From Candidatus Nitrosopumilus sp. (lineage in GTDB: Archaea > Thermoproteota > Nitrososphaeria > Nitrososphaerales > Nitrosopumilaceae), in assembly GCA_029862085.1 (NCBI GenBank), contig JAOTXZ010000007.1, positions 1 through 55,785 of the forward strand: a stretch of DNA of 55,785 bases. The letters run 5' to 3'. A program made the translations under genes and the position numbers. Under the pieces are notes generated by a model. It made no database searches, had not been told where the DNA came from, and saw only the letters and a program-made list of their open reading frames with translations. Shown piece by piece: positions 1-55,785 of this stretch (position 1 is its first letter; each line of letters starts with the position of its first letter).

Positions 1-372
1 AAACAACTAGAAGAACAAATCTCAAAATTAGAATCTCAACAAAAAGAACCCCAACCTGAAGAAGCTACACCAGAACAAATAGCCCGACTAAAACAACTAG
101 AAGAACAAATCTCAAAATTAGAATCAAAACCCCGAAAAAAGAAGATAAAACCTGAGAAAGCTACACCAGAACAAATAGCCCGACTAAAACAACTAGAAGA
201 ACAAATCTCAAAATTAGAATCTCAACAAAAAGAACTCCAACCTGAAGAAGCTACACCAGAACAAATAGCCCGACTAAAACAACTTGAAAAACAAATCAAA
301 AAATTAGAATCAAAACCCCGAAAAAAGAAGATAAAACCTGAGAAAGCTACACCAGAACAAATAGCCCGACTA
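1..372 (+). repeat. Two-level in-frame tandem repeat (90 + 96 bp units, period 186 bp)
   Basis: Four full units lie at 1-90, 91-186, 187-276 and 277-372, and a partial fifth unit starts at 373. Units 1 and 3 differ by one base (C versus T at unit position 50, Pro to Leu). Units 2 and 4 differ at only a few bases near their starts. Copies of the same type are therefore nearly identical at the DNA level, including silent positions, so the array was copied recently as 186-bp blocks or is kept uniform by gene conversion. All units keep the reading frame. Confidence 0.9.
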
Positions 373-417
373 AAACAACTAGAAGAACAAATCTCAAAAT
401 TAGAATCTAAAAAATAA
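1..417 (+). CDS. Repeat-built coiled-coil protein, C-terminal part (gene starts before the window)
   Basis: Frame 1 is open from the first base to a TAA at 415-417, giving 138 visible residues with no start in the window. The protein consists of tandem units that alternate between 30 and 32 residues. Each unit carries TPEQIARLKQLEEQISKLES, a heptad-like charged pattern expected to form an alpha-helical coiled coil. The linkers alternate between a QQKE..PQPEE type and a basic KPRKKKIKPEK type. The last unit is cut short and ends in KK. The gene converges on the phasin-like gene, with 6 bases between the stops. That neighbour suggests a link to granules or other surfaces, but this is only an inference. 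The visible part has no catalytic domain and I do not recognise the family. Confidence 0.8.
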   Translation, partial: KQLEEQISKLESQQKEPQPEEATPEQIARLKQLEEQISKLESKPRKKKIKPEKATPEQIARLKQLEEQISKLESQQKELQPEEATPEQIARLKQLEKQIKKLESKPRKKKIKPEKATPEQIARLKQLEEQISKLESKK

Positions 418-423
418 TCTAAA

Positions 424-897
424 TTAAACCTGAGATGATTTCCAAGTTTCATTAAATCGTTTTATAGCCTCTTGGTATGCTTTAATTGAATCATCTCCAG
501 AAGTACTCAAAAATTTTTCCCACTGATCATTAAAACTTTTAATTCCATCAATATTGGTTTCTTTGAAAATATTTTCAATAAGCTTGTTTTGTTGTTTAAT
601 GTACTCTGGTCCCATTTCCCCCCAAGTTTGTTCCCAACTTGCGCTAACTTTTTTTAATAATTCAGCATCTGATTCTATCGCTCTTTGACAGGCATCATGA
701 TAAGTTCGTAATGTATCATTTGTTGCCTTTTGCCACTGTGCTAATGATTCTTTCCATAAATTTAATGATGCAGTATATTCTTTCCAAGCATTATCAAATT
801 CAATTTTTTTTGCTGGGGTCTTTGTCTGTTTTTTTGGTTTTGAAGTAGTTTTTTTAGCAGGTTTCTTTTTTGACTTTGTTTTCTTTTTGGTGGCCAT
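424..897 (-). CDS. Phasin/PhaE-like protein with a lysine-rich N-terminal tail
   Basis: This is a 157-residue protein. Residues 1-32 form a Lys/Ala/Pro/Thr-rich tail that resembles histone H1 tails. The rest is predicted helical with regularly spaced Trp residues (W..Y, LW, QWQ, SWEQTW, QWEKFL, FNETW). This recalls phasins and PhaE, the proteins that coat polyhydroxyalkanoate granules or partner PHA synthase. The basic tail could bind nucleic acid or a polymer surface. There is no signal peptide or membrane segment. It converges with the coiled-coil repeat gene on its left. The phasin assignment rests on composition and Trp spacing rather than on a catalytic motif, so it is moderate. Confidence 0.7.
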   Translation of the reverse strand: MATKKKTKSKKKPAKKTTSKPKKQTKTPAKKIEFDNAWKEYTASLNLWKESLAQWQKATNDTLRTYHDACQRAIESDAELLKKVSASWEQTWGEMGPEYIKQQNKLIENIFKETNIDGIKSFNDQWEKFLSTSGDDSIKAYQEAIKRFNETWKSSQV

Positions 898-964
898 AAA
901 ATAGATAAAAAATAGTAGATGTTAAATCTTTCAATAATTCTAAAATTTTAAAAATATATATTTT

Positions 965-1123
965 TTACAAATTAGAGGCCTTACTAAAATTGGGAAAATA
1001 TACTTGATCTTTGTTTTTAAATAAATCGTAGTGATTTTTACAAAGATTCCTTTTTTCCTTAAATCCAATACTTACTATTTGAATTGCCTTTGATTTACAC
1101 TCGGAAATACTGCACTGCAACAA
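965..1123 (-). CDS. Small zinc-finger-like protein (52 residues, TTG start)
   Basis: This short frame lies in the 318-bp gap between the phasin-like gene and the next plus-strand gene. It reads from tandem TTG codons (1118-1123), just after an in-frame TAG, to a TAA at 965-967. The product begins LQCSISECKSKA and contains LCKNHY, giving the spacing Cys-x4-Cys...Cys-x2-His, a plausible single zinc site in a mostly polar protein. A TATA-like box at 1161-1169 lies about 40 bases upstream on the same strand. No Shine-Dalgarno sequence is visible. Tiny Cys/His proteins of this kind are common in thaumarchaea, but the function is unknown. I see no other gene in the gap. Confidence 0.5.
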   Translation of the reverse strand: MLQCSISECKSKAIQIVSIGFKEKRNLCKNHYDLFKNKDQVYFPNFSKASNL

Positions 1124-1160
1124 TGACTATGAGCTTCGTTTTATTAATAAAATTATGAAA

Positions 1161-1169
1161 TTATATAAT
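1161..1169 (-). promoter_or_regulatory. TATA-like box for the small zinc-finger gene
   Basis: TTATATAAT reads as a good archaeal TATA box on the minus strand. It lies about 40 bases before the TTG at 1123, so transcription would start about 15 bases upstream of that codon. The element is nearly palindromic. The plus-strand gene at 1216 has its own AT-rich box at about 1181-1192. Confidence 0.35.
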
Positions 1170-1215
1170 TACCAAGAATGCTTAATTTTTATGATTGTTT
1201 AGTTTTTAGAAAATA

Positions 1216-1425
1216 ATGTCCGAAGATGACAAAGGAAAAAGATTTCTTGAATTAATTGATGAGCAAAATAACTTACAATGGAGTATTATTGAAAAATTAT
1301 ATTCTCTAATTAGCACAGAATGGAAATCTATTGAGAAACAAAATGAAATAGAATCATTAGTGGAAAAACACTCTACAATAACCAAAGAACTTAACAGTCT
1401 TGATGTCGATGGCAGTATCTTATAG
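1216..1425 (+). CDS. Small acidic conserved-type protein, unknown function
   Basis: This 69-residue protein is acidic and predicted almost wholly helical, with heptad-like hydrophobic spacing (FLELIDEQNNL, IIEKLYSLI, IESLVEKH). It has no cysteines, signal peptide or membrane segment. The ATG lies about 29 bases after an AT-rich box (1181-1192), which fits a leaderless transcript. Its last 6 bases overlap the end of the convergent haem o synthase gene. I do not recognise a family; it could be a small helical adaptor. Confidence 0.6.
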   Translation: MSEDDKGKRFLELIDEQNNLQWSIIEKLYSLISTEWKSIEKQNEIESLVEKHSTITKELNSLDVDGSIL

Positions 1426-2352
1426 TGCAGAATCTACCATTAAGGCAATAAACAATACTGCCAAGTAGGGACTAGAAAATTTGAACAATGTCCATGCTGC
1501 TCTTTCCATAGGTTTTGCAATAACCCATGAAGATAATGCAACCATCACTGCACCGGAAGCAATAGCAGTCCACAAATAAACTGGACCTACCATCGACTCG
1601 TTATTTTCTGTTACCATGAAAAATGGTGTTATGGAAAATAAAACCATTACAAAAGTAGAAATTGCAATTACTCTTGATGATGTTTTTTCGGATTGAACTG
1701 CAGTTAACATAGGCACATCTACTTTATTGTAGTCCTCCTTAAAATGCAAAGTTAGAGCCCAAATATGCATTGGAATCCAAATAAACACCAATCCTGCCAT
1801 CGCAAGACCCATAGTCCATAAATCTGACATTGTAACTGCTACCCACCCAATCATTGGAGGAGCACCACCACACAAACCTCCCAAGATAATATTTGTTCTA
1901 GAAGTTCTTTTTAACGCATATGAATAAACAAGAACGTTGTTTGCCAAACCAAATGCAATAAAGGCAGTAGCCCAAAGTCCTTGCTCTAATGTGGTGGTAA
2001 ATGAAATAGCAAATGCAAGTACCAGTGATATTCCAGCCAAGACCAGTCCAAAGTTTCTTGCTTTGGTGGCAGGATGAATTCGTTTTGATGGTAATGGTCT
2101 ATTTTTTGTCCTCTCCATTATCGCATCAATATCTCTATCGTGATAGTTGGTCAGAGTATTGGCTGCAGCGGATCCTGCTGCTACTGAAAATAACGCCAAG
2201 ACCCATGTTGCAGGAGAAACTTCGATATTGTAAATATTTGATGCAGTTAAGATGGCCCCAAACGCAGTAAATACTAACAAATACCAAATCTTTGGTTTTG
2301 TTAGTTCATAGTAAACAGCAATGCGAGATTCTGATCGTTGTTTCTGCAACAT
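1420..2352 (-). CDS. ctaB: Protohaem IX farnesyltransferase (haem o synthase)
   Basis: This 310-residue UbiA-superfamily integral membrane enzyme transfers a farnesyl group from farnesyl diphosphate to haem b, giving haem o for the terminal oxidase. The first Asp-rich motif (NYHDRDIDAIMERTKNRPLP) is clear at about residues 68-87, with the usual T..RPLP extension. The conserved GGAPPMIGW segment follows near residue 160. Several hydrophobic spans fit the usual nine membrane helices, and the length is normal. Its ATG overlaps the stop of the upstream Lrp-type regulator by one base (TAATG), so the two are probably co-transcribed. Thaumarchaea use haem-copper oxidases, which fits the role. Confidence 0.95.
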   Translation of the reverse strand: MLQKQRSESRIAVYYELTKPKIWYLLVFTAFGAILTASNIYNIEVSPATWVLALFSVAAGSAAANTLTNYHDRDIDAIMERTKNRPLPSKRIHPATKARNFGLVLAGISLVLAFAISFTTTLEQGLWATAFIAFGLANNVLVYSYALKRTSRTNIILGGLCGGAPPMIGWVAVTMSDLWTMGLAMAGLVFIWIPMHIWALTLHFKEDYNKVDVPMLTAVQSEKTSSRVIAISTFVMVLFSITPFFMVTENNESMVGPVYLWTAIASGAVMVALSSWVIAKPMERAAWTLFKFSSPYLAVLFIALMVDSAL

Positions 2353-2819
2353 TAATCCTTACTCTTTGATGGCATATATGGCATTGCCTTTTCTCTTGAT
2401 TTCATCTCAATGAATGATTCTGAAGACTGAATTCCCTCAATTCTACCGATTTGCTCTGAAACCATTTTATGCATTTGATCTAGGGATTTTGAATACATGG
2501 TAACTAAAATATCAAATCTTCCTGTAACCTCTGCTACCTCTCGCACTCCTTCTATCTTGAATAGCTCTTTGATTATATGATCCCGTTTTTTTGTATCCAT
2601 GTTAATTCCTGTCAACGCCTTAACGTTGTATCCAAGTTCTGCATCGTTTACAATTATTGTAAATCGCTCAATTAATTTCCGTTTAACAAGTCTCTTTATT
2701 CTTGAATATACCACAGAAGAATTTACATCAATTTTTTTGGATAATCGAGGAATGGAAATCGATGCATCGTTTGCTAATTCTGATAAAATTTGTAAATCCA
2801 GGTCATCAACTTTAGCCGT
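2352..2819 (-). CDS. Lrp/AsnC-family transcription regulator with a non-canonical (ACG) start
   Basis: The frame encodes a full Lrp/AsnC protein: an N-terminal helix-turn-helix (DDLDLQILSELANDASISIP, then RLSKKIDVNSSVVYSRIKRL) followed by an alpha-beta RAM ligand domain (VREVAEVTGRFDILVTMYSK). The first usable canonical codon, GTG at 2712-2714, falls inside the HTH and would remove most of it. Upstream the frame stays open to a TAA at 2820-2822, and the next codon is ACG followed by codons for A-K-V-D-D-L-D. ATG would be expected exactly there, so I place the start at that ACG (155 residues). A TATA-like TTTATAAG lies about 35 bases upstream. The alternatives are a CTG start at 2799-2801 or a sequencing error. 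Ligand and targets are unknown; ctaB follows directly. Confidence 0.8.
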   Translation of the reverse strand, partial: TAKVDDLDLQILSELANDASISIPRLSKKIDVNSSVVYSRIKRLVKRKLIERFTIIVNDAELGYNVKALTGINMDTKKRDHIIKELFKIEGVREVAEVTGRFDILVTMYSKSLDQMHKMVSEQIGRIEGIQSSESFIEMKSREKAMPYMPSKSKD

Positions 2820-2889
2820 TTAAAACACCTGATCCGATATAGATTTCAACATCTTATAAAGTTATTATTGAAAAAATTGCAAAAAATAT

Positions 2890-3966
2890 CTAAATTTTTC
2901 CTTTTTTGTAGAGCATCTCTGCAACCAAAACTGCACCCTTTGCTGATCCCATTTTTTTATTGTGAGAGAACAACATATACTTTAAACCATTTTCAAATAA
3001 TTCCTCTTTCTCAACTCTACCAATAGTTGTAGTCATACCTCCTCCAACTTCCCTTTCCATTCTGGGTTGAGGTCTAGTAGGATCCTCATGGAAGGCGTAA
3101 TAATCTTTAGGAGCTGAAGGTAGACCTGCTACTGAAATTGATTTGTTATAATCATCGTAAGTTTCTTTTGCAACCTTTGGATCTATTTCTTTTTCAGTTT
3201 CCACAAAAACAGATTCTGTATGTCCATCAATTACTGGAACACGTGTGCAAGTACAACTAATTCTAATGTCAGCATCTTCAATTTTTCCGTCCTTTAGTTT
3301 ACCTAAAATTTTTCTTGTCTCAATTCTTACTTTTCCTTCCTCTTTTGGAATGTACGGTAAAATATTATCTGTAATTCCCATTGCAGATACACCTGATTTT
3401 CCTCCACCAGAAATTGCTTGCATCGAAGTCATCATAACTTTTTTAGCACCATATTTTTCAAACAGGGGTTTTAGAGTAATAGCTAAACCAGTTGTAGTGC
3501 AGTTTGGTAATGGTGCTACCCATCCCTTCCAGTTTCTGTTCTTCTTTTGTATCTCAAGAAGATCTGACTGCTCATCATTTACTCCTGGAATTAGAATGGG
3601 AACATCCTCTTCATATCGATAAGCAGAACTTGTGGATATTACTGGAAGGACTGCTGCCATATTAGTCTCAATTTTTCTTGCAGCTTCTGATTCTACAGCA
3701 GAAAATACTAGATCTAACTTTGATGTGTCTATTTCATCAACTCTTTTGACAGTCATTTCTTTAATGTAATCAGGAATTTCTCCACCTACATCCCATGCGA
3801 TAATTCCGCTTGGTTCTCTTATTGCATCCAGGTATTTTTTCCCTGCCGAACGTTCGGATGCAGCAATCTGTGTGACTTCAAACCATGGGTGATTATGCAA
3901 GGATTGAACAAATTCTTGCCCTACAGAACCAGTAACTCCAATTATAGCCACACGCTTTTTATCCAT
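2890..3966 (-). CDS. asd: Aspartate-semialdehyde dehydrogenase (possibly also acting on acyl-CoA substrates)
   Basis: This 358-residue protein has an N-terminal NADP-binding motif (IIGVTGSVGQEF) and the catalytic-cysteine segment PLPNCTTTGLAI near residue 155. It also has the glycine-rich ISGGGKSG segment and a GGGMTTTIGR motif near the C terminus. These are diagnostic of archaeal aspartyl-phosphate semialdehyde dehydrogenase, which feeds threonine, methionine and lysine synthesis. Sulfolobales malonyl-/succinyl-CoA reductase of the 3-hydroxypropionate/4-hydroxybutyrate cycle belongs to the same fold family, so a CoA substrate cannot be excluded from sequence alone. It is a single gene, divergent from the cobalamin operon across a 67-bp gap. 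Confidence 0.9.
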   Translation of the reverse strand: MDKKRVAIIGVTGSVGQEFVQSLHNHPWFEVTQIAASERSAGKKYLDAIREPSGIIAWDVGGEIPDYIKEMTVKRVDEIDTSKLDLVFSAVESEAARKIETNMAAVLPVISTSSAYRYEEDVPILIPGVNDEQSDLLEIQKKNRNWKGWVAPLPNCTTTGLAITLKPLFEKYGAKKVMMTSMQAISGGGKSGVSAMGITDNILPYIPKEEGKVRIETRKILGKLKDGKIEDADIRISCTCTRVPVIDGHTESVFVETEKEIDPKVAKETYDDYNKSISVAGLPSAPKDYYAFHEDPTRPQPRMEREVGGGMTTTIGRVEKEELFENGLKYMLFSHNKKMGSAKGAVLVAEMLYKKGKI

Positions 3967-4033
3967 GATTTAATTGCCTTAATTCAATTAATAATCGTTA
4001 TCGGAGTTTGACCAAAACATACTATATCAGGAA

Positions 4034-5122
4034 ATGATACTCTCAAGCGTGAAACTCAAATCAACAATATCTTCACATAAACCAGCCTCTCATGGGGGGC
4101 TTTATTCGATCTCCAATCCAACCCTTGATATTTTGGATTTTAGTTCAAACATCAACCCACTTGGTCCAAGCCCAGAGGTGGTTAAAACTATCAAAAATCA
4201 ATTGAATACCTTACAAATCTACCCTGATTCAGATTCCCGTGTTCTTAGAAAAAACCTCCAAAAATATACCAAAATTCCTTCATCCCAAATTGTAGTTGGA
4301 AATGGTGCTACTGAAATTATTTATAATTTTTGTAAAAGTTTTGTGTCCAAAAAAACTCCAATTTTGATTCCCATTCCTACTTTTGGCGAATATGAGGTAG
4401 CTGCAAAACTTGCCGGGGGAAAAGTTGAATTTTTTAAAACAATGGATTTAAAAAAAGATATTAATAATTTTATTTCTAAAATTCCATCTAATGGCTGTAT
4501 TTTTATTTGTAATCCAAATAATCCTACTGGAAATTTAATTTCTAAAAGTTATTTAAAAAAAATTATCATTGCTGCAAGTAAAAAAAATACTCTAGTTTTT
4601 CTTGATGAATGTTTTATTGAACTAGTACCAAATCATAATGAATCAATTATTGCATTAATAAGAAATTTTGATAATTTATTTATTTTACGGTCATTAACAA
4701 AATCATATGGGCTAGCGGGAATACGTATAGGTTATGGTATTGGAACAAAGAAAATGGTTTCTATTTTAAACAAAATTAAAATTCCATGGAATGTTTCTGG
4801 ATTGGCTCAATATGCAGGCATTGCAGCTATTAATACGGATAATTACTTGCATAAAGCAAAAAAAATAATCCAAATAGAATCAGAATACTTAAAAAAAAAT
4901 ATTTCTAAATTAGAAAATTTTTATTGTTTTGATTCTGTTACCAACTTTATTTTAATAAAATCAAAATTAAGATCATCTAATCTACAAAAAAAATTATTAA
5001 AAAAGAAAATCTTAGTACGTGATTGTAGTAATTTTCGGGGATTAAATAATTATTACATTAGGGTCGCTGTAAAAACAAGAAAAGAAAATCTAAGACTTTT
5101 ACAGGCTTTGGAGGAACTATGA
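4034..5122 (+). CDS. cobD: CobD-like PLP enzyme: threonine-phosphate decarboxylase of cobalamin synthesis
   Basis: This 362-residue fold-type I aminotransferase-like protein contains the CobD/CobC hallmark near its N terminus (HGG then DFSSNINPLGPS). The nucleotide-binding NPNNPTGN and the PLP-lysine motif RSLTKSYGLAGIR follow. Family members decarboxylate L-threonine-O-3-phosphate to aminopropanol phosphate for the nucleotide loop. The paralogue hisC is elsewhere in the window (36783-37853), and the cobalamin neighbours support CobD here. It is the first gene of a five-gene operon, and its stop overlaps the next start by 4 bases. Confidence 0.85.
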   Translation: MILSSVKLKSTISSHKPASHGGLYSISNPTLDILDFSSNINPLGPSPEVVKTIKNQLNTLQIYPDSDSRVLRKNLQKYTKIPSSQIVVGNGATEIIYNFCKSFVSKKTPILIPIPTFGEYEVAAKLAGGKVEFFKTMDLKKDINNFISKIPSNGCIFICNPNNPTGNLISKSYLKKIIIAASKKNTLVFLDECFIELVPNHNESIIALIRNFDNLFILRSLTKSYGLAGIRIGYGIGTKKMVSILNKIKIPWNVSGLAQYAGIAAINTDNYLHKAKKIIQIESEYLKKNISKLENFYCFDSVTNFILIKSKLRSSNLQKKLLKKKILVRDCSNFRGLNNYYIRVAVKTRKENLRLLQALEEL

Positions 5123-5958
5123 AATCCTTAATGATCCAGGGGACATCATCTGGAGCAGGGAAATCTACCCTAGTTACGGCTCTGTGTAGAATATTTGCAA
5201 ATAAGGGATTTTCAGTAGCACCCTTCAAGTCACAAAACATGTCCAACTTTTCATACAAAGGAAAAGGCTTTGAAATATCTCGTGCTCAGGTTATTCAAGC
5301 AATGGGAGCAAGGTGTGAAATTACGCCTGATCTCAACCCGATTATGCTCAAACCTCTTGGAAATTATCAAAGCCACGTATATCTCCATGGAAAAAAATTC
5401 AAAAAAATGCATGCCACAGAGTATTACCAAAAATTTGCTCGAACTGACGGATTAAAGATTGCTGTAAAATCTCTTAAAAAGCTTCAACAAAACCATGATC
5501 TTGTAATTTTGGAAGGTGCGGGTTCCCCAGCAGAAATTAATTTGGCTAAATTTGATATTGCAAACATGAAGATGGCTGAAAAGGCAAACTCCCCCGTGTT
5601 GCTTATCACTGATATTGATAGAGGTGGATCCTTTGCAAGTATTATTGGAACTTTGGCTCTTCTAGACAAAAAATATCAAAAACTAGTTCAAGGTTTTGTA
5701 ATAAATAAATTCAGAGGAGATACAAATTTACTCAAACCAGGATTTAGAAAGATTAAAGAAAAAACAAAAAAATCTGTTTTTGGAGTGATTCCAATGTCAG
5801 ATTTTGATCTTCCCGAAGAGGATTCCTTGAACGTTAAAGCAAAAAATATAGCTTGGAATAAAAAAAACTTGGATAAAATAGATCAAGAAATTGACAAGTT
5901 AAGTAAGTTAGTCTATTCAAATTTGAATATGAGGAAAATTGAGAGGATGATAAAGTGA
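5119..5958 (+). CDS. cbiP: Cobyric acid synthase, synthetase domain only (no glutaminase domain)
   Basis: This 279-residue protein has an N-terminal P-loop (GTSSGAGKSTL) and the KSQNMS segment. It also has the ILEGAGSPAEINL and ITDIDRGGSFASIIGT motifs typical of CobQ/CbiP, the amidase that adds four amide groups to adenosylcobyrinate a,c-diamide. Full CobQ is about 480-500 residues with a C-terminal triad-type glutamine amidotransferase domain. Here the frame stops shortly after GVIPMSDFDLPEEDSL and the next gene overlaps by 4 bases, so the glutaminase half is truly absent at this locus. Either ammonia is used directly or a separate glutaminase subunit acts in trans. No downstream frame resembles the missing half. 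Confidence 0.88.
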   Translation: MKSLMIQGTSSGAGKSTLVTALCRIFANKGFSVAPFKSQNMSNFSYKGKGFEISRAQVIQAMGARCEITPDLNPIMLKPLGNYQSHVYLHGKKFKKMHATEYYQKFARTDGLKIAVKSLKKLQQNHDLVILEGAGSPAEINLAKFDIANMKMAEKANSPVLLITDIDRGGSFASIIGTLALLDKKYQKLVQGFVINKFRGDTNLLKPGFRKIKEKTKKSVFGVIPMSDFDLPEEDSLNVKAKNIAWNKKNLDKIDQEIDKLSKLVYSNLNMRKIERMIK

Positions 5959-6926
5959 TTTTCGAATCAATAACTATCATCTTTTTTGCACTTACACTTG
6001 ATTTTACTTTGGGTGATCCCAAAAATAAATTTCATCCAACAGCATGGATGGGATCTATGATTGCAAAATTTACCCCTCACTTGAAAAACTCATCAGATAA
6101 TTTAGAAAAACTTGGGGGAGTTGTTCTAATTATTCTATCAAGTACAATTGTTGTTTCACTAATAACATTTTTAGATTTTGGAATTAACTTGATTACGATA
6201 GACTCTCTTTCAATAATAATTTCAGTAATTATAGGAGGAATTCTCCTAAAAACAACAATTGCAATAAAGGGAATGGAAAAACATGCATTAGCAGTGGTAA
6301 CTTCACTGGAAAATGAAAATATCCCATCTGCACGTGATCATTTGTCTAAAATTGTAAAGCGAAATACCAAAGATTTGGATAAAAATCACCTATTTTCAGG
6401 CGTAATTGAAAGTATAAGTGAAAATACAGTTGATGGCATCACTGGACCTCTTTTCTACTTTGGATTGTTGGGATTGCCAGGTGCCTTTGTATATCGTGTA
6501 ATTAACACAGCGGATTCTATGATTGGTTATAGAACAAATATTTTTAAAAACATAGGTTGGTTTGCAGCAAACTGTGATAAAATTTTAAATTATTTACCTT
6601 CAAGACTTACTGGTCTAGTTATGATTTTCAGTGCAATGATTCTCAGAAATGATTGGAAACAATCCTACAAAATAATGATACGCGATGGAAAAAAAACTGA
6701 GAGCCCAAATGCTGGATATCCAATGGCCGCCATTGCAGGTGCCTTGGGAACCAAATTCGAAAAAATTGATCATTATTCATTGGGTGATGGTAAAATTATT
6801 TTTTCTAAAGAACATGTAAATTCAGCAATATCCATAATGAAAGTCACCTCAATTATTTTTTGTGGAATCATTGTACTGCCAATGATATTTTTACTCTCTT
6901 ATTTGGGATGGTGGATTCATGCTTAA
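5955..6926 (+). CDS. cbiB: Adenosylcobinamide-phosphate synthase
   Basis: This 323-residue membrane protein joins aminopropanol phosphate to cobyric acid. Family marks are the N-terminal LDFTLGDPKNKFHPTAWMG, the ISENTVDGITGPLFYF segment, the NTADSMIGYR motif, and the ESPNAGYPMAAIAGAL segment. Several hydrophobic helices flank these. The start overlaps cbiP and the end overlaps cobS by 8 bases, so the genes are transcribed together and possibly translationally coupled. Length is normal for the family. Confidence 0.95.
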   Translation: MIFESITIIFFALTLDFTLGDPKNKFHPTAWMGSMIAKFTPHLKNSSDNLEKLGGVVLIILSSTIVVSLITFLDFGINLITIDSLSIIISVIIGGILLKTTIAIKGMEKHALAVVTSLENENIPSARDHLSKIVKRNTKDLDKNHLFSGVIESISENTVDGITGPLFYFGLLGLPGAFVYRVINTADSMIGYRTNIFKNIGWFAANCDKILNYLPSRLTGLVMIFSAMILRNDWKQSYKIMIRDGKKTESPNAGYPMAAIAGALGTKFEKIDHYSLGDGKIIFSKEHVNSAISIMKVTSIIFCGIIVLPMIFLLSYLGWWIHA

Positions 6927-7644
6927 AGAAATAGGTTCTGTTTTTTCTTTTTTGACTATAATTCCAACCAGTAATGCAAATCTTGAAACTGTCGCAAAAT
7001 ACATGTATCTTTTTCCTACCGTTGGAATCGCAATTGGTTTACTTGTGGGTTCTTTAGGATTTGGCCTATCCTTCTTTTTAGATCCTTTAATTGTAAGTTT
7101 ACTAGTTGTGGCTTCGCTAACTCTGATTACTGGTATTCATCATACTGATGGTTTAGGAGATTTTGCAGATGGTTTGATGACCAAAGGTAGTAAAGAAAAA
7201 AAAATTAAAGCAATGAAAGATCTTGCGACTGGATCAGCTGGAGTTGTTGCTATTGTTTTGTATCTTGTGGGACTGATTGTTGCGATATCTCTTTCAACGG
7301 GGTTTCAATTATTTTTGGCAATTTTGCTAAGTGAAATAGTTGCGAAATTCTCAATGGTTTTAATGGCAAGTATAGGAAAATCAGCCTCTATAGGCTCAAA
7401 TTCTCCATTTATCGAGCTAATGAAAAACCGAAAAAAACTTGCAGTTACCACCATTATCACCTTAATTCCATTGATTATCCTAGGAGGAACCACTGGCTTG
7501 ATTATTTTTGCAATAGGGACCACTTTTACACTATTTTTAGTTGCCATGTCAACTCGAAGTTTTGGTGGAATTACGGGTGATGTTTTAGGTGCTACAAACG
7601 AACTTACACGTCTTGCTTCTCTATTGATCTTTGTTTCGATATGA
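6919..7644 (+). CDS. cobS: Cobalamin synthase (adenosylcobinamide-GDP ribazoletransferase)
   Basis: This 241-residue polytopic membrane enzyme performs the last joining step, linking the lower-ligand riboside to adenosylcobinamide-GDP. The acidic active-site motif HHTDGLGDFADGLM lies at about residues 74-87, and RSFGGITGDVLGATNE lies near the C terminus, both characteristic of CobS. Hydrophobic helices fill the rest. It overlaps cbiB by 8 bases and cobY by 4 bases. Confidence 0.95.
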   Translation: MLKEIGSVFSFLTIIPTSNANLETVAKYMYLFPTVGIAIGLLVGSLGFGLSFFLDPLIVSLLVVASLTLITGIHHTDGLGDFADGLMTKGSKEKKIKAMKDLATGSAGVVAIVLYLVGLIVAISLSTGFQLFLAILLSEIVAKFSMVLMASIGKSASIGSNSPFIELMKNRKKLAVTTIITLIPLIILGGTTGLIIFAIGTTFTLFLVAMSTRSFGGITGDVLGATNELTRLASLLIFVSI

Positions 7645-8225
7645 TTGGAATTGTAATGGCTGGCGGTAAGGGCAGTCGAATGAAATTACCCGAAGAAAAA
7701 TTATTACTAAAATACAAAAAACCTATTATTTTACAGGTGGCTGATGCATTATCAAATTCTAATTGTTTTTCAAAAATTATTTTTATTACCAGTCCCAATT
7801 CTCCAAAAACCAAACAATTACTACAAGAAAATAAATATGAAATTTTTGAAACATCTGGAATTGGATATGCAGAAGATCTAAATCTAGTTCTTAAATCACT
7901 AAATGATCCTGTTTTTATTACTTCAGCTGATTTACCTCTTTTAGATAGTGAAATAATAAAAAAAATTGTAAATTTTTATAATCCAAAAATCACCTGGACA
8001 ACAATTATAGTTACAAAAAAATTTCTTGAATCATTAGGACTAACTTCAGTTTATGATATTACTTTTAAAAATCAAATTTGTAACTATACTGGAATTTCTA
8101 TGATTAATTCACAAAATATTTCTAAACTAGAGAGTATCGAAGAAAATTTTGTAATTATCGATGATAAAAGAATTGGATTTAATGTAAATACTAAACAGGA
8201 CTATAGATTACTCAGCACTACCTGA
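7641..8225 (+). CDS. cobY: GTP:adenosylcobinamide-phosphate guanylyltransferase, archaeal type
   Basis: This 194-residue nucleotidyltransferase has the N-terminal signature MAGGKGSRMKLPEEKLL and an FITSADLPLL metal-binding segment near residue 95. This is the MobA-like fold of archaeal CobY, which replaces the guanylyltransferase half of bacterial CobU. It activates adenosylcobinamide phosphate for CobS, encoded just upstream (4-bp overlap). Other NTP-transferases share the fold, but the operon position decides the assignment. The last 18 bases overlap the convergent S27e gene. Confidence 0.88.
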   Translation: MIGIVMAGGKGSRMKLPEEKLLLKYKKPIILQVADALSNSNCFSKIIFITSPNSPKTKQLLQENKYEIFETSGIGYAEDLNLVLKSLNDPVFITSADLPLLDSEIIKKIVNFYNPKITWTTIIVTKKFLESLGLTSVYDITFKNQICNYTGISMINSQNISKLESIEENFVIIDDKRIGFNVNTKQDYRLLSTT

Positions 8226-8405
8226 AATTTTACCATTTATTTTTGCCTTGGAACCTGTTGGTTCTGCTATTGTGTTACCACAAGAGTTGCAAGCAATAGA
8301 GGTTGATGCATGAGAATATACAACTTGCTGTTCTCCACACTCACTACAATCCACTTTTTGGAATTTGCTTGATGGTTTTGGAATTTCAATGTGATCTTTT
8401 TTCAT
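8208..8405 (-). CDS. rps27e: Small-subunit ribosomal protein S27e
   Basis: This 65-residue zinc-ribbon protein has the cysteine pairs CSECG and CNSCG at about residues 20-41, with the S27e pattern F.KVDC..C...Q.VYSHAST...C..C. It binds the small ribosomal subunit. The start overlaps the L44e stop (ATGA), so the two ribosomal genes form one unit. The 3' end overlaps cobY by 18 bases on the opposite strand. Confidence 0.95.
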   Translation of the reverse strand: MKKDHIEIPKPSSKFQKVDCSECGEQQVVYSHASTSIACNSCGNTIAEPTGSKAKINGKISGSAE

Positions 8406-8683
8406 GCTGCTACCAACTCAAATTTCTTTATTCTAACACCTAGTTTATTGTATTTCTTTTTGCAAACAGTACATGTCATTAGAGGAGTTACTTTTTTGGT
8501 AACTTTTGCAGGTTTGGCAAGTTTTGGGAATTTTTGTCCACCATATCCATGCTTACGCTCTGCGTGCCTACGTTCGCCTCGTGCAGAACCTCTTCTTTTC
8601 CCAGCTTTGTAAATTGATATTTTCTGTTCAGTATGTGTTTTACACTTAGGACAATACTTACGCATAGTCTTGGGAATGTTCAT
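8402..8683 (-). CDS. rpl44e: Large-subunit ribosomal protein L44e
   Basis: This 93-residue basic protein begins with the YCPKCKTHTEQK motif, has a GRRGSARGERR...GYGGQKFP central segment, and a second cysteine pair CTVCKK near residue 77. This is the classic four-cysteine zinc ribbon of L44e/L36a near the ribosomal E site. A TTAAAT box centred about 29 bases upstream of the ATG fits a leaderless mRNA. S27e follows with a 4-base overlap. Confidence 0.96.
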   Translation of the reverse strand: MNIPKTMRKYCPKCKTHTEQKISIYKAGKRRGSARGERRHAERKHGYGGQKFPKLAKPAKVTKKVTPLMTCTVCKKKYNKLGVRIKKFELVAA

Positions 8684-8705
8684 ATCAAAAAAACCGACTC
8701 CACGG

Positions 8706-8732
8706 TAATTTAAGCATTGAATCTATAATAGG
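8706..8732. promoter_or_regulatory. Divergent TATA boxes between rpl44e and adenine deaminase
   Basis: Two AT-rich elements lie in the 69-bp gap. TAATTTAAG around 8706-8714 is about 27 bases from the L44e ATG on the minus strand. TCTATAATA around 8722-8730 is about 27 bases from the adenine deaminase GTG on the plus strand. Both spacings are those expected for archaeal leaderless transcripts, and the two promoters would nearly touch. Confidence 0.4.
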
Positions 8733-8752
8733 CGCAAGGATCAAAAAAATTT

Positions 8753-10519
8753 GTGGCTAGTAGCCTAGCAAAATCTATCTATTCATTAAATTCAGTAGCA
8801 ATGGGTAACAAGAAGGCCGATCTTGTCCTAAAAAATTGCTCATTAATTTCAGTGTACACTAGAGAAATTATTCCAGATATTCAGATCTCAATTATTGGAG
8901 ATAGGATTGCATATGTGGGGCCTGATGCTAGTCATACAATTAATCCAAAGACAGCAGTCATTGATGTAAAGGGAAAATATGTTAGTCCTGGTTTTGCTGA
9001 TCCACATACCCACATTGATCAATTTGTTTTGCCATCAGAACTTGCAAAACAATCTCTTCTTTGTGGAGTAACATCTCTTTTTTCTGATCCAATTGATATC
9101 GTAAGCGTTGCAGGATACAAAGGTTTTAAAGAGTTTCAAAAACTTGGAGAAAATTTACCAATTCGAATTTTTCAAGTAGTTCCAGGAGGTCTTCCAGTTG
9201 ATAGAAAATTTAGCAATAGTAAAACACTTTCTTTATCCCAAGAAAAAAATGCTATCAAAAATCCTAACGTTCTTGGTTTAGGTGAAGTTTTTTCTTGGAC
9301 AAAAGTTACACTAAGGGATTCTAAAACAATGAAATCATTGTCAGCAATGCTGGATAATGGATGCATAATTAATGGTCACACTGCAGGTGCTAGTGAAAAA
9401 AAATTAAACGCCTATGTGTCATCTGGAATTTTATCTTGCCATGAACCTACCAACTTTGATCAAGTTTTAGAAAGATTACGTTTAGGAATGTGGATAATGA
9501 TCCGAGAGGGATCTATAAGACGAGATCTAAAAGAAATCATCCCAATGGTATTGTCACATGGGACCTACCTTAACCGCTTGATGTTTTGTTCTGATGGTCT
9601 TGATCCCTTAGATATTACCAATTTCGGCCATATTGATCATTGTATTAACGAATCAATAAAACTTGGATTGGAACCCATAGAGGCCATTACTATGGCTTCA
9701 AGAAACTGTTTTGATTATTATAACATGGGAAAGGATTTAGGAGGAATTGCACCTGGTAAGTTAGCAGATATTATTATTTTCAAGGATTTGAAATCTATAA
9801 AACCTTACAAAGTATTGGTAGGAGGAAGATTGGTTGTCTCAAATGGAAGTATTGTTGCACCAATAAAAAAGAAGATAATACCGAATTGGATAAAAAATAC
9901 CGTAAAACTAAATAAATTTTCAGAAAAAGATTTCAAAGTTAAATCCAAAAAAAAGAATGTTACCGCAAATACCATATTTATGCAAACCGAAATTATCACA
10001 AAATTAAGTTCAGCAGAATTACCGACATCTAACGGAAACGTTTTGGCATCGGTTGATAAAGATGTGTGGAAGGTTGCTGCATTTGATAGAACTAATGGAA
10101 CAAAAAACCACATTGTTGGTTTTCTTGAAAATTTTGGTGCAAATATTGATGCATTTGCATCAACATGGAGTTTTCATGAAAACGATATGATAATAATTGG
10201 TTCAAATGATTCTGATATGGCTCTGGCTGCAAACGAACTTCGAAAAACTCAGGGTGGATTAACCGTTGTTAAATCTGGAAAAGTAAAAGCATTATTACCA
10301 TTACAAATGGCTGGAATAATTTCTACCGATACTTTTGAAAAGGTTTCATCAAACTTTGAACAAATTAATAATACGATTATTGATTCAGGATGTAAATTTT
10401 CAAAACCACATTTAATTCCGCTTTTCTTACCATTCTTGGCTCTCCCATCTGTAAGAATTCTTTCCAAAGGAATTATCGATGTTAAAAAAAGGTCATACAT
10501 CGATCCAATCACTAAGTAA
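8753..10519 (+). CDS. ade: Adenine deaminase
   Basis: This 588-residue amidohydrolase converts adenine to hypoxanthine and ammonia for purine salvage. Metal-binding motifs are DPHTHID near residue 85, NGHTAGASEKKLNAY and SCHEPTNFDQ in the middle, and MFCSDGLDPLDI near residue 278. The C-terminal GGL..V..GK domain is also typical of Ade, and the length matches bacterial Ade (about 580-590). The GTG start at 8753 lies about 27 bases from a TATA-like box; an internal ATG at codon 17 is possible. The thermosome gene follows 40 bases downstream with its own promoter. Confidence 0.93.
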   Translation: MASSLAKSIYSLNSVAMGNKKADLVLKNCSLISVYTREIIPDIQISIIGDRIAYVGPDASHTINPKTAVIDVKGKYVSPGFADPHTHIDQFVLPSELAKQSLLCGVTSLFSDPIDIVSVAGYKGFKEFQKLGENLPIRIFQVVPGGLPVDRKFSNSKTLSLSQEKNAIKNPNVLGLGEVFSWTKVTLRDSKTMKSLSAMLDNGCIINGHTAGASEKKLNAYVSSGILSCHEPTNFDQVLERLRLGMWIMIREGSIRRDLKEIIPMVLSHGTYLNRLMFCSDGLDPLDITNFGHIDHCINESIKLGLEPIEAITMASRNCFDYYNMGKDLGGIAPGKLADIIIFKDLKSIKPYKVLVGGRLVVSNGSIVAPIKKKIIPNWIKNTVKLNKFSEKDFKVKSKKKNVTANTIFMQTEIITKLSSAELPTSNGNVLASVDKDVWKVAAFDRTNGTKNHIVGFLENFGANIDAFASTWSFHENDMIIIGSNDSDMALAANELRKTQGGLTVVKSGKVKALLPLQMAGIISTDTFEKVSSNFEQINNTIIDSGCKFSKPHLIPLFLPFLALPSVRILSKGIIDVKKRSYIDPITK

Positions 10520-10521
10520 TG

Positions 10522-10542
10522 TTAAAAAGGGGGACGGAGGGG
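10522..10542 (+). promoter_or_regulatory. TATA-like box and G-rich tract before the thermosome gene
   Basis: TTAAAAAG at 10522-10529 lies about 34 bases before the ATG of the thermosome gene. It runs straight into GGGGGACGGAGGGG (10529-10542), a striking G-rich stretch in an AT-rich genome. The GGAGG inside it is about 18 bases from the ATG, too far for a normal Shine-Dalgarno sequence. A role in stress control is possible but only inferred. Confidence 0.35.
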
Positions 10543-10559
10543 ATTGAATCTGAATCTTA

Positions 10560-12167
10560 ATGGCGTCAATTCAACAAGGACCAAATGGACCCGTTCTAGT
10601 CCTAAAAGAAAGTGCTTTACAACAGAAAGGTAGGGACGCTCAGCAGAATAACATTGCTGCAGCAAAACTAGTTTCAGCCCTAGTCAAAAGTAGTCTAGGT
10701 CCACGAGGTTTAGACAAAATGTTAGTTGATTCCTTAGGTGATGTTACTATTACAAATGATGGTGCTACTATTTTAAAAGAAATTGACGTTCAGCATCCAG
10801 CTGCCAAAATGATGGTGGAAATCTCAAAAACTGTTGATAATGAAGTTGGAGATGGAACCACATCTTCAGTAATTTTTGGAGGTACTCTTTTAGCAAAGGC
10901 TGAAGAACTTTTAAAAAAAGACGTCCATGCCTCAGTAATTATTGATGGCTATCAAGCAGCAGCCGAAAAGACTTTGGAAATTTATTCAGAGATGGCAAAG
11001 AAAATAAGACCTGATGATAAAGAATCACTTCTCAATATTGCAATAACCAGCATGCAATCAAAATTAATTTCAGAGGATAGTGGTATCCTTTCCAAAGTGG
11101 TTGTAGATGCAATCTTAAACATTGTCACCAAAAAAGGTGAAGAATACTCTGTTGATCTTGATAATGTCAAAGTCGAAAAGAAAACAGGTGGTTCAATACA
11201 AGATACACAAATTGTAAAAGGAATAGTTCTCGACAAAGAAATTGTTCACAGTGGCATGCCAACTAAAATTGAACATGCAAAAATTGCCCTGTTAAACACT
11301 GCACTTGAAATTGAAAAAACTGAAATGAGTTCTGAAATTCGAATTTCAGATCCTACACAAATGCAAATGTTTCTAGAAGAAGAAAATAGAATGCTAAAAA
11401 CAATGGTTGATAAACTTCATGATATTGGCTGCAATGTTTTAATTTGTCAAAAAGGAATTGATGATATTGCACAGCATTATCTTTCAAAATATGGAATTTT
11501 AGCTGTACGTCGTGTAAAAGAAAGTGATATGATAAAACTTGGAAAAGCAACAGGTGGACGTGTTTCAGCCAATCTGGAAGATCTTACAGAAAAAGATTTA
11601 GGTTCAGCAAATCAGGTTCACCAAAAGAAAGTAGAATCTGACAAATGGGTCTTTATTGAAGGCTGTAAAAATCCTCAATCTGTAACCATGTTAATCCGAG
11701 GGGGTTCTCAAAGAGTAATTGACGAGGTAGATCGTTCCATTCATGATTCTCTGATGGTAGTAAAAGATGTAATTGAAAAACCTGAAATTGTTGCAGGAGG
11801 AGGAGCCCCAGAATCTTATGCTGCTGCACAACTCAAAGATTGGGCTGATAACTTTGATGGAAGAGAACAACTTGCAATCAAAAAATATGCCGAAGCTTTA
11901 GAAGTTATTCCCCTAACCATTGCAGAAAATGCCGGAATGGATCCTATTGATACAATGGCAAAACTTAGGGCCAAACAGAGTCAAGGAAGAAAATGGACAG
12001 GTATTGATGCTAGAAATACAAAGATTGCTGACATGTTAACAATTGACATTGTAGAACCAATTGTAGTAAAAGAACAAATCATAAAATCTGCAACCGAGGC
12101 AGCGTGCATGATTCTAAGAATCGATGATGTTATTGCGACTTCCGGAGCACCTGGCGCCGGTCCTTAG
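10560..12167 (+). CDS. thsA: Thermosome subunit (group II chaperonin)
   Basis: This 535-residue archaeal chaperonin forms ATP-driven double rings that fold proteins. Visible marks are [18 protein letters not shown] at about residues 43-60, [10 protein letters not shown], and the catalytic [11 protein letters not shown] near residue 97. Also present are the apical domain and the GGGAPE motif near residue 418. The C terminus ends in GAPGAGP rather than the flexible GGM repeats of many thermosomes. A promoter-like box and an unusual G-rich tract precede the gene. Confidence 0.97.
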
Positions 12168-12215
12168 AAAAATTAATTTCTGAAAACTTAAGCATTCTAT
12201 TACAATTGAATTAGT

Positions 12216-13082
12216 GTGTATAAAATAGGAATAGATCTTGGGGGGACAAAAACTGAAGGAATTTTACTTGATGATTCCTTGCAGGTTATTGAAAGAAAGC
12301 GATTACCCACTCCAAAAAATAGGTATGATGAAATCCTAAATACGATATACTATCTGGTAAATGATCTTTCTAGCAAGCTTGAAAACTATACTCTGGGAAT
12401 TTGTACTCCAGGCGCTATTTCTAAAAAAACTGGCTTGCTCAAAAATAGTAATACCAAGTGTTTGATTGGAAAACCGATAAAAGAAGATTTGGAAAAAAAA
12501 CTAGACAAAAAAATTTCTATGGAAAATGATGCTAATTGTTTTACGATTTCTGAGGCTACTATGGGTTCTGCAAAAAATCATTCAGTTGTTTTCGGTGTAA
12601 TTATGGGAACTGGAGTTGGAGGAGGAATAGTAATCAACGGTAAAATTCATCACGGAAGAACAAACATAGCAGGGGAATGGGGTCATCATACCTTACACCA
12701 AAATGGGAAAAATTGTTATTGTGGAAAAAAAGGATGTGTTGAAACCTACATCAGTGGACCTGCATTAGAACATAGATGGGAAGAACTCACTGGAAAGAAA
12801 GAATCAATGCTTGAAATTGTAAAAAATTTAGATTCTCCTCAATTTGATCATTGGAAAGAAGAGTTTTTAGATAATTTTGGAACTGGTCTGGCAAATGTAA
12901 TAGACATTCTTGATCCTGATGTTATTGTACTTGGGGGAGGTCTTTCAAATATCGACTTTCTTTATTCTGAGGGAGTAAAAAATGTGTATGAAAAAATTTT
13001 TAGCGATCTTGTTGATACTCCAATCTTGAAAAATAAATTGGGTGATTCTGCAGGAGTATTTGGAGCAGCTTTGTTAACCTAG
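12216..13082 (+). CDS. ROK-family sugar kinase
   Basis: This 288-residue protein has the ATP phosphate-1 motif IGIDLGGTKTEG at its N terminus, MENDANCF, GVIMGTGVGGGI, and the ROK zinc motif CYCGKKGCVE near residue 172. A C-terminal LDPDVIVLGGGLS adenosine motif completes the fold. Members phosphorylate glucose, N-acetylmannosamine, fructose or related sugars in the cytosol. The sequence does not fix the substrate; glucokinase is the default guess. The start is a GTG, and the gene appears monocistronic. Confidence 0.88.
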   Translation: MYKIGIDLGGTKTEGILLDDSLQVIERKRLPTPKNRYDEILNTIYYLVNDLSSKLENYTLGICTPGAISKKTGLLKNSNTKCLIGKPIKEDLEKKLDKKISMENDANCFTISEATMGSAKNHSVVFGVIMGTGVGGGIVINGKIHHGRTNIAGEWGHHTLHQNGKNCYCGKKGCVETYISGPALEHRWEELTGKKESMLEIVKNLDSPQFDHWKEEFLDNFGTGLANVIDILDPDVIVLGGGLSNIDFLYSEGVKNVYEKIFSDLVDTPILKNKLGDSAGVFGAALLT

Positions 13083-13161
13083 TTTATTGATCAGGAATAG
13101 AGGTAAATCATCTATGCCCCCTCGAGGGAACTAGATTACAGTTCAAATCTTCATTTTCTAA

Positions 13162-13626
13162 TTATTTGAAAACTTGAGTTGAATCAACATCTGATCCAAT
13201 GGACATATCAGAATATTCTTCAGGATTTAGTGAATAACATACCTTTACTTCAAATTGAATAATTTCTGCATCTTGATTTGATAGAGATTTTACTTTATCT
13301 GACAAATTTCTTTCAAGGGTTTCTTTGATGATTGAATTTTTTATTTCTGTTTTTGTAGGGTCGTCAGTGATAAAGCTAATAGTTCCCCGAAATTGATATC
13401 CTTTCAAATTTTCTTTATTGAAAACTGCAACAGTTGCCCAGGGATTTATTTTGAAATTTTTGTAAGATTTATGTTTAAAAAAATCAAGCCAGTATATTGC
13501 TTCATCATCTATTTTAAAAAAAATCCTAGGAGAAACATTTGTTAAACTAGTTCCACCAGTTGAACCTACAACAAAGACCCCCTGCTCCTCTACAAACTTT
13601 TTAATTTCTAGAGGAATTTTTACCAT
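13162..13626 (-). CDS. Pyridoxamine 5'-phosphate oxidase-like FMN-binding protein
   Basis: This 154-residue split-barrel protein shows the pattern of small flavin-reductase/PNPOx-like proteins: VFVVGSTGGTSLTNVSPRI, IYWLDFFKHKSYKNF, PWATVAVFN, and GYQFRGTISFI. Such proteins bind FMN, F420 or haem as dimers. The substrate is unknown and true PNPOx activity is unlikely without more evidence. The upstream gap (13627-13687) would hold its promoter. The 79-bp gap on its other side contains a 10-bp palindrome, CCCTCGAGGG (13119-13128), with no evident gene. Confidence 0.75.
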   Translation of the reverse strand: MVKIPLEIKKFVEEQGVFVVGSTGGTSLTNVSPRIFFKIDDEAIYWLDFFKHKSYKNFKINPWATVAVFNKENLKGYQFRGTISFITDDPTKTEIKNSIIKETLERNLSDKVKSLSNQDAEIIQFEVKVCYSLNPEEYSDMSIGSDVDSTQVFK

Positions 13627-13687
13627 GTTTTTTGTGCATTAAATTTGTATTAAAGTCATTTTATTTTTATCAAAATTGAATTTCATT

Positions 13688-14047
13688 TTAATTTTCAGAA
13701 TATTTTGATTGAATTTCAAGAATCTTATCTACAATTTCATTTACATTTACATTTAATTCTGTGGTAACCAAAATTAATCCCGCTCCTCCTATGGGTATAG
13801 TCAATCTGTATAATTTCTCATATTTTGCCATGGCAAAAATCGGCTTTCCGATTTTTGTTATTGTTTTCTTCCTGGTTGACCATCGATAAATTGCCTGAGA
13901 TAAAGAAATTTCTGTCTCTTCTCTGGAAAGATAACTTGAAACTCCAGTTCTCATTTTATCATATAGTTCTCCATAATCATAAATTCCAACGTATCGAATT
14001 TGGCTATCACAATTTAAAATCTCATCACAAATTTTATCAAAATCCAT
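13688..14047 (-). CDS. Conserved-type small protein, unknown function
   Basis: This 119-residue protein reads as an alpha-beta domain: a helix (FDKICDEILNCD), a strand (IRYVGIYDYG), a helical insert, then strands (KPIFAMAKYEKLYRLTIPI and GAGLILVTTEL) and a final helix. The order recalls roadblock/longin-type or PAS-like domains, but this is only a fold impression. No signal peptide, metal motif or membrane span is seen. It may belong to a family restricted to thaumarchaea. Neighbours on the same strand are guaA and the PNPOx-like gene. Confidence 0.65.
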   Translation of the reverse strand: MDFDKICDEILNCDSQIRYVGIYDYGELYDKMRTGVSSYLSREETEISLSQAIYRWSTRKKTITKIGKPIFAMAKYEKLYRLTIPIGGAGLILVTTELNVNVNEIVDKILEIQSKYSEN

Positions 14048-14115
14048 AAGGAATTATTTTTGTACTCAAATAATAATAATTACCAAAAATAACCAAAAAA
14101 AACTGTCAGTTTCTT

Positions 14116-15639
14116 TTATTGAGGCTCAATGGTAGCAGGAGGTTTACTTGAAATCGTATATGTTACCCATGTTACATCTTCAATCTCATTTGTTATTCTG
14201 TTGCTCATTTTTTCTAATAATCCATGTGGAAGTCTTGTCCAATCGGCAGTCATCGCATCAATGGAATCTACCACTCTTATCATTACAATATTTCCGTACT
14301 TTCTTTCATCTCCGACCACTCCCACTGCTTTATCATCTCCCACAGCAGCATATGCCTGCCATACATCTCCGTAAAGATTTGCTTCAATCAACTCTTCTTC
14401 AACAATTTTACTTGCAAGTTTAGAGATCTGAAGTTTTTTTGGAGTAACTTCTCCAATTATCCTTACAGCGAGTCCGGGACCTGGAAATGGATGACGCATG
14501 AATAGTTTTTCTGGCACCTCTAAAATTTTTGCAATTTCCCTTACCTCGTCTTTGTATAATTCTTTTAAAGGCTCCAAAATTTCTAAATTTAACCAATCAG
14601 GAAGACCCCCAACATTATGATGGGATTTTATCACCGCAGCAGGACCTTTTGAAACGCCACTTTCTATCACATCTGGATACAAAGTCCCTTGAGCTAACCA
14701 TTTGAACGGTCCATTTTTTTCAGCAAATTTCGTAAACACAGAAATAAACTCCTCGCCTACAATTTTTCTTTTTTTCTCAGGATCCTCTACCCCCTTTAAT
14801 TTATTCAGAAAAGTTTCTGAAGCATCTACTGTTGTAAAATTTACTTTGAAATTATTTTTAAACATCTCATCAATTTCTTTTTCTTCATTTAATCGCAAAA
14901 GTCCATTATTTACAAAAACACACTTTAATCTATCCCCAATTGCTTTGTGAATCAACAAAGCAGCAACTGTTGAATCTATTCCTCCACTTACTCCGCATAG
15001 TACATTTCCATCAATTTTGGAAATTTTTTCTACTTCAGATTCAATAAATCCTTCCATAGTCCAATCTTGTTTGGCATCACAAACTTTTAGAACAAAATTT
15101 CTCAGGATCTCTGTTCCTTGCTCTGTGTGAACTACTTCAGGATGAAACTGTATTCCAAAAACAGATCGTTCCTTGGATGCAATGGCAGCAGCCTTTGCAC
15201 TCTTGGTGTGGCCTATTACTTCAAAACCTGGAGGAATCACTTCTGCTTCATCTCCATGACTCATCCAGGCTCTAACAGATTCACCAACTCCATTTAGGAG
15301 ATCTTTATCGTTATCAATTGTAAGCAACGAAGAGCCATATTCTTTATTTGCTCGTTTTACTTTTCCACCAAATTTGTTTACAATTAATTGATGTCCATAA
15401 CAAATTCCTAGAAGGGGTAAATTCAAATTAAAAATTTCCTCTTCTGGAATAGGTGCTTCTGGATCATATACACTAGATGGGCCTCCTGAAAAAATAATCC
15501 CCTTTGGATTGTGTTTTTTTAAATCTTCCAAAGAAATATCATAAGGAACAAGCTCAGCGTATACTGAAAATTCACGTATTCTTCTACAAATCAGATGACT
15601 GTATTGGGAACCAAAATCTAAAACGACAATTTTATCCAT
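14116..15639 (-). CDS. guaA: GMP synthase (glutamine-hydrolysing), fused two-domain form
   Basis: This 507-residue enzyme converts XMP to GMP using glutamine and ATP. The N-terminal class I amidotransferase has the nucleophile motif LLGICYGHQ near residue 80 and FGIQFHPEVVHT near residue 168. The ATP pyrophosphatase domain has the P-loop CGVSGGIDSTVAA near residue 219. The C-terminal dimerisation domain carries RHPFPGPGLAVRIIGEV and ends in PPATIEP. Many euryarchaea split this enzyme into two subunits; here it is a single chain. A 190-residue helical protein lies 4 bases upstream. guaB is on the opposite strand at 17.9 kb. Confidence 0.97.
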   Translation of the reverse strand: MDKIVVLDFGSQYSHLICRRIREFSVYAELVPYDISLEDLKKHNPKGIIFSGGPSSVYDPEAPIPEEEIFNLNLPLLGICYGHQLIVNKFGGKVKRANKEYGSSLLTIDNDKDLLNGVGESVRAWMSHGDEAEVIPPGFEVIGHTKSAKAAAIASKERSVFGIQFHPEVVHTEQGTEILRNFVLKVCDAKQDWTMEGFIESEVEKISKIDGNVLCGVSGGIDSTVAALLIHKAIGDRLKCVFVNNGLLRLNEEKEIDEMFKNNFKVNFTTVDASETFLNKLKGVEDPEKKRKIVGEEFISVFTKFAEKNGPFKWLAQGTLYPDVIESGVSKGPAAVIKSHHNVGGLPDWLNLEILEPLKELYKDEVREIAKILEVPEKLFMRHPFPGPGLAVRIIGEVTPKKLQISKLASKIVEEELIEANLYGDVWQAYAAVGDDKAVGVVGDERKYGNIVMIRVVDSIDAMTADWTRLPHGLLEKMSNRITNEIEDVTWVTYTISSKPPATIEPQ

Positions 15640-15643
15640 ATGA

Positions 15644-16216
15644 TCACTTTTTGATATTTTCTAGCATGCGTGTCAGGGACCAACCTGCTGTGTTAATAAT
15701 TTCATTCACTCTTTCTTTTTCTTTATAATTTTTGATTATAATCTCGCGAATATCTGATCCATTTTTATTAATTACATAATCGATAATGGAATTTTTTTGA
15801 ATTGCTCCATTTTCTGCATCCAACAAATCCTTTTTTTTCATTTCTCCAATAATTCGATCAATAAAAAATGACTTGAAAGGAGGAACATCTGCCGCAATTT
15901 CCATATCATTTTCTAGAATTATTTCAACTTGTTCTGGTGTCACAAATGCATTAGCAATAATTTTACCATCATTTCCACTAGTTATTGGGATCGATTTTTT
16001 CTGGACCAGATTTTCCTCTTCAGGAGATTTTTTTATTTTTTCAATAGAGGATGCTACTGTAAAACTAGATTCTTTTAACATCGAGTCTAAAACTGATAAT
16101 CTATTTTCAAGAATTTCTATGGATTTAGTGTGTTTGTCAATTTGTTTAACAAGATCTTCTCTCCACCTAGCAATTTCTTTAATTTGTTCCTCTGAATGTT
16201 TCATATTTTGGTTCAA
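15644..16216 (-). CDS. Coiled-coil protein, unknown function, probably co-transcribed with guaA
   Basis: In this 190-residue protein, residues 5-50 form a strong coiled-coil pattern (IKEIARWREDLVKQIDKH, ILENRLSVLDSML). A linker and a C-terminal globular part follow (NAFVTPEQVEIILENDMEIAA, FKSFFIDRIIGEMKKKDLL, WSLTRMLENIKK). There are no cysteines or membrane segments. It ends 4 bases before the guaA ATG, so the two are likely on one mRNA. I do not recognise a function; a thaumarchaeal conserved protein involved in assembly or nucleic-acid binding is one possibility. Confidence 0.7.
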   Translation of the reverse strand: MNQNMKHSEEQIKEIARWREDLVKQIDKHTKSIEILENRLSVLDSMLKESSFTVASSIEKIKKSPEEENLVQKKSIPITSGNDGKIIANAFVTPEQVEIILENDMEIAADVPPFKSFFIDRIIGEMKKKDLLDAENGAIQKNSIIDYVINKNGSDIREIIIKNYKEKERVNEIINTAGWSLTRMLENIKK

Positions 16217-16240
16217 GTAGATATGGCTATTAAATGCATT

Positions 16241-17005
16241 CTAGGTAATTATGATATCTAGATTTTGATAAGGGATTTTTTTAAATCCAGAAATGGGGCT
16301 TGAGGTAGTAAATAATTCAGATCTAGTTTTTAATGCAAGCCATTCTAACAAAGATTTTCCTTTTCGTAATTTTTTCAATTTTGTTTTTCTATCGAATGGT
16401 TTGGTATTTGAAAATTTTCCAATTCTTTTCCCAAAATCCATTCCAAATAAAATAATTTTTTTTGCGTTAAAATAACTAGCCAGAAAGACTGCCCTATCTC
16501 CATCAGTAAATCCACCAAAATTTTGTATTTTTCCAAAAGGTTTAGTCTGTGTGGTCCCAATACAATTTTTGAAATATTCAATCAAACTTAATTTAGATAT
16601 ATTATCACCATGGGCGTGGACAACAAAATATGTCTTAGACTTTCCAATTTTTCTAAAGGTTTTCTCATCTCCGTCCAGATCAGTAACTATAATGTCGGAT
16701 TTAATTCCATTTTCAATCAATGGTTTAACGGCACTGTCGGCTACAATTTTTACAGTTTTTTTAAATTGTTTCAAAACAGGAATAGCATTTGATAAAGATG
16801 GGCCGGCACCAACTACGAACACATTTTGATTTTGAATCAAATTCTGGATTTTCTTCAAATGATTTTCTTCTCCCAGAATAGACTCTAACAAGGTAGCAGA
16901 ATCAGTATCCTTTCTTTTATCATAGTTGAATTCCTTTAGGATTTCGCGATATCTTGAATTCCATCCTGAAATCATCATATGACTCAAATTGGTATGGTTC
17001 ATCAT
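16241..17005 (-). CDS. mptE: MptE-like 6-hydroxymethyl-7,8-dihydropterin diphosphokinase
   Basis: This 254-residue protein has the DUF115/MptE core: VFVVGAGPSLSNAIPVL near residue 64, IVADSAVKPLIENGIKSDIIVTDLDGD, FVVHAHGDN, and FGGFTDGDRAVFLA. Archaeal MptE activates 6-hydroxymethyldihydropterin with ATP for pterin coenzyme synthesis, replacing bacterial FolK. The divergent neighbour is a dihydropteroate-synthase-like gene, the next pathway step, which strongly supports the assignment. The two starts are only a few bases apart. Confidence 0.9.
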   Translation of the reverse strand: MMNHTNLSHMMISGWNSRYREILKEFNYDKRKDTDSATLLESILGEENHLKKIQNLIQNQNVFVVGAGPSLSNAIPVLKQFKKTVKIVADSAVKPLIENGIKSDIIVTDLDGDEKTFRKIGKSKTYFVVHAHGDNISKLSLIEYFKNCIGTTQTKPFGKIQNFGGFTDGDRAVFLASYFNAKKIILFGMDFGKRIGKFSNTKPFDRKTKLKKLRKGKSLLEWLALKTRSELFTTSSPISGFKKIPYQNLDIIIT

Positions 17006-17012
17006 AAATCAT

Positions 17013-17879
17013 GTGACAAATCTTGGAAAAGTGGGTGTAGGAGGTAATAATCCTGTTCGTATAATGGGGATTTTGAATACTAGTCCTGAGTCATTTTACA
17101 AAAAATCCATTAAAACTTCGAAAAAAAATATTTCCAATACTGTAAGAAATATGGAAATTGATGGGGCTAATTTTATTGATGTAGGTGGAATGTCAACTGC
17201 TCCTTATTTATCCACATTAGTTTCCGAAAAAATAGAAGTTAATCGAATTTCAAATGCAATAAAAATTATCCAAAACGTTTCAAATCTTCCTATTTCTGTA
17301 GATACATGTAGAGCAAATGTAGCAAAATCAGCATTAGATTTAGGAGTTGATATTATTAATGATATTTCTGGATTAAAATATGATGAAAAAATGATTGATG
17401 TTATTTCAGATTATAATCCATCATTGATTTTATGTGCATTTAATGCCAAACGAGTTTCAGGAAATCAAATTACCATAGTCAAAAATCTTTTTAAAAAAAG
17501 CATTGATATTTTGAAAAAAATTAATTTCTCTACAAACAAAGTGGTTTTAGATCCTGCCATTGGGTTTTTTAGAAAAACCGGAAATGGGCCGTTTTTTACC
17601 AAAATTAATTCTGATTGGTTTTCGAGGGATCTTCAAATAATACAAAATCTAAATTTAATTAAACAACAATTCCCAATTTTGATCTCAGTTTCAAACAAGT
17701 CTTTTATTGGAAAACTTTTAGGAAAAGAAAGTCCATCAGATCGACTCTTTGGCTCAATTGCAGCAGAAGTAGTATCAGTTCTAAATGGTGCTGATGTCAT
17801 ACGGACACATAATGTTTTGGAGACAAAAGATGCCATTAAGGTAGCATCAAAACTTTCTGGAAGAAACAAAGGCTTATAA
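17013..17879 (+). CDS. folP: Dihydropteroate synthase-like protein
   Basis: This TIM-barrel protein of 288 residues is counted from the GTG at 17013. It has the pterin-binding motif IMGILNTSPESFY near the N terminus, DGANFIDVGGMST, ISVDTCRA, DIINDISG, and a late ISVSNKSFIGKLLG plus IRTHNV. These match DHPS, which couples a p-aminobenzoate-type substrate to the pterin diphosphate made by MptE. A TTG at 16989 would add eight residues and overlap mptE. I prefer GTG 17013 because the family core begins soon after it. Archaeal homologues may serve a folate or methanopterin-like cofactor. Confidence 0.87.
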   Translation: MTNLGKVGVGGNNPVRIMGILNTSPESFYKKSIKTSKKNISNTVRNMEIDGANFIDVGGMSTAPYLSTLVSEKIEVNRISNAIKIIQNVSNLPISVDTCRANVAKSALDLGVDIINDISGLKYDEKMIDVISDYNPSLILCAFNAKRVSGNQITIVKNLFKKSIDILKKINFSTNKVVLDPAIGFFRKTGNGPFFTKINSDWFSRDLQIIQNLNLIKQQFPILISVSNKSFIGKLLGKESPSDRLFGSIAAEVVSVLNGADVIRTHNVLETKDAIKVASKLSGRNKGL

Positions 17880-17909
17880 TCAATATTTTACTTTCTGTAC
17901 AAGGTTTAG

Positions 17910-19343
17910 TTGGAATTTAAAGAAGGATTAACTTTTGATGACGTTCTTCTTGTTCCCAAATATTCGGATATTACAAGCCGATCTCAAACCAATTTAAGCA
18001 CAAAACTATCTAGAAACATTTCCCTTAACATCCCGTTTATCAGCGCGAATATGGATACTGTTACAGAATCTGCAATGGCCGTAGTAATGGCTCGTGCAGG
18101 AGGAATTGGGATTATTCACAGATTTTTAACTATTCAGGAGCAAGCAAATGAAGTTCTTAAGGTAAAAAGATCCGGAAGTGTCATTATTGAAAATCCATAT
18201 ACGATAAATCAAGATAAAACCGTTCAGGATGCCCTCGATTACGCAGAAGAAAAAGAAGTCTCCGGACTTTTGGTAGTAGATTCAGACTCTAAATTTACAG
18301 GTATTGTAACAGATAGGGATCTCTTGTTTGAAACAAACACTTCACATCTAATAAAAGAGGTAATGACAAAAGATGTTGTAACTGCGAAACCCGGAACAAG
18401 TACCGAAGAAGCAAAAGAAATTTTACATAAACACAGAATAGAAAAATTACCTATTGTAGATGAATCAGGTTCGATTAATGGATTAATCACAAGTAAAGAC
18501 ATTACAAATATCGAGGACTATCCTTCAGCATCAAAGGACAAAAAAGGAAGACCTCTTGTTGGTGCAGCCGTTGGAGTAAAAGGTGACTTTTTGGAAAGAA
18601 CTGAAGGTCTTTTGGACGCAGGGGCTGATGTCCTAGTTGTAGACATTGCACATGGTCACAGTGAAAATGCAATTAACACAGTTCGAAATATCAAAAAGGC
18701 TTTTCCTGATTGTGAATTAATTGCCGGCAATATTGCAACAGCCAAGGGTGCAGAAGATCTAATAAAAGCAGGAGTTGATGCCGTTAAGGTAGGTGTAGGT
18801 TCGGGATCAATTTGCATCACTCGAGTAATTACAGGATCTGGAGTTCCACAATTAACTGCAGTATTGGATTGTACTAAAATTTGTAATGATCATGGTATTC
18901 CAATAATTTCTGATGGTGGAACTCGAACATCAGGTGATGCTACTAAAGCCTTAGCTGCAGGTGCGTCTTCGGTAATGATAGGAAGTATGTTAGGAGGAAC
19001 AGATGAATCTCCAGGTACCGTATTAACTAAAAATGGAAAACGTTTCAAGGTTTATCGTGGGATGGCATCTTTAGGAGCTTCCTTGGGAAGAAAATCAAAA
19101 GATGCAGGTTCAATTTCATTTGATGAAGATCTAAATGACTATGTTGCAGAGGGAGTAGAGGCAATGGTTCCATACAAAGGAACTGTAACTGATATTCTAA
19201 AACAGCTTACAGGAGGTGTCCGTTCTGGTTTAAGTTATTGTGGTGCTAATAATATTTCTCAAATGCAAGATAATGCAGAATTTATTAAAATGTCAAGAGC
19301 TGGTTTTGCGGAAAGTCAACCCCATGATGTTTCAGTAATGTAG
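17910..19343 (+). CDS. guaB: IMP dehydrogenase
   Basis: This 477-residue enzyme oxidises IMP to XMP, the step before GuaA. The N-terminal [11 protein letters not shown] is diagnostic. Two CBS domains follow (residues about 90-205, for example [14 protein letters not shown] and [11 protein letters not shown]). The catalytic-cysteine loop GSGSICITR lies near residue 300, and [11 protein letters not shown] and YRGMASLGA follow. The start is TTG at 17910, with a TATA-like ATATTTTAC about 23 bases upstream. The length is normal. Confidence 0.97.
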
Positions 19344-19378
19344 TTAATTTTTTATGCGGCAGTTTAAATCAATGATCT

Positions 19379-19846
19379 GTGTTATCTAAAAGAACCATTA
19401 TTGGCTTAATAGTTGGAAGTGCCATTATTGCAATTGGAGCTTTTTCGGTAATACAACACATTGGAGATATTACAATAAATGAAAATTATATTGTTGATAA
19501 AGGTGATTCAACACGTTATACAATTCCAGCTCCCACCGACACTCCACAATCAATGACAATAATTGGAGATGCTTTTGATCTTAAACTTGAAAGTCCGGGA
19601 GATGGTTTACAAATCCCGAAAACTTCCTACAAAAAGAAATTGAATTTGGATTGGGTACATTCTGAAGCTGGTGAAACAAAAATTCAAATTCAAAATACTG
19701 GAAATACTGAATTAAAAATCACAGGAATTCTTATTAGAAGTGCTGACCCAATTTGGTTTACCTATGATTTTATGGTAATTATCACAGGGATGGTCATCAT
19801 GGGGTTTAGTATGGGGTTTACATTAAGAAAACCTAAAGGATTCTAG
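19379..19846 (+). CDS. Membrane-anchored protein with an extracellular beta domain, unknown function
   Basis: This 155-residue protein has an N-terminal hydrophobic span (about residues 6-26, TIIGLIVGSAIIAIGAF), a central beta-rich domain (residues 30-125) with Thr/Pro stretches, and a second span near residues 128-148 (MVIITGMVIMGFSMGF). The central domain probably faces outside. The start is GTG, about 26 bases after a TTTTTATGC box. Its last 4 bases overlap the convergent prephenate dehydratase gene. I do not recognise the family. Confidence 0.65.
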   Translation: MLSKRTIIGLIVGSAIIAIGAFSVIQHIGDITINENYIVDKGDSTRYTIPAPTDTPQSMTIIGDAFDLKLESPGDGLQIPKTSYKKKLNLDWVHSEAGETKIQIQNTGNTELKITGILIRSADPIWFTYDFMVIITGMVIMGFSMGFTLRKPKGF

Positions 19847-20658
19847 GTTAATTTTGCAGACGGATAAGAACCCAAAATTTTCATAACCAAAGTTTCATTT
19901 TCAATTTTTTCAAGCATTCTTGAGATTTGGGAATTTTTTGCATGGCCTTCAAAATCTACATAAAAATTGTATTCCCAATTTGTTGATTTCGTTGGTCTAG
20001 ATTCAATTTTAGTTAAATTGACATTATAATTATGAAAATTTTCAATTATTCTGAAAAGGGTTCCAGGCTCGTGTTTTATCGAAAATATTATTGAAGTCTT
20101 GTCATTTCCAGTTTCTTTACTTGTTTTTTGTGACAAAACTAGAAATCGAGTATAATTGTTAAGATTATTTGCAATTTTTTCTGATATTATGGGCATTTTG
20201 TAAATCTCAGAGGCTGTCTTGCTAGCAATACATGCAACATTAGTTTTGTTTATTTCTTTGATAATTTTTACACTACCTGCAGTATCATAAGTTGGAACAG
20301 TTTTCATGTTGTAATTTTGAATAAAATCCCTACATTGTCCTAATGCTTGAGGATGTGAATACACAGTATCTATCTCTTCAAGTTTCCCATTTCCAATTAA
20401 GCAATGTTCAATTCTATGATAAATTTCACCCATTGCATTTAGAGATGTGGAGTATAACAAATCATAACTTTCTCCCACGCTTCCTTCCAGAGAATTTTCC
20501 ACTGGTAAAACTGAATAATCCGTTTTGTTAGAGATAGTGCTTTCTAAAACTTCCTTAAACGTTGAAAGTGGTATAGTTTCAACTTCTTCTGTAAAAAACG
20601 ATCTAGCTGCTGCTTCACTATATGCTCCTCGCTCCCCTTGGAACGATACTTTAATCAT
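19843..20658 (-). CDS. pheA: Prephenate dehydratase with ACT domain
   Basis: This 271-residue enzyme makes phenylpyruvate for phenylalanine synthesis. The periplasmic-binding-like catalytic part starts FQGERGAYSEAAARSFF and includes the ENSLEGSVGES loop, CLIGNG, YSHPQALGQC, and the catalytic NNYTRFLVLS. A C-terminal ACT domain (IFSIKHEPGTLFRIIENF, KIESRPTKSTNWEYNFYVD) provides allosteric control by phenylalanine in the family. It follows csl4 by 2 bases, so the two share a transcript. Confidence 0.95.
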   Translation of the reverse strand: MIKVSFQGERGAYSEAAARSFFTEEVETIPLSTFKEVLESTISNKTDYSVLPVENSLEGSVGESYDLLYSTSLNAMGEIYHRIEHCLIGNGKLEEIDTVYSHPQALGQCRDFIQNYNMKTVPTYDTAGSVKIIKEINKTNVACIASKTASEIYKMPIISEKIANNLNNYTRFLVLSQKTSKETGNDKTSIIFSIKHEPGTLFRIIENFHNYNVNLTKIESRPTKSTNWEYNFYVDFEGHAKNSQISRMLEKIENETLVMKILGSYPSAKLT

Positions 20659-20660
20659 TT

Positions 20661-21212
20661 TTATTCTCTCAGATGAACAAATTCACTTTTGCCATAGTCA
20701 GTTGAAAGTTTCCTTTCATCAATCCATGAACATTCTGTACATTTTATGGCATCACGCATTTGGACGACTTTTCCACCACATTTTCTACATTTTGTAAATA
20801 ACACTCCAAGATGTGGCTCATCAATTTTTGCATGGATGGTTCCGTTGAGGTGATTTAAAATTTTTAGAGTAACTAAATCGTTTAACAAAGCCACATTTTT
20901 TTTCCTGAGTTGTCTAGTCGCACAAACACACTCTACTTTGGAGGTGGTGGGTTTTCCATTAATGTAGTCAATTGATACTGCAATCATTGAAGACATCACT
21001 GCAGCCACACTACCAATAATGGTATCTCCTACTCGTGGTATGGACAGCATTTTGGGATGTTTTATACTTGCTACCCGCGTAGTTTTATCGAGGTTTTTCT
21101 CTCCAACTGTAGAGGCACGGACCATATCTCCATCATCAAAAGTGTTGTATCCAGCCTCATATTCTTCAATTGAAGCGATTTTATCACCAGGAAAAGTTGC
21201 TGTTTCTGACAT
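20661..21212 (-). CDS. csl4: Exosome RNA-binding cap protein Csl4
   Basis: This 183-residue protein has an N-terminal domain starting FPGDKIASIEEYEAGYNT and an S1-like RNA-binding domain (VGDTIIGSVAAVMSSMIAVSI). A C-terminal zinc ribbon has the pairs CRKCGGK and CTECSW. This is archaeal Csl4, the cap subunit that links substrate and DnaG to the Rrp41/Rrp42 exosome core for RNA decay or tailing. It heads a small operon with prephenate dehydratase and diverges from the dehydrogenase at 21299. Confidence 0.93.
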   Translation of the reverse strand: MSETATFPGDKIASIEEYEAGYNTFDDGDMVRASTVGEKNLDKTTRVASIKHPKMLSIPRVGDTIIGSVAAVMSSMIAVSIDYINGKPTTSKVECVCATRQLRKKNVALLNDLVTLKILNHLNGTIHAKIDEPHLGVLFTKCRKCGGKVVQMRDAIKCTECSWIDERKLSTDYGKSEFVHLRE

Positions 21213-21298
21213 GCAGGGGTTTCCTGTTTTATGATTATAATTGTTTGTGGTTCTACCTTAGGGTAAATCATATAACTTGAAAAAAAATTCCAAAAACC

Positions 21299-22369
21299 AT
21301 GAAGGCCTTAGTTTATGAGGAGTATAGTACGGATGATGATTTTTCTAAAATTTTAAAAATTAAAGATATTGCAGAACCAAAACCTCGACCAAATGAAGTT
21401 GTTTTCAGAGTAAAGTCTGCAGCCTTAAACTATGATGATATTTGGGGAATGAGAGGAAAACCCCTTGCGATTCCGCTTCCCCACATATCTGGAACAGATG
21501 CAGCAGGCGAAGTAATTGCAATTGGAGAGGATGTAAAAAATATCAAAATAGGTGACAGAATTGTGTCCCACGGAAATATGTCCTGTCGTATATGCAGTGC
21601 TTGTACTGATGGACGAGAATACGATTGTAAAAAGAGAAAGATATGGGGGTTTGAAACTGGTCCTCTTTGGGGAGGCTACTGTGAAATAACACATCTTCCA
21701 GAAGTTAACGTTGTAAAAATTCCTGACAATGTTTCTTATGATGATGCAGCTGCTGCATCAATGACTCTTCTAACTTCTTGGCATATGTTAGTTGGTAGAG
21801 CAAAAATCCAACCTGGACAATTGGTTTTAGTGATGGGAGGAAGTTCCGGTGTTGGAACTTATGGGATACAAATAGCAAAATTGTTTGGTTGTACTGTAAT
21901 TGCAACTGCAAGTCCAGATAAACTAGATAAATTGCTAGCGTTAGGAGCCGATTATGCTGTAGATCATAGAAAAGAAAATTGGCATAAAGAGGTTCGTGAA
22001 ATTTCAAAAAAAATTACTAAACCATTTGGTGACGTTCCTGGAGTTGACGTAATTTTTGAGCATATCGGAGGAGATCATTGGAACAAAGAATTGACCTTGT
22101 TAAAATACGGGTCTACAATCGTAACAACAGGTGCAACCACCGGATATAACGCCAAAACAGATTTACGGCAAATTTTCTTTAAAGGAATTAACATTTTAGG
22201 TTCTACACAAGGAACTAGGGCTGAATTAGAGCAAGGATTCTATTGGATGTCTCAAGGGAAAATTAAATCCATTATAGATTCTGTATATCCATTGGAAAAA
22301 GCGTCAGAGGCTCACACAAAAATGCTTAAAGGCAAAGGACTTTTTGGAAAAATCTTAATGAAACCATAG
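21299..22369 (+). CDS. Medium-chain dehydrogenase/reductase (quinone oxidoreductase or enoyl reductase type)
   Basis: This 356-residue MDR protein has an N-terminal GroES-like domain with a structural zinc lobe (MSCRICSACTDGREYDC, four Cys). The nucleotide motif VMGGSSGVGTYGIQIAK lies near residue 177. The usual catalytic zinc cysteine is replaced in LNYDDIWGMRG, which is the pattern of quinone-oxidoreductase and acryloyl-/crotonyl-CoA-reductase-like branches rather than classical alcohol dehydrogenases. The cofactor is probably NADPH. A role in carbon-cycle side reactions is possible but the substrate is not fixed. The TPR gene follows closely. Confidence 0.8.
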   Translation: MKALVYEEYSTDDDFSKILKIKDIAEPKPRPNEVVFRVKSAALNYDDIWGMRGKPLAIPLPHISGTDAAGEVIAIGEDVKNIKIGDRIVSHGNMSCRICSACTDGREYDCKKRKIWGFETGPLWGGYCEITHLPEVNVVKIPDNVSYDDAAAASMTLLTSWHMLVGRAKIQPGQLVLVMGGSSGVGTYGIQIAKLFGCTVIATASPDKLDKLLALGADYAVDHRKENWHKEVREISKKITKPFGDVPGVDVIFEHIGGDHWNKELTLLKYGSTIVTTGATTGYNAKTDLRQIFFKGINILGSTQGTRAELEQGFYWMSQGKIKSIIDSVYPLEKASEAHTKMLKGKGLFGKILMKP

Positions 22370-22382
22370 ACCCATTTTGATA

Positions 22383-22985
22383 ATGACAATCAATCCCAGA
22401 ATTAATTCTATTTTAGATGAAGCAAATAGATTATTTTTACTAGGTAAATTTCAAGAAGCCATTTCATATTATGATAAGATTCTTGAGGAAAATCCAAATC
22501 ATTTAGGATGCCTAAACAACAAAGGATATGCCTTGAGTAAATTGAAAGATTATGACTCTGCTTTACTTTGCTATAATAGAGCTTTAGAATCAAATCCAAA
22601 TGATCTTTCGCTATTGATCAACAAAGTATCGTCTTTGCGAAAAAAAGGAAACCTTCAGGAAGCCTTGTCTAACTGTGACATTATTTTGGAATCAAATTTG
22701 AATTATAATATTGCATTATATCATAAAGAACGAATTTTACTCTCCATGAAAAACTTTGAAGAATCTATAGTTTGTTGTAACCAAATTTTAAAAGATTATC
22801 CTAACAACGGTGATGTTCTTTATGACAAATCTTGTAATCTTGTTATGTTATCTAAATTTGATGAAGCCCTTGATAATTTAGAAAATTCCATATCTCAAGG
22901 AATTCAATATAAAATTAAAGCAAAAAAGTCTAAAATTTTTGAGAAGCTAAACGACAAACAAAGATTTCAAAGTCTGATTTCCTGA
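22383..22985 (+). CDS. Tetratricopeptide-repeat protein
   Basis: This protein of about 200 residues is built of about five TPR units of 34 residues, with the consensus seen clearly in LGKFQEAISYYDKILEENPN and LKDYDSALLCYNRALESNPN. TPR arrays bind partner peptides. No enzyme domain, signal peptide or membrane span is present. It starts 13 bases after the MDR gene, so the two are probably co-transcribed. A TTG two codons upstream of the chosen ATG is an alternative start. Its end almost abuts the convergent dph2 gene. Confidence 0.85.
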   Translation: MTINPRINSILDEANRLFLLGKFQEAISYYDKILEENPNHLGCLNNKGYALSKLKDYDSALLCYNRALESNPNDLSLLINKVSSLRKKGNLQEALSNCDIILESNLNYNIALYHKERILLSMKNFEESIVCCNQILKDYPNNGDVLYDKSCNLVMLSKFDEALDNLENSISQGIQYKIKAKKSKIFEKLNDKQRFQSLIS

Positions 22986-22987
22986 TT

Positions 22988-23983
22988 TTATAACCAATGA
23001 GGAAGTTCCAAATACTCATCAATATTTTCATTTCTTAATATTTTCAAAAGAGCATTGGCTTGAGGAGAAGATAAAACAGGTTTGTCAAACTGATTATCAG
23101 TTGATATTCTGGGACATGCTACTTGGATAAAGGCATCTATTCCTTTTAGATTGTTTAGTCGTTCGGCTGTAATATCGGTTAAGGCAAATAACTGAACTGT
23201 TTTTCCTTCTTTTTCTAATTCTTTTTTGAACTTTAATGCAAATAGTTTTGATAATTGTCCCTCTTTGAGACCCACGATTATCCCAAATGATTGGGCTTCA
23301 GCTGCTTTGTAAATGGCAAGAGTAGCTTTCTTTTTTAATTTCTGCGCAAATTCGGTTACTTCTCTTACTTCATTGAAATAAGGATCTAGAACGTACGTTG
23401 GCATATTAGTTGATAGGGCAATTCCAGATGCATGAAAATTACTTTGACCTAAAAAGACATAGGCGTCTACTTCTTCTTTGAGTTTTGTTGCTGGGTAAAA
23501 TTCACACCCAAATACCTGACCATCATTTAATTGACCTCCACCTTTTCCAACTTTTACCTTAACTCCATTATTTGTTAAAATTCCTTTAACTTTTTCCATT
23601 TGATGAAGATGTTGACTGTCAGTTACCAATGCTATGGTTTTTCCTGATAAAATTTCTGCACTTTTTTTAGCAACGCTATCAAATTCGACATCGTCAAATG
23701 CATCAATCAATAATACATTTTTCTCAATTGATTCTGTGTTAATGGTATGGCCAATGTTAAATTGAATTCCAGTACCTAAAATTTTTCCGGCATTTGAATT
23801 CAAATCACATGTTCCCCAGGTAGTGTCTGCTAGAACATATGCTGGAATCCCAAACTTCTTTGTAATAACAATTGCAGTTTGTTGAATTTGAGGCAAAATT
23901 CCATCAGGTCCATTTAGAGAAACAGATGCCGGTTTTTTCGATTGAATTTCTTCAAAGATTCTTTCTTCATCTACTATTATCAA
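22988..23983 (-). CDS. dph2: Diphthamide synthesis protein Dph2 (radical 3-amino-3-carboxypropyl transferase)
   Basis: This 331-residue enzyme transfers the aminocarboxypropyl group of S-adenosylmethionine to a histidine of elongation factor 2. Three widely spaced cysteines expected to hold the 4Fe-4S cluster are visible at about residues 59 (TTWGTC), 160 (GQVFGC) and 290 (QVACPR). Family segments VSLNGPDGILP and FGIIVGLKEGQ are present. Archaea use a Dph2 homodimer, which fits a single gene. It is divergent from tiaS. Confidence 0.93.
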   Translation of the reverse strand: MIIVDEERIFEEIQSKKPASVSLNGPDGILPQIQQTAIVITKKFGIPAYVLADTTWGTCDLNSNAGKILGTGIQFNIGHTINTESIEKNVLLIDAFDDVEFDSVAKKSAEILSGKTIALVTDSQHLHQMEKVKGILTNNGVKVKVGKGGGQLNDGQVFGCEFYPATKLKEEVDAYVFLGQSNFHASGIALSTNMPTYVLDPYFNEVREVTEFAQKLKKKATLAIYKAAEAQSFGIIVGLKEGQLSKLFALKFKKELEKEGKTVQLFALTDITAERLNNLKGIDAFIQVACPRISTDNQFDKPVLSSPQANALLKILRNENIDEYLELPHWL

Positions 23984-24066
23984 TTCAACTACGAATGAAG
24001 TGATTTTAATTTAAACCAAGTGTATAACTCGACAACTAAAAATGTCTGCAATTCAATAACAAATCA

Positions 24067-25395
24067 ATGAATAACGAGTCTACACTTCATATTGGCTTTG
24101 ATGATACGGATTCACCAACGGGTATGTGTACCACGTTTTTGGCCTACAAAATTGTGGATTATTTAAAAAGTCAAGATTTAGACTTTTTAGATTTTCCTAG
24201 ATTAATTAGATTCAATCCCAATATCCCTTGGAAAACTCGCGGTAATGGGGCAGTATCTATTAAAATTAAAACCAAACATCCTTCTAAAATTAAAAATAAA
24301 ATTAAAAATTTTATTTCCAAATACTCTGATACCGAAAATGGAGCAAATCCTGGATTAGTTTTTTATGAAAACAAAACAATACCTTCTCATTTTACAGAAT
24401 TTAGTGAACTAGCCTTATGGCAATTAATTAACAGGAATCAAGCAAAAAAATTTGCTTCAAAAAATAATCTTGAATTTTTTTACAAAGGAAATGGTCAAGG
24501 ACTAGTAGGTGCAATAGGAGCCATAGGATATCAATTCATCGATCATACTCTCGAATTGTTAAGTTACAGAAAACCCTCAAAATTTGGCAAAGATAGGAAA
24601 ATTTCTTCTCAAAGTGTACAATTAATGCAACAAAAAACATTTCCTTACACCTTCAATAGTTTTGATAATAAAAAATCAAGAGTCTTAATTACTCCTCATG
24701 GTCCTGATCCTGTATTTTATGGTATACGAGGTGAAAAAGTTGATTCCTTATTGAAAGCAAAAAAAATTTTGAAAACAGAGGAAAAATTAGATGGACATCT
24801 AATCTTCAAATCTAATCAAGGAACAGGTGATCATTTGAAAAATATTTTTACCAAAAAAACCTTGAAACCTTATGCTTCTGGAAAAACAACTGGAATTGTA
24901 TCATCTTATCCAAAAATAGAAAAAGGTGGACACGTATTTTTTTCAATTAATTCTAATGGGGATGAATTGAGATGTGCAGTTTACAAACCCACAGGAATAT
25001 CTTCAATTGCGATGAATCTGATCAAGGGAGATAAAATATGCGTTGGGGGAGGAATTAGGAAAGCTTCAAAAATTCATCCAAGAATTTTGAACCTTGAATT
25101 TATCGATATAATTAAACTTGAAAAAAATACTATTATTTCAAATCCATTTTGTACAAAATGCAAAAAATCAATGAAATCAAAAGGACAGAAACAAGGATTT
25201 CAATGCGTAAAATGTGGAAAAATATCCAAAAATAAAACTAATTTGAAAATTCCGAGAAAAATCAAGCAACAACTCTACATTCCAGATATTTCAGCCCATA
25301 GACATCTTAGTAGACCATTAACTAGATTAGGAAAAGCAAATAGAAAATCAGAATTTAATGAATCAAGTTCATGGTTTTCAGTATATGAGAATTAA
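24067..25395 (+). CDS. tiaS: tRNA(Ile2) agmatinylcytidine synthetase
   Basis: This 442-residue protein modifies C34 of the isoleucine tRNA with anticodon CAU to agmatidine so that it reads AUA. The N-terminal FDDTDSPTGMCTTFLA is the family signature. FPRLIRFNPNIPWKTRGNGA, the GAIGAIGYQF segment and an OB-fold region follow. A C-terminal zinc ribbon (CTKCKK...CVKCGK) is near residue 365, and the tail is basic. It ends two bases before the initiator tRNA gene, which lies on the other strand. Confidence 0.94.
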   Translation: MNNESTLHIGFDDTDSPTGMCTTFLAYKIVDYLKSQDLDFLDFPRLIRFNPNIPWKTRGNGAVSIKIKTKHPSKIKNKIKNFISKYSDTENGANPGLVFYENKTIPSHFTEFSELALWQLINRNQAKKFASKNNLEFFYKGNGQGLVGAIGAIGYQFIDHTLELLSYRKPSKFGKDRKISSQSVQLMQQKTFPYTFNSFDNKKSRVLITPHGPDPVFYGIRGEKVDSLLKAKKILKTEEKLDGHLIFKSNQGTGDHLKNIFTKKTLKPYASGKTTGIVSSYPKIEKGGHVFFSINSNGDELRCAVYKPTGISSIAMNLIKGDKICVGGGIRKASKIHPRILNLEFIDIIKLEKNTIISNPFCTKCKKSMKSKGQKQGFQCVKCGKISKNKTNLKIPRKIKQQLYIPDISAHRHLSRPLTRLGKANRKSEFNESSSWFSVYEN

Positions 25396-25396
25396 G

Positions 25397-25486
25397 TAGC
25401 GGGGAGTAGATTTGAACTACTGATTTGCGGGTTATGAGCCCGCCGGGATGACCTAGTCCTAAATAGTCTGACTTCCCCACCCCGCT
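25397..25486 (-). tRNA. Initiator tRNA-Met (CAT) with a D-loop intron
   Basis: Read on the minus strand, the acceptor 5' strand AGCGGGG (25486-25480) pairs with CCCCGCT (25404-25398), followed by discriminator A. The anticodon arm GCGGG-CTCATAA-CCCGC carries CAT. The T arm is AGTAG-TTCAAAT-CTACT. The A1:U72 pair and the three G:C pairs next to the anticodon loop mark it as the initiator. The D arm is 15 bases too long. Removing bases 20-34 of the gene leaves a normal loop with GG at positions 18-19, so an intron is inferred. CCA is not encoded. Confidence 0.93.
25453..25467 (-). other. Inferred 15-nt tRNA intron in the D-loop
   Basis: The extra segment is ACTATTTAGGACTAG on the minus strand. 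The precursor can fold as a bulge-helix-bulge: AGUC pairs with GACU (4 bp), a 3-nt bulge AGA lies on the 5' side, a 3-nt bulge AGG lies on the 3' side, and a CUA/UAG mini-stem closes the inside. Cutting after AG in each bulge joins AGUCAG to GUCA. Because of AG/AG repetition, shifting the boundary by up to two bases gives the same product. Confidence 0.75.
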
Positions 25487-25508
25487 GTTTCGTAATTGAA
25501 TAGGGGCC

Positions 25509-25516
25509 GTATATAC
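25509..25516 (-). promoter_or_regulatory. TATA box of the initiator tRNA gene
   Basis: GTATATAC is centred about 26 bases upstream of the tRNA 5' end at 25486, the canonical archaeal spacing. The element is a perfect palindrome. The gene at 25567 has its own weaker AATATG-type box further right. Confidence 0.5.
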
Positions 25517-25566
25517 GCGTTATCAAATTTTTGAAAGTAATTAATATGATTTGAGAAAATTAAATT

Positions 25567-26664
25567 TTGGTGGATAAAAGACTTAGGATTGCCGGTATTG
25601 TAGGTGCAGTTGCTTTTTCAATTCTTGTCTTGACGTCGCCAGATGATCCTATCCCTCTACCAGAACTTCCAACGAAAGAATTACAAAACAACTCTGTTGA
25701 AATTTTAGCGGAAAATCTTAAAAACCCACGTTCAATGGCCTTTGCCGATGATAAAATTTTTGTTACAGAAAAGGAAGGTCGGGTAAGAGTTGTTTCTGAT
25801 GGTAAATTACTAGAGGAACCCTTAGTTACATTACGTCCTGCAGATGTTTTTGATGGAGGTTTGCTTGGAATAACAACTCATCCGGACTTTAAAAATAATC
25901 ACTTTCTCTATGTTTTTTTAACATATGAAGAAGATGAAACCTTGTGGAATAAAGTACTACGAATTACAGAATCTAATAACAAACTTGAAGATGCAATAAC
26001 TATTTTTGATAAAATTCCGGGTTCTGTATTTACCAACGGAGGATTTTTAAAATTTGGTCCTGATGGAAAACTATATGTTGGAACAGGTACTGTTTCAGAT
26101 TCTTCTCATCTACCACAAGATCTTAATTCATTGGCTGGAAAAATTTTGAGATTAAATGATGATGGTTCTATTCCTGAAGACAATCCATATTCCAATTCCC
26201 CAGTTTATTCCCTAGGTTTTAGAAATCCTCAAGGCATGGCTTGGGATAAAACAGGTACCATGTATGCTACCGAATTAGGTCCTGAAAAAAACGATGAAAT
26301 TAACATAATAAAACCAGGGAAAAACTTTGGCTGGCCTGAACAAGAATGTTTGGGAAATGAAAAATTTGAGGATGCAGTAATGTGTTATGATCCGGGAATA
26401 GAACCAGGTGGAATTCTATTTTATTATGGTGATGCCATTAAACTAGAAAATACCTTTGTTATGACATCTCTTAGAGCCGCAAATCTTTACCAATTAGACC
26501 CAGAGGAGGGATTACAATCTCAAAAAAGCATTCTAAGTGGAGTAGGTCGTGTCCGTGATGTAATTCAAGGCCCTGACGGAAGTATTTACGCTATCACTTC
26601 AAATACGGATGGAAAAGGTTTTCCAGACAGAATGGATGATAAACTATTGAGGATATTAAAATGA
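25567..26664 (+). CDS. PQQ-type glucose/sorbosone dehydrogenase-like beta-propeller, membrane-anchored or secreted
   Basis: In this 365-residue protein, residues 5-22 are hydrophobic after a basic start, acting as a signal or anchor (LRIAGIVGAVAFSILVL). The rest matches soluble aldose sugar dehydrogenases: LAENLKNPRSMAFADD, VFDGGLLGITTHPDF, FGPDGKLYVGTG, GKILRLNDDGSIPEDNP, YSLGFRNPQGMAWD, and NFGWPEQECLG. These enzymes oxidise sugars outside the membrane with PQQ. No PQQ synthesis genes are in the window, so cofactor and activity remain open. The start is TTG 25567 or GTG 25570. Confidence 0.85.
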   Translation: MVDKRLRIAGIVGAVAFSILVLTSPDDPIPLPELPTKELQNNSVEILAENLKNPRSMAFADDKIFVTEKEGRVRVVSDGKLLEEPLVTLRPADVFDGGLLGITTHPDFKNNHFLYVFLTYEEDETLWNKVLRITESNNKLEDAITIFDKIPGSVFTNGGFLKFGPDGKLYVGTGTVSDSSHLPQDLNSLAGKILRLNDDGSIPEDNPYSNSPVYSLGFRNPQGMAWDKTGTMYATELGPEKNDEINIIKPGKNFGWPEQECLGNEKFEDAVMCYDPGIEPGGILFYYGDAIKLENTFVMTSLRAANLYQLDPEEGLQSQKSILSGVGRVRDVIQGPDGSIYAITSNTDGKGFPDRMDDKLLRILK

Positions 26665-26735
26665 GTTTTTTCAAGGAATGATAAAAGCTGGCCCAAGGTT
26701 ATAGAGATCGTACGTACATCAGAAAGGACATTATT

Positions 26736-26981
26736 TTGATTTTATCGGAATATGGGGAGTTGAATCAAACCAAATTATTGAGTTATTGTGGATTAAACAT
26801 TGCCAAACACAAAGAAATCTTGGAGGATATGGAGACAAAAAATCTTATAGAAAGAAAAGAAGAACCATGGGGGAAAAAGACGATAATAAAGTACAAAGTT
26901 AGTCCTAAAGGACATGAGTTTTTTAAATTAATTTTAGAACCATACGAAGAAATGTTTCCACGTGCAGAAGGAGTTGAATAA
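26736..26981 (+). CDS. Winged-helix DNA-binding protein, 5' end disturbed by a probable frameshift
   Basis: The 81-residue part from TTG 26736 contains a winged-helix domain: ILSEYGELNQTKLLSYCGLN, IAKHKEILEDMETKNLIERK, and TIIKYKVSPKGHEFFKLIL. The same frame stays open upstream and encodes GYRDRTYIRKDII, but it meets a TAA without any start codon. In the next frame, ATG at 26678 gives M-I-K-A-G-P-R, which would join Y-R-D-R if one T near 26699-26700 were removed. The natural protein is therefore probably about 100 residues. It may regulate the neighbouring membrane or sugar-dehydrogenase genes; its targets are unknown. Confidence 0.75.
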   Translation: MILSEYGELNQTKLLSYCGLNIAKHKEILEDMETKNLIERKEEPWGKKTIIKYKVSPKGHEFFKLILEPYEEMFPRAEGVE

Positions 26982-27026
26982 CAATGTTATCTAAAGGTTT
27001 TAAGACAAATTTGGAGATTTTTTACT

Positions 27027-27485
27027 ATGAGTAAATCAAACGGAGGTAAAAAACGTGACAGCATCTTTGAGATTATGGATGGAATGATGTTCCAGCTAAG
27101 TAAAACAAAAAAGATATTCATGATTATGATTTTGACTACTTTGATAATTCCACCAATAGCATTGCTTGCAATGACAAGTGCTTTTGACTCTCCATTTAAT
27201 GACAGGTTTGAAAAAAGACTTGAGGAACGACTTAATGAACAATGTAGAAAAGATCAACTTTCAAAAAGCGAGTGCAATAACCTAAAAAACAGATTTCTAG
27301 ACAGAAATAAAAGTCAAGTCCTTTTACAACCTGCCCAGTTACTAATTTTTGCAATTTCTTTGATTTGGTTAGGGATAGGAATTAAACAATGGTTTTCCAT
27401 TTCCAAATGGGATAAAAAATATCAAAAATTCAAAGAAAAACAGAGTCAAGTAGATAAAAAACTAGATGAATTTTTCGATGAATGA
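27027..27485 (+). CDS. Two-helix membrane protein with charged loops, unknown function
   Basis: This 152-residue protein has a basic N terminus and a membrane span at about residues 31-52 (FMIMILTTLIIPPIALLAM). A highly charged external segment with two Cys follows (EEQRL-type repeats, EQCRKDQLSKSECNNLKNR). A second span lies near residues 101-121 (PAQLLIFAISLIWLGIG), and a charged coiled-coil-like tail ends EFFDE. It starts 45 bases after the winged-helix gene and may share its transcript. Just after its stop, TTACAT...ATGTAA could form a small hairpin. No family is recognised. Confidence 0.7.
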   Translation: MSKSNGGKKRDSIFEIMDGMMFQLSKTKKIFMIMILTTLIIPPIALLAMTSAFDSPFNDRFEKRLEERLNEQCRKDQLSKSECNNLKNRFLDRNKSQVLLQPAQLLIFAISLIWLGIGIKQWFSISKWDKKYQKFKEKQSQVDKKLDEFFDE

Positions 27486-27597
27486 TTTTACATTTTATTT
27501 TTTGATGTAAGATAAAAAATTTCCGTGCAATTAAATCTATTTTAACATTGCCATCAAAACTCCAGTAACTTTGTTAGCTTACAATGCTTAACAATCC

Positions 27598-27606
27598 CTT
27601 TTATTC
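27598..27606 (+). promoter_or_regulatory. TATA-like box for the secreted protein gene
   Basis: CTTTTATTC is centred about 25 bases before the ATG at 27627, the spacing of a leaderless archaeal transcript. The rest of the 141-bp gap holds AT-rich DNA with no open frame of note. Confidence 0.35.
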
Positions 27607-27626
27607 AAAATAACTTTTTCTCTTCA

Positions 27627-28199
27627 ATGACAAATCAAAACAAGACAATCTTTGCAGGATTGATAATGATGGCAGCAGTACTATCATTATCACTAACCTA
27701 CGACTCAGCATTTGCCCAAGAATCAGAAATAGAGAAAAAGTCAACTGACAGGTATCTCTATTCTGGAACATTTCTTGCGGGAAGTGGAGTAGCAGTATCT
27801 GAAGATGATAATGCACTACGTTCTCATTTTAGAATGGGAATTGTAGAGTCTGAAACAAATGATAACGGACAAACAGAATACAAAGTAAATCGTGGTGTAT
27901 TCTTTGCAGGAAAACATGATGATCGTCAGCATTTCTCTGTAATTGCTAACACATGGGAAGTCTCTGTAAGTCCAAACCAAAAATCATTTGATGCAGCCGG
28001 TGAAGTTGAAAATCAGGAAGGTAAAATCTATGAAATCGAGATTTCAGGAGATGAAATCTCAAATCTAGAACATGGAACCTTGTACTATGTTACCGGAACA
28101 GCAACAGGTGATGATGGTAAGGTGTATGATCTGTTTTACATTTCTGCATTGGTAGAAAGAATCCCATCGATTCAAACTGCTTCAGATGAAATCCAGTGA
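27627..28199 (+). CDS. Secreted protein, unknown function
   Basis: In this 190-residue protein a signal peptide is clear: a polar start, a hydrophobic core (IFAGLIMMAAVLSLSLTY) and an AFA-QES cleavage-like site near residue 30. The mature part is acidic and beta-rich (YLYSGTFLAGSGVAVSEDD, YKVNRGVFFAGKHDD, GTLYYVTGTATGDDGKVYDL) and has no cysteines. It has its own promoter-like box and a strong terminator, so it is a monocistronic and possibly well-expressed envelope protein. I do not recognise the family. Confidence 0.8.
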   Translation: MTNQNKTIFAGLIMMAAVLSLSLTYDSAFAQESEIEKKSTDRYLYSGTFLAGSGVAVSEDDNALRSHFRMGIVESETNDNGQTEYKVNRGVFFAGKHDDRQHFSVIANTWEVSVSPNQKSFDAAGEVENQEGKIYEIEISGDEISNLEHGTLYYVTGTATGDDGKVYDLFYISALVERIPSIQTASDEIQ

Positions 28200-28222
28200 G
28201 TTTTAACTCACTTCTTTTTTTT
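28196..28222 (+). terminator. Hairpin plus T-tract terminator
   Basis: GTGAGT (28196-28201) pairs with ACTCAC (28206-28211) around a TTTA loop, followed by TTCTTTTTTTT. The stem begins within the stop codon of the secreted protein gene. Archaeal termination mainly uses the T-tract; the hairpin makes this one unusually convincing. Confidence 0.6.
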
Positions 28223-28341
28223 AATTATTCAATTAAATTGAAAGTTGGTCTGGTTGATTTTGAACCATTTTTTGGGATAGATGAATAAAATATCGTAAAT
28301 TCTATCTATAAACTTAAGTTCATTATCTAAATGGAAAAGGC

Positions 28342-28665
28342 ATGGGAAAATCCTTAGGTGCCTATAAAATTGAAAAATCGTCTTCATCGGACATTAAGAA
28401 CATCAAATGGACACAAAAAAATCCAGTTGATACAGATAAAATAAAAAATAAAAAGAAAAAACCAAGAAACATCTCTCCAACTAACATCATTTACGCTCAA
28501 AAAACTAAAAAAGTACAATTACCTAGCGAAAAAGTTTTCAAGGTTGAGGAGAATGACGGAACTGAAAAATTAAAAAATTCAAAGACAAAAGTTGATAAAA
28601 AATTTCAAAACTCTTCTGCATCTAACAGTAAAATTAAACAAGGATTTAAAAGACCTGGAAGATAA
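28342..28665 (+). CDS. Lysine-rich low-complexity protein, unknown function
   Basis: This 107-residue, highly basic protein (many Lys, few hydrophobics) is predicted to be disordered: NKKKKPRN, KTKKVQLPSEKVF, KNSKTKVDKKFQ, GFKRPGR at the end. It could bind nucleic acid or ribosomes. There is no membrane segment or cysteine. A CTTAAG box lies about 28 bases upstream of the ATG, which supports a real gene. It faces the convergent gene at 28762. Confidence 0.6.
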   Translation: MGKSLGAYKIEKSSSSDIKNIKWTQKNPVDTDKIKNKKKKPRNISPTNIIYAQKTKKVQLPSEKVFKVEENDGTEKLKNSKTKVDKKFQNSSASNSKIKQGFKRPGR

Positions 28666-28761
28666 TTTTGAACTCAAAATTCAAAACTGAAAAGGCAATT
28701 TCATTCCCCTCAATGGCTCATTTAGAATGGGCCTCTCATGATCTTTTGGAAACTCAGAACC

Positions 28762-29715
28762 TCAAAACCTTTTGTACTGTTTTTCTGTTTCCCTGCGACT
28801 CTTGTTACCAAACTTTACTGGAACCTTTTCACTCCATGCAACATACTCACGTTTCCAAAAATCATGATTGTTATCCCCTTCTGCTAATGCATGGTTTGAA
28901 GTATTTACAAAAATAACAGGATGATTTGAATCCTGAAAATAGTATTTTATGGGAACTTGTGCTTTTAGGTGTATGTTGTCTTCAAACAAAATGTGTTTCC
29001 CACTATAATTATCTTCAAAGTAAAATTCCTCACCTCGAACCTCAAAGGATTCAATGTCTACAGTTCTTCGGTATCTGAAATATCTAAAAATCCTGTAAAT
29101 AAAATCAAATACAAAATGTTTTCTGAGGTTTTCATCTTCAAAAACAAGTGTAATCTTACAATAATCATTTTTTTTATCCACCTGAATTTCTCTAAGTATG
29201 TTTTTCCATGCATCAATGGCTGGTTGATACACTACTGGCATTAATTCAGAATATTTTTCAAAATATCCAGGGTCAATTATTTTTGGAGTTTCAATGGGTT
29301 TTCCCATTTTTTGCTCTATCTCAGAAAACAATAACGTTAAATCATCCTTATTCTTAGAGGCAATCCTCACATTTTTTAGATCTCGATGCTCCAGATCACG
29401 GCTTTGTTGAATTTCAAAGCCAAGTTGATATTCAGATTCTGGAATTACTTTGGTTGCAATAAAACCCATCATCAGATTCAAAGTAAAATCAGAATCCACA
29501 AAAGTAGAATGACCAGATATTTCTCGTCTTATTATTATTCTTGCTCTTCCCTCATCTAATCCTATGACATCAACGGAACAATTATCATACTGGTGTGAAC
29601 GTTCTTCATTTTTCCACCCCAATCTCCTTTTATGCTCTTTTAACTCATCGTATGCTTGTTGTATGTAAGAGAACTGAAAATTCAGCTTTAATTCTCGAAT
29701 CGAATTTTGCGACAT
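28762..29715 (-). CDS. Protein of unknown function, third gene of the GMC oxidoreductase operon
   Basis: This 317-residue protein is rich in aromatic and charged residues, with no signal peptide or membrane span. Distinct segments are LNFQFSYIQQAYDELKEHKR, ARIIIRREISGHSTFVDSDF, a helical middle, FRYFRYRRTVDIESFEVRG, and a basic C terminus. It starts 3 bases after the stop of the GMC oxidoreductase gene, so the two are surely co-transcribed. I recognise no domain. It may be a partner or accessory protein of the oxidoreductase. Confidence 0.75.
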   Translation of the reverse strand: MSQNSIRELKLNFQFSYIQQAYDELKEHKRRLGWKNEERSHQYDNCSVDVIGLDEGRARIIIRREISGHSTFVDSDFTLNLMMGFIATKVIPESEYQLGFEIQQSRDLEHRDLKNVRIASKNKDDLTLLFSEIEQKMGKPIETPKIIDPGYFEKYSELMPVVYQPAIDAWKNILREIQVDKKNDYCKITLVFEDENLRKHFVFDFIYRIFRYFRYRRTVDIESFEVRGEEFYFEDNYSGKHILFEDNIHLKAQVPIKYYFQDSNHPVIFVNTSNHALAEGDNNHDFWKREYVAWSEKVPVKFGNKSRRETEKQYKRF

Positions 29716-29718
29716 TGA

Positions 29719-32427
29719 TTATCCTGTTCTTTTTAAAATAAAGGATAAGCCTATTCGTGTTTGATTATCCGCATTTTTTTCTACCCCAAGAAAGCTAAAT
29801 CCGGTTTCTTTTGCAAGTTTGGGCCATCTAAAACGGAATTTCCTAGTGATTCCATCTAATGATTTACTATGTTCTCTGGCGACCGGAACGGGGAGAATTC
29901 GTTTAAAATCATCAATGAAGGATTTTAATGCATTTTGATTAGACCAGTCAGATACCCATCTACCTACAGCAAAATTTGGTGTTACCATTCGGATTTCATC
30001 ATGGAAAATTGTTTGGTCATCCATTTTGAATAATTGATTAGATATGGAAAGATCCGAGCGACCACGAATCATGTTTGCAAAAGAATATCTCATATCAATT
30101 TCTCCATCTTCACTTTCAAAATGAAATATCTGAGAACGGGGACTAACTGCAGAATCTGAAACCAACATCCCTTCCCATTTTCCAACGATTTCATTTCCCT
30201 TTGGAGAATGACTAAATTTAGAATTGTTGAAAATTGTTAAAAGATCATCTTCAGTCATAAAATCAACATCATAAACTCTAGACATGCTAAAATTGAAGAG
30301 TTCTCTACCACGTGGAAATTCTCCCAGGAAGGCTTTACCAATAAGGGTATCTTTATCAATCATTTTTAGTAAATCATACGCGATGGTATAGGGATGATCC
30401 AAATATCTTAATCGAATAACGGTTCCGTAACCTGGAACGTTTTCTTCTGTTGCCAAACTTTTTGCATTAACTATTTTGGTTTCAAAGGGATGTGTAATTC
30501 CACGGAATGATTTTGAATTGTTTTTTTCGAATCGTTTGTAAAAACCTCCAAAAAAACGAAGCCCAGTTGTCATCAAATTAATATCGCGTCCGTAAAATCC
30601 TTTCCAGAATACATTATTTGTGATTTCTAGTGTTTTTGGATTAAATCTCCAATTCTTATTAGGAATTATTCTTTCTTCTTTTGAGTTAGCTAATTCTGAA
30701 AACAAGCGTTGTTTATGGTCAACTATTGCAAATTGTTCTCCTAGATTTTTTGAAAGACCATATCTTGGTTGTGACAAGGTACATATTTTTCCAAGAGACC
30801 TCTTTACAGGTTTAAATGTTTTCCATTTTTTAATAATTTTGTTTGCCGTTATTGTAGCTAAGGCCATAATTGTTTGCTGTGGATTGACTCCAATGGGAGT
30901 TGGAAAAACACTTGCATCACAAACATACAGATTTTTAAAACCAAAAACTTTACAATCTGAATCTACAATACAATTTTTAGGATCATCTCCCATCTTGTTT
31001 CCACCCTGTGGATGCGCAGACCCGAGCATTAATCCATCAGGATTATTTCTTACGGCATCTCTGAGTTTAGGAATATCTGCTTTTGTTCCTATTTCCGGAA
31101 TATCTCTATGAGATGTTACAAGGGAGGTAGCACCAACAGAAAACCAAAATCTAGCTAATATTCCCATTCCTCTGGCCATATCATCAATAGTTTGGGAAGA
31201 AAGATCATAGGAAACCTTTGGATGATCATCATATGTAAGGGTGATTTTTCCATTTGGTTCATCTCGAACCATGACTCCTGCCATTGTATAATGATTAAAG
31301 TCCATCATGAGTCGTCTATGATTTTTCTCAAAACTAGGAATTGCAATTGCCATCTGAAAAACTGGTAAAAAAATACTCTCAATTAAAAATCCCCCATTTT
31401 CTACTCCATTAGTTACACCGAATTCATGGCAAGTATACGACATTGGAATTCCTCTATTACCGAAAATTTTTTCCTTAAATCTGCCCATAACAAAGGGGGC
31501 AGGGTGAAGCGCTAGACCCTTTCCAACATTTTTTCCTCCGATGTTGGATTTTTGTAACAAATTTGAAGAAGCAATTGATCCTGCTGACACAATTACTATT
31601 TTAGAATTTACACGAATTCGAAATTTCTCATTTCCCTGTTCGTCAATAAATGTGCCATCTACTCCTGTTACATTTCCATTTTCCTGAGTAATTTTATCTG
31701 CTTTACAGTTACAGTATGCTGTAAAATTTGCTTTTGTATTTTGAAGTGCATCATGGATGTAAGTTACCAACATACTTTGTTTTGTATCATAATGACACCC
31801 AAGATGGCAAAAACCACATTGCATACAATCCGTTAAGCTTGAATCAGTAAAGGAGGGCCCGCAATTTCTATAATTATATCTATGGTCTATTTTTTTATCA
31901 TATAGCCTAAAATTCTCACATGCTTTTTTTAATTTCTTTGCGTTTTCATTCAATTCATTTGGTTTAACCTTTGTAATATGAATTCGTTTGACAACTTCTT
32001 TATTTGATTTTTTCCATTCGGATTCACTAATTGCGACTTTCATTTTTTGCCATTGTTTAATTATGGTATAAGGAATATCAAAACACACTGCATCATTAAT
32101 TACAGTGGAACCTCCTAAACAGGAGCCTTGTGCAATAGCAATTTTTAAATTTGCTGTAAAGTTTGCACCCGCATTTTTCCATAAAAGGGGCATCATATCT
32201 TCCTCCCTCTGATTCATAGACTCTCCATCATAGTATCCTCCTCTTTCTAGGAGGATCACTGATTTGCCGGCTTCTGAAAGTTTCGTTGCTAAAATCGCCC
32301 CTGCAGCCCCAGAACCAATCACGCAAACATCAACATCGCGAATAATGTCTCTAGAAATAACATCGTATGGTTCCTGACGTTTCTCAAAAGCTTCCGTACC
32401 AAAAATGCAGTTCATGATTTTTTCCAC
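29719..32427 (-). CDS. GMC-family FAD oxidoreductase with a large extra C-terminal domain
   Basis: In this 902-residue protein, residues about 30-540 form a GMC flavoprotein. It has the FAD motif VIGSGAAGAILA (residues 37-48), QGSCLGGSTVIN near 100-111, and a Cys motif C-x2-C-x2-C-x3-C at 201-211 (CMQCGFCHLGC). The C-terminal HPQGGNKMGDD and PIGVNPQQTIMALA segments complete it. Residues about 580-902 are an added beta-rich region (WKGFYGRDINLMTTGLRFFG, WEGMLVSDSAVSPR, VGRWVSDWSN) that I cannot name; it might bind the substrate. GMC enzymes oxidise alcohols, sterols or sugars. There is no signal peptide. It overlaps the upstream gene by 16 bases. Confidence 0.88.
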   Translation of the reverse strand: MEKIMNCIFGTEAFEKRQEPYDVISRDIIRDVDVCVIGSGAAGAILATKLSEAGKSVILLERGGYYDGESMNQREEDMMPLLWKNAGANFTANLKIAIAQGSCLGGSTVINDAVCFDIPYTIIKQWQKMKVAISESEWKKSNKEVVKRIHITKVKPNELNENAKKLKKACENFRLYDKKIDHRYNYRNCGPSFTDSSLTDCMQCGFCHLGCHYDTKQSMLVTYIHDALQNTKANFTAYCNCKADKITQENGNVTGVDGTFIDEQGNEKFRIRVNSKIVIVSAGSIASSNLLQKSNIGGKNVGKGLALHPAPFVMGRFKEKIFGNRGIPMSYTCHEFGVTNGVENGGFLIESIFLPVFQMAIAIPSFEKNHRRLMMDFNHYTMAGVMVRDEPNGKITLTYDDHPKVSYDLSSQTIDDMARGMGILARFWFSVGATSLVTSHRDIPEIGTKADIPKLRDAVRNNPDGLMLGSAHPQGGNKMGDDPKNCIVDSDCKVFGFKNLYVCDASVFPTPIGVNPQQTIMALATITANKIIKKWKTFKPVKRSLGKICTLSQPRYGLSKNLGEQFAIVDHKQRLFSELANSKEERIIPNKNWRFNPKTLEITNNVFWKGFYGRDINLMTTGLRFFGGFYKRFEKNNSKSFRGITHPFETKIVNAKSLATEENVPGYGTVIRLRYLDHPYTIAYDLLKMIDKDTLIGKAFLGEFPRGRELFNFSMSRVYDVDFMTEDDLLTIFNNSKFSHSPKGNEIVGKWEGMLVSDSAVSPRSQIFHFESEDGEIDMRYSFANMIRGRSDLSISNQLFKMDDQTIFHDEIRMVTPNFAVGRWVSDWSNQNALKSFIDDFKRILPVPVAREHSKSLDGITRKFRFRWPKLAKETGFSFLGVEKNADNQTRIGLSFILKRTG

Positions 32428-33026
32428 TTTACTTTATGAGGACTGTGTTCTGTTCTCCATGGGAACTTGGGAACTAGAGGACCATCATACCCAATTTTTC
32501 GCCAAGAATGCTCATTATTGTAATTTGCCCATGCATGAAGAGTACTAAGGAACATTGTAAAGACCTGTTGTAAATTATCGGTAAAATCTGCACGCTGTTC
32601 AAAACCTGAAAATGATCCCATCCTTCTATTCGTTGCATCCGAAAATGGATCTTCTTTTGGTTTTACCTTATTTTCAAAAGAATTAGGATCTAATGATATT
32701 TTAAAAGCCAATCTTGTTTTTTGTGTTTTTTTCACATCTTTTCTTACTTTAGTAGTATGAATTACCTCTCCACGATTATTTCTAAGTTTTAGATAGATAT
32801 CGGGACCTTTCTCAAATATTTTAAAACGCTCCATGAATTGTTTTTCATTAAAACTTATCCTAAAATTTCCATCCTTTTTTGTCCAAGCGCTTCCAAGGAG
32901 ATCATCAATTCTATCCTCGAATACACCTTGATCCCTTTCAAGCACCTGAACAAGTATGTCTTTTACAGGTTTACCAAAAGAATTTGTAATTAAACCAGAA
33001 ACATGATAATCTGCCATACTATTCAA
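32412..33026 (-). CDS. Protein with a transthyretin-like beta domain, first gene of the GMC operon
   Basis: In this 204-residue protein, residues 4-110 look like a carboxypeptidase-regulatory/transthyretin-like beta sandwich (YHVSGLITNSFGKPVKDILVQV, WTKKDGNFRISF, IYLKLRNNRGEVIHTT). A variable C-terminal part follows with Trp/His (LHAWANYNNEHSWRKIG). There is no signal peptide, so it is probably cytosolic. It overlaps the GMC gene by 16 bases, which indicates tight co-expression. It could present or bind the substrate of the oxidoreductase, but the function is not known. Confidence 0.72.
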   Translation of the reverse strand: MNSMADYHVSGLITNSFGKPVKDILVQVLERDQGVFEDRIDDLLGSAWTKKDGNFRISFNEKQFMERFKIFEKGPDIYLKLRNNRGEVIHTTKVRKDVKKTQKTRLAFKISLDPNSFENKVKPKEDPFSDATNRRMGSFSGFEQRADFTDNLQQVFTMFLSTLHAWANYNNEHSWRKIGYDGPLVPKFPWRTEHSPHKVKWKKS

Positions 33027-33213
33027 TACTCTTTTTATTATTTTAAATATTTCTAAAAAAATGAAATTAAGATTTTATTAACCTTGAACTTTTTTCTACC
33101 TTAAATCTTGAGTGTCATTAACATTGAATACAGACAATCCATTAATATTATTCAAAATATGTTAAAATCAAACTAATTTCATACCTAAATGATTGTGGTT
33201 TTAGCTCTATTAG

Positions 33214-33223
33214 TATAAAAAAG
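33214..33223 (+). promoter_or_regulatory. TATA box of the HMG-CoA reductase gene
   Basis: TATAAAAAAG is a strong archaeal TATA box centred about 27 bases before the ATG at 33245, so the mRNA is probably leaderless. The rest of the 218-bp divergent gap is AT-rich and holds no gene that I can see. Confidence 0.55.
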
Positions 33224-33244
33224 ACACAGTAAACCACTATTACA

Positions 33245-34501
33245 ATGAAAGATTCATCTATTTCAAAATTTTTTGAAAAATCCAGAAAAGAGAGATTAGA
33301 GATTGTTAAAAATTTTTCAAATTTATCTGATGAGGAAATTAAATTGTTAGAGAATCCCGATGGCGGTATTTCTTTTGAAAAAGCAGACAACATGGTTGAA
33401 AACGCTATTGGCACCTTATCATTACCACTTGGAATAGCAACGAACTTCAAGATTAATGATAAAGACTACCTCATACCAATGGTTATTGAAGAACCTTCAG
33501 TGATTGCAGCAGCCTCTAAAGGTGCAAAAATCGCGAGAGTCTTGGGAGGATTTGAAGTTGAAGCTGATAAGTCATACAGTGTCGGACAAATTCAAATGCT
33601 AGATGTAGATATTTCGGAAGCCATTGAAAATATAAAAAAATCAACAAATGAAATACTAGCCATTGCCAATTCAAAAAGTAAATCCCTACCAAAAACGGGT
33701 AAGGGAGCAAAAGAAGTTTCCTGCAAAGAAATTGACACTCCTGCAGGAAAGATGTTGATTGTTGAACTGCTAATAGATGTTGGCGATGCAATGGGTGCAA
33801 ATATTACAAATACAATGTGTGAGGCCGTATCTCCAATCCTTGAAAAAATTACAGGTGGTCGGGCACTATTACGTATTTTATCAAATTACTCTACTAAAAG
33901 AATTGCAAAAGCAAAAGCAGTTTTTAAAAAAGAACTAGTTGGAGGAGAAGATGTAGTGGATAATATTATTTTAGCCTATCAATTTGCAGATAACGATGTT
34001 TTCAGAGCAGTTACACACAACAAGGGAATAATGAATGGAATAATTGCAGTTGCAAATGCCACGGGCCAAGATAGTCGTGCTATTGAGGCTGCTGCAAATG
34101 CATATGCTGCAAGATCTAGGCAATACCGCTCGCTTAGCAAATGGAGTAAAGATAACCAAGGAAATTTAGTTGGATCCTTGGAATTGCCAATGGCAGTGGG
34201 TATTGTGGGTGGTATTGCTAATGTTCATCCTATAGCCAAGGTATGCAACAAAATCCTTGGAGTCTCTTCTGCACAAGAGCTTGCCTGTCTAATGACTGCT
34301 GCAGGATTGGCTCAAAACTATAGCGCAATTAGAGCTTTATCAACAGAAGGAATTCAAAAAGGACACATGAGATTACATGCTAGAAATCTAGCATCAGCTG
34401 CGGGAGCTAAAAACGAACAAATTGATAAAATCGTACAAAAAATGATTGAGGAAAATAATATTTCTCTTGATAAAGCAAAAGAATTGGTAAAGAAAATTTA
34501 A
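33245..34501 (+). CDS. hmgA: Hydroxymethylglutaryl-CoA reductase, class II-like
   Basis: This 418-residue enzyme makes mevalonate, the precursor of archaeal isoprenoid lipids. Catalytic motifs are ENAIGTLSLPLG near residue 59, VGDAMGANITNTM near residue 180, HNKGIMNG near residue 260, and the histidine motif GHMRLHARN near residue 377. The DAMGAN form, the N-terminal KFFEKSRKERLEIVKN and the overall length fit class II reductases, typical of bacteria and some archaea, rather than the class I form with DAMGMN. It is a single gene just upstream of the histidine operon promoter. Confidence 0.95.
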   Translation: MKDSSISKFFEKSRKERLEIVKNFSNLSDEEIKLLENPDGGISFEKADNMVENAIGTLSLPLGIATNFKINDKDYLIPMVIEEPSVIAAASKGAKIARVLGGFEVEADKSYSVGQIQMLDVDISEAIENIKKSTNEILAIANSKSKSLPKTGKGAKEVSCKEIDTPAGKMLIVELLIDVGDAMGANITNTMCEAVSPILEKITGGRALLRILSNYSTKRIAKAKAVFKKELVGGEDVVDNIILAYQFADNDVFRAVTHNKGIMNGIIAVANATGQDSRAIEAAANAYAARSRQYRSLSKWSKDNQGNLVGSLELPMAVGIVGGIANVHPIAKVCNKILGVSSAQELACLMTAAGLAQNYSAIRALSTEGIQKGHMRLHARNLASAAGAKNEQIDKIVQKMIEENNISLDKAKELVKKI

Positions 34502-34506
34502 AATCC

Positions 34507-34514
34507 TATTATAT
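34507..34514 (+). promoter_or_regulatory. TATA box of the histidine operon
   Basis: TATTATAT is centred about 27 bases before the hisG ATG at 34538. It lies within the 36-bp gap after hmgA, so the nine-gene his operon has its own, probably leaderless, start. Confidence 0.5.
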
Positions 34515-34537
34515 GGCTAAATTGTAAAAAATTAACA

Positions 34538-35515
34538 ATGTCTCAGGTGAAATTTGCAATACCAAAAGGCAGTCTTGAAGAGGCAACTTTTAAACTCCTT
34601 GATAAATCTTGGACCAAAGTTAATAGAAAAAGCAGAACATATCGTGTATTTTTAGATGATCCAAATATTATTGTAAAAATGCTTAGACCCCAAGAGATTC
34701 CTACATTGGTTTTTGACGGATTGTATGATGTTGGAATTACCGGAAAAGATTGGGTAGGTGAAACAAATGCAGATGTTGAACCAATTTTGGATTTAGAGTA
34801 TGGGAAAATTAGATTAGTTGTTGCATTCCCAGACAAATATTCTTACAAAAATCTTGACTCTATGATAGCAGATTATGCAAAAAAGAAAAAAATCCTTCGT
34901 ATTTCTTCAGAGTACTTGACCACTGCTGCAAAGTTTCTCAAACAAAGTAAATCCTACAAAAAATATTATGGTTCCAAAGAACCAATGATAGTAACTCCCT
35001 GGGTTAGGTTGGGTACAAACAAAAATGTCCAGATTCACTTATCATTTGGAGCAACTGAGGCAAAACCCCCTGAAGATGTTGATGCTATAATGGATGTTAC
35101 CGAAACTGGAACAACCTTAAAACAAAATAAATTAAAAATTGTAGATGAGGTTTTGACCTCAACGGCTCATTTAATAGCAAATAAACAATCGCTCAAAGAT
35201 CCCGAAAAACGTGAAAAAATCTTTGATATTGTCACTTTAATGAGAGGAGCAGTACATGGACGGAAATATCTGCACATCTACCTAAATGTAGAAGAAAAAA
35301 ATCTCAAAAAACTACTAACTCAGATGCCTTCTTTGAAAAGACCTACAGTAAGCCCACTAAGCGAAGATGGGTGGTTTGGAGTAAATACAGTAATTAAAAA
35401 AGAAGAATTTCACAAACTTATTCCCAAGTTAAGAAAGATCGCACAAGGACTGGTGGTTCATGAACCACGTCAAATATTAGAACTTGAGGAGATTAAACGT
35501 GACGAAGAGAATTGA
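34538..35515 (+). CDS. hisG: ATP phosphoribosyltransferase, long form
   Basis: This 325-residue enzyme makes the first committed intermediate of histidine synthesis from ATP and PRPP. Family segments are KFAIPKGSLEEATFKLLDKS, VGITGKDWVGE, and the PRPP loop DVTETGTTLKQNKL near residue 187. A C-terminal ACT-like regulatory domain (residues about 245-310, with KRPTVSPLSEDGWFGVNTVI) marks the long form, which is inhibited by histidine and needs no HisZ. It overlaps hisD by 4 bases. Confidence 0.96.
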   Translation: MSQVKFAIPKGSLEEATFKLLDKSWTKVNRKSRTYRVFLDDPNIIVKMLRPQEIPTLVFDGLYDVGITGKDWVGETNADVEPILDLEYGKIRLVVAFPDKYSYKNLDSMIADYAKKKKILRISSEYLTTAAKFLKQSKSYKKYYGSKEPMIVTPWVRLGTNKNVQIHLSFGATEAKPPEDVDAIMDVTETGTTLKQNKLKIVDEVLTSTAHLIANKQSLKDPEKREKIFDIVTLMRGAVHGRKYLHIYLNVEEKNLKKLLTQMPSLKRPTVSPLSEDGWFGVNTVIKKEEFHKLIPKLRKIAQGLVVHEPRQILELEEIKRDEEN

Positions 35516-36786
35516 TGAAAATAATTCATGTTACTAATGTTGAAAGTTTTGCATCTAAGATAATTCCAAAACAGCCTCAAAAAAACAAGCAGATAGTAGA
35601 ATCTATTCTGAAAAGTGTCCAGAAAGACGGAGATGCTGCCATAAAAAAATATGAAAAAAAATTCAATGGTGCAAAACTAACTTCACTAAGTGTATCCAAA
35701 AAAGAAATTGAAAACGCATACAAAAAAGTTTCAAAACAAGAAGTTTCCGCAATAAAACTAGCTAAAAACAGGTTAGAAAAAACTGAGGTTACTGTAAAGT
35801 CTATTTTAAAAAATAAAACCATAAACCTTGATGGAATAAAGATTTCAAAAAAATTTGTGCCTTTACAGAGTACGGGTTGTTATATTCCAGGAGGGCTTGC
35901 AAAATATCCAAGCTCTGTAATAATGGCTGTAATTCCCGCAAAAGTTGCCGGGGTAAAACGAATTGTTGTCACTTCACCTCCAAATTCTATGGGAAAAATT
36001 GATCCGTTAACTGTTGTAGCTGCTGATATTTGCGGAGCAAATGAAATTTTCAAAGTGGGTGGTGCTCAAGCAATCGCTGGATTATCTTTTGGAACAAGAT
36101 CTATTGCCAAGGTCGATAAAATTGTTGGACCAGGTGGAGTTTTTGTAACAAACGCAAAATCCTTGATTAGTGATAAAACTGCTATTGATATGCTTGCAGG
36201 TCCTACTGAATTAGGAATAGTTGCAGATAATTCTGCCAATTCAAAATACATTGCTTTGGATTTAATTTCACAAGCAGAACACAGCAGAGATACCTTTTGT
36301 TTCCTAATAACTAATTCAGAAAAACTTGCAAAATCTGTAAATCAGAATGTTGCTAATTTAATTAAAAAAATAAAGCGAGCTGATATAGTCAAAAAAAGTT
36401 TAAAACAAAATGGATTCATCGCAATTTGTAAGAATAGATCAGATATGATTAAAATTGCAAATGACCTTGCTCCAGAACACCTACAAATAATGACAAAAAA
36501 TCCCCAGAACCTAGCCTCTAAAATTACATCATCAGGACTAATTTTGATAGGAAATGAGACTCCTTCGTCTGCTAGTGACTATATTTTAGGCTCAAATCAT
36601 ATTTTACCTACCAATGGATTTGGAAAAACAAGGGGTTCTCTCTCTGTTTTGGATTTTATCAAAATCGATACCCAAGTCCATGCCAATAGAGCATCTTTAT
36701 CTAAAATTTCAAAATATCTTGATGTGTTTACTAAAGCAGAGGGTTTACCAAATCACTTTGAGGCCGTTAGAGGAAGATTGAAATGA
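35512..36786 (+). CDS. hisD: Histidinol dehydrogenase
   Basis: This 424-residue zinc enzyme oxidises histidinol to histidine in two steps. Marks are STGCYIPGGLAKYPSSVIM near residue 121, the KVGGAQAIAGLSFGT motif, VGPGGVFVTNAK, the zinc/catalytic segment SQAEHSRDTF near residue 255, and APEHLQIM near residue 320. ATGATG at the start gives two possible first codons. It overlaps hisG and hisC by 4 bases each. Confidence 0.97.
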   Translation: MMKIIHVTNVESFASKIIPKQPQKNKQIVESILKSVQKDGDAAIKKYEKKFNGAKLTSLSVSKKEIENAYKKVSKQEVSAIKLAKNRLEKTEVTVKSILKNKTINLDGIKISKKFVPLQSTGCYIPGGLAKYPSSVIMAVIPAKVAGVKRIVVTSPPNSMGKIDPLTVVAADICGANEIFKVGGAQAIAGLSFGTRSIAKVDKIVGPGGVFVTNAKSLISDKTAIDMLAGPTELGIVADNSANSKYIALDLISQAEHSRDTFCFLITNSEKLAKSVNQNVANLIKKIKRADIVKKSLKQNGFIAICKNRSDMIKIANDLAPEHLQIMTKNPQNLASKITSSGLILIGNETPSSASDYILGSNHILPTNGFGKTRGSLSVLDFIKIDTQVHANRASLSKISKYLDVFTKAEGLPNHFEAVRGRLK

Positions 36787-37853
36787 AAACTGGATGGTTT
36801 GAAAAAAAAGTCAAGGAATTCTCATCTATTGGAGGTTACAAAAAACCTGAATTACACCAAGATTCTTTGAAGCTCGATTCAAATGAAAACTATGTAATGT
36901 CAAAACAATTTCAGAGCGATATAATTTTAGGTGCAAAAAAAAATTCCGATGTAAGGGAATATCCACTTGGAGGAGTAGAACGGCTAATCCAAATGATTTC
37001 AAAATTTACCAAAATACCTACTTCAATGATTGGAGTTGGAAATGGTTCAGATCAAATATTAGATTTAATACTTTCAAATTTTGCCTCAAAACAAACTAAA
37101 GTTTTGACATCAAACCCAACATTTGGATTTTTTGAAGAAAGATGTAAATTATATTCTATTCCGATGATTGCATTACGATTTTCAAATGATATGAAATTAG
37201 ACATTAAAGAATTTACTAAACAATCTAAGAACGCTGATATTTTGTATCTTGACTCTCCAAACAACCCTACAGGATTTCAATTTTCCAAAAATGATTTACA
37301 AAAATTGGTAAAATCCTTTAAGGGTTTGGTAATAATTGATGAAGCCTACAGTGATTTTAGCAATTATTCATTGGCAAAACAAGTAAAAACACAAAGCAAT
37401 CTAGTAGTAGTGCAAACTGTTTCCAAGTCATTTGGACTTGCAGGTTTACGATTAGGATACTTTATGGCAAGTAAACAATTTACTGGAGCATTTAACAAAG
37501 TTTTGCAATATCCATATCCATTAAGCACTCTTACCATAGAGTCTGGAATTTTGGCATTAGAAAAATCTCAGCAAATGAGAGATTCAGTTAAAGTAATTAA
37601 AAAAGAAAGAACCAGAATTATCGAAACACTAAGAAAATACAACACCTTTGAAGTCTTTGATTCTGAGGCTAATTTTGTCTTATTTGACGCTCATGGCTCT
37701 TATCAAAGGATATTCATCGCCCTTTCTGAGCAAGGAATTTCCATTAGAAAACTAGGGAAGATTGGAAATCATGAAGGTTGTCTTAGAGTAACAATTGGAA
37801 CAAAAGAAATGAACTCAAGATTTTTGCTTGCAATTCGTGATTTACTGCGATGA
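36783..37853 (+). CDS. hisC: Histidinol-phosphate aminotransferase
   Basis: This 356-residue PLP enzyme has KLDSNENYV near the N terminus, IGVGNGSDQILDL, LDSPNNPTGFQF, and the PLP-lysine motif QTVSKSFGLAGLRLGY near residue 215. RKLGKIGNHEGCLRVTIGT follows at the end. It converts imidazole-acetol phosphate to histidinol phosphate. The position between hisD and the HAD phosphatase supports the assignment over its CobD paralogue. Confidence 0.95.
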   Translation: MKTGWFEKKVKEFSSIGGYKKPELHQDSLKLDSNENYVMSKQFQSDIILGAKKNSDVREYPLGGVERLIQMISKFTKIPTSMIGVGNGSDQILDLILSNFASKQTKVLTSNPTFGFFEERCKLYSIPMIALRFSNDMKLDIKEFTKQSKNADILYLDSPNNPTGFQFSKNDLQKLVKSFKGLVIIDEAYSDFSNYSLAKQVKTQSNLVVVQTVSKSFGLAGLRLGYFMASKQFTGAFNKVLQYPYPLSTLTIESGILALEKSQQMRDSVKVIKKERTRIIETLRKYNTFEVFDSEANFVLFDAHGSYQRIFIALSEQGISIRKLGKIGNHEGCLRVTIGTKEMNSRFLLAIRDLLR

Positions 37854-38824
37854 CTCTATTAAAAAAACAAGAGGGTATCTATCTAGATGACTCTATAATT
37901 AATATTCTAAAAAAAAGTGATGGAATAATCTTTGATTGTGATGGTGTGTTGATTGACATTACAAAATCTTATGATCTTACAATAAGCAAAACGACCAAAT
38001 ATGTTTTAGAAAAATTTTCAAACATTAATGATTCGATTGATATTGATTCCAAAATTATTGATGGATTCAAGTCTACGGGAGGATTTAATGACGAGGTCGA
38101 TTTGGCATATGCTAGTATCATTGCAAGTGTTGCAGCAAAAAAACTTCAAAGAGATCAGGGTGAATTTATTTTTGAAGTAATTAGCAACAGTGATACTTCG
38201 GGGATTTTATCTTCTGAGAAATATATAGAAACCTTAACTGAAATTGAAGAAATTAAAAATAAATTATCTTATCCTGACACACATCATGATAATCCATTAT
38301 ACCAAATATTTGATCAATTATTTTATGGACCGGAACTCTATGCCAAATTTTTTAAAAAAAATTCCAACTTTAAGGATTTGGGTCTAATTGAAAATGATGT
38401 TGTAATCATTAATGATTCCTTAATATCAAAACTTAAAACAAAATTTAATTCTAAAATTTCAATTGTAACTGGAAGAGGACAAGAGTCAGTTAGATATTCA
38501 CTGAAAAACCTAGTTGATGAATTTGATTTAGATAATTCTACCTTTTTGGAAGATGAACCAAGAGATATGGCAAAACCAAATCCGTTATCCCTGATTCAAG
38601 CTATCAAAGGAATGAAGGGTAATAATTCAATTTACGTTGGAGATTCTATGGAGGATCTGATTATGGCTAAAAAAGCAACGCAGCAAGGACACAAAACCAT
38701 CTTTTGTGGAATAGTTGGCACAAGCGCAGAGCCACAAAAAAAATTAGAATTATTTGAGAAAAATGGAGCTTTGTTGGTTTTAGAATCAATAAATTTACTA
38801 CCAAAGGTATTAAATTTAGAATAG
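37850..38824 (+). CDS. HAD-family phosphatase in the his operon, candidate histidinol-phosphatase
   Basis: In this 324-residue protein, HAD motif I is clear in IIFDCDGVLIDITKSYD near residue 27, motif II-like IVTGRGQ near residue 205, a Lys in MAKPNPLSLIQ, and motif III/IV in IYVGDSMEDLIMA near residue 265. A long helical cap lies between. The gene overlaps hisC by 4 bases and lies just before hisB, and no PHP-type or known HisN phosphatase occurs in the cluster. The missing step there is histidinol-phosphate dephosphorylation, so that role is inferred from position and chemistry. Another phosphate substrate cannot be excluded. Confidence 0.85.
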   Translation: MTLLKKQEGIYLDDSIINILKKSDGIIFDCDGVLIDITKSYDLTISKTTKYVLEKFSNINDSIDIDSKIIDGFKSTGGFNDEVDLAYASIIASVAAKKLQRDQGEFIFEVISNSDTSGILSSEKYIETLTEIEEIKNKLSYPDTHHDNPLYQIFDQLFYGPELYAKFFKKNSNFKDLGLIENDVVIINDSLISKLKTKFNSKISIVTGRGQESVRYSLKNLVDEFDLDNSTFLEDEPRDMAKPNPLSLIQAIKGMKGNNSIYVGDSMEDLIMAKKATQQGHKTIFCGIVGTSAEPQKKLELFEKNGALLVLESINLLPKVLNLE

Positions 38825-38850
38825 AGTAATGGTAATCTCCTGGGATAAGC

Positions 38851-39438
38851 ATGAAATCAAGAAAAAGTTCCATTAATCGCAACACCAAGGAAACTAGCAT
38901 ATCTGTTTCAGTAAATCTAGATGGAACAGGTAAAACCACAATAAAGACCGGAATTAATTTCATTGATCACCTGATCACGTCGTTTGGAAAGCATTCCATG
39001 ATGGACCTTAAGGTAAATGCAAAATCAAATGATAAAATTGATCACCATTTGATTGAAGATACTGCCATTACAATTGGGTTAGCAATTGACAAAGCTCTGG
39101 GAACAAGAAGTGGAATTACTAGATTCAGCTATGCTTCTGTTCCAATGGATGAATCCCTGGCTGAAGCGTCAATTGATTTAGTAAAACGACCATTTTGGAA
39201 ATTGATTTTATCTATTAAAAGAAATAAAATCGAAGACGTATCAAAGGAAGATTTGGAGCACTTTTTCCAATCATTACTTCAAAATCTAAACAGCTGTATT
39301 CACCTTACTGTAAAGTATGGGGATAATGATCACCACAAGGTAGAAGCTGCTATTAAATCTCTAGCAGTTGCTTTTAGGTTGGCATCATCGCATGATAAAA
39401 AACAAAAAGGTATTCCAAGCACTAAAGGTTCAATGTAA
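38851..39438 (+). CDS. hisB: Imidazoleglycerol-phosphate dehydratase
   Basis: This 195-residue dehydratase has the two metal-binding repeats of the family: [17 protein letters not shown] and [14 protein letters not shown] in the first half. The second half has [19 protein letters not shown] and [18 protein letters not shown], then [19 protein letters not shown]. It is single-domain, so the phosphatase half found in enterobacterial HisB is absent, consistent with the separate HAD gene upstream. Its stop overlaps the hisH start by one base. Confidence 0.96.
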
Positions 39439-40046
39439 TGGTAAAGGTAGCAATATTTGATTATGGAGCTGGAAATATTTTCAGCCTTAAAAATTCCCTT
39501 GAGAAAGAAGGAGCTACAGTAGATGTTATCACAACTTTTGATAAACCCAATAATTATTCTGGTCTTTTACTGCCGGGCGTCGGAAATTTTGATCCCGCTA
39601 TCAAAAGCATCCATGAACACTCTACAATTAAATTCAAAGATTATGTAAAAGATGAAATTCCAGTATTGGGAATATGTCTAGGTATGGAGATGTTTTTTGA
39701 GAGAAGTGAAGAAGGAAATGAAAAGGGATTGAGCGTTATTGATGGAGAAGTAATAGAGCTTCCATCTTCTATGAAGATACCTCATATGGGATGGAATAAT
39801 TTGGAAATAAAAAAACCTGGGAAAATTCTTGAAGGTGTAGATGATGATTCTTGGGTATATTTTGTACACTCTTTTAGAGTAAAACCAAATTCTGAAGAAG
39901 TAATTACGGCAGAATCTGATTATGGAATAAAAGTTCCAGCGGTGGTAGAAAAGAATAATTTTTTTGGAACCCAATTTCATCCAGAAAAATCTGGTAAAGT
40001 AGGCAGCATTATGATTCAAAACTTCCTTAAAGAGTGTAAAAATTGA
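39438..40046 (+). CDS. hisH: Imidazole glycerol phosphate synthase, glutaminase subunit
   Basis: This 202-residue class I glutamine amidotransferase supplies ammonia to HisF. It has FDYGAGNIFSLKNSLEKEG at the start, the oxyanion loop LLPGVGNFD, the nucleophile LGICLGMEMFFERSEEG near residue 77, and the His/Glu of GTQFHPEKSG near residue 180. The end overlaps hisA, whose TTG start lies in the TTGA junction. Confidence 0.96.
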   Translation: MVKVAIFDYGAGNIFSLKNSLEKEGATVDVITTFDKPNNYSGLLLPGVGNFDPAIKSIHEHSTIKFKDYVKDEIPVLGICLGMEMFFERSEEGNEKGLSVIDGEVIELPSSMKIPHMGWNNLEIKKPGKILEGVDDDSWVYFVHSFRVKPNSEEVITAESDYGIKVPAVVEKNNFFGTQFHPEKSGKVGSIMIQNFLKECKN

Positions 40047-40750
40047 AGATTATTCCCGCTATTGACTTGATGAATGGATCGGTAGTGAGGCTTTACAAAG
40101 GCGATCCTAACCAGAAAACCGTCTACAGTGACAATCCTGTTGAGATTGCCAAAAAATGGGAACAAAATGGGGCGGATATGCTTCACATAGTAGATCTTGA
40201 CGCAACACTAGGGATGGGCTCGAATCTGTCAATAATTAAAAAAATAATTGAAAATGTTTCAATTCCTATAGAAACTGCAGGTGGTCTTAGAGATGAATCA
40301 ATGGTTATGGATGTTGCCCAAATTGCAAAACGAGTTGTTTTGGGGACTTTGGCCTTCAAAGATAAAAAAACTTTAAAAAAATTACTTGAAAATTTAGGCC
40401 ATGAAAAAATTGTAATTTCAGTTGATCACAAAGAAGGGGAAATTGTAATACATGGATGGCAAGAGGGAACGGGAATCAAACTAATTGATGCAATCAATGA
40501 TTTTGTTGCCATGGGGTTTACTGAATTTTTACTAACCAATGTAAATCGTGATGGAACACTTGAAGGTCCTGATTTAAATTTTCTAGAACAAGCATGTCAA
40601 TTAAAAAATACCAACATTATTGCTAGTGGGGGAATCTCCAATGTAAAAGATGTAATAGATGTCAAAGAGAAAAATTCCTATGGTGTCATTTTAGGAAAAG
40701 CTCTTTATGAAAACAAAATTTCCATTCAGGAGGCAAAAAAAATAGCATGA
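40043..40750 (+). CDS. hisA: ProFAR isomerase
   Basis: This 235-residue TIM barrel rearranges ProFAR to PRFAR. The catalytic Asp lies in IIPAIDLMNGSVVRLYKGD at the start and a second in FLLTNVNRDGTLEGPD near residue 165. Phosphate-binding loops ETAGGLRDE and IASGGISNVKD are present. The start is a TTG overlapping the hisH stop. It overlaps hisF by 4 bases. Confidence 0.96.
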   Translation: MKIIPAIDLMNGSVVRLYKGDPNQKTVYSDNPVEIAKKWEQNGADMLHIVDLDATLGMGSNLSIIKKIIENVSIPIETAGGLRDESMVMDVAQIAKRVVLGTLAFKDKKTLKKLLENLGHEKIVISVDHKEGEIVIHGWQEGTGIKLIDAINDFVAMGFTEFLLTNVNRDGTLEGPDLNFLEQACQLKNTNIIASGGISNVKDVIDVKEKNSYGVILGKALYENKISIQEAKKIA

Positions 40751-41550
40751 CCCTAACCAAAAGAATAATTCCATGCCTTGATGTCAAAAATGGACGAGTA
40801 GTCAAGGGACTCCGATTTAAATCAATTAAAGATGCTGGGGATCCTGTAGAACTTGCAAAACAATACAGTGATGAGGGGGCTGATGAGTTAATCTTTTTGG
40901 ATATTACAGCATCAGAAGAACAACGTGAAACCATTAAGAATTTAGTAAGAAAAGTAGCTTCTGTAATTAATATTCCATTTACGGTAGGGGGAGGTGTAAA
41001 ATCTTTAGAAGATGCACGTAATATTTTGCTAAATGGTGCTGATAAAGTTGGAATTAACACTGGGGCTGTTAAAAATCCTAAGATTCTTACAGAATTAATG
41101 GATATTTTCGGACGACAATGTGTGGTAGTTGCAATTGATACAAAAAGAAACTATGAACTAAAAGAAAATACCAATATTTTTACTGAAAACGGCAAGCAAT
41201 TTTGGTTTGAGGTTTTCATTTATGGTGGAAAAAAAGAAACTGGAATAGATGCTATTAGTTGGGCAAAACAGGCACAAAAACTCGGTGCCGGGGAAATTCT
41301 TCTTACTAGTATTGATAAAGATGGAACCAAAGACGGTTATGATATTTTGCTGACCAAGGAAATTGTCAAATCTACTTCTGTTCCTGTAATTGCTTCAGGA
41401 GGATGCGGAAAACCTGAGGATATGATCGAGGTTTTCAATGAATCCAATGTTGATGCAGCCTTGGCAGCCTCGATATTTCATTACCAATCTCACGGTGTTA
41501 GGGGCGTAAAGATACATCTTAAAGACCATCAAATTCCTGTAAGATTATAA
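40747..41550 (+). CDS. hisF: Imidazole glycerol phosphate synthase, cyclase subunit
   Basis: This 267-residue TIM barrel begins [18 protein letters not shown] with the catalytic Asp. It has [51 protein letters not shown] with the second Asp, and [14 protein letters not shown]. It closes the imidazole ring using ammonia from HisH. Length is slightly above the usual 253 because of loop insertions near residues 135-150. Confidence 0.97.
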
Positions 41551-41572
41551 AAGATTGGGTAGAAATTTTAAC

Positions 41573-41902
41573 ATGCAAAAATCCATAGATGAAATAGATT
41601 TTGAAAAAAGTGACGGGCTAATACCAATCATTGTTCAAGATGCAAAAACCAAGGAAGTTTTGACTTTGGCATATTCTAACAAAGAGTCACTTGAATTAAC
41701 AAAAAAAACAGGAAACTCATGGTTTTGGAGCCGTTCTAGAAACAAACTATGGATGAAGGGAGAAAAATCTGGTAATACGCAAAAAGTAAAAGAGATTCTT
41801 GTTGATTGTGATTCAGATGCGATAATTTATCTGGTAGAACCTTCAGGACCTGCGTGTCATACTGGTGAGAGAGTTTGCTTTCATAATAATTTAGAAAAAT
41901 AA
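41573..41902 (+). CDS. hisI: Phosphoribosyl-AMP cyclohydrolase
   Basis: This protein of about 109 residues opens the adenine ring of PR-AMP. Marks are WFWSRSRNKLWMKGEKSGNTQ, LVDCDSDAIIYLVEPSGPACHTG, and CFHN, with the metal-binding Cys/Asp residues intact. I take ATG 41573; an in-frame TTG at 41555 would add six residues. There is no HisE domain fused to it and none in the operon, so PR-ATP pyrophosphohydrolase must be encoded elsewhere. It is the last gene of the his operon. Confidence 0.94.
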   Translation: MQKSIDEIDFEKSDGLIPIIVQDAKTKEVLTLAYSNKESLELTKKTGNSWFWSRSRNKLWMKGEKSGNTQKVKEILVDCDSDAIIYLVEPSGPACHTGERVCFHNNLEK

Positions 41903-41903
41903 T

Positions 41904-42506
41904 TCAACAGACTGGATCCCAATTTACTCCGGGAACCATTCTATCAGTGATATTAAAATACAAATTTGGATAGTCTGTTCCTCTAAAAACCAATGCCCAT
42001 CTTCCCATTATATCATCAGCAGTACAATATCCACGTACCTTTGACAATTGGGGATCTAAATAATAGTTGAATGCTTCCTTTTTCAATCCATCAAATGGAA
42101 GGGTAAGATAAACCTCATAATGAGTGGCATTTTTTGGTCTCATCACTGCGACTTGACCTTTCTCTTCAAAGGCTAACCCACTAGTCCTCAGAAAAATTTT
42201 TTCACCTAAAGCATATTCACTTCTATCAATTTGAAATGGACCTGAAGTTTGCCAATCTCTAGGTAATGGTTCATAGATATTTTCATCAGCAATTTCTTCA
42301 ATTTCATTTATTTTTTCTTCAATTTCTGGGGTTTCCTCTGGTTTGATCTCTTTATCCAAAGTATCTTCAACTTCCATTTTGTCGGAATCTTCCATTGACA
42401 CCACAGAGATGGCAATTATTCCAACGATAACTGCAATTGCTATTCCCACCAAGATGCCCTTATTCATGGACTTGATTTTAGAAAAATCTCTAAAAACTTT
42501 ACTCAT
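41904..42506 (-). CDS. Membrane-anchored extracellular protein, unknown function
   Basis: This 200-residue protein has a short cytosolic start and one membrane span at about residues 18-37 (ILVGIAIAVIVGIIAISVV). A Glu-rich linker of about 40 residues follows (EIEEKINEIEEIADEN), then a C-terminal beta-rich domain (WQTSGPFQIDRSEYALGEKI, VAVMRPKNATHYEVYLTLPF, RWALVFRGTDYPNLYFNI). The last residues and GYC carry two Cys. The domain recalls Ig-like envelope domains. It is convergent with hisI and divergent from thrC. No family name is assigned. Confidence 0.72.
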   Translation of the reverse strand: MSKVFRDFSKIKSMNKGILVGIAIAVIVGIIAISVVSMEDSDKMEVEDTLDKEIKPEETPEIEEKINEIEEIADENIYEPLPRDWQTSGPFQIDRSEYALGEKIFLRTSGLAFEEKGQVAVMRPKNATHYEVYLTLPFDGLKKEAFNYYLDPQLSKVRGYCTADDIMGRWALVFRGTDYPNLYFNITDRMVPGVNWDPVC

Positions 42507-42604
42507 ATTTGAAATATTTGTTATAATTTCATTTTTCTAAAAAAATAAAGAGATTTTCCCACAAAATACCCTATAAGTACCATTATATTTTATACGATAA
42601 AAAA

Positions 42605-42619
42605 TTAAGTATTACTTAA
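42605..42619. promoter_or_regulatory. Perfect 15-bp inverted repeat upstream of threonine synthase, candidate operator
   Basis: TTAAGTATTACTTAA is a 7-bp inverted repeat around a single T. It lies about 48 bases before the thrC TTG, in the 160-bp divergent gap. The size and symmetry suit a dimeric regulator such as an Lrp or HTH protein, but AT-rich palindromes also arise by chance. The rest of the gap shows a TTTTTATG box at about 42634. Confidence 0.35.
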
Positions 42620-42666
42620 CTTGATATTAGGATTTTTTATGTATTGAATGAGAGGAAAACAAGATC

Positions 42667-43881
42667 TTGAGTAGAACTTCATTGCAATGCAGAGAATGCA
42701 AAAAAGAGTATGAAACTGCATTCAAGTATATTTGTGATGATTGTTTTGGCCCACTTGATGTAAAGTATGATTTTCCAAAAATTTCAAAAGATACATTTTC
42801 AAATCGTGAACACACATACTGGCGATATTTTGAGTTACTTCCTATTGAAGACAAATCAAATATCATAAGCATTAATGCTGGCATGACTCCTCTCATCAAA
42901 GCAGACAAGCTCGGCGAAAAATTAGGACTAAAGAATCTCTATATCAAAAATGATTCTGTAAATCCAACATTTTCATTTAAAGACAGACCTGCAGGTGTTG
43001 CAATCTCCAAAGCAAAAGAATTTGGTTTATCTGCCGTAGGTTGTGCATCTACTGGTAATTTAGCGTCAGCTACTGCAGCTCATGCTGCAAAAGGTGGATT
43101 TCCTTGTCATATTTTTGCCCCAAGCAATATAGAGATGGCAAAAATTGCACAGGCATTATCGTATGGGGCCAATTACATTGCAGTAGATGGGACATATGAT
43201 GATGCAAATCGAATAGCTGCGCAAATTGGTGATAGTAAAGGAATTGGAATTGTAAATATTAACATGCGTTCTCATTATGTTGAAGGGTCAAAAACTCTGG
43301 CATATGAAGTTGCAGAACAACTTGAATGGCAAGTACCTGATCAACTTATTGTTCCAGTAGGCAGTGGTGCAATGCTAAATGCTATTTGCAAAGGATTTGA
43401 AGAACTACAAACAATTTCCCTATTAGATGATGTATCAAACATGCACATGATTGCAGCTCAGCCACATGGATGTGCACCTATAGTTGATGCATTTAAGAAA
43501 AACAGCAAAGACGTAATTCCAGTTGAAAATCCTGACACTATTGCAAAGAGTCTAGCTATAGGAGATCCTGGGGATGGGAGATACGTTCTCAAAAGACTGC
43601 TGCAGTACAATGGATATGCCGAAGAATGTAACAATAAAGAGATTTTAGATGCCATACTCCTCTTGGCTCAAACTGAAGGAATCTTTACCGAGCCTGCAGG
43701 AGGTGTTTCAGTATCTGTACTCCAAAAAATGGTGGAGCAAGGGAAGATTGATTCTAATGACAAAGTAGTTTGTTATGTGACTGGAAATGGCCTTAAAGCA
43801 ACAGAATCAATCATGCAAGTACTTCAAAAACCCAAAGTACTCAAAGCAGACGTAAAAGAGATATCGGCGGTAGTAAACTAG
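42667..43881 (+). CDS. thrC: Threonine synthase-like PLP enzyme
   Basis: This 404-residue fold-type II PLP enzyme has an N-terminal zinc ribbon with Cys pairs (LQCRECKKEY and YICDDCFGPL). The PLP-lysine motif is NPTFSFKDRPAGVA near residue 107. Also visible are GCASTGNLASATAAHAA, the phosphate-binding LIVPVGSGAMLNA, and GIFTEPAGG. Threonine synthases convert O-phosphohomoserine to threonine. The gene is followed one base later by a ubiquitin-like/E1 fusion gene. In actinobacteria a related PLP enzyme uses a sulfur carrier to make cysteine, so a sulfhydrylase role is worth considering. The start is TTG. Confidence 0.9.
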   Translation: MSRTSLQCRECKKEYETAFKYICDDCFGPLDVKYDFPKISKDTFSNREHTYWRYFELLPIEDKSNIISINAGMTPLIKADKLGEKLGLKNLYIKNDSVNPTFSFKDRPAGVAISKAKEFGLSAVGCASTGNLASATAAHAAKGGFPCHIFAPSNIEMAKIAQALSYGANYIAVDGTYDDANRIAAQIGDSKGIGIVNINMRSHYVEGSKTLAYEVAEQLEWQVPDQLIVPVGSGAMLNAICKGFEELQTISLLDDVSNMHMIAAQPHGCAPIVDAFKKNSKDVIPVENPDTIAKSLAIGDPGDGRYVLKRLLQYNGYAEECNNKEILDAILLLAQTEGIFTEPAGGVSVSVLQKMVEQGKIDSNDKVVCYVTGNGLKATESIMQVLQKPKVLKADVKEISAVVN

Positions 43882-43882
43882 T

Positions 43883-45223
43883 ATGGCAAATATCACATTT
43901 ACAATTCCATCTGTGTTAAACCAAGGAGAGGGAGAGAAAAAGACCGAAATCGCAGCTGACTCTCTAAATGATGCATTTACAAAAATATCTGAGTTAATGG
44001 GAGATGACTTTAAGAGAAGAGTATTAGAAAATGATGGGACTCCACGTTCTCTAATAAACATCTACATTAATGGAAAAAATGCCAAATTTACAAACGGGAT
44101 GGACACTTCACTTAATGATGGTGATGAGGTATACATTTTGCCTGCAGTTGCCGGAGGATCAGGTGAACTATCCCCAAAAGAATTAGACAAGTTCTCCCGA
44201 CAGGTAATGCTTGAAGAAATTGGTTATCAAGGTCAATTAAAGCTAAAAAATGCCAAAGTCTGTGTTGTCGGTGTTGGTGGACTTGGAAATCCCATAACAT
44301 CCCGACTCGCTGCAATGGGTGTTGGTACATTGCGTATAGTCGATAGAGATGTAATCGAGTTATCTAATTTACATCGCCAAACAATGTTTGATGAAGATGA
44401 TGTAGGACAAATCAAAGTAGAAGTGGCTGCCAAAAAATTACAGAAACTAAACCCTGATTGTAAAATTGAAGCTCTAGCAGTATCAGTTAATGATTATACC
44501 GCACTTGAGGTAATTGAAGGATGTGACGTTGTAGTTGATGCACTAGATAGTGTTAATGCCAGATATTCATTAAACAAGGCATGCGTTAAATTAAACATTC
44601 CATTTGTTACAGGAGCTGCAGTTGGAGTCTCAGGTCAGGCCTTTACAATTCTTCCTAAAATAACCGCTTGCTATTACTGCATGTTCCCATCTTTAGATGA
44701 GGATTCAATGCCTACATGCAGTATAGAAGGAGTTCATCCCTCAATACTATCAATCATTGGCGGAATCGAGGTAACTGAAGCAGTAAAGGTAATTTTAGGC
44801 AAAAAACCAGGTTTATCTGAGAAAATATTACATGTAGATATTGAAAATCTTGATTTTACTACCACTAGAACATTCAGAGCTGAAGAGTGCTCTGTTTGCG
44901 GAACAGGTAAAGCAGAAGAAGTGGTAAAAGAGGAATTAATTTTAGAAGAACTATGTGGCAGAAACAGAGGAAAAAGGACCTTCTCTATAACACCTACTTG
45001 CACATTTGATCTAGATGTGAATTCAGTAACTGGAGTCGCAAAGGAGAAAGGATTTCTTATTGACAACCAAGGTGAGTTGGGACTATCCTTGCGAACAAAT
45101 GAAATGTCAGTCAGCTTCATGAAAAAGGGATCAGCCGTAATCGTAGGACCGAAAGACGAGGAAGATGCAATTTCACTCTACAATGAATTGCTAGGCAAAA
45201 CCTTGGCAAAACCTGCAAATTAA
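43883..45223 (+). CDS. Ubiquitin-like (MoaD/ThiS) domain fused to an E1-like adenylyltransferase
   Basis: In this 446-residue protein, residues 1-92 form a beta-grasp domain (INIYINGKNAKF, LNDGDEVYILPAVAGG) ending in Gly-Gly at 91-92. Residues about 95-345 form a MoeB/ThiF E1: LDKFSRQVMLEEIGYQGQ, the ATP loop VVGVGGLGNP at 129-136, VDRDVIELSNLHRQ. Zinc cysteines are at 263, 266, 336 and 339, and Cys279 lies in the DSMPTCSIEGV loop. Residues 345-446 are the usual E1 C-terminal extension. The E1 would adenylate the Gly-Gly end of a sulfur carrier, but here the Gly-Gly is internal. It starts one base after thrC. Roles in molybdopterin, tRNA thiolation or amino-acid sulfur transfer are all possible. 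Confidence 0.88.
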   Translation: MANITFTIPSVLNQGEGEKKTEIAADSLNDAFTKISELMGDDFKRRVLENDGTPRSLINIYINGKNAKFTNGMDTSLNDGDEVYILPAVAGGSGELSPKELDKFSRQVMLEEIGYQGQLKLKNAKVCVVGVGGLGNPITSRLAAMGVGTLRIVDRDVIELSNLHRQTMFDEDDVGQIKVEVAAKKLQKLNPDCKIEALAVSVNDYTALEVIEGCDVVVDALDSVNARYSLNKACVKLNIPFVTGAAVGVSGQAFTILPKITACYYCMFPSLDEDSMPTCSIEGVHPSILSIIGGIEVTEAVKVILGKKPGLSEKILHVDIENLDFTTTRTFRAEECSVCGTGKAEEVVKEELILEELCGRNRGKRTFSITPTCTFDLDVNSVTGVAKEKGFLIDNQGELGLSLRTNEMSVSFMKKGSAVIVGPKDEEDAISLYNELLGKTLAKPAN

Positions 45224-45395
45224 AATTCTGTAATTAACAACAAAGCTACATCAATTAATTTACCAAAATTTGAAATTATTTTTTGTACGGATGAAAAGAC
45301 AAAAACCATTTAATCAAACTCATACTATTTACAGTGTAATACCAAAATGTTACAGATATAAAATTTAAAATGATCCTCAAATTATTAAAAAAATT

Positions 45396-46424
45396 ATGAT
45401 ATCTGCATCTAAAGAAGGTCATTTTACAAAGTTTGAAGAAAAATCCGATCCAATAAATGAAGATACTAGTTTAACAGTAAAGTTAGAAGCATGTGGTATT
45501 TGCGGTTCAGATTTGGGAAATATTTTTGGAGATTCGACCAAACCAACAGAAAAAATTGGACATGAAATATCAGGAACCATTGTTAGTAAGGGAAAAAATA
45601 TTAATAATTTTGATGTGGGAGATAGAATTTTTGTTCATCATCATGCTTCATGTGATGAATGTTATTTTTGTAAACATGGCAATCAAACTATGTGTGAACA
45701 ATTTGTTGATAGTTTAGAGCCATGTGGATTATCTGAGAAATTTTTAGTTCCCACATGGATTCTAAAGAAAGACGCCATAATAAAAATTCCAGATTCTATG
45801 ACCTTTGAAGAAGCAGCATTGATTGAACCGCTGGCATGTTGTGTGAGAGCTTTGAAGAAAATTTCTATTTCAAATAATGATTCTGTAGTAATTTTTGGTG
45901 CAGGATCAATTGGTGCAATGCATGGAATGCTAGCAAAATTTTTTGGCATTAAACAAATTTATTTTATTGATCCTAATGAGACGAAACTAGATTTTATTGA
46001 AAAAAATAACATTGGTATACCTTTACGATTAAACCCTGAACAAATTCAAAAAATGATTCTAGAGAAGACAAATAATCGAGGAGTGGATTTGGTAATTATA
46101 GCTACCTCCAACATGACAATTATTAAGGAGGCTATTAATTTGGTAAGAAAAGGAGGGACGATACTTTTGTTTGGTGAGCCAAACAAAGATGCAAAAATTG
46201 ATCTAGATTTTAGTAAGGTGTATTCAAAGGAAATATCAATAATTCCAACATATGCTGCCTCCATGGATGATGTGAACCAAGCTTTTGACTTGATAAATAA
46301 AAAACAAGTCAACGTAGAACAACTAATTACACACCAATTCCCCTTGAGTGAGCTAAATCAAGCCTTACAACAGGCACAATCCGGGAAAAATTCAATGAAG
46401 GTTGTAATTAGGCCTGATCAGTAA
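45396..46424 (+). CDS. Zinc-dependent medium-chain alcohol dehydrogenase
   Basis: This 342-residue protein has catalytic zinc ligands Cys33 (EACGICGSD) and His56/Glu57 (KIGHEISG). The structural zinc lobe has Cys86, 89, 92 and 100 (SCDECYFCKHGNQTMC). The nucleotide-binding motif VVIFGAGSIGAMHG is near residue 166. It resembles sorbitol, threonine and other polyol dehydrogenases, so the substrate is probably a polyol or sugar derivative with NAD(P). It converges on the Ebo-like operon and overlaps its last gene by 17 bases. A functional link is possible but inferred only from position. Confidence 0.86.
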   Translation: MISASKEGHFTKFEEKSDPINEDTSLTVKLEACGICGSDLGNIFGDSTKPTEKIGHEISGTIVSKGKNINNFDVGDRIFVHHHASCDECYFCKHGNQTMCEQFVDSLEPCGLSEKFLVPTWILKKDAIIKIPDSMTFEEAALIEPLACCVRALKKISISNNDSVVIFGAGSIGAMHGMLAKFFGIKQIYFIDPNETKLDFIEKNNIGIPLRLNPEQIQKMILEKTNNRGVDLVIIATSNMTIIKEAINLVRKGGTILLFGEPNKDAKIDLDFSKVYSKEISIIPTYAASMDDVNQAFDLINKKQVNVEQLITHQFPLSELNQALQQAQSGKNSMKVVIRPDQ

Positions 46425-47730
46425 AAAATTTTAAAATCAGTGGGCTCAACTCGGTCATATCTATAATTTCTGGCAATTGCTGTGACTTATCTGACATTAC
46501 AAAAATAGGAAGATGATTGATGTCTTCTTTTTGAAAGACGCCATGAGATCCCTTAATTAGAGATGTGTCAAGTGAGATGGTTTTGGTTGATGGGTCAAAA
46601 AACAACTCTAATGGATCAAAACCAGGTTTTCTGTGAATATCAACAGTGAATGCAAATGGCGGAGCCTTTGTAATTTCATCCCACCAATAATAATTAAACC
46701 AATAATTATTTTCAGAACATAAAATTAGTTCTCCACTTTTTGGATGGTTGATGTGATTTTCCTGTTGTAAATTTTTGTCCATTATTTGTGATATTCCTTC
46801 TAGGTTTTCAAAAATTTTTTTAACTTTTTCTTCATATCCAGACTTTATGTATACGTGGGCCATTTGATGATCCACCATTGCAAAAGCCTTACTATACTCA
46901 TAATCGAGATAATCTTTTCCACCAATGGTCCTAGTAGATAACAGACCTTCATTTCTTAAAATTAAATTTGGTGATAGTGAATGATTTACAGAATTAAATC
47001 CATATTCTGATAAGATAATTATTTCATATTCATTTTTTCTGTCAGAATAAAGAAATTCTATAAAAATCCCTAGAATTTTATCCAACTCTAAAATACTTTG
47101 TTTAAACTCATCACTTTCAGGACCATGTTTTTGTGCGGAATAATCTAAATGTGGAAGATAAACCATCAATAAATCAGGATTGTGTTTTTTTATTGTATAT
47201 TGAGCAGCATTTAATATCCATTGACTGGATTTTAGCGAAGCTAGTGGACCCCAATACCATTTTAAATCAAATTCTCCAAGTTCTTCTACAACTTCTTCAT
47301 AGTAATTTACAGGTTTTGAGTAACACCACAATTCTAACTTGTTTTCATGATGAATAGGTTTTGGTGTAATTACAATATCTGAATTTATGTAAAGAGAGTT
47401 TTGCCAGAAAAGAACAGCAGTTTTTAAATTTGGATTTGATTTTTTTAAAACGTCCCACAGGCGTGGTTTTTTGACTAAACTGCCTGGCTGTTCCCAAAAA
47501 GAGACTGTTTTTGAGTTCCTATCATAATACCCGTTTGAAATAATTCCATGCTTTGATGGATGATATCCAGAAGTAATGGTTGCCTGAACGCTGCATGTTA
47601 CAGCCGGAAACGATGGGATTATTGATGAAATAGAACCATTTTTTAAAATTTTTGAAATGTTAGGAAGAGATAATTTATCTAAATCACTTTTTGTTAAACC
47701 TACTACATCAATAACTATGAGTTTTTTCAT
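46408..47730 (-). CDS. Alkaline-phosphatase-superfamily phosphodiesterase/pyrophosphatase, EboF-like
   Basis: This 440-residue protein has the metal/nucleophile segment IIPSFPAVTCSVQATITSGYHP (Thr nucleophile) near residue 40. It also has LMVYLPHLDYSAQKHGP, ILSEYGFNSVNH in place of the usual SDHG, AFAMVDHQMAHVYI, and a C-terminal KGSHG. This is the nucleotide pyrophosphatase/phosphodiesterase branch, in the variant with SEYG. There is no clear signal peptide. It is the last gene of the minus-strand operon with a UbiA protein, two TIM barrels and a TatD-like protein, where it would match EboF. Its 3' end overlaps the convergent dehydrogenase by 17 bases. Confidence 0.85.
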   Translation of the reverse strand: MKKLIVIDVVGLTKSDLDKLSLPNISKILKNGSISSIIPSFPAVTCSVQATITSGYHPSKHGIISNGYYDRNSKTVSFWEQPGSLVKKPRLWDVLKKSNPNLKTAVLFWQNSLYINSDIVITPKPIHHENKLELWCYSKPVNYYEEVVEELGEFDLKWYWGPLASLKSSQWILNAAQYTIKKHNPDLLMVYLPHLDYSAQKHGPESDEFKQSILELDKILGIFIEFLYSDRKNEYEIIILSEYGFNSVNHSLSPNLILRNEGLLSTRTIGGKDYLDYEYSKAFAMVDHQMAHVYIKSGYEEKVKKIFENLEGISQIMDKNLQQENHINHPKSGELILCSENNYWFNYYWWDEITKAPPFAFTVDIHRKPGFDPLELFFDPSTKTISLDTSLIKGSHGVFQKEDINHLPIFVMSDKSQQLPEIIDMTELSPLILKFFTDQA

Positions 47731-47771
47731 TGTATAATCGACATATTGATTCTCTAAAATAAATTCATAGC

Positions 47772-48629
47772 TTATGTCAAATACATTCTTCGTGTAATAA
47801 AATATGCAGGCACAAATAGAATTAAAGTTATAATTGCAAAAATTAATTCCGAATAGATTGATAGTAAAGTAGCATCAAGTATTATAATTGAAAGTAGTTG
47901 AAAGGTTACTTTTTTTTGAATATTGGTGTTAGTTTTGTCTTTGTAAAAATAAAAAGGAACAAAAATAATAAAGATGAAAATTCCAATAAAGGCATAGAAA
48001 ATAATTTCTCCTCCAAAGGCTAATAGATTAACGTAAAATACAGTTGCAATTATAAAGATCAGGTTTAGAATTTCGGCTCTTTTTGAATATTGAGAGTCCT
48101 CAGTTTTTGCAAAAATACTAATTCCTGCAACTAAAATAGCAACAGGTATTGCAATTAAAATAACCTCAATGCTTAAGGCAACTATCGTGGTTCCTAAAAT
48201 AACATTAAAGAACCTTATCAAAGAAAGATTAAGAATACTCATTACTGGAATATTTTTTAATTTAATATCGTAAAGTAAAATGAACCCAGTCATTAAAAGG
48301 GAAACTAGAAGTGTTTGAAATCCTACAAGGGCCGAACAAATGTTTGCTAAGACCAAAAAACAGAGACCTAGATAAAATGCATTATTTTTTGAAATTCTCC
48401 CTGATGGTAAAGGCCTTTCTGGTCTTTGTTTTTTATCAAGAGGAAAATCAAAAAAATCATTGAAAACCATTCCAGCAAAAAATAAGCAGCCAGATGTTGC
48501 TAAAAGAAGTCCCAAATATAACCAATCAAATGCTACTTGTTGAACCACAAAAAAACCAAGCAGTACATTTGAAAGTACAGTAAAAATTCCTGGAAAACGA
48601 ATTAATTGTAGATAAGTTCTAACCAACAT
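47772..48629 (-). CDS. UbiA-superfamily prenyltransferase, EboC-like
   Basis: This 285-residue polytopic membrane protein has about nine hydrophobic spans. The first Asp-rich motif NDFFDFPLDKKQRPERPLPSG lies at about residues 57-77, and a shorter second motif YDIKLKNIP lies near residue 121. UbiA enzymes attach prenyl chains to polar or aromatic acceptors. The operon context (TIM barrels, TatD-like and phosphodiesterase) matches EboC rather than a quinone, chlorophyll or archaeal lipid enzyme, though geranylgeranylglyceryl phosphate synthase-type roles cannot be excluded. It overlaps the preceding isomerase gene by 11 bases. Confidence 0.88.
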   Translation of the reverse strand: MLVRTYLQLIRFPGIFTVLSNVLLGFFVVQQVAFDWLYLGLLLATSGCLFFAGMVFNDFFDFPLDKKQRPERPLPSGRISKNNAFYLGLCFLVLANICSALVGFQTLLVSLLMTGFILLYDIKLKNIPVMSILNLSLIRFFNVILGTTIVALSIEVILIAIPVAILVAGISIFAKTEDSQYSKRAEILNLIFIIATVFYVNLLAFGGEIIFYAFIGIFIFIIFVPFYFYKDKTNTNIQKKVTFQLLSIIILDATLLSIYSELIFAIITLILFVPAYFITRRMYLT

Positions 48630-49446
48630 TAGCCATAGAATTTAAAAAATTTCTAGCGTCTTGTGCTGCATTAAATGGATTATCCAGATATGGGTACAAT
48701 TCAATGGTAACATAACCATCATAATTAATCTCAGATAGCGCATGAAAAATTCGTGAAAAATCAATAGCCCCAGTTCCTGGAACAAGATGTTGGTGCTCTC
48801 TTGATGCTGCTATATCTTCAAGATGAACATGATTGATATGTTCCTTGAGTGTGAAAATCAAGTCTGCAGGATCTTCACCTACACAAAAGAAATGACCCAC
48901 ATCAAAATTTAATCCAATAAACTCTGAATCAAATCGTGAAATAAAATCAAGAAACTGGGAAGATTTTTCAATCAACAATCCAGGTTCTGGCTCTATTAGG
49001 ATTTTTATTTTATTTTTTTCGGCAATAGGTAGAACCTCGTTTAATCCCTGTTCAAAAATATCCAGCTCCTCCTCTCTTGACAAGCCTGTAGGAGGGCCTC
49101 CCGGTTCAGTTGATACAGTATTTGCTCCTAACTCTTTTGCTAAATCAATGCAATTTTTTGTATGTTCAATTCGTTTCTGTCGATAAATCTGGTCTTTTTC
49201 TATCCATGATGGGTGGTGAAAATCCTCAATAGCACACATCATAAAACCATTAAGATTTGATATGGTCATTTGGTTTTCTATTAATGTTTTTTTAATAGAT
49301 TCAATTTTGTCTGAGGATAGTGGTGGAAATGCATGTGGTTCATCGCACATTAATTCAATTGCAGAATATCCTGCAGAGGATATAGATTTTATACTATCTT
49401 CAATAGAAAAATTCCTGTAGGCATTGGTACTAAAAGAAAGTTTCAT
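48619..49446 (-). CDS. Sugar phosphate isomerase/epimerase-like TIM barrel, EboE-like (copy 2)
   Basis: This 275-residue xylose-isomerase-like barrel begins KLSFSTNAYRNFSIEDSI, with YSAIELMCDEPHAFPPL. Metal-binding residues appear in IKILIEPEPGLLIE (Glu), LNFDVGHFFC (Asp, His), HINHVHLEDIA (His), LVPGTGAIDF and YVTIELYPY (Glu). A full metal site suggests an active isomerase or epimerase. It resembles the gene at 50253-51083 (shared FSTNA start, PHAFxP, GLLIE and ELYPY motifs), so the two are paralogues. It starts 7 bases after the TatD-like stop. Confidence 0.87.
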   Translation of the reverse strand: MKLSFSTNAYRNFSIEDSIKSISSAGYSAIELMCDEPHAFPPLSSDKIESIKKTLIENQMTISNLNGFMMCAIEDFHHPSWIEKDQIYRQKRIEHTKNCIDLAKELGANTVSTEPGGPPTGLSREEELDIFEQGLNEVLPIAEKNKIKILIEPEPGLLIEKSSQFLDFISRFDSEFIGLNFDVGHFFCVGEDPADLIFTLKEHINHVHLEDIAASREHQHLVPGTGAIDFSRIFHALSEINYDGYVTIELYPYLDNPFNAAQDARNFLNSMANVG

Positions 49447-49453
49447 TGTATCA

Positions 49454-50251
49454 CTATAATGGAATGTAGTTTTTTGATTGCTTGAAAAAATTATTTGGGT
49501 TGTGAAATAGAACTTTTTCTATCTCTATTTGAGAAAAACCATCGTTCTCCATTTGAATTGCAGTCTTGGGAACACTAAGGGGATCAGATCTTCCCCAATC
49601 AGCAGAGCTGTTAATTAAAATCCTATCAGTACCAAATTTTTTTAAAATATTTGCTGCTCTAATTGGAATTAATTTTGTGTTAGGGTATACGGTAATTCCT
49701 GCCATCACATCATGAGATAAGGATAATTCAATTGTTTCTTCAGTATTATGATCCATTATTATTCGTGATTCTGTAACATTGCATTCTTTCATGATTTCAA
49801 AAGTTTTTTTTGTTCCCTCAAATTTGTTTAAGTGTGGTGTATGAATAATGACGGGCAACTTGAGTTCTTCAGCTAGCAAAAGTTGAGCTTTAAAAACTTC
49901 CTCCTCTTGTTTTGTGATTCTATCAAATCCAATTTCACCTAAAGCTACTACTCCCTTTCGGGAAAGGTAATCTTTCATAACGAGCAGAGATTCTTGAGCA
50001 AGTTTTTCATTATTTGCCTCTTTTGGATTAATAGAGATTGCACAATAATGGTTGATTCCAGATTCTTTTGCCCTGGTTGGTTCAAATGAAATAATATGTT
50101 CCCAGTAATCTATGAGAGTTTTTGATGATGTTCGTTCCTGTCCTAGCCAAAATGAAGGCTCAATTACAGATTTTATCCCAGCCAGAGCCATATTCTCATA
50201 GTCATCAGTTGTTCTAGAATACATGTGGATGTGGGGATCAATGAATTTCAT
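49454..50251 (-). CDS. TatD-like metal-dependent hydrolase, EboB-like
   Basis: This 265-residue amidohydrolase-fold protein has the metal motif FIDPHIHMYSRTTDDYENMA at the start (His7 and His9), IEPSFWLGQ, VALGEIGFD, VIIHTPH, IMDHNTEE, and INSSADWGRSDPLSVP near the end. All the expected His/Glu/Asp ligands of the TatD type are present. The SRTTDDYE and EPSFWLGQ segments are more specific than general TatD nucleases and fit the EboB branch. It sits one base from the upstream isomerase gene. Confidence 0.88.
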   Translation of the reverse strand: MKFIDPHIHMYSRTTDDYENMALAGIKSVIEPSFWLGQERTSSKTLIDYWEHIISFEPTRAKESGINHYCAISINPKEANNEKLAQESLLVMKDYLSRKGVVALGEIGFDRITKQEEEVFKAQLLLAEELKLPVIIHTPHLNKFEGTKKTFEIMKECNVTESRIIMDHNTEETIELSLSHDVMAGITVYPNTKLIPIRAANILKKFGTDRILINSSADWGRSDPLSVPKTAIQMENDGFSQIEIEKVLFHNPNNFFKQSKNYIPL

Positions 50252-50252
50252 C

Positions 50253-51083
50253 TTACTTCATTAATTTGTTGAAATACATTATTGTTTCTTTGGCAGCCTT
50301 TTCGGGATTGGTAGAATATGGGTACAGTTCTGCAGTTAGAAATCCCTTGTAGTTTATATCCAATAAGGCTTTGTACATGGTTTTAAAATTAATCTCTCCA
50401 ATACCTGGAATAAGATGATAATGTATTTTATTTTTACAATCACTAATGTGGGTGTGAAAGAGTTTGGGACCTAATTTTTTTATTATCTTTGGAATGTTTT
50501 CACCCAAAACTGCCGCATGACAAACATCAAAATTTACTCCTAAATTCTTGTATTCGTTTGAAATAAATGGTTTCACATCATTGAATTTCTCAATTAGTAG
50601 TCCTGGTTCATATTCGATTCCTATCAGAACTCCTTTTTTTTCTGCGTACGGTAAAATAATATCCAGAGAATCTCTAAATCTTGCCAAGCTTTCTTTTTTT
50701 GTTGAATTTCCACCCAATCCCGAAGTAATACAAATTGATGGTGCGTCAAGCTCTTCTGCCAAATCTATTGATTGTTGGATATTTTTGATTCTCCATTTAC
50801 GCATCTTTTCGTTTTGATTTGATAAAGAAGGTTCAAATTTTTCAATATTTAGCTTATTTTTGTACCAACCTACAACAGTGTTAGCATTTAGATTTGTAAT
50901 TTTTAATTGATTTTGTTTTATTTTATTTTTAATATTACCAATACGTGTTTTAGTTATAGGTAGGAAAGCATGAGGTACATCTAGAACAATTTCAATTCCA
51001 TCAAAACCTGTCTTTGCTACAGAATTTATCGCAAAATTTAGCGATTTTTTTACAAATGCATTGGTACTAAATCCTGTTTTCAT
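50253..51083 (-). CDS. Sugar phosphate isomerase/epimerase-like TIM barrel, EboE-like (copy 1)
   Basis: This 276-residue paralogue of the barrel at 48619-49446 begins MKTGFSTNAFVKKSLNFAI, with FDGIEIVLDVPHAFLP. Its metal-site segments are VLIGIEYEPGLLIEK, LGVNFDVCHAAVLGE, LFHTHISDCKN, LIPGIGEINF and FLTAELYPYS. The metal ligands look intact. It is the first long gene of the Ebo-like operon, 9 bases downstream of a 48-residue gene. Two different barrels in one operon suggest two consecutive or paired sugar transformations. Confidence 0.86.
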   Translation of the reverse strand: MKTGFSTNAFVKKSLNFAINSVAKTGFDGIEIVLDVPHAFLPITKTRIGNIKNKIKQNQLKITNLNANTVVGWYKNKLNIEKFEPSLSNQNEKMRKWRIKNIQQSIDLAEELDAPSICITSGLGGNSTKKESLARFRDSLDIILPYAEKKGVLIGIEYEPGLLIEKFNDVKPFISNEYKNLGVNFDVCHAAVLGENIPKIIKKLGPKLFHTHISDCKNKIHYHLIPGIGEINFKTMYKALLDINYKGFLTAELYPYSTNPEKAAKETIMYFNKLMK

Positions 51084-51092
51084 TGGTTTTCG

Positions 51093-51239
51093 CTATAATT
51101 CTTGAAAAGCAGAAATTAGATCTGCTGAAGCTTTTTTAACGATTGTAGGATTTATGTAGGAATCTGGTTTAATTTTTTTGGCAGCCTCCCAAACTAGATT
51201 TTCAATTGTTGTGTTCCTTTCATGTTCTTCTCGTGACAT
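51093..51239 (-). CDS. Small protein (48 residues) at the head of the Ebo-like operon
   Basis: The frame runs from ATG 51237-51239 to TAG 51093-51095. The product is polar and helical (MSREEHERNTTIENLVWEAA, KKIKPDSYINPTIVKKASAD, LISAFQEL). It has no cysteine or membrane segment. A TATA-like box lies about 25 bases upstream and the next gene begins 9 bases downstream, which is the normal arrangement of a first cistron. I do not recognise a family; it is too short to be EboA. Confidence 0.55.
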   Translation of the reverse strand: MSREEHERNTTIENLVWEAAKKIKPDSYINPTIVKKASADLISAFQEL

Positions 51240-51259
51240 ACTTGGGGATTTTCGTCTCC

Positions 51260-51269
51260 TTTTATCAAC
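51260..51269 (-). promoter_or_regulatory. TATA-like box of the Ebo-like operon
   Basis: TTGATAAAAG on the minus strand is centred about 25 bases before the ATG at 51239. This would give one promoter for the whole operon down to 46408 and a leaderless first cistron. The divergent gene at 51363 has its own box, TTAAATA, at 51334-51340. Confidence 0.4.
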
Positions 51270-51362
51270 ATTACACCAATTTGATAATTCCTATACCCAA
51301 CATAGGTAGAAAAATCCTCAAAAAACCTGCAAATTAAATATCATTACCTGATATTAATTTCC

Positions 51363-51809
51363 ATGAAATCAGGCATAATTCTTGTAGGTATATTTTTTCT
51401 AGTTATTATCTCACTGACAAATTATTCCCAGGCCTATCAGACGGAACTTGGAGATGGTCTTTTCATTTTCGTTCAAACAACTGTTAGAAACTCTGATGGT
51501 CAATTAGTTACATATCTTGAATCCTCTAAATTCACTCATCTTGATTTAGAAGCAATTGGACCATTCTTAGATTTTGAGGCCTCCCAAGGAAATGATCCAA
51601 TAGTTACAATAAATGGTGAAGAATATCAAATCATCCGACGAGTACAATCCAAGACATTTGCTTTTGAAGATCTTGTAGCAAGTACATTGTTATCTGATAC
51701 TGTTGATGGAAAACTTACACTACTTGCAAGATTTGCCCATGATGGTTATCCAGTAACTTCCGGAGATACTTTGGAATCTGTGTGGACCTTTATCAGGCCT
51801 GCCGCTTAG
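51363..51809 (+). CDS. Secreted protein, unknown function
   Basis: This 148-residue protein has a signal peptide: MKSG, a hydrophobic core (IILVGIFFLVIISLT) and a SQA-YQT cleavage-like site near residue 24. The mature part is beta-rich and acidic (LFIFVQTTVRNSDGQLVTYL, FDLEAIGPF-like stretch, VTINGEEYQIIRRVQS). It contains no cysteine. A TATA-like TTAAATA lies about 26 bases upstream. Its last 17 bases overlap the convergent membrane protein gene. The family is not recognised. Confidence 0.78.
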   Translation: MKSGIILVGIFFLVIISLTNYSQAYQTELGDGLFIFVQTTVRNSDGQLVTYLESSKFTHLDLEAIGPFLDFEASQGNDPIVTINGEEYQIIRRVQSKTFAFEDLVASTLLSDTVDGKLTLLARFAHDGYPVTSGDTLESVWTFIRPAA

Positions 51810-53055
51810 ACAGTAAAACTCCTACACCTATTGCAAAAAACACCACCAGTGGAACGAATCTGTACGGTTGATTTGTTTGGTTTGTAAATCCAGTCAAAAT
51901 TGGTGCAATCAAGAGCATACCTGAAAGTAATACCATAATGGATTCTGCATGTTTTACCCCACTTCTTGATACCAAAAACAAACCTACCATCAATGGAATC
52001 ATAAATAGCATTACCAATCCATCAAACCTTAACTGGTATGCAAACGAAGTAAATCCCATCCAAAATTCTTTTTCATCAAATTCTTCTTCTGTTCCCTGGG
52101 TAGTAGAAAAACCTCCTATTGAGGCTAAGCCCCCGGCTAGAATTATTCCTGCAGTTATTCCTGCAGTAATCAATTTTTGTTTTCTTGAGATATTACTTCT
52201 TAAAATAAAATAGATAGACATTGGCAAAAATGCGGCAGTCAATGCTTTTGAGGGAATAGATAGAAGATATGAAACTGGCGATAAGGGCCAAAATCTGTAA
52301 ACAAGATATAGTGATAGAACGTAAAACAAGATCCAAAAATTAGTGTAAGAGACTGTAGTATCATATATCAAAAACACATTGCTTTGCATAATAATTACTA
52401 CAGAAACAATTCCCGCAAACCGTTTTTGAGTAATTGTTTTTGTGAGAAAATATGTTGTAATAAGCAAGGCTGCTGATGCAAGAAGGGGAATTACTCTATC
52501 ATTACCAAAAAGGATCATTGATGATTTGAGGAAAAAATACCGTACATGGGGCTCAAAAGAATTTATTGGATCAGGTGGCCAAGTTTCTAGTCTGTTTTTT
52601 ACTCCTTCATAGTCTGCAAAAATTTCTTTGTTTGATAGCTCAGCAGAGCTTCCTGCTATGTATATTATCAATAACACTAGTAGAATTATGAATGCTGATT
52701 TTTTCGAAACCTCAAAATCAAATATCTTGGATAATAATCTATTTAGAAAATTTGGAAGTTTGTTTTTAAAAAATAAAAATGCTAAACCTAGGGTTATGAT
52801 ACTTGTTACTATAACACCAACTGACCATACTCCAGTTTCAAATGGCTTTGGTAATACTGGCTCTATTCCTGGGATAAATTCGGTATTTGATACTAGTACT
52901 AACGCAGGGAAAATAACTGATACAAAACTAATCAAAACTATACTGATTGAGAATAGGAACACAATCCAAGGGATTGCCTGATTATTTGGTATTTTACTAG
53001 ATTTTACATTAGGGTGTGGAATTTTATCGGGAGTTTTAATATTTCTCTCTCTCAC
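51793..53055 (-). CDS. Polytopic membrane protein, GT-C glycosyltransferase-like
   Basis: This 420-residue protein has about ten hydrophobic spans after a polar Pro/Lys-rich N terminus of about 28 residues. Loop 1 has NKEIFADYEGVKNRLETWPP, and DPINSFEPHVRYFFLKSSMI and LFGNDRVIPLLASAALLITT follow. The order of an acidic first loop, a V.YFFLKS-type stretch and a GND.R.IPLL helix is like dolichyl-phosphate-mannose-type GT39/GT83 enzymes. The usual catalytic DE pair is not obvious, so enzyme function is a guess. It probably acts in envelope glycan or lipid-linked sugar metabolism, like the genes to its right. Confidence 0.7.
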   Translation of the reverse strand: MRERNIKTPDKIPHPNVKSSKIPNNQAIPWIVFLFSISIVLISFVSVIFPALVLVSNTEFIPGIEPVLPKPFETGVWSVGVIVTSIITLGLAFLFFKNKLPNFLNRLLSKIFDFEVSKKSAFIILLVLLIIYIAGSSAELSNKEIFADYEGVKNRLETWPPDPINSFEPHVRYFFLKSSMILFGNDRVIPLLASAALLITTYFLTKTITQKRFAGIVSVVIIMQSNVFLIYDTTVSYTNFWILFYVLSLYLVYRFWPLSPVSYLLSIPSKALTAAFLPMSIYFILRSNISRKQKLITAGITAGIILAGGLASIGGFSTTQGTEEEFDEKEFWMGFTSFAYQLRFDGLVMLFMIPLMVGLFLVSRSGVKHAESIMVLLSGMLLIAPILTGFTNQTNQPYRFVPLVVFFAIGVGVLLSKRQA

Positions 53056-53195
53056 TTTATTTTTTCATATTCGGGAGTATTTGTTATTTTATATTCGCTC
53101 CAATTCAAAATCATTAAAAACCAAAATTCCTAAATTTTATTTTATGCCTGAAAACTTTACAAATTCATATACCGCAAATCTTGATTAGATAAACA

Positions 53196-54206
53196 GTGTT
53201 TGACTATTCTCAGCTTGAAAAATATGATCCGACTGGAATGCACAAAGTTTATGATAACTGGCCAAAAATGGCCAAAGAAGCTTATAATTCTGGTTTAGAT
53301 GCAAAAGAATTCCCAGAAATTGATCATATTGTATTTTCTGGAATGGGGGGATCTGGTGCAATTGGGGATTTATTTGCTGGAATTTTTTCAAAAACCAATT
53401 TTCATGTTAGTGTGGTGAAAGGTTATTTGTTACCAAAAACCGTTGATTCAAAAACTCTTGTTATAGCAACGAGCGTATCAGGTAATACTGTTGAAACTCT
53501 TTCAACTTTAGAATCTGCCTTTAAATTAAATTGCAAATTAATTGCATTTGCTTCAGGAGGAAGGATGGAAGTATTCTGTGATAAAAATAAAATAGAATTT
53601 CAAAAAATTCCAATCACCCATTCTCCAAGAGCCTCTTTGGTTAGCTTTGTGTATGCGATTTTACAAATACTACATTCCATAATCCCTATTAGTTCTCAGG
53701 ATATAATAGATTCAATTGAACAGTTAGAAAAAACATCAAAACAAATTTCCTCTTCCAATCTTACCGAAAAAAACCCGGCATTAGGTCTAGGTGTTTGGAT
53801 TGATAATACTCCTTTAATTTATTACCCATGGGGATTTCAGGCAGCTGCAATTCGATTCAAAAATTCACTTCAAGAGAATGCCAAAACCCATGCAATTATT
53901 GAAGATGTCATAGAGGCGAGTCATAATCAAATAGTTTCTTGGGAAAAAGAAACGTCTATTCAACCAATTTTAATTGAAGGTGAAGGAGATTACATTAAAA
54001 CCAAAGAAAGATGGAAAATTTTAAAGGAATATTTTGAGCATAATCAAATATCTTATCGGGAAATATTTTCAGCCAAAGGAAATATTCTTACAAAATTAAT
54101 GAATTTGATTTATCTGCTTGATTATGCTACAATTTATCACGCTGTAAACTCTCGAATTGATCCTTCTCCAGTAAAATCAATAGATTTTGTAAAAGAGAGG
54201 CTCTGA
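53196..54206 (+). CDS. Bifunctional phosphoglucose/phosphomannose isomerase
   Basis: This 336-residue SIS-domain protein has HIVFSGMGGSGAIGDL near residue 48, VIATSVSGNTVETLS near residue 90, and ITHSPRASLVSFVYAIL. The catalytic EASHNQIVSWE segment lies near residue 250. This is the archaeal/bacterial PGI-PMI family that interconverts fructose 6-phosphate with glucose 6-phosphate and mannose 6-phosphate. It supplies sugar phosphates for glycolysis and for the glycan genes that follow. The start is GTG. Confidence 0.93.
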   Translation: MFDYSQLEKYDPTGMHKVYDNWPKMAKEAYNSGLDAKEFPEIDHIVFSGMGGSGAIGDLFAGIFSKTNFHVSVVKGYLLPKTVDSKTLVIATSVSGNTVETLSTLESAFKLNCKLIAFASGGRMEVFCDKNKIEFQKIPITHSPRASLVSFVYAILQILHSIIPISSQDIIDSIEQLEKTSKQISSSNLTEKNPALGLGVWIDNTPLIYYPWGFQAAAIRFKNSLQENAKTHAIIEDVIEASHNQIVSWEKETSIQPILIEGEGDYIKTKERWKILKEYFEHNQISYREIFSAKGNILTKLMNLIYLLDYATIYHAVNSRIDPSPVKSIDFVKERL

Positions 54207-54265
54207 AAATCTATTTGGACCATTCAAAAGAACTTTAACCAAAGAAAATCAAGTATCACTAAAAA

Positions 54266-55147
54266 TTGAATCAAAATCTTGTATCCATAATTATGCCGAT
54301 TTTTAATTCGCAAAAATACCTAGCAGAATCTCTGGATTCAATACTTAATCAAACATGGAAAAAAATAGAAATAATTGCAGTAGACGATGGTTCTACAGAT
54401 AATTCTGCTAAGATATTAGAAAAATATTCTAATAAAATTACTATTATTTCTCAAAAAAATCAAGGACTTGCATCAGCATTAAATTCTGGAATCAAAAAAA
54501 TGAAAGGCTCTTGGTTTAAATGGTTTTCCCCCGATGATGTGATGTACCCAAAAGCTATTGAAACCCTGATAAATTCAGCAAAGAACTTTCAAAAGAATAC
54601 AATAATTTATTCCAACTGGGATATAATTGATAAATCTGGAAAAAAATTAAGAAGTTTTAAAGAATCCAATAATAATAAACTTGATATCTTTGATTTCAAT
54701 GTTAGGTTACTTGACGGTCAGCAAATCAACGTCAATACGACTTTAATTCCTTCCACATTATTTTCCACAATAGCTATGAATTCTGATATTGACCCAATTT
54801 TAATTGATTATGAATTTTTTCTAAAGGTGGGACTGCTGCATAAAATCAAATTTTATTTAATTGAAAAACCATTAATAAAATTTCGTGTTCATGAAAATCA
54901 ATTATCCCACAAAAACATTGTAAAAAGTTTAGAAAATTTACAATATGTTAGAGATAGCATTCTATCTAAATTAGATGAAGACAAAAAAATTCGATATTTG
55001 GAGGCGTTGGAAATTTTTAACAAAAATAAACCTCTTTCCCAAAAATCTATGGAATCTGGGCTTAAATTGATTTCTTCTATTCTTCCAAGCACGGCAACTG
55101 ATAAATTTCTTGTATTTTATTTGAATAAAATACGTAGTAGCAGGTAG
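54266..55147 (+). CDS. Family 2 glycosyltransferase
   Basis: This 293-residue GT-A glycosyltransferase has SIIMPIFNSQKYLAESLDS at the N terminus, the IIAVDDGSTDNS donor-binding motif, NQGLASALNSGI, and the FSPDDVM acidic motif near residue 91. The C-terminal part has LIKFRVHENQLSHK, common in glycan-assembling enzymes. It transfers an unknown sugar onto a lipid-linked or surface glycan. The start is TTG, and the methyltransferase gene follows after 51 bases. Confidence 0.9.
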   Translation: MNQNLVSIIMPIFNSQKYLAESLDSILNQTWKKIEIIAVDDGSTDNSAKILEKYSNKITIISQKNQGLASALNSGIKKMKGSWFKWFSPDDVMYPKAIETLINSAKNFQKNTIIYSNWDIIDKSGKKLRSFKESNNNKLDIFDFNVRLLDGQQINVNTTLIPSTLFSTIAMNSDIDPILIDYEFFLKVGLLHKIKFYLIEKPLIKFRVHENQLSHKNIVKSLENLQYVRDSILSKLDEDKKIRYLEALEIFNKNKPLSQKSMESGLKLISSILPSTATDKFLVFYLNKIRSSR

Positions 55148-55198
55148 TTTTTAGAATTTTTTTATTTTTCGAAAGTATTTGGAAGGCAATGAAAATAT

Positions 55199-55774
55199 AT
55201 GAAAAGGAATAAAAAATCTCCATTGCTTGATGATCCACTAATTAAAGAACATATTCGAAAATGTTTCCAACAAACCTTTGAAAAAGAGCCTAACAAAGAA
55301 ATCATAAATCTTTATTTTCAAAAAATCAAAAATGGTGCAATTTTGTTGGAAGATCTTTCCGAAGTTTTGAAAAAATCCTCTGAAAGCAATCCTAGTATAA
55401 AACAAATAACAAAGAATTTTTCTTTGCCTATTGAGGAAATTTTTACCTTGATTTATCAAAATAAACTATGGAGCAAATCTTCTAGCACTGGAACAGGAAT
55501 AAGCCGTTCGGGATCCGGTGCCAATCTAGAACAAACTAAATCGATCAGGACGGAACTGCCAAAATTACTCCGAGAATTGAAAATAAATTCGATGATAGAT
55601 GTACCTTGTGGGGATTTTCTTTGGATGAAAGAAATTAATTTAGACTTTCTTTCATATCTTGGCTGTGATATAGTCTCAGAAATAATAGAAAAAAATAATA
55701 AAACATATTCCAATGAAAAGAGAAAATTTTTTAAATTAAATATAACTCAAGATTCCCTTCCTGAAACAGATTAA
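55199..55774 (+). CDS. SAM-dependent methyltransferase, interrupted by a frameshift and cut by the window end
   Basis: The 191 residues before an early TAA (55772-55774) include an N-terminal helical part. The methyltransferase start then follows: GISRSGSGANLEQTKSIR, LPKLLRELKINSMIDVPCGDFLWM (motif I, residues about 130-150), FLSYLGCDIVSEIIEKN. The frame ends at DSLPETD, where the family continues with a D-L-I-L-C-R-D motif. Adding one T after GAT (55769-55771) makes the remaining bases encode exactly D-L-I-L-C-R, so a single-base deletion or sequence error is likely. The gene then runs past the window. The acceptor is unknown, probably a sugar or glycan component. Confidence 0.82.
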   Translation: MKRNKKSPLLDDPLIKEHIRKCFQQTFEKEPNKEIINLYFQKIKNGAILLEDLSEVLKKSSESNPSIKQITKNFSLPIEEIFTLIYQNKLWSKSSSTGTGISRSGSGANLEQTKSIRTELPKLLRELKINSMIDVPCGDFLWMKEINLDFLSYLGCDIVSEIIEKNNKTYSNEKRKFFKLNITQDSLPETD

Positions 55775-55785
55775 TTCTATGTAGA

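Follow-up and report, generated by a model that had tools for sequence, protein, structure and literature searches.

A probable Ebo-family gene cassette apparently lacking EboA, EboG and EboD in a Nitrosopumilus genome

A block of seven genes in the window (the whole stretch of DNA that was analysed, 55,785 nucleotides from Candidatus Nitrosopumilus sp.) is very probably an Ebo-family cassette. Its gene content, gene order, family signatures and character as a unit are evident at the level of sequence; the fuller statement, that the seven genes represent an archaeal branch of the Ebo family which does without EboA, EboG and EboD and makes a prenyl-linked polar lipid, we advance with slightly less than even confidence. 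The first-pass annotation, which had described an Ebo-like operon here, is supported in part and was largely right: the EboB, EboC and EboF lineages and the gene order stood, whereas the doubling of EboE and the view of the adjacent dehydrogenase as a mere neighbour did not. The features of the locus are as follows.

45208..45224, no strand: left copy of AAAACCTGCAAATTAAA, a sequence repeat that forms the 3' end of moeB
45396..46424, plus strand: zinc-dependent medium-chain dehydrogenase of the same inserted unit; adjoins the alkaline-phosphatase-superfamily (AP) gene in type I loci and is missing, like the operon, from four sister species
46408..47730, minus strand: EboF, 440 residues, AP-superfamily protein of nucleotide pyrophosphatase (NPP) type (Phosphodiest, PF01663, 191 bits; signature residues)
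47772..48629, minus strand: EboC, 285 residues, UbiA-type membrane prenyltransferase (Pfam UbiA 91 bits; NCBIfam EboC model, Asp-rich motif, Arg139, Glu177)
48619..49446, minus strand: TIM2 (TIMa), 275 residues, EboE-like TIM barrel, shorter than EboE (AP_endonuc_2, PF01261, 165 bits)
49454..50251, minus strand: EboB, 265 residues, TatD-like metal-dependent hydrolase (TatD_DNase 60 bits; identity, EboB clade, metal site)
50253..51083, minus strand: TIM1 (TIMb), 276 residues, xylose-isomerase-like TIM barrel of isomerase/epimerase/dehydratase type (PF01261, 138 bits)
51093..51239, minus strand: 48-residue protein, first gene of the operon, with homologues likewise placed in several Nitrosopumilaceae genera
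51322..51338, no strand: right copy of AAAACCTGCAAATTAAA; TATCATTAC comes next, as it does behind moeB in insert-free sister species

All six minus-strand genes are present as open reading frames, spaced as tightly as had been claimed (9, 1, 7, -11 and 41 bases in order of transcription, the negative value being an overlap), and Pfam confirmed the domains attributed to the five larger ones. The 48-residue protein matched no Pfam or NCBIfam model, and no match identified it as EboA or EboG; its homologues, 40-51% identical, head the operon in several Nitrosopumilaceae genera. A TatD-TIM-UbiA-AP block, complete or cut at the end of the fetched piece, surrounds the UbiA match in nearly all of the 29 loci of relatives that were checked. 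Because this block recurs in relatives, as does the small frame at the head of the operon, we conclude that the six-gene arrangement is not due to chance.

The UbiA protein had been equated with EboC from domain content, and profile score, tree placement and signature residues agree on this assignment. Its best NCBIfam model is EboC (164 bits, E = 4e-48), followed by the SCO3242 type (91 bits), with archaeal lipid-type models at 47-80 bits. Since it falls below the curated EboC cut-off of 250 bits although EboC is its best model, we regard it as a divergent member of the family; the syntenic UbiA protein of Paenibacillus phytorum (locus L091) passes that cut-off at 269 bits. In the alignment, Arg139 is common to 95/95 EboC-type sequences and to none of five other UbiA sequences, and Glu177 (93/95 EboC-type sequences) occupies the position of the second Asp-rich motif of other UbiA enzymes, while the NDxxDxxxD Asp-rich motif is intact in the window protein. 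Three other UbiA proteins are encoded in the genome, two of which score 36 and 24 bits with the EboC model and one not at all. The UbiA tree, the root of which is weak (74), did not group the window protein with lipid or quinone enzymes, and the Ebo reading stands on this point. All trees discussed here come from quick searches and carry SH-aLRT support values only.

Identity and tree placement likewise bear out the equation of the TatD-like protein with EboB. It shows 40-47% identity to bacterial and haloarchaeal EboB proteins, its His/Glu/Asp metal site is intact, and it falls within an EboB clade (dividing branch 91; 77 EboB-type and 8 other sequences) that leaves outside E. coli TatD, YcfH and YjjV, the thaumarchaeal housekeeping TatD and AF_1765. 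The sole other TatD protein of the genome is encoded on a different contig (C24).

For the AP-superfamily protein, profile score, tree and signature residues all point to EboF, as had been proposed. The window protein shows 35-41% identity to EboF from bacteria and haloarchaea, and the branch dividing EboF from other PF01663 proteins has a support of 100 in a tree with two outgroup sequences only. Ebo-type EboF proteins encoded on plasmids score 240-333 bits, compared to at most 90 bits for other PF01663 proteins, and the window's own genome holds no other PF01663 protein. Residues T45, D196, D287, H366 and H396 are common to all 110 Ebo-type sequences, the window protein included, and Q200 and E242 to nearly all. 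The predicted structure has an NPP-type fold (pLDDT 94, TM about 0.66). When aligned to nucleotide pyrophosphatases, the EboF family retains the Thr nucleophile, one Asp and the last His, and has Val, Gln, Glu and Tyr at the positions of an Asp, a His, an Asp and a His, which we take to be NPP metal ligands from the roles of these residues in the Xanthomonas enzyme. A family-wide loss of canonical metal ligands questions the usual label of EboF as a phosphate hydrolase. Within the EboF tree, EboA-, EboG- and actinobacterial-type proteins form one clade with a support of 100, and thaumarchaeal, Paenibacillus, haloarchaeal and most planctomycete EboF proteins lie outside it.

The proposal that EboE is present in two copies had to be abandoned. 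The EboE model (cut-off 250; length about 380 residues) gives 42 bits with TIM2 and 19 bits with TIM1, both of which are 275-276 residues long. TIM2-type proteins and EboE do form one clade (support 99, on a long branch), but TIM2 is not an EboE by model, length or active site, for the metal-ligand His that EboE has mostly lost is kept in TIM1 and TIM2. TIM1-type proteins fall outside this clade, and the metal ligands E, D, H and E of TIM1 are conserved. The nearest relative of TIM2 is the haloarchaeal TIM gene between TatD and UbiA (42-47% identical) and that of TIM1 a second haloarchaeal TIM barrel (37-40%), with a further TIM1 counterpart in the TIMb of P. phytorum. TIM1 is an older, separate paralogue with haloarchaeal and Paenibacillus relatives of its own.

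EboA and EboD had been reported missing, which our searches bear out for EboD and make likely for EboA. Models built here found no match to EboA or EboG in or beside the cluster, both families being poorly conserved and EboG modelled from one sequence. Neither the window's own genome, which is 78.6% complete, nor any of 28 thaumarchaeal genomes gave a PF01761 match over the cut-off such as an EboD-type cyclase should give. Weak PF01761 matches (20-21 bits) in frames of 319-354 residues from relatives were rejected as EboD and are likely to come from glycerol-1-phosphate dehydrogenase, an enzyme with the same fold as PF01761 cyclases. Inositol-1-phosphate synthase has a clear match in 28/28 thaumarchaeal genomes, with or without the cassette, when PF01658 is used as the marker (PF07994 gave weak, patchy matches only). 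A cyclitol precursor should therefore be available; since the synthase is also found in cassette-free genomes, this shows no functional tie to the cassette. Nor could we tie the cassette to a second inositol-phosphate synthase paralogue, which several type II genomes carry, as does a cassette-free one, and which other carriers of the cassette lack.

The zinc dehydrogenase converges on the operon, as had been noted, and overlaps its last gene by 17 bases; it is also part of the module. In four sister species from this genus the site is empty: moeB and the gene beyond the operon lie within about 30 bases of each other, and all seven genes, the dehydrogenase included, are missing. Because it is missing whenever the operon is missing from these species, we assign the dehydrogenase to the unit. 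The seven genes also occur together at other locations in other genera, for example in locus L045 between two genes that adjoin each other in locus L038, and the moeB-dehydrogenase junction of the window is also found in Nitrosopumilaceae archaeon Ww602, another genome of the genus. Threonine dehydrogenase (157 bits) and scyllo-inosose 3-dehydrogenase (131 bits) are the top models of the window's dehydrogenase, all matches being below cut-off. The two copies of AAAACCTGCAAATTAAA flank the insert, and the sequence after the right copy equals that after moeB in the sister species, so that insertion is, judging from the sequence, the simplest reading of the repeated moeB end. The block is the window's most AT-rich stretch of its size (31.7% GC). 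The seven genes form an accessory cassette. No integrase was seen within the block, and a tRNA was discarded as integration target because the window contains none.

Conservation of gene order among relatives was checked, and the TatD-TIM-UbiA-AP block is kept in two thaumarchaeal families and recurs in the same order in Paenibacillus, after a TIM1 relative. Within the window's family an Ebo-type EboF is encoded in 16 of 250 genomes (at least 627 bits; all other matches at most 34), and in a sample of the wider phylum it is confined to this family and one other of the same order, f3 (at least 495 bits; others at most 56). The loci compared are a size-limited sample of the matches. Two thaumarchaeal architectures can be told apart. 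Type I, as in the window, consists of the small gene, TIM1, TatD, TIM2, UbiA and AP with a convergent dehydrogenase (codirectional in Nitrosopelagicus), and type II of TatD, TIMa, UbiA, AP and a TIM barrel termed TIM3, as a rule with another dehydrogenase upstream. The top models of this type II dehydrogenase and of TIM3 are IolM (scyllo-inosose dehydrogenase, 143 bits) and IolO (5-keto-L-gluconate epimerase, 152 bits), respectively, both below cut-off. Some genomes retain only UbiA, AP and TIM3 together.

The ebo operon (EboA-F) has been described in Bacteroidetes, Cyanobacteria and eustigmatophyte plastids (PMC5133447, PMC6282210). The window shares with it EboB, EboC and EboF of the same lineages, a TIM barrel related to EboE and a compact layout, but shows no EboA or EboD, has a short TIM2 that is not EboE by model, and carries TIM1, the dehydrogenase and the 48-residue protein in addition. 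Like the EboG-type operon of Deinococcus and others (PMC5133447), it shows no EboA, and it follows the TatD-TIM-UbiA-AP order of a Deinococcus locus (L060), but no EboG or EboD was found in the window and its EboF lies outside the EboA/EboG clade. Closer in composition is a cluster on haloarchaeal plasmids (Natronococcus, Halocatena, Halobaculum and Haladaptatus), whose genes bear no Ebo annotation: it has the TatD-TIMa-UbiA order and orthologues of TIMb and EboF, and it too shows no EboA, EboG or EboD. It differs in that three of the four loci carry inositol-3-phosphate synthase in the cluster, beside EboF, and that no linked type I dehydrogenase or 48-residue protein was seen. P. phytorum has a TIMb-TatD-TIMa-EboC-EboF order identical to that of the window, but no dehydrogenase was seen there, and two further genes follow, one resembling myo-inosose-2-dehydratase (226 bits) and one encoding an AroB-like cyclase (225 bits), both below their cut-offs. 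The SCO3242-type cluster of Streptomyces likewise has TatD, UbiA, EboF and a short TIM barrel, but unlike the window it also has EboA, a full-length EboE and inositol-3-phosphate synthase, so that both haloarchaeal and actinobacterial Ebo variants carry this synthase in the cluster. No EboE was seen in the related clusters of haloarchaea, Planctomycetes and Paenibacillus. A literature search that covered few subscription journals turned up no previous account of archaeal Ebo genes.

We know of no established product of an Ebo cluster. In the pathway that we propose for the window, the dehydrogenase and the two isomerase/epimerase-like TIM barrels would produce or modify a small molecule, be it a polyol, a cyclitol or a keto-sugar. 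Inositol 1-phosphate may be the starting point, its synthase being encoded in every thaumarchaeal genome tested. The membrane prenyltransferase EboC would attach an isoprenoid chain to this polar molecule, and the EboB hydrolase and the phosphatase-like EboF may trim the adduct or hand it over at the membrane, before or after prenylation. The pathway would end in a prenyl-linked polar lipid, serving as a membrane metabolite or as a trans-membrane carrier. A prenyl-cyclitol has been proposed as the Ebo product before (PMC5133447). Prenyl transfer is favoured by the intact Asp-rich motif of EboC and by the farnesylation that a bacterial EboC performs in vitro (PMC9235831); a polyol acceptor is favoured by the inositol-3-phosphate synthase of the haloarchaeal and actinobacterial clusters, the dehydratase- and cyclase-like genes of P. 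phytorum, the IolM and IolO best models of type II loci and the ubiquity of inositol-1-phosphate synthase in the 28 genomes. Against the proposal speak the absence from EboF of most metal ligands of the hydrolases that it resembles, and the presence of the synthase in cassette-free genomes as well.

A further observation that weighs against a polyol is that the bacterial EboC assayed in vitro prefers quinoline carboxylic acids (PMC9235831), and this specificity argues for EboC farnesylating an aromatic or quinoline-like acid that the other enzymes prepare or tailor. In Paenibacillus A3, an HpaB-like aromatic hydroxylase (monooxygenase) adjoins UbiA-AP-TatD, which fits an aromatic acceptor equally well. 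We nevertheless consider an aromatic product unlikely: thaumarchaeal, haloarchaeal and most bacterial clusters contain no aromatic-modifying gene, and the constant partners are sugar- or polyol-type enzymes or cyclitol synthases. In Nostoc, the one organism in which a role in directing a metabolite to the periplasm has been shown, the ebo genes serve the export of a scytonemin precursor (PMC6282210). The label 'metabolite-trafficking' in the first-pass annotation goes back to this single cyanobacterial study. By analogy, the window's proteins might jointly move a separately made thaumarchaeal metabolite out of the cytoplasm, with the prenyl product acting only as carrier, as proposed for scytonemin. 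This is a rather doubtful reading for a cassette that contains no genes for cargo biosynthesis, encodes no transporter and sits at varied sites without a constant partner.

The likeness of the TIM barrels and the dehydrogenase to inositol-catabolic enzymes, at superfamily level, could also indicate an operon for sugar or inositol breakdown that holds a UbiA gene by chance. That seems quite improbable, as two domains share the fixed combination of UbiA, TatD and EboF, these proteins carry lineage-specific residues, and the block has no transporter or kinase. Hardly credible is a housekeeping operon whose UbiA protein is an archaeal lipid (digeranylgeranylglyceryl phosphate, DGGGP), quinone or haem O enzyme. 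Among solved sequences DGGGP synthase is indeed the closest (47 bits), but the model scores given above for EboC and for lipid-type enzymes contradict this assignment, and the three other UbiA proteins of the genome, the distribution of Arg139 and the absence of the cassette from most relatives all oppose a housekeeping role.

A wider evolutionary reading can be put forward, more tentatively than the lipid pathway proposed above. Thaumarchaea, haloarchaea, Planctomycetes and Paenibacillus may share a third main Ebo lineage, composed of EboB, EboC, a short EboE-like TIM barrel and EboF and placed outside the EboA/EboG clade, in which the cyclitol-forming step would be exchangeable between an AroB-like cyclase, an in-cluster inositol-3-phosphate synthase and a housekeeping inositol-phosphate synthase.

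Ebo clusters are known from numerous bacterial phyla and from plastids, and the present analysis adds two archaeal phyla. A natural variant with no apparent EboA, EboG or EboD points to a minimal core of EboB, EboC, an EboE-like protein and EboF, and helps to narrow down what this core does. Closely related species with and without the cassette permit a direct comparison of lipids or metabolites, and the haloarchaeal relatives belong to a genetically tractable group. If the reading of a third lineage is true, Ebo would be a general prenyl-cyclitol lipid pathway common to two domains of life.

In an alignment of 110 EboF-type proteins, including the alkaline-phosphatase-superfamily protein encoded in the window (46408-47730, minus strand), comparison with the nucleotide pyrophosphatases that EboF resembles revealed that, across the whole family, EboF has lost the majority of the residues with which those enzymes bind metal, while D287, H288 and H366 are invariant. 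Judged from these sequences, EboF possibly has an altered site or plays a non-catalytic role.

Elsewhere in the window, one group of ORFs was recorded:
28762-33026, minus strand: three ORFs, whose products are 317, 902 and 204 aa long.
The 902-aa ORF apparently encodes a putative GMC-type or FAD-dependent oxidoreductase with a fused further region. The sister species G092 carries two moeB-type genes (contigs C17 and C26), with 90% and 85% identity to the moeB of the window.

A divergent inositol-1-phosphate synthase paralogue, scoring 74-83 bits, was found alongside the common one in genomes G079, G157, G219, G281, G320, G015, G109 and G329. Ebo-like clusters are also present in haloarchaea (loci L059, L061, L062, L066, L098 and L125), most of them with an inositol-3-phosphate synthase, and haloarchaeal plasmid records contain the cluster without Ebo annotation.

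In the Ebo variant of Paenibacillus sp. A3 (locus L090), a gene for an HpaB-like 4-hydroxyphenylacetate 3-monooxygenase (11071-12624; 677 bits, below the model cut-off of 885) lies immediately behind the UbiA, alkaline phosphatase and TatD genes, a neighbor that hints at an aromatic substrate for this variant.
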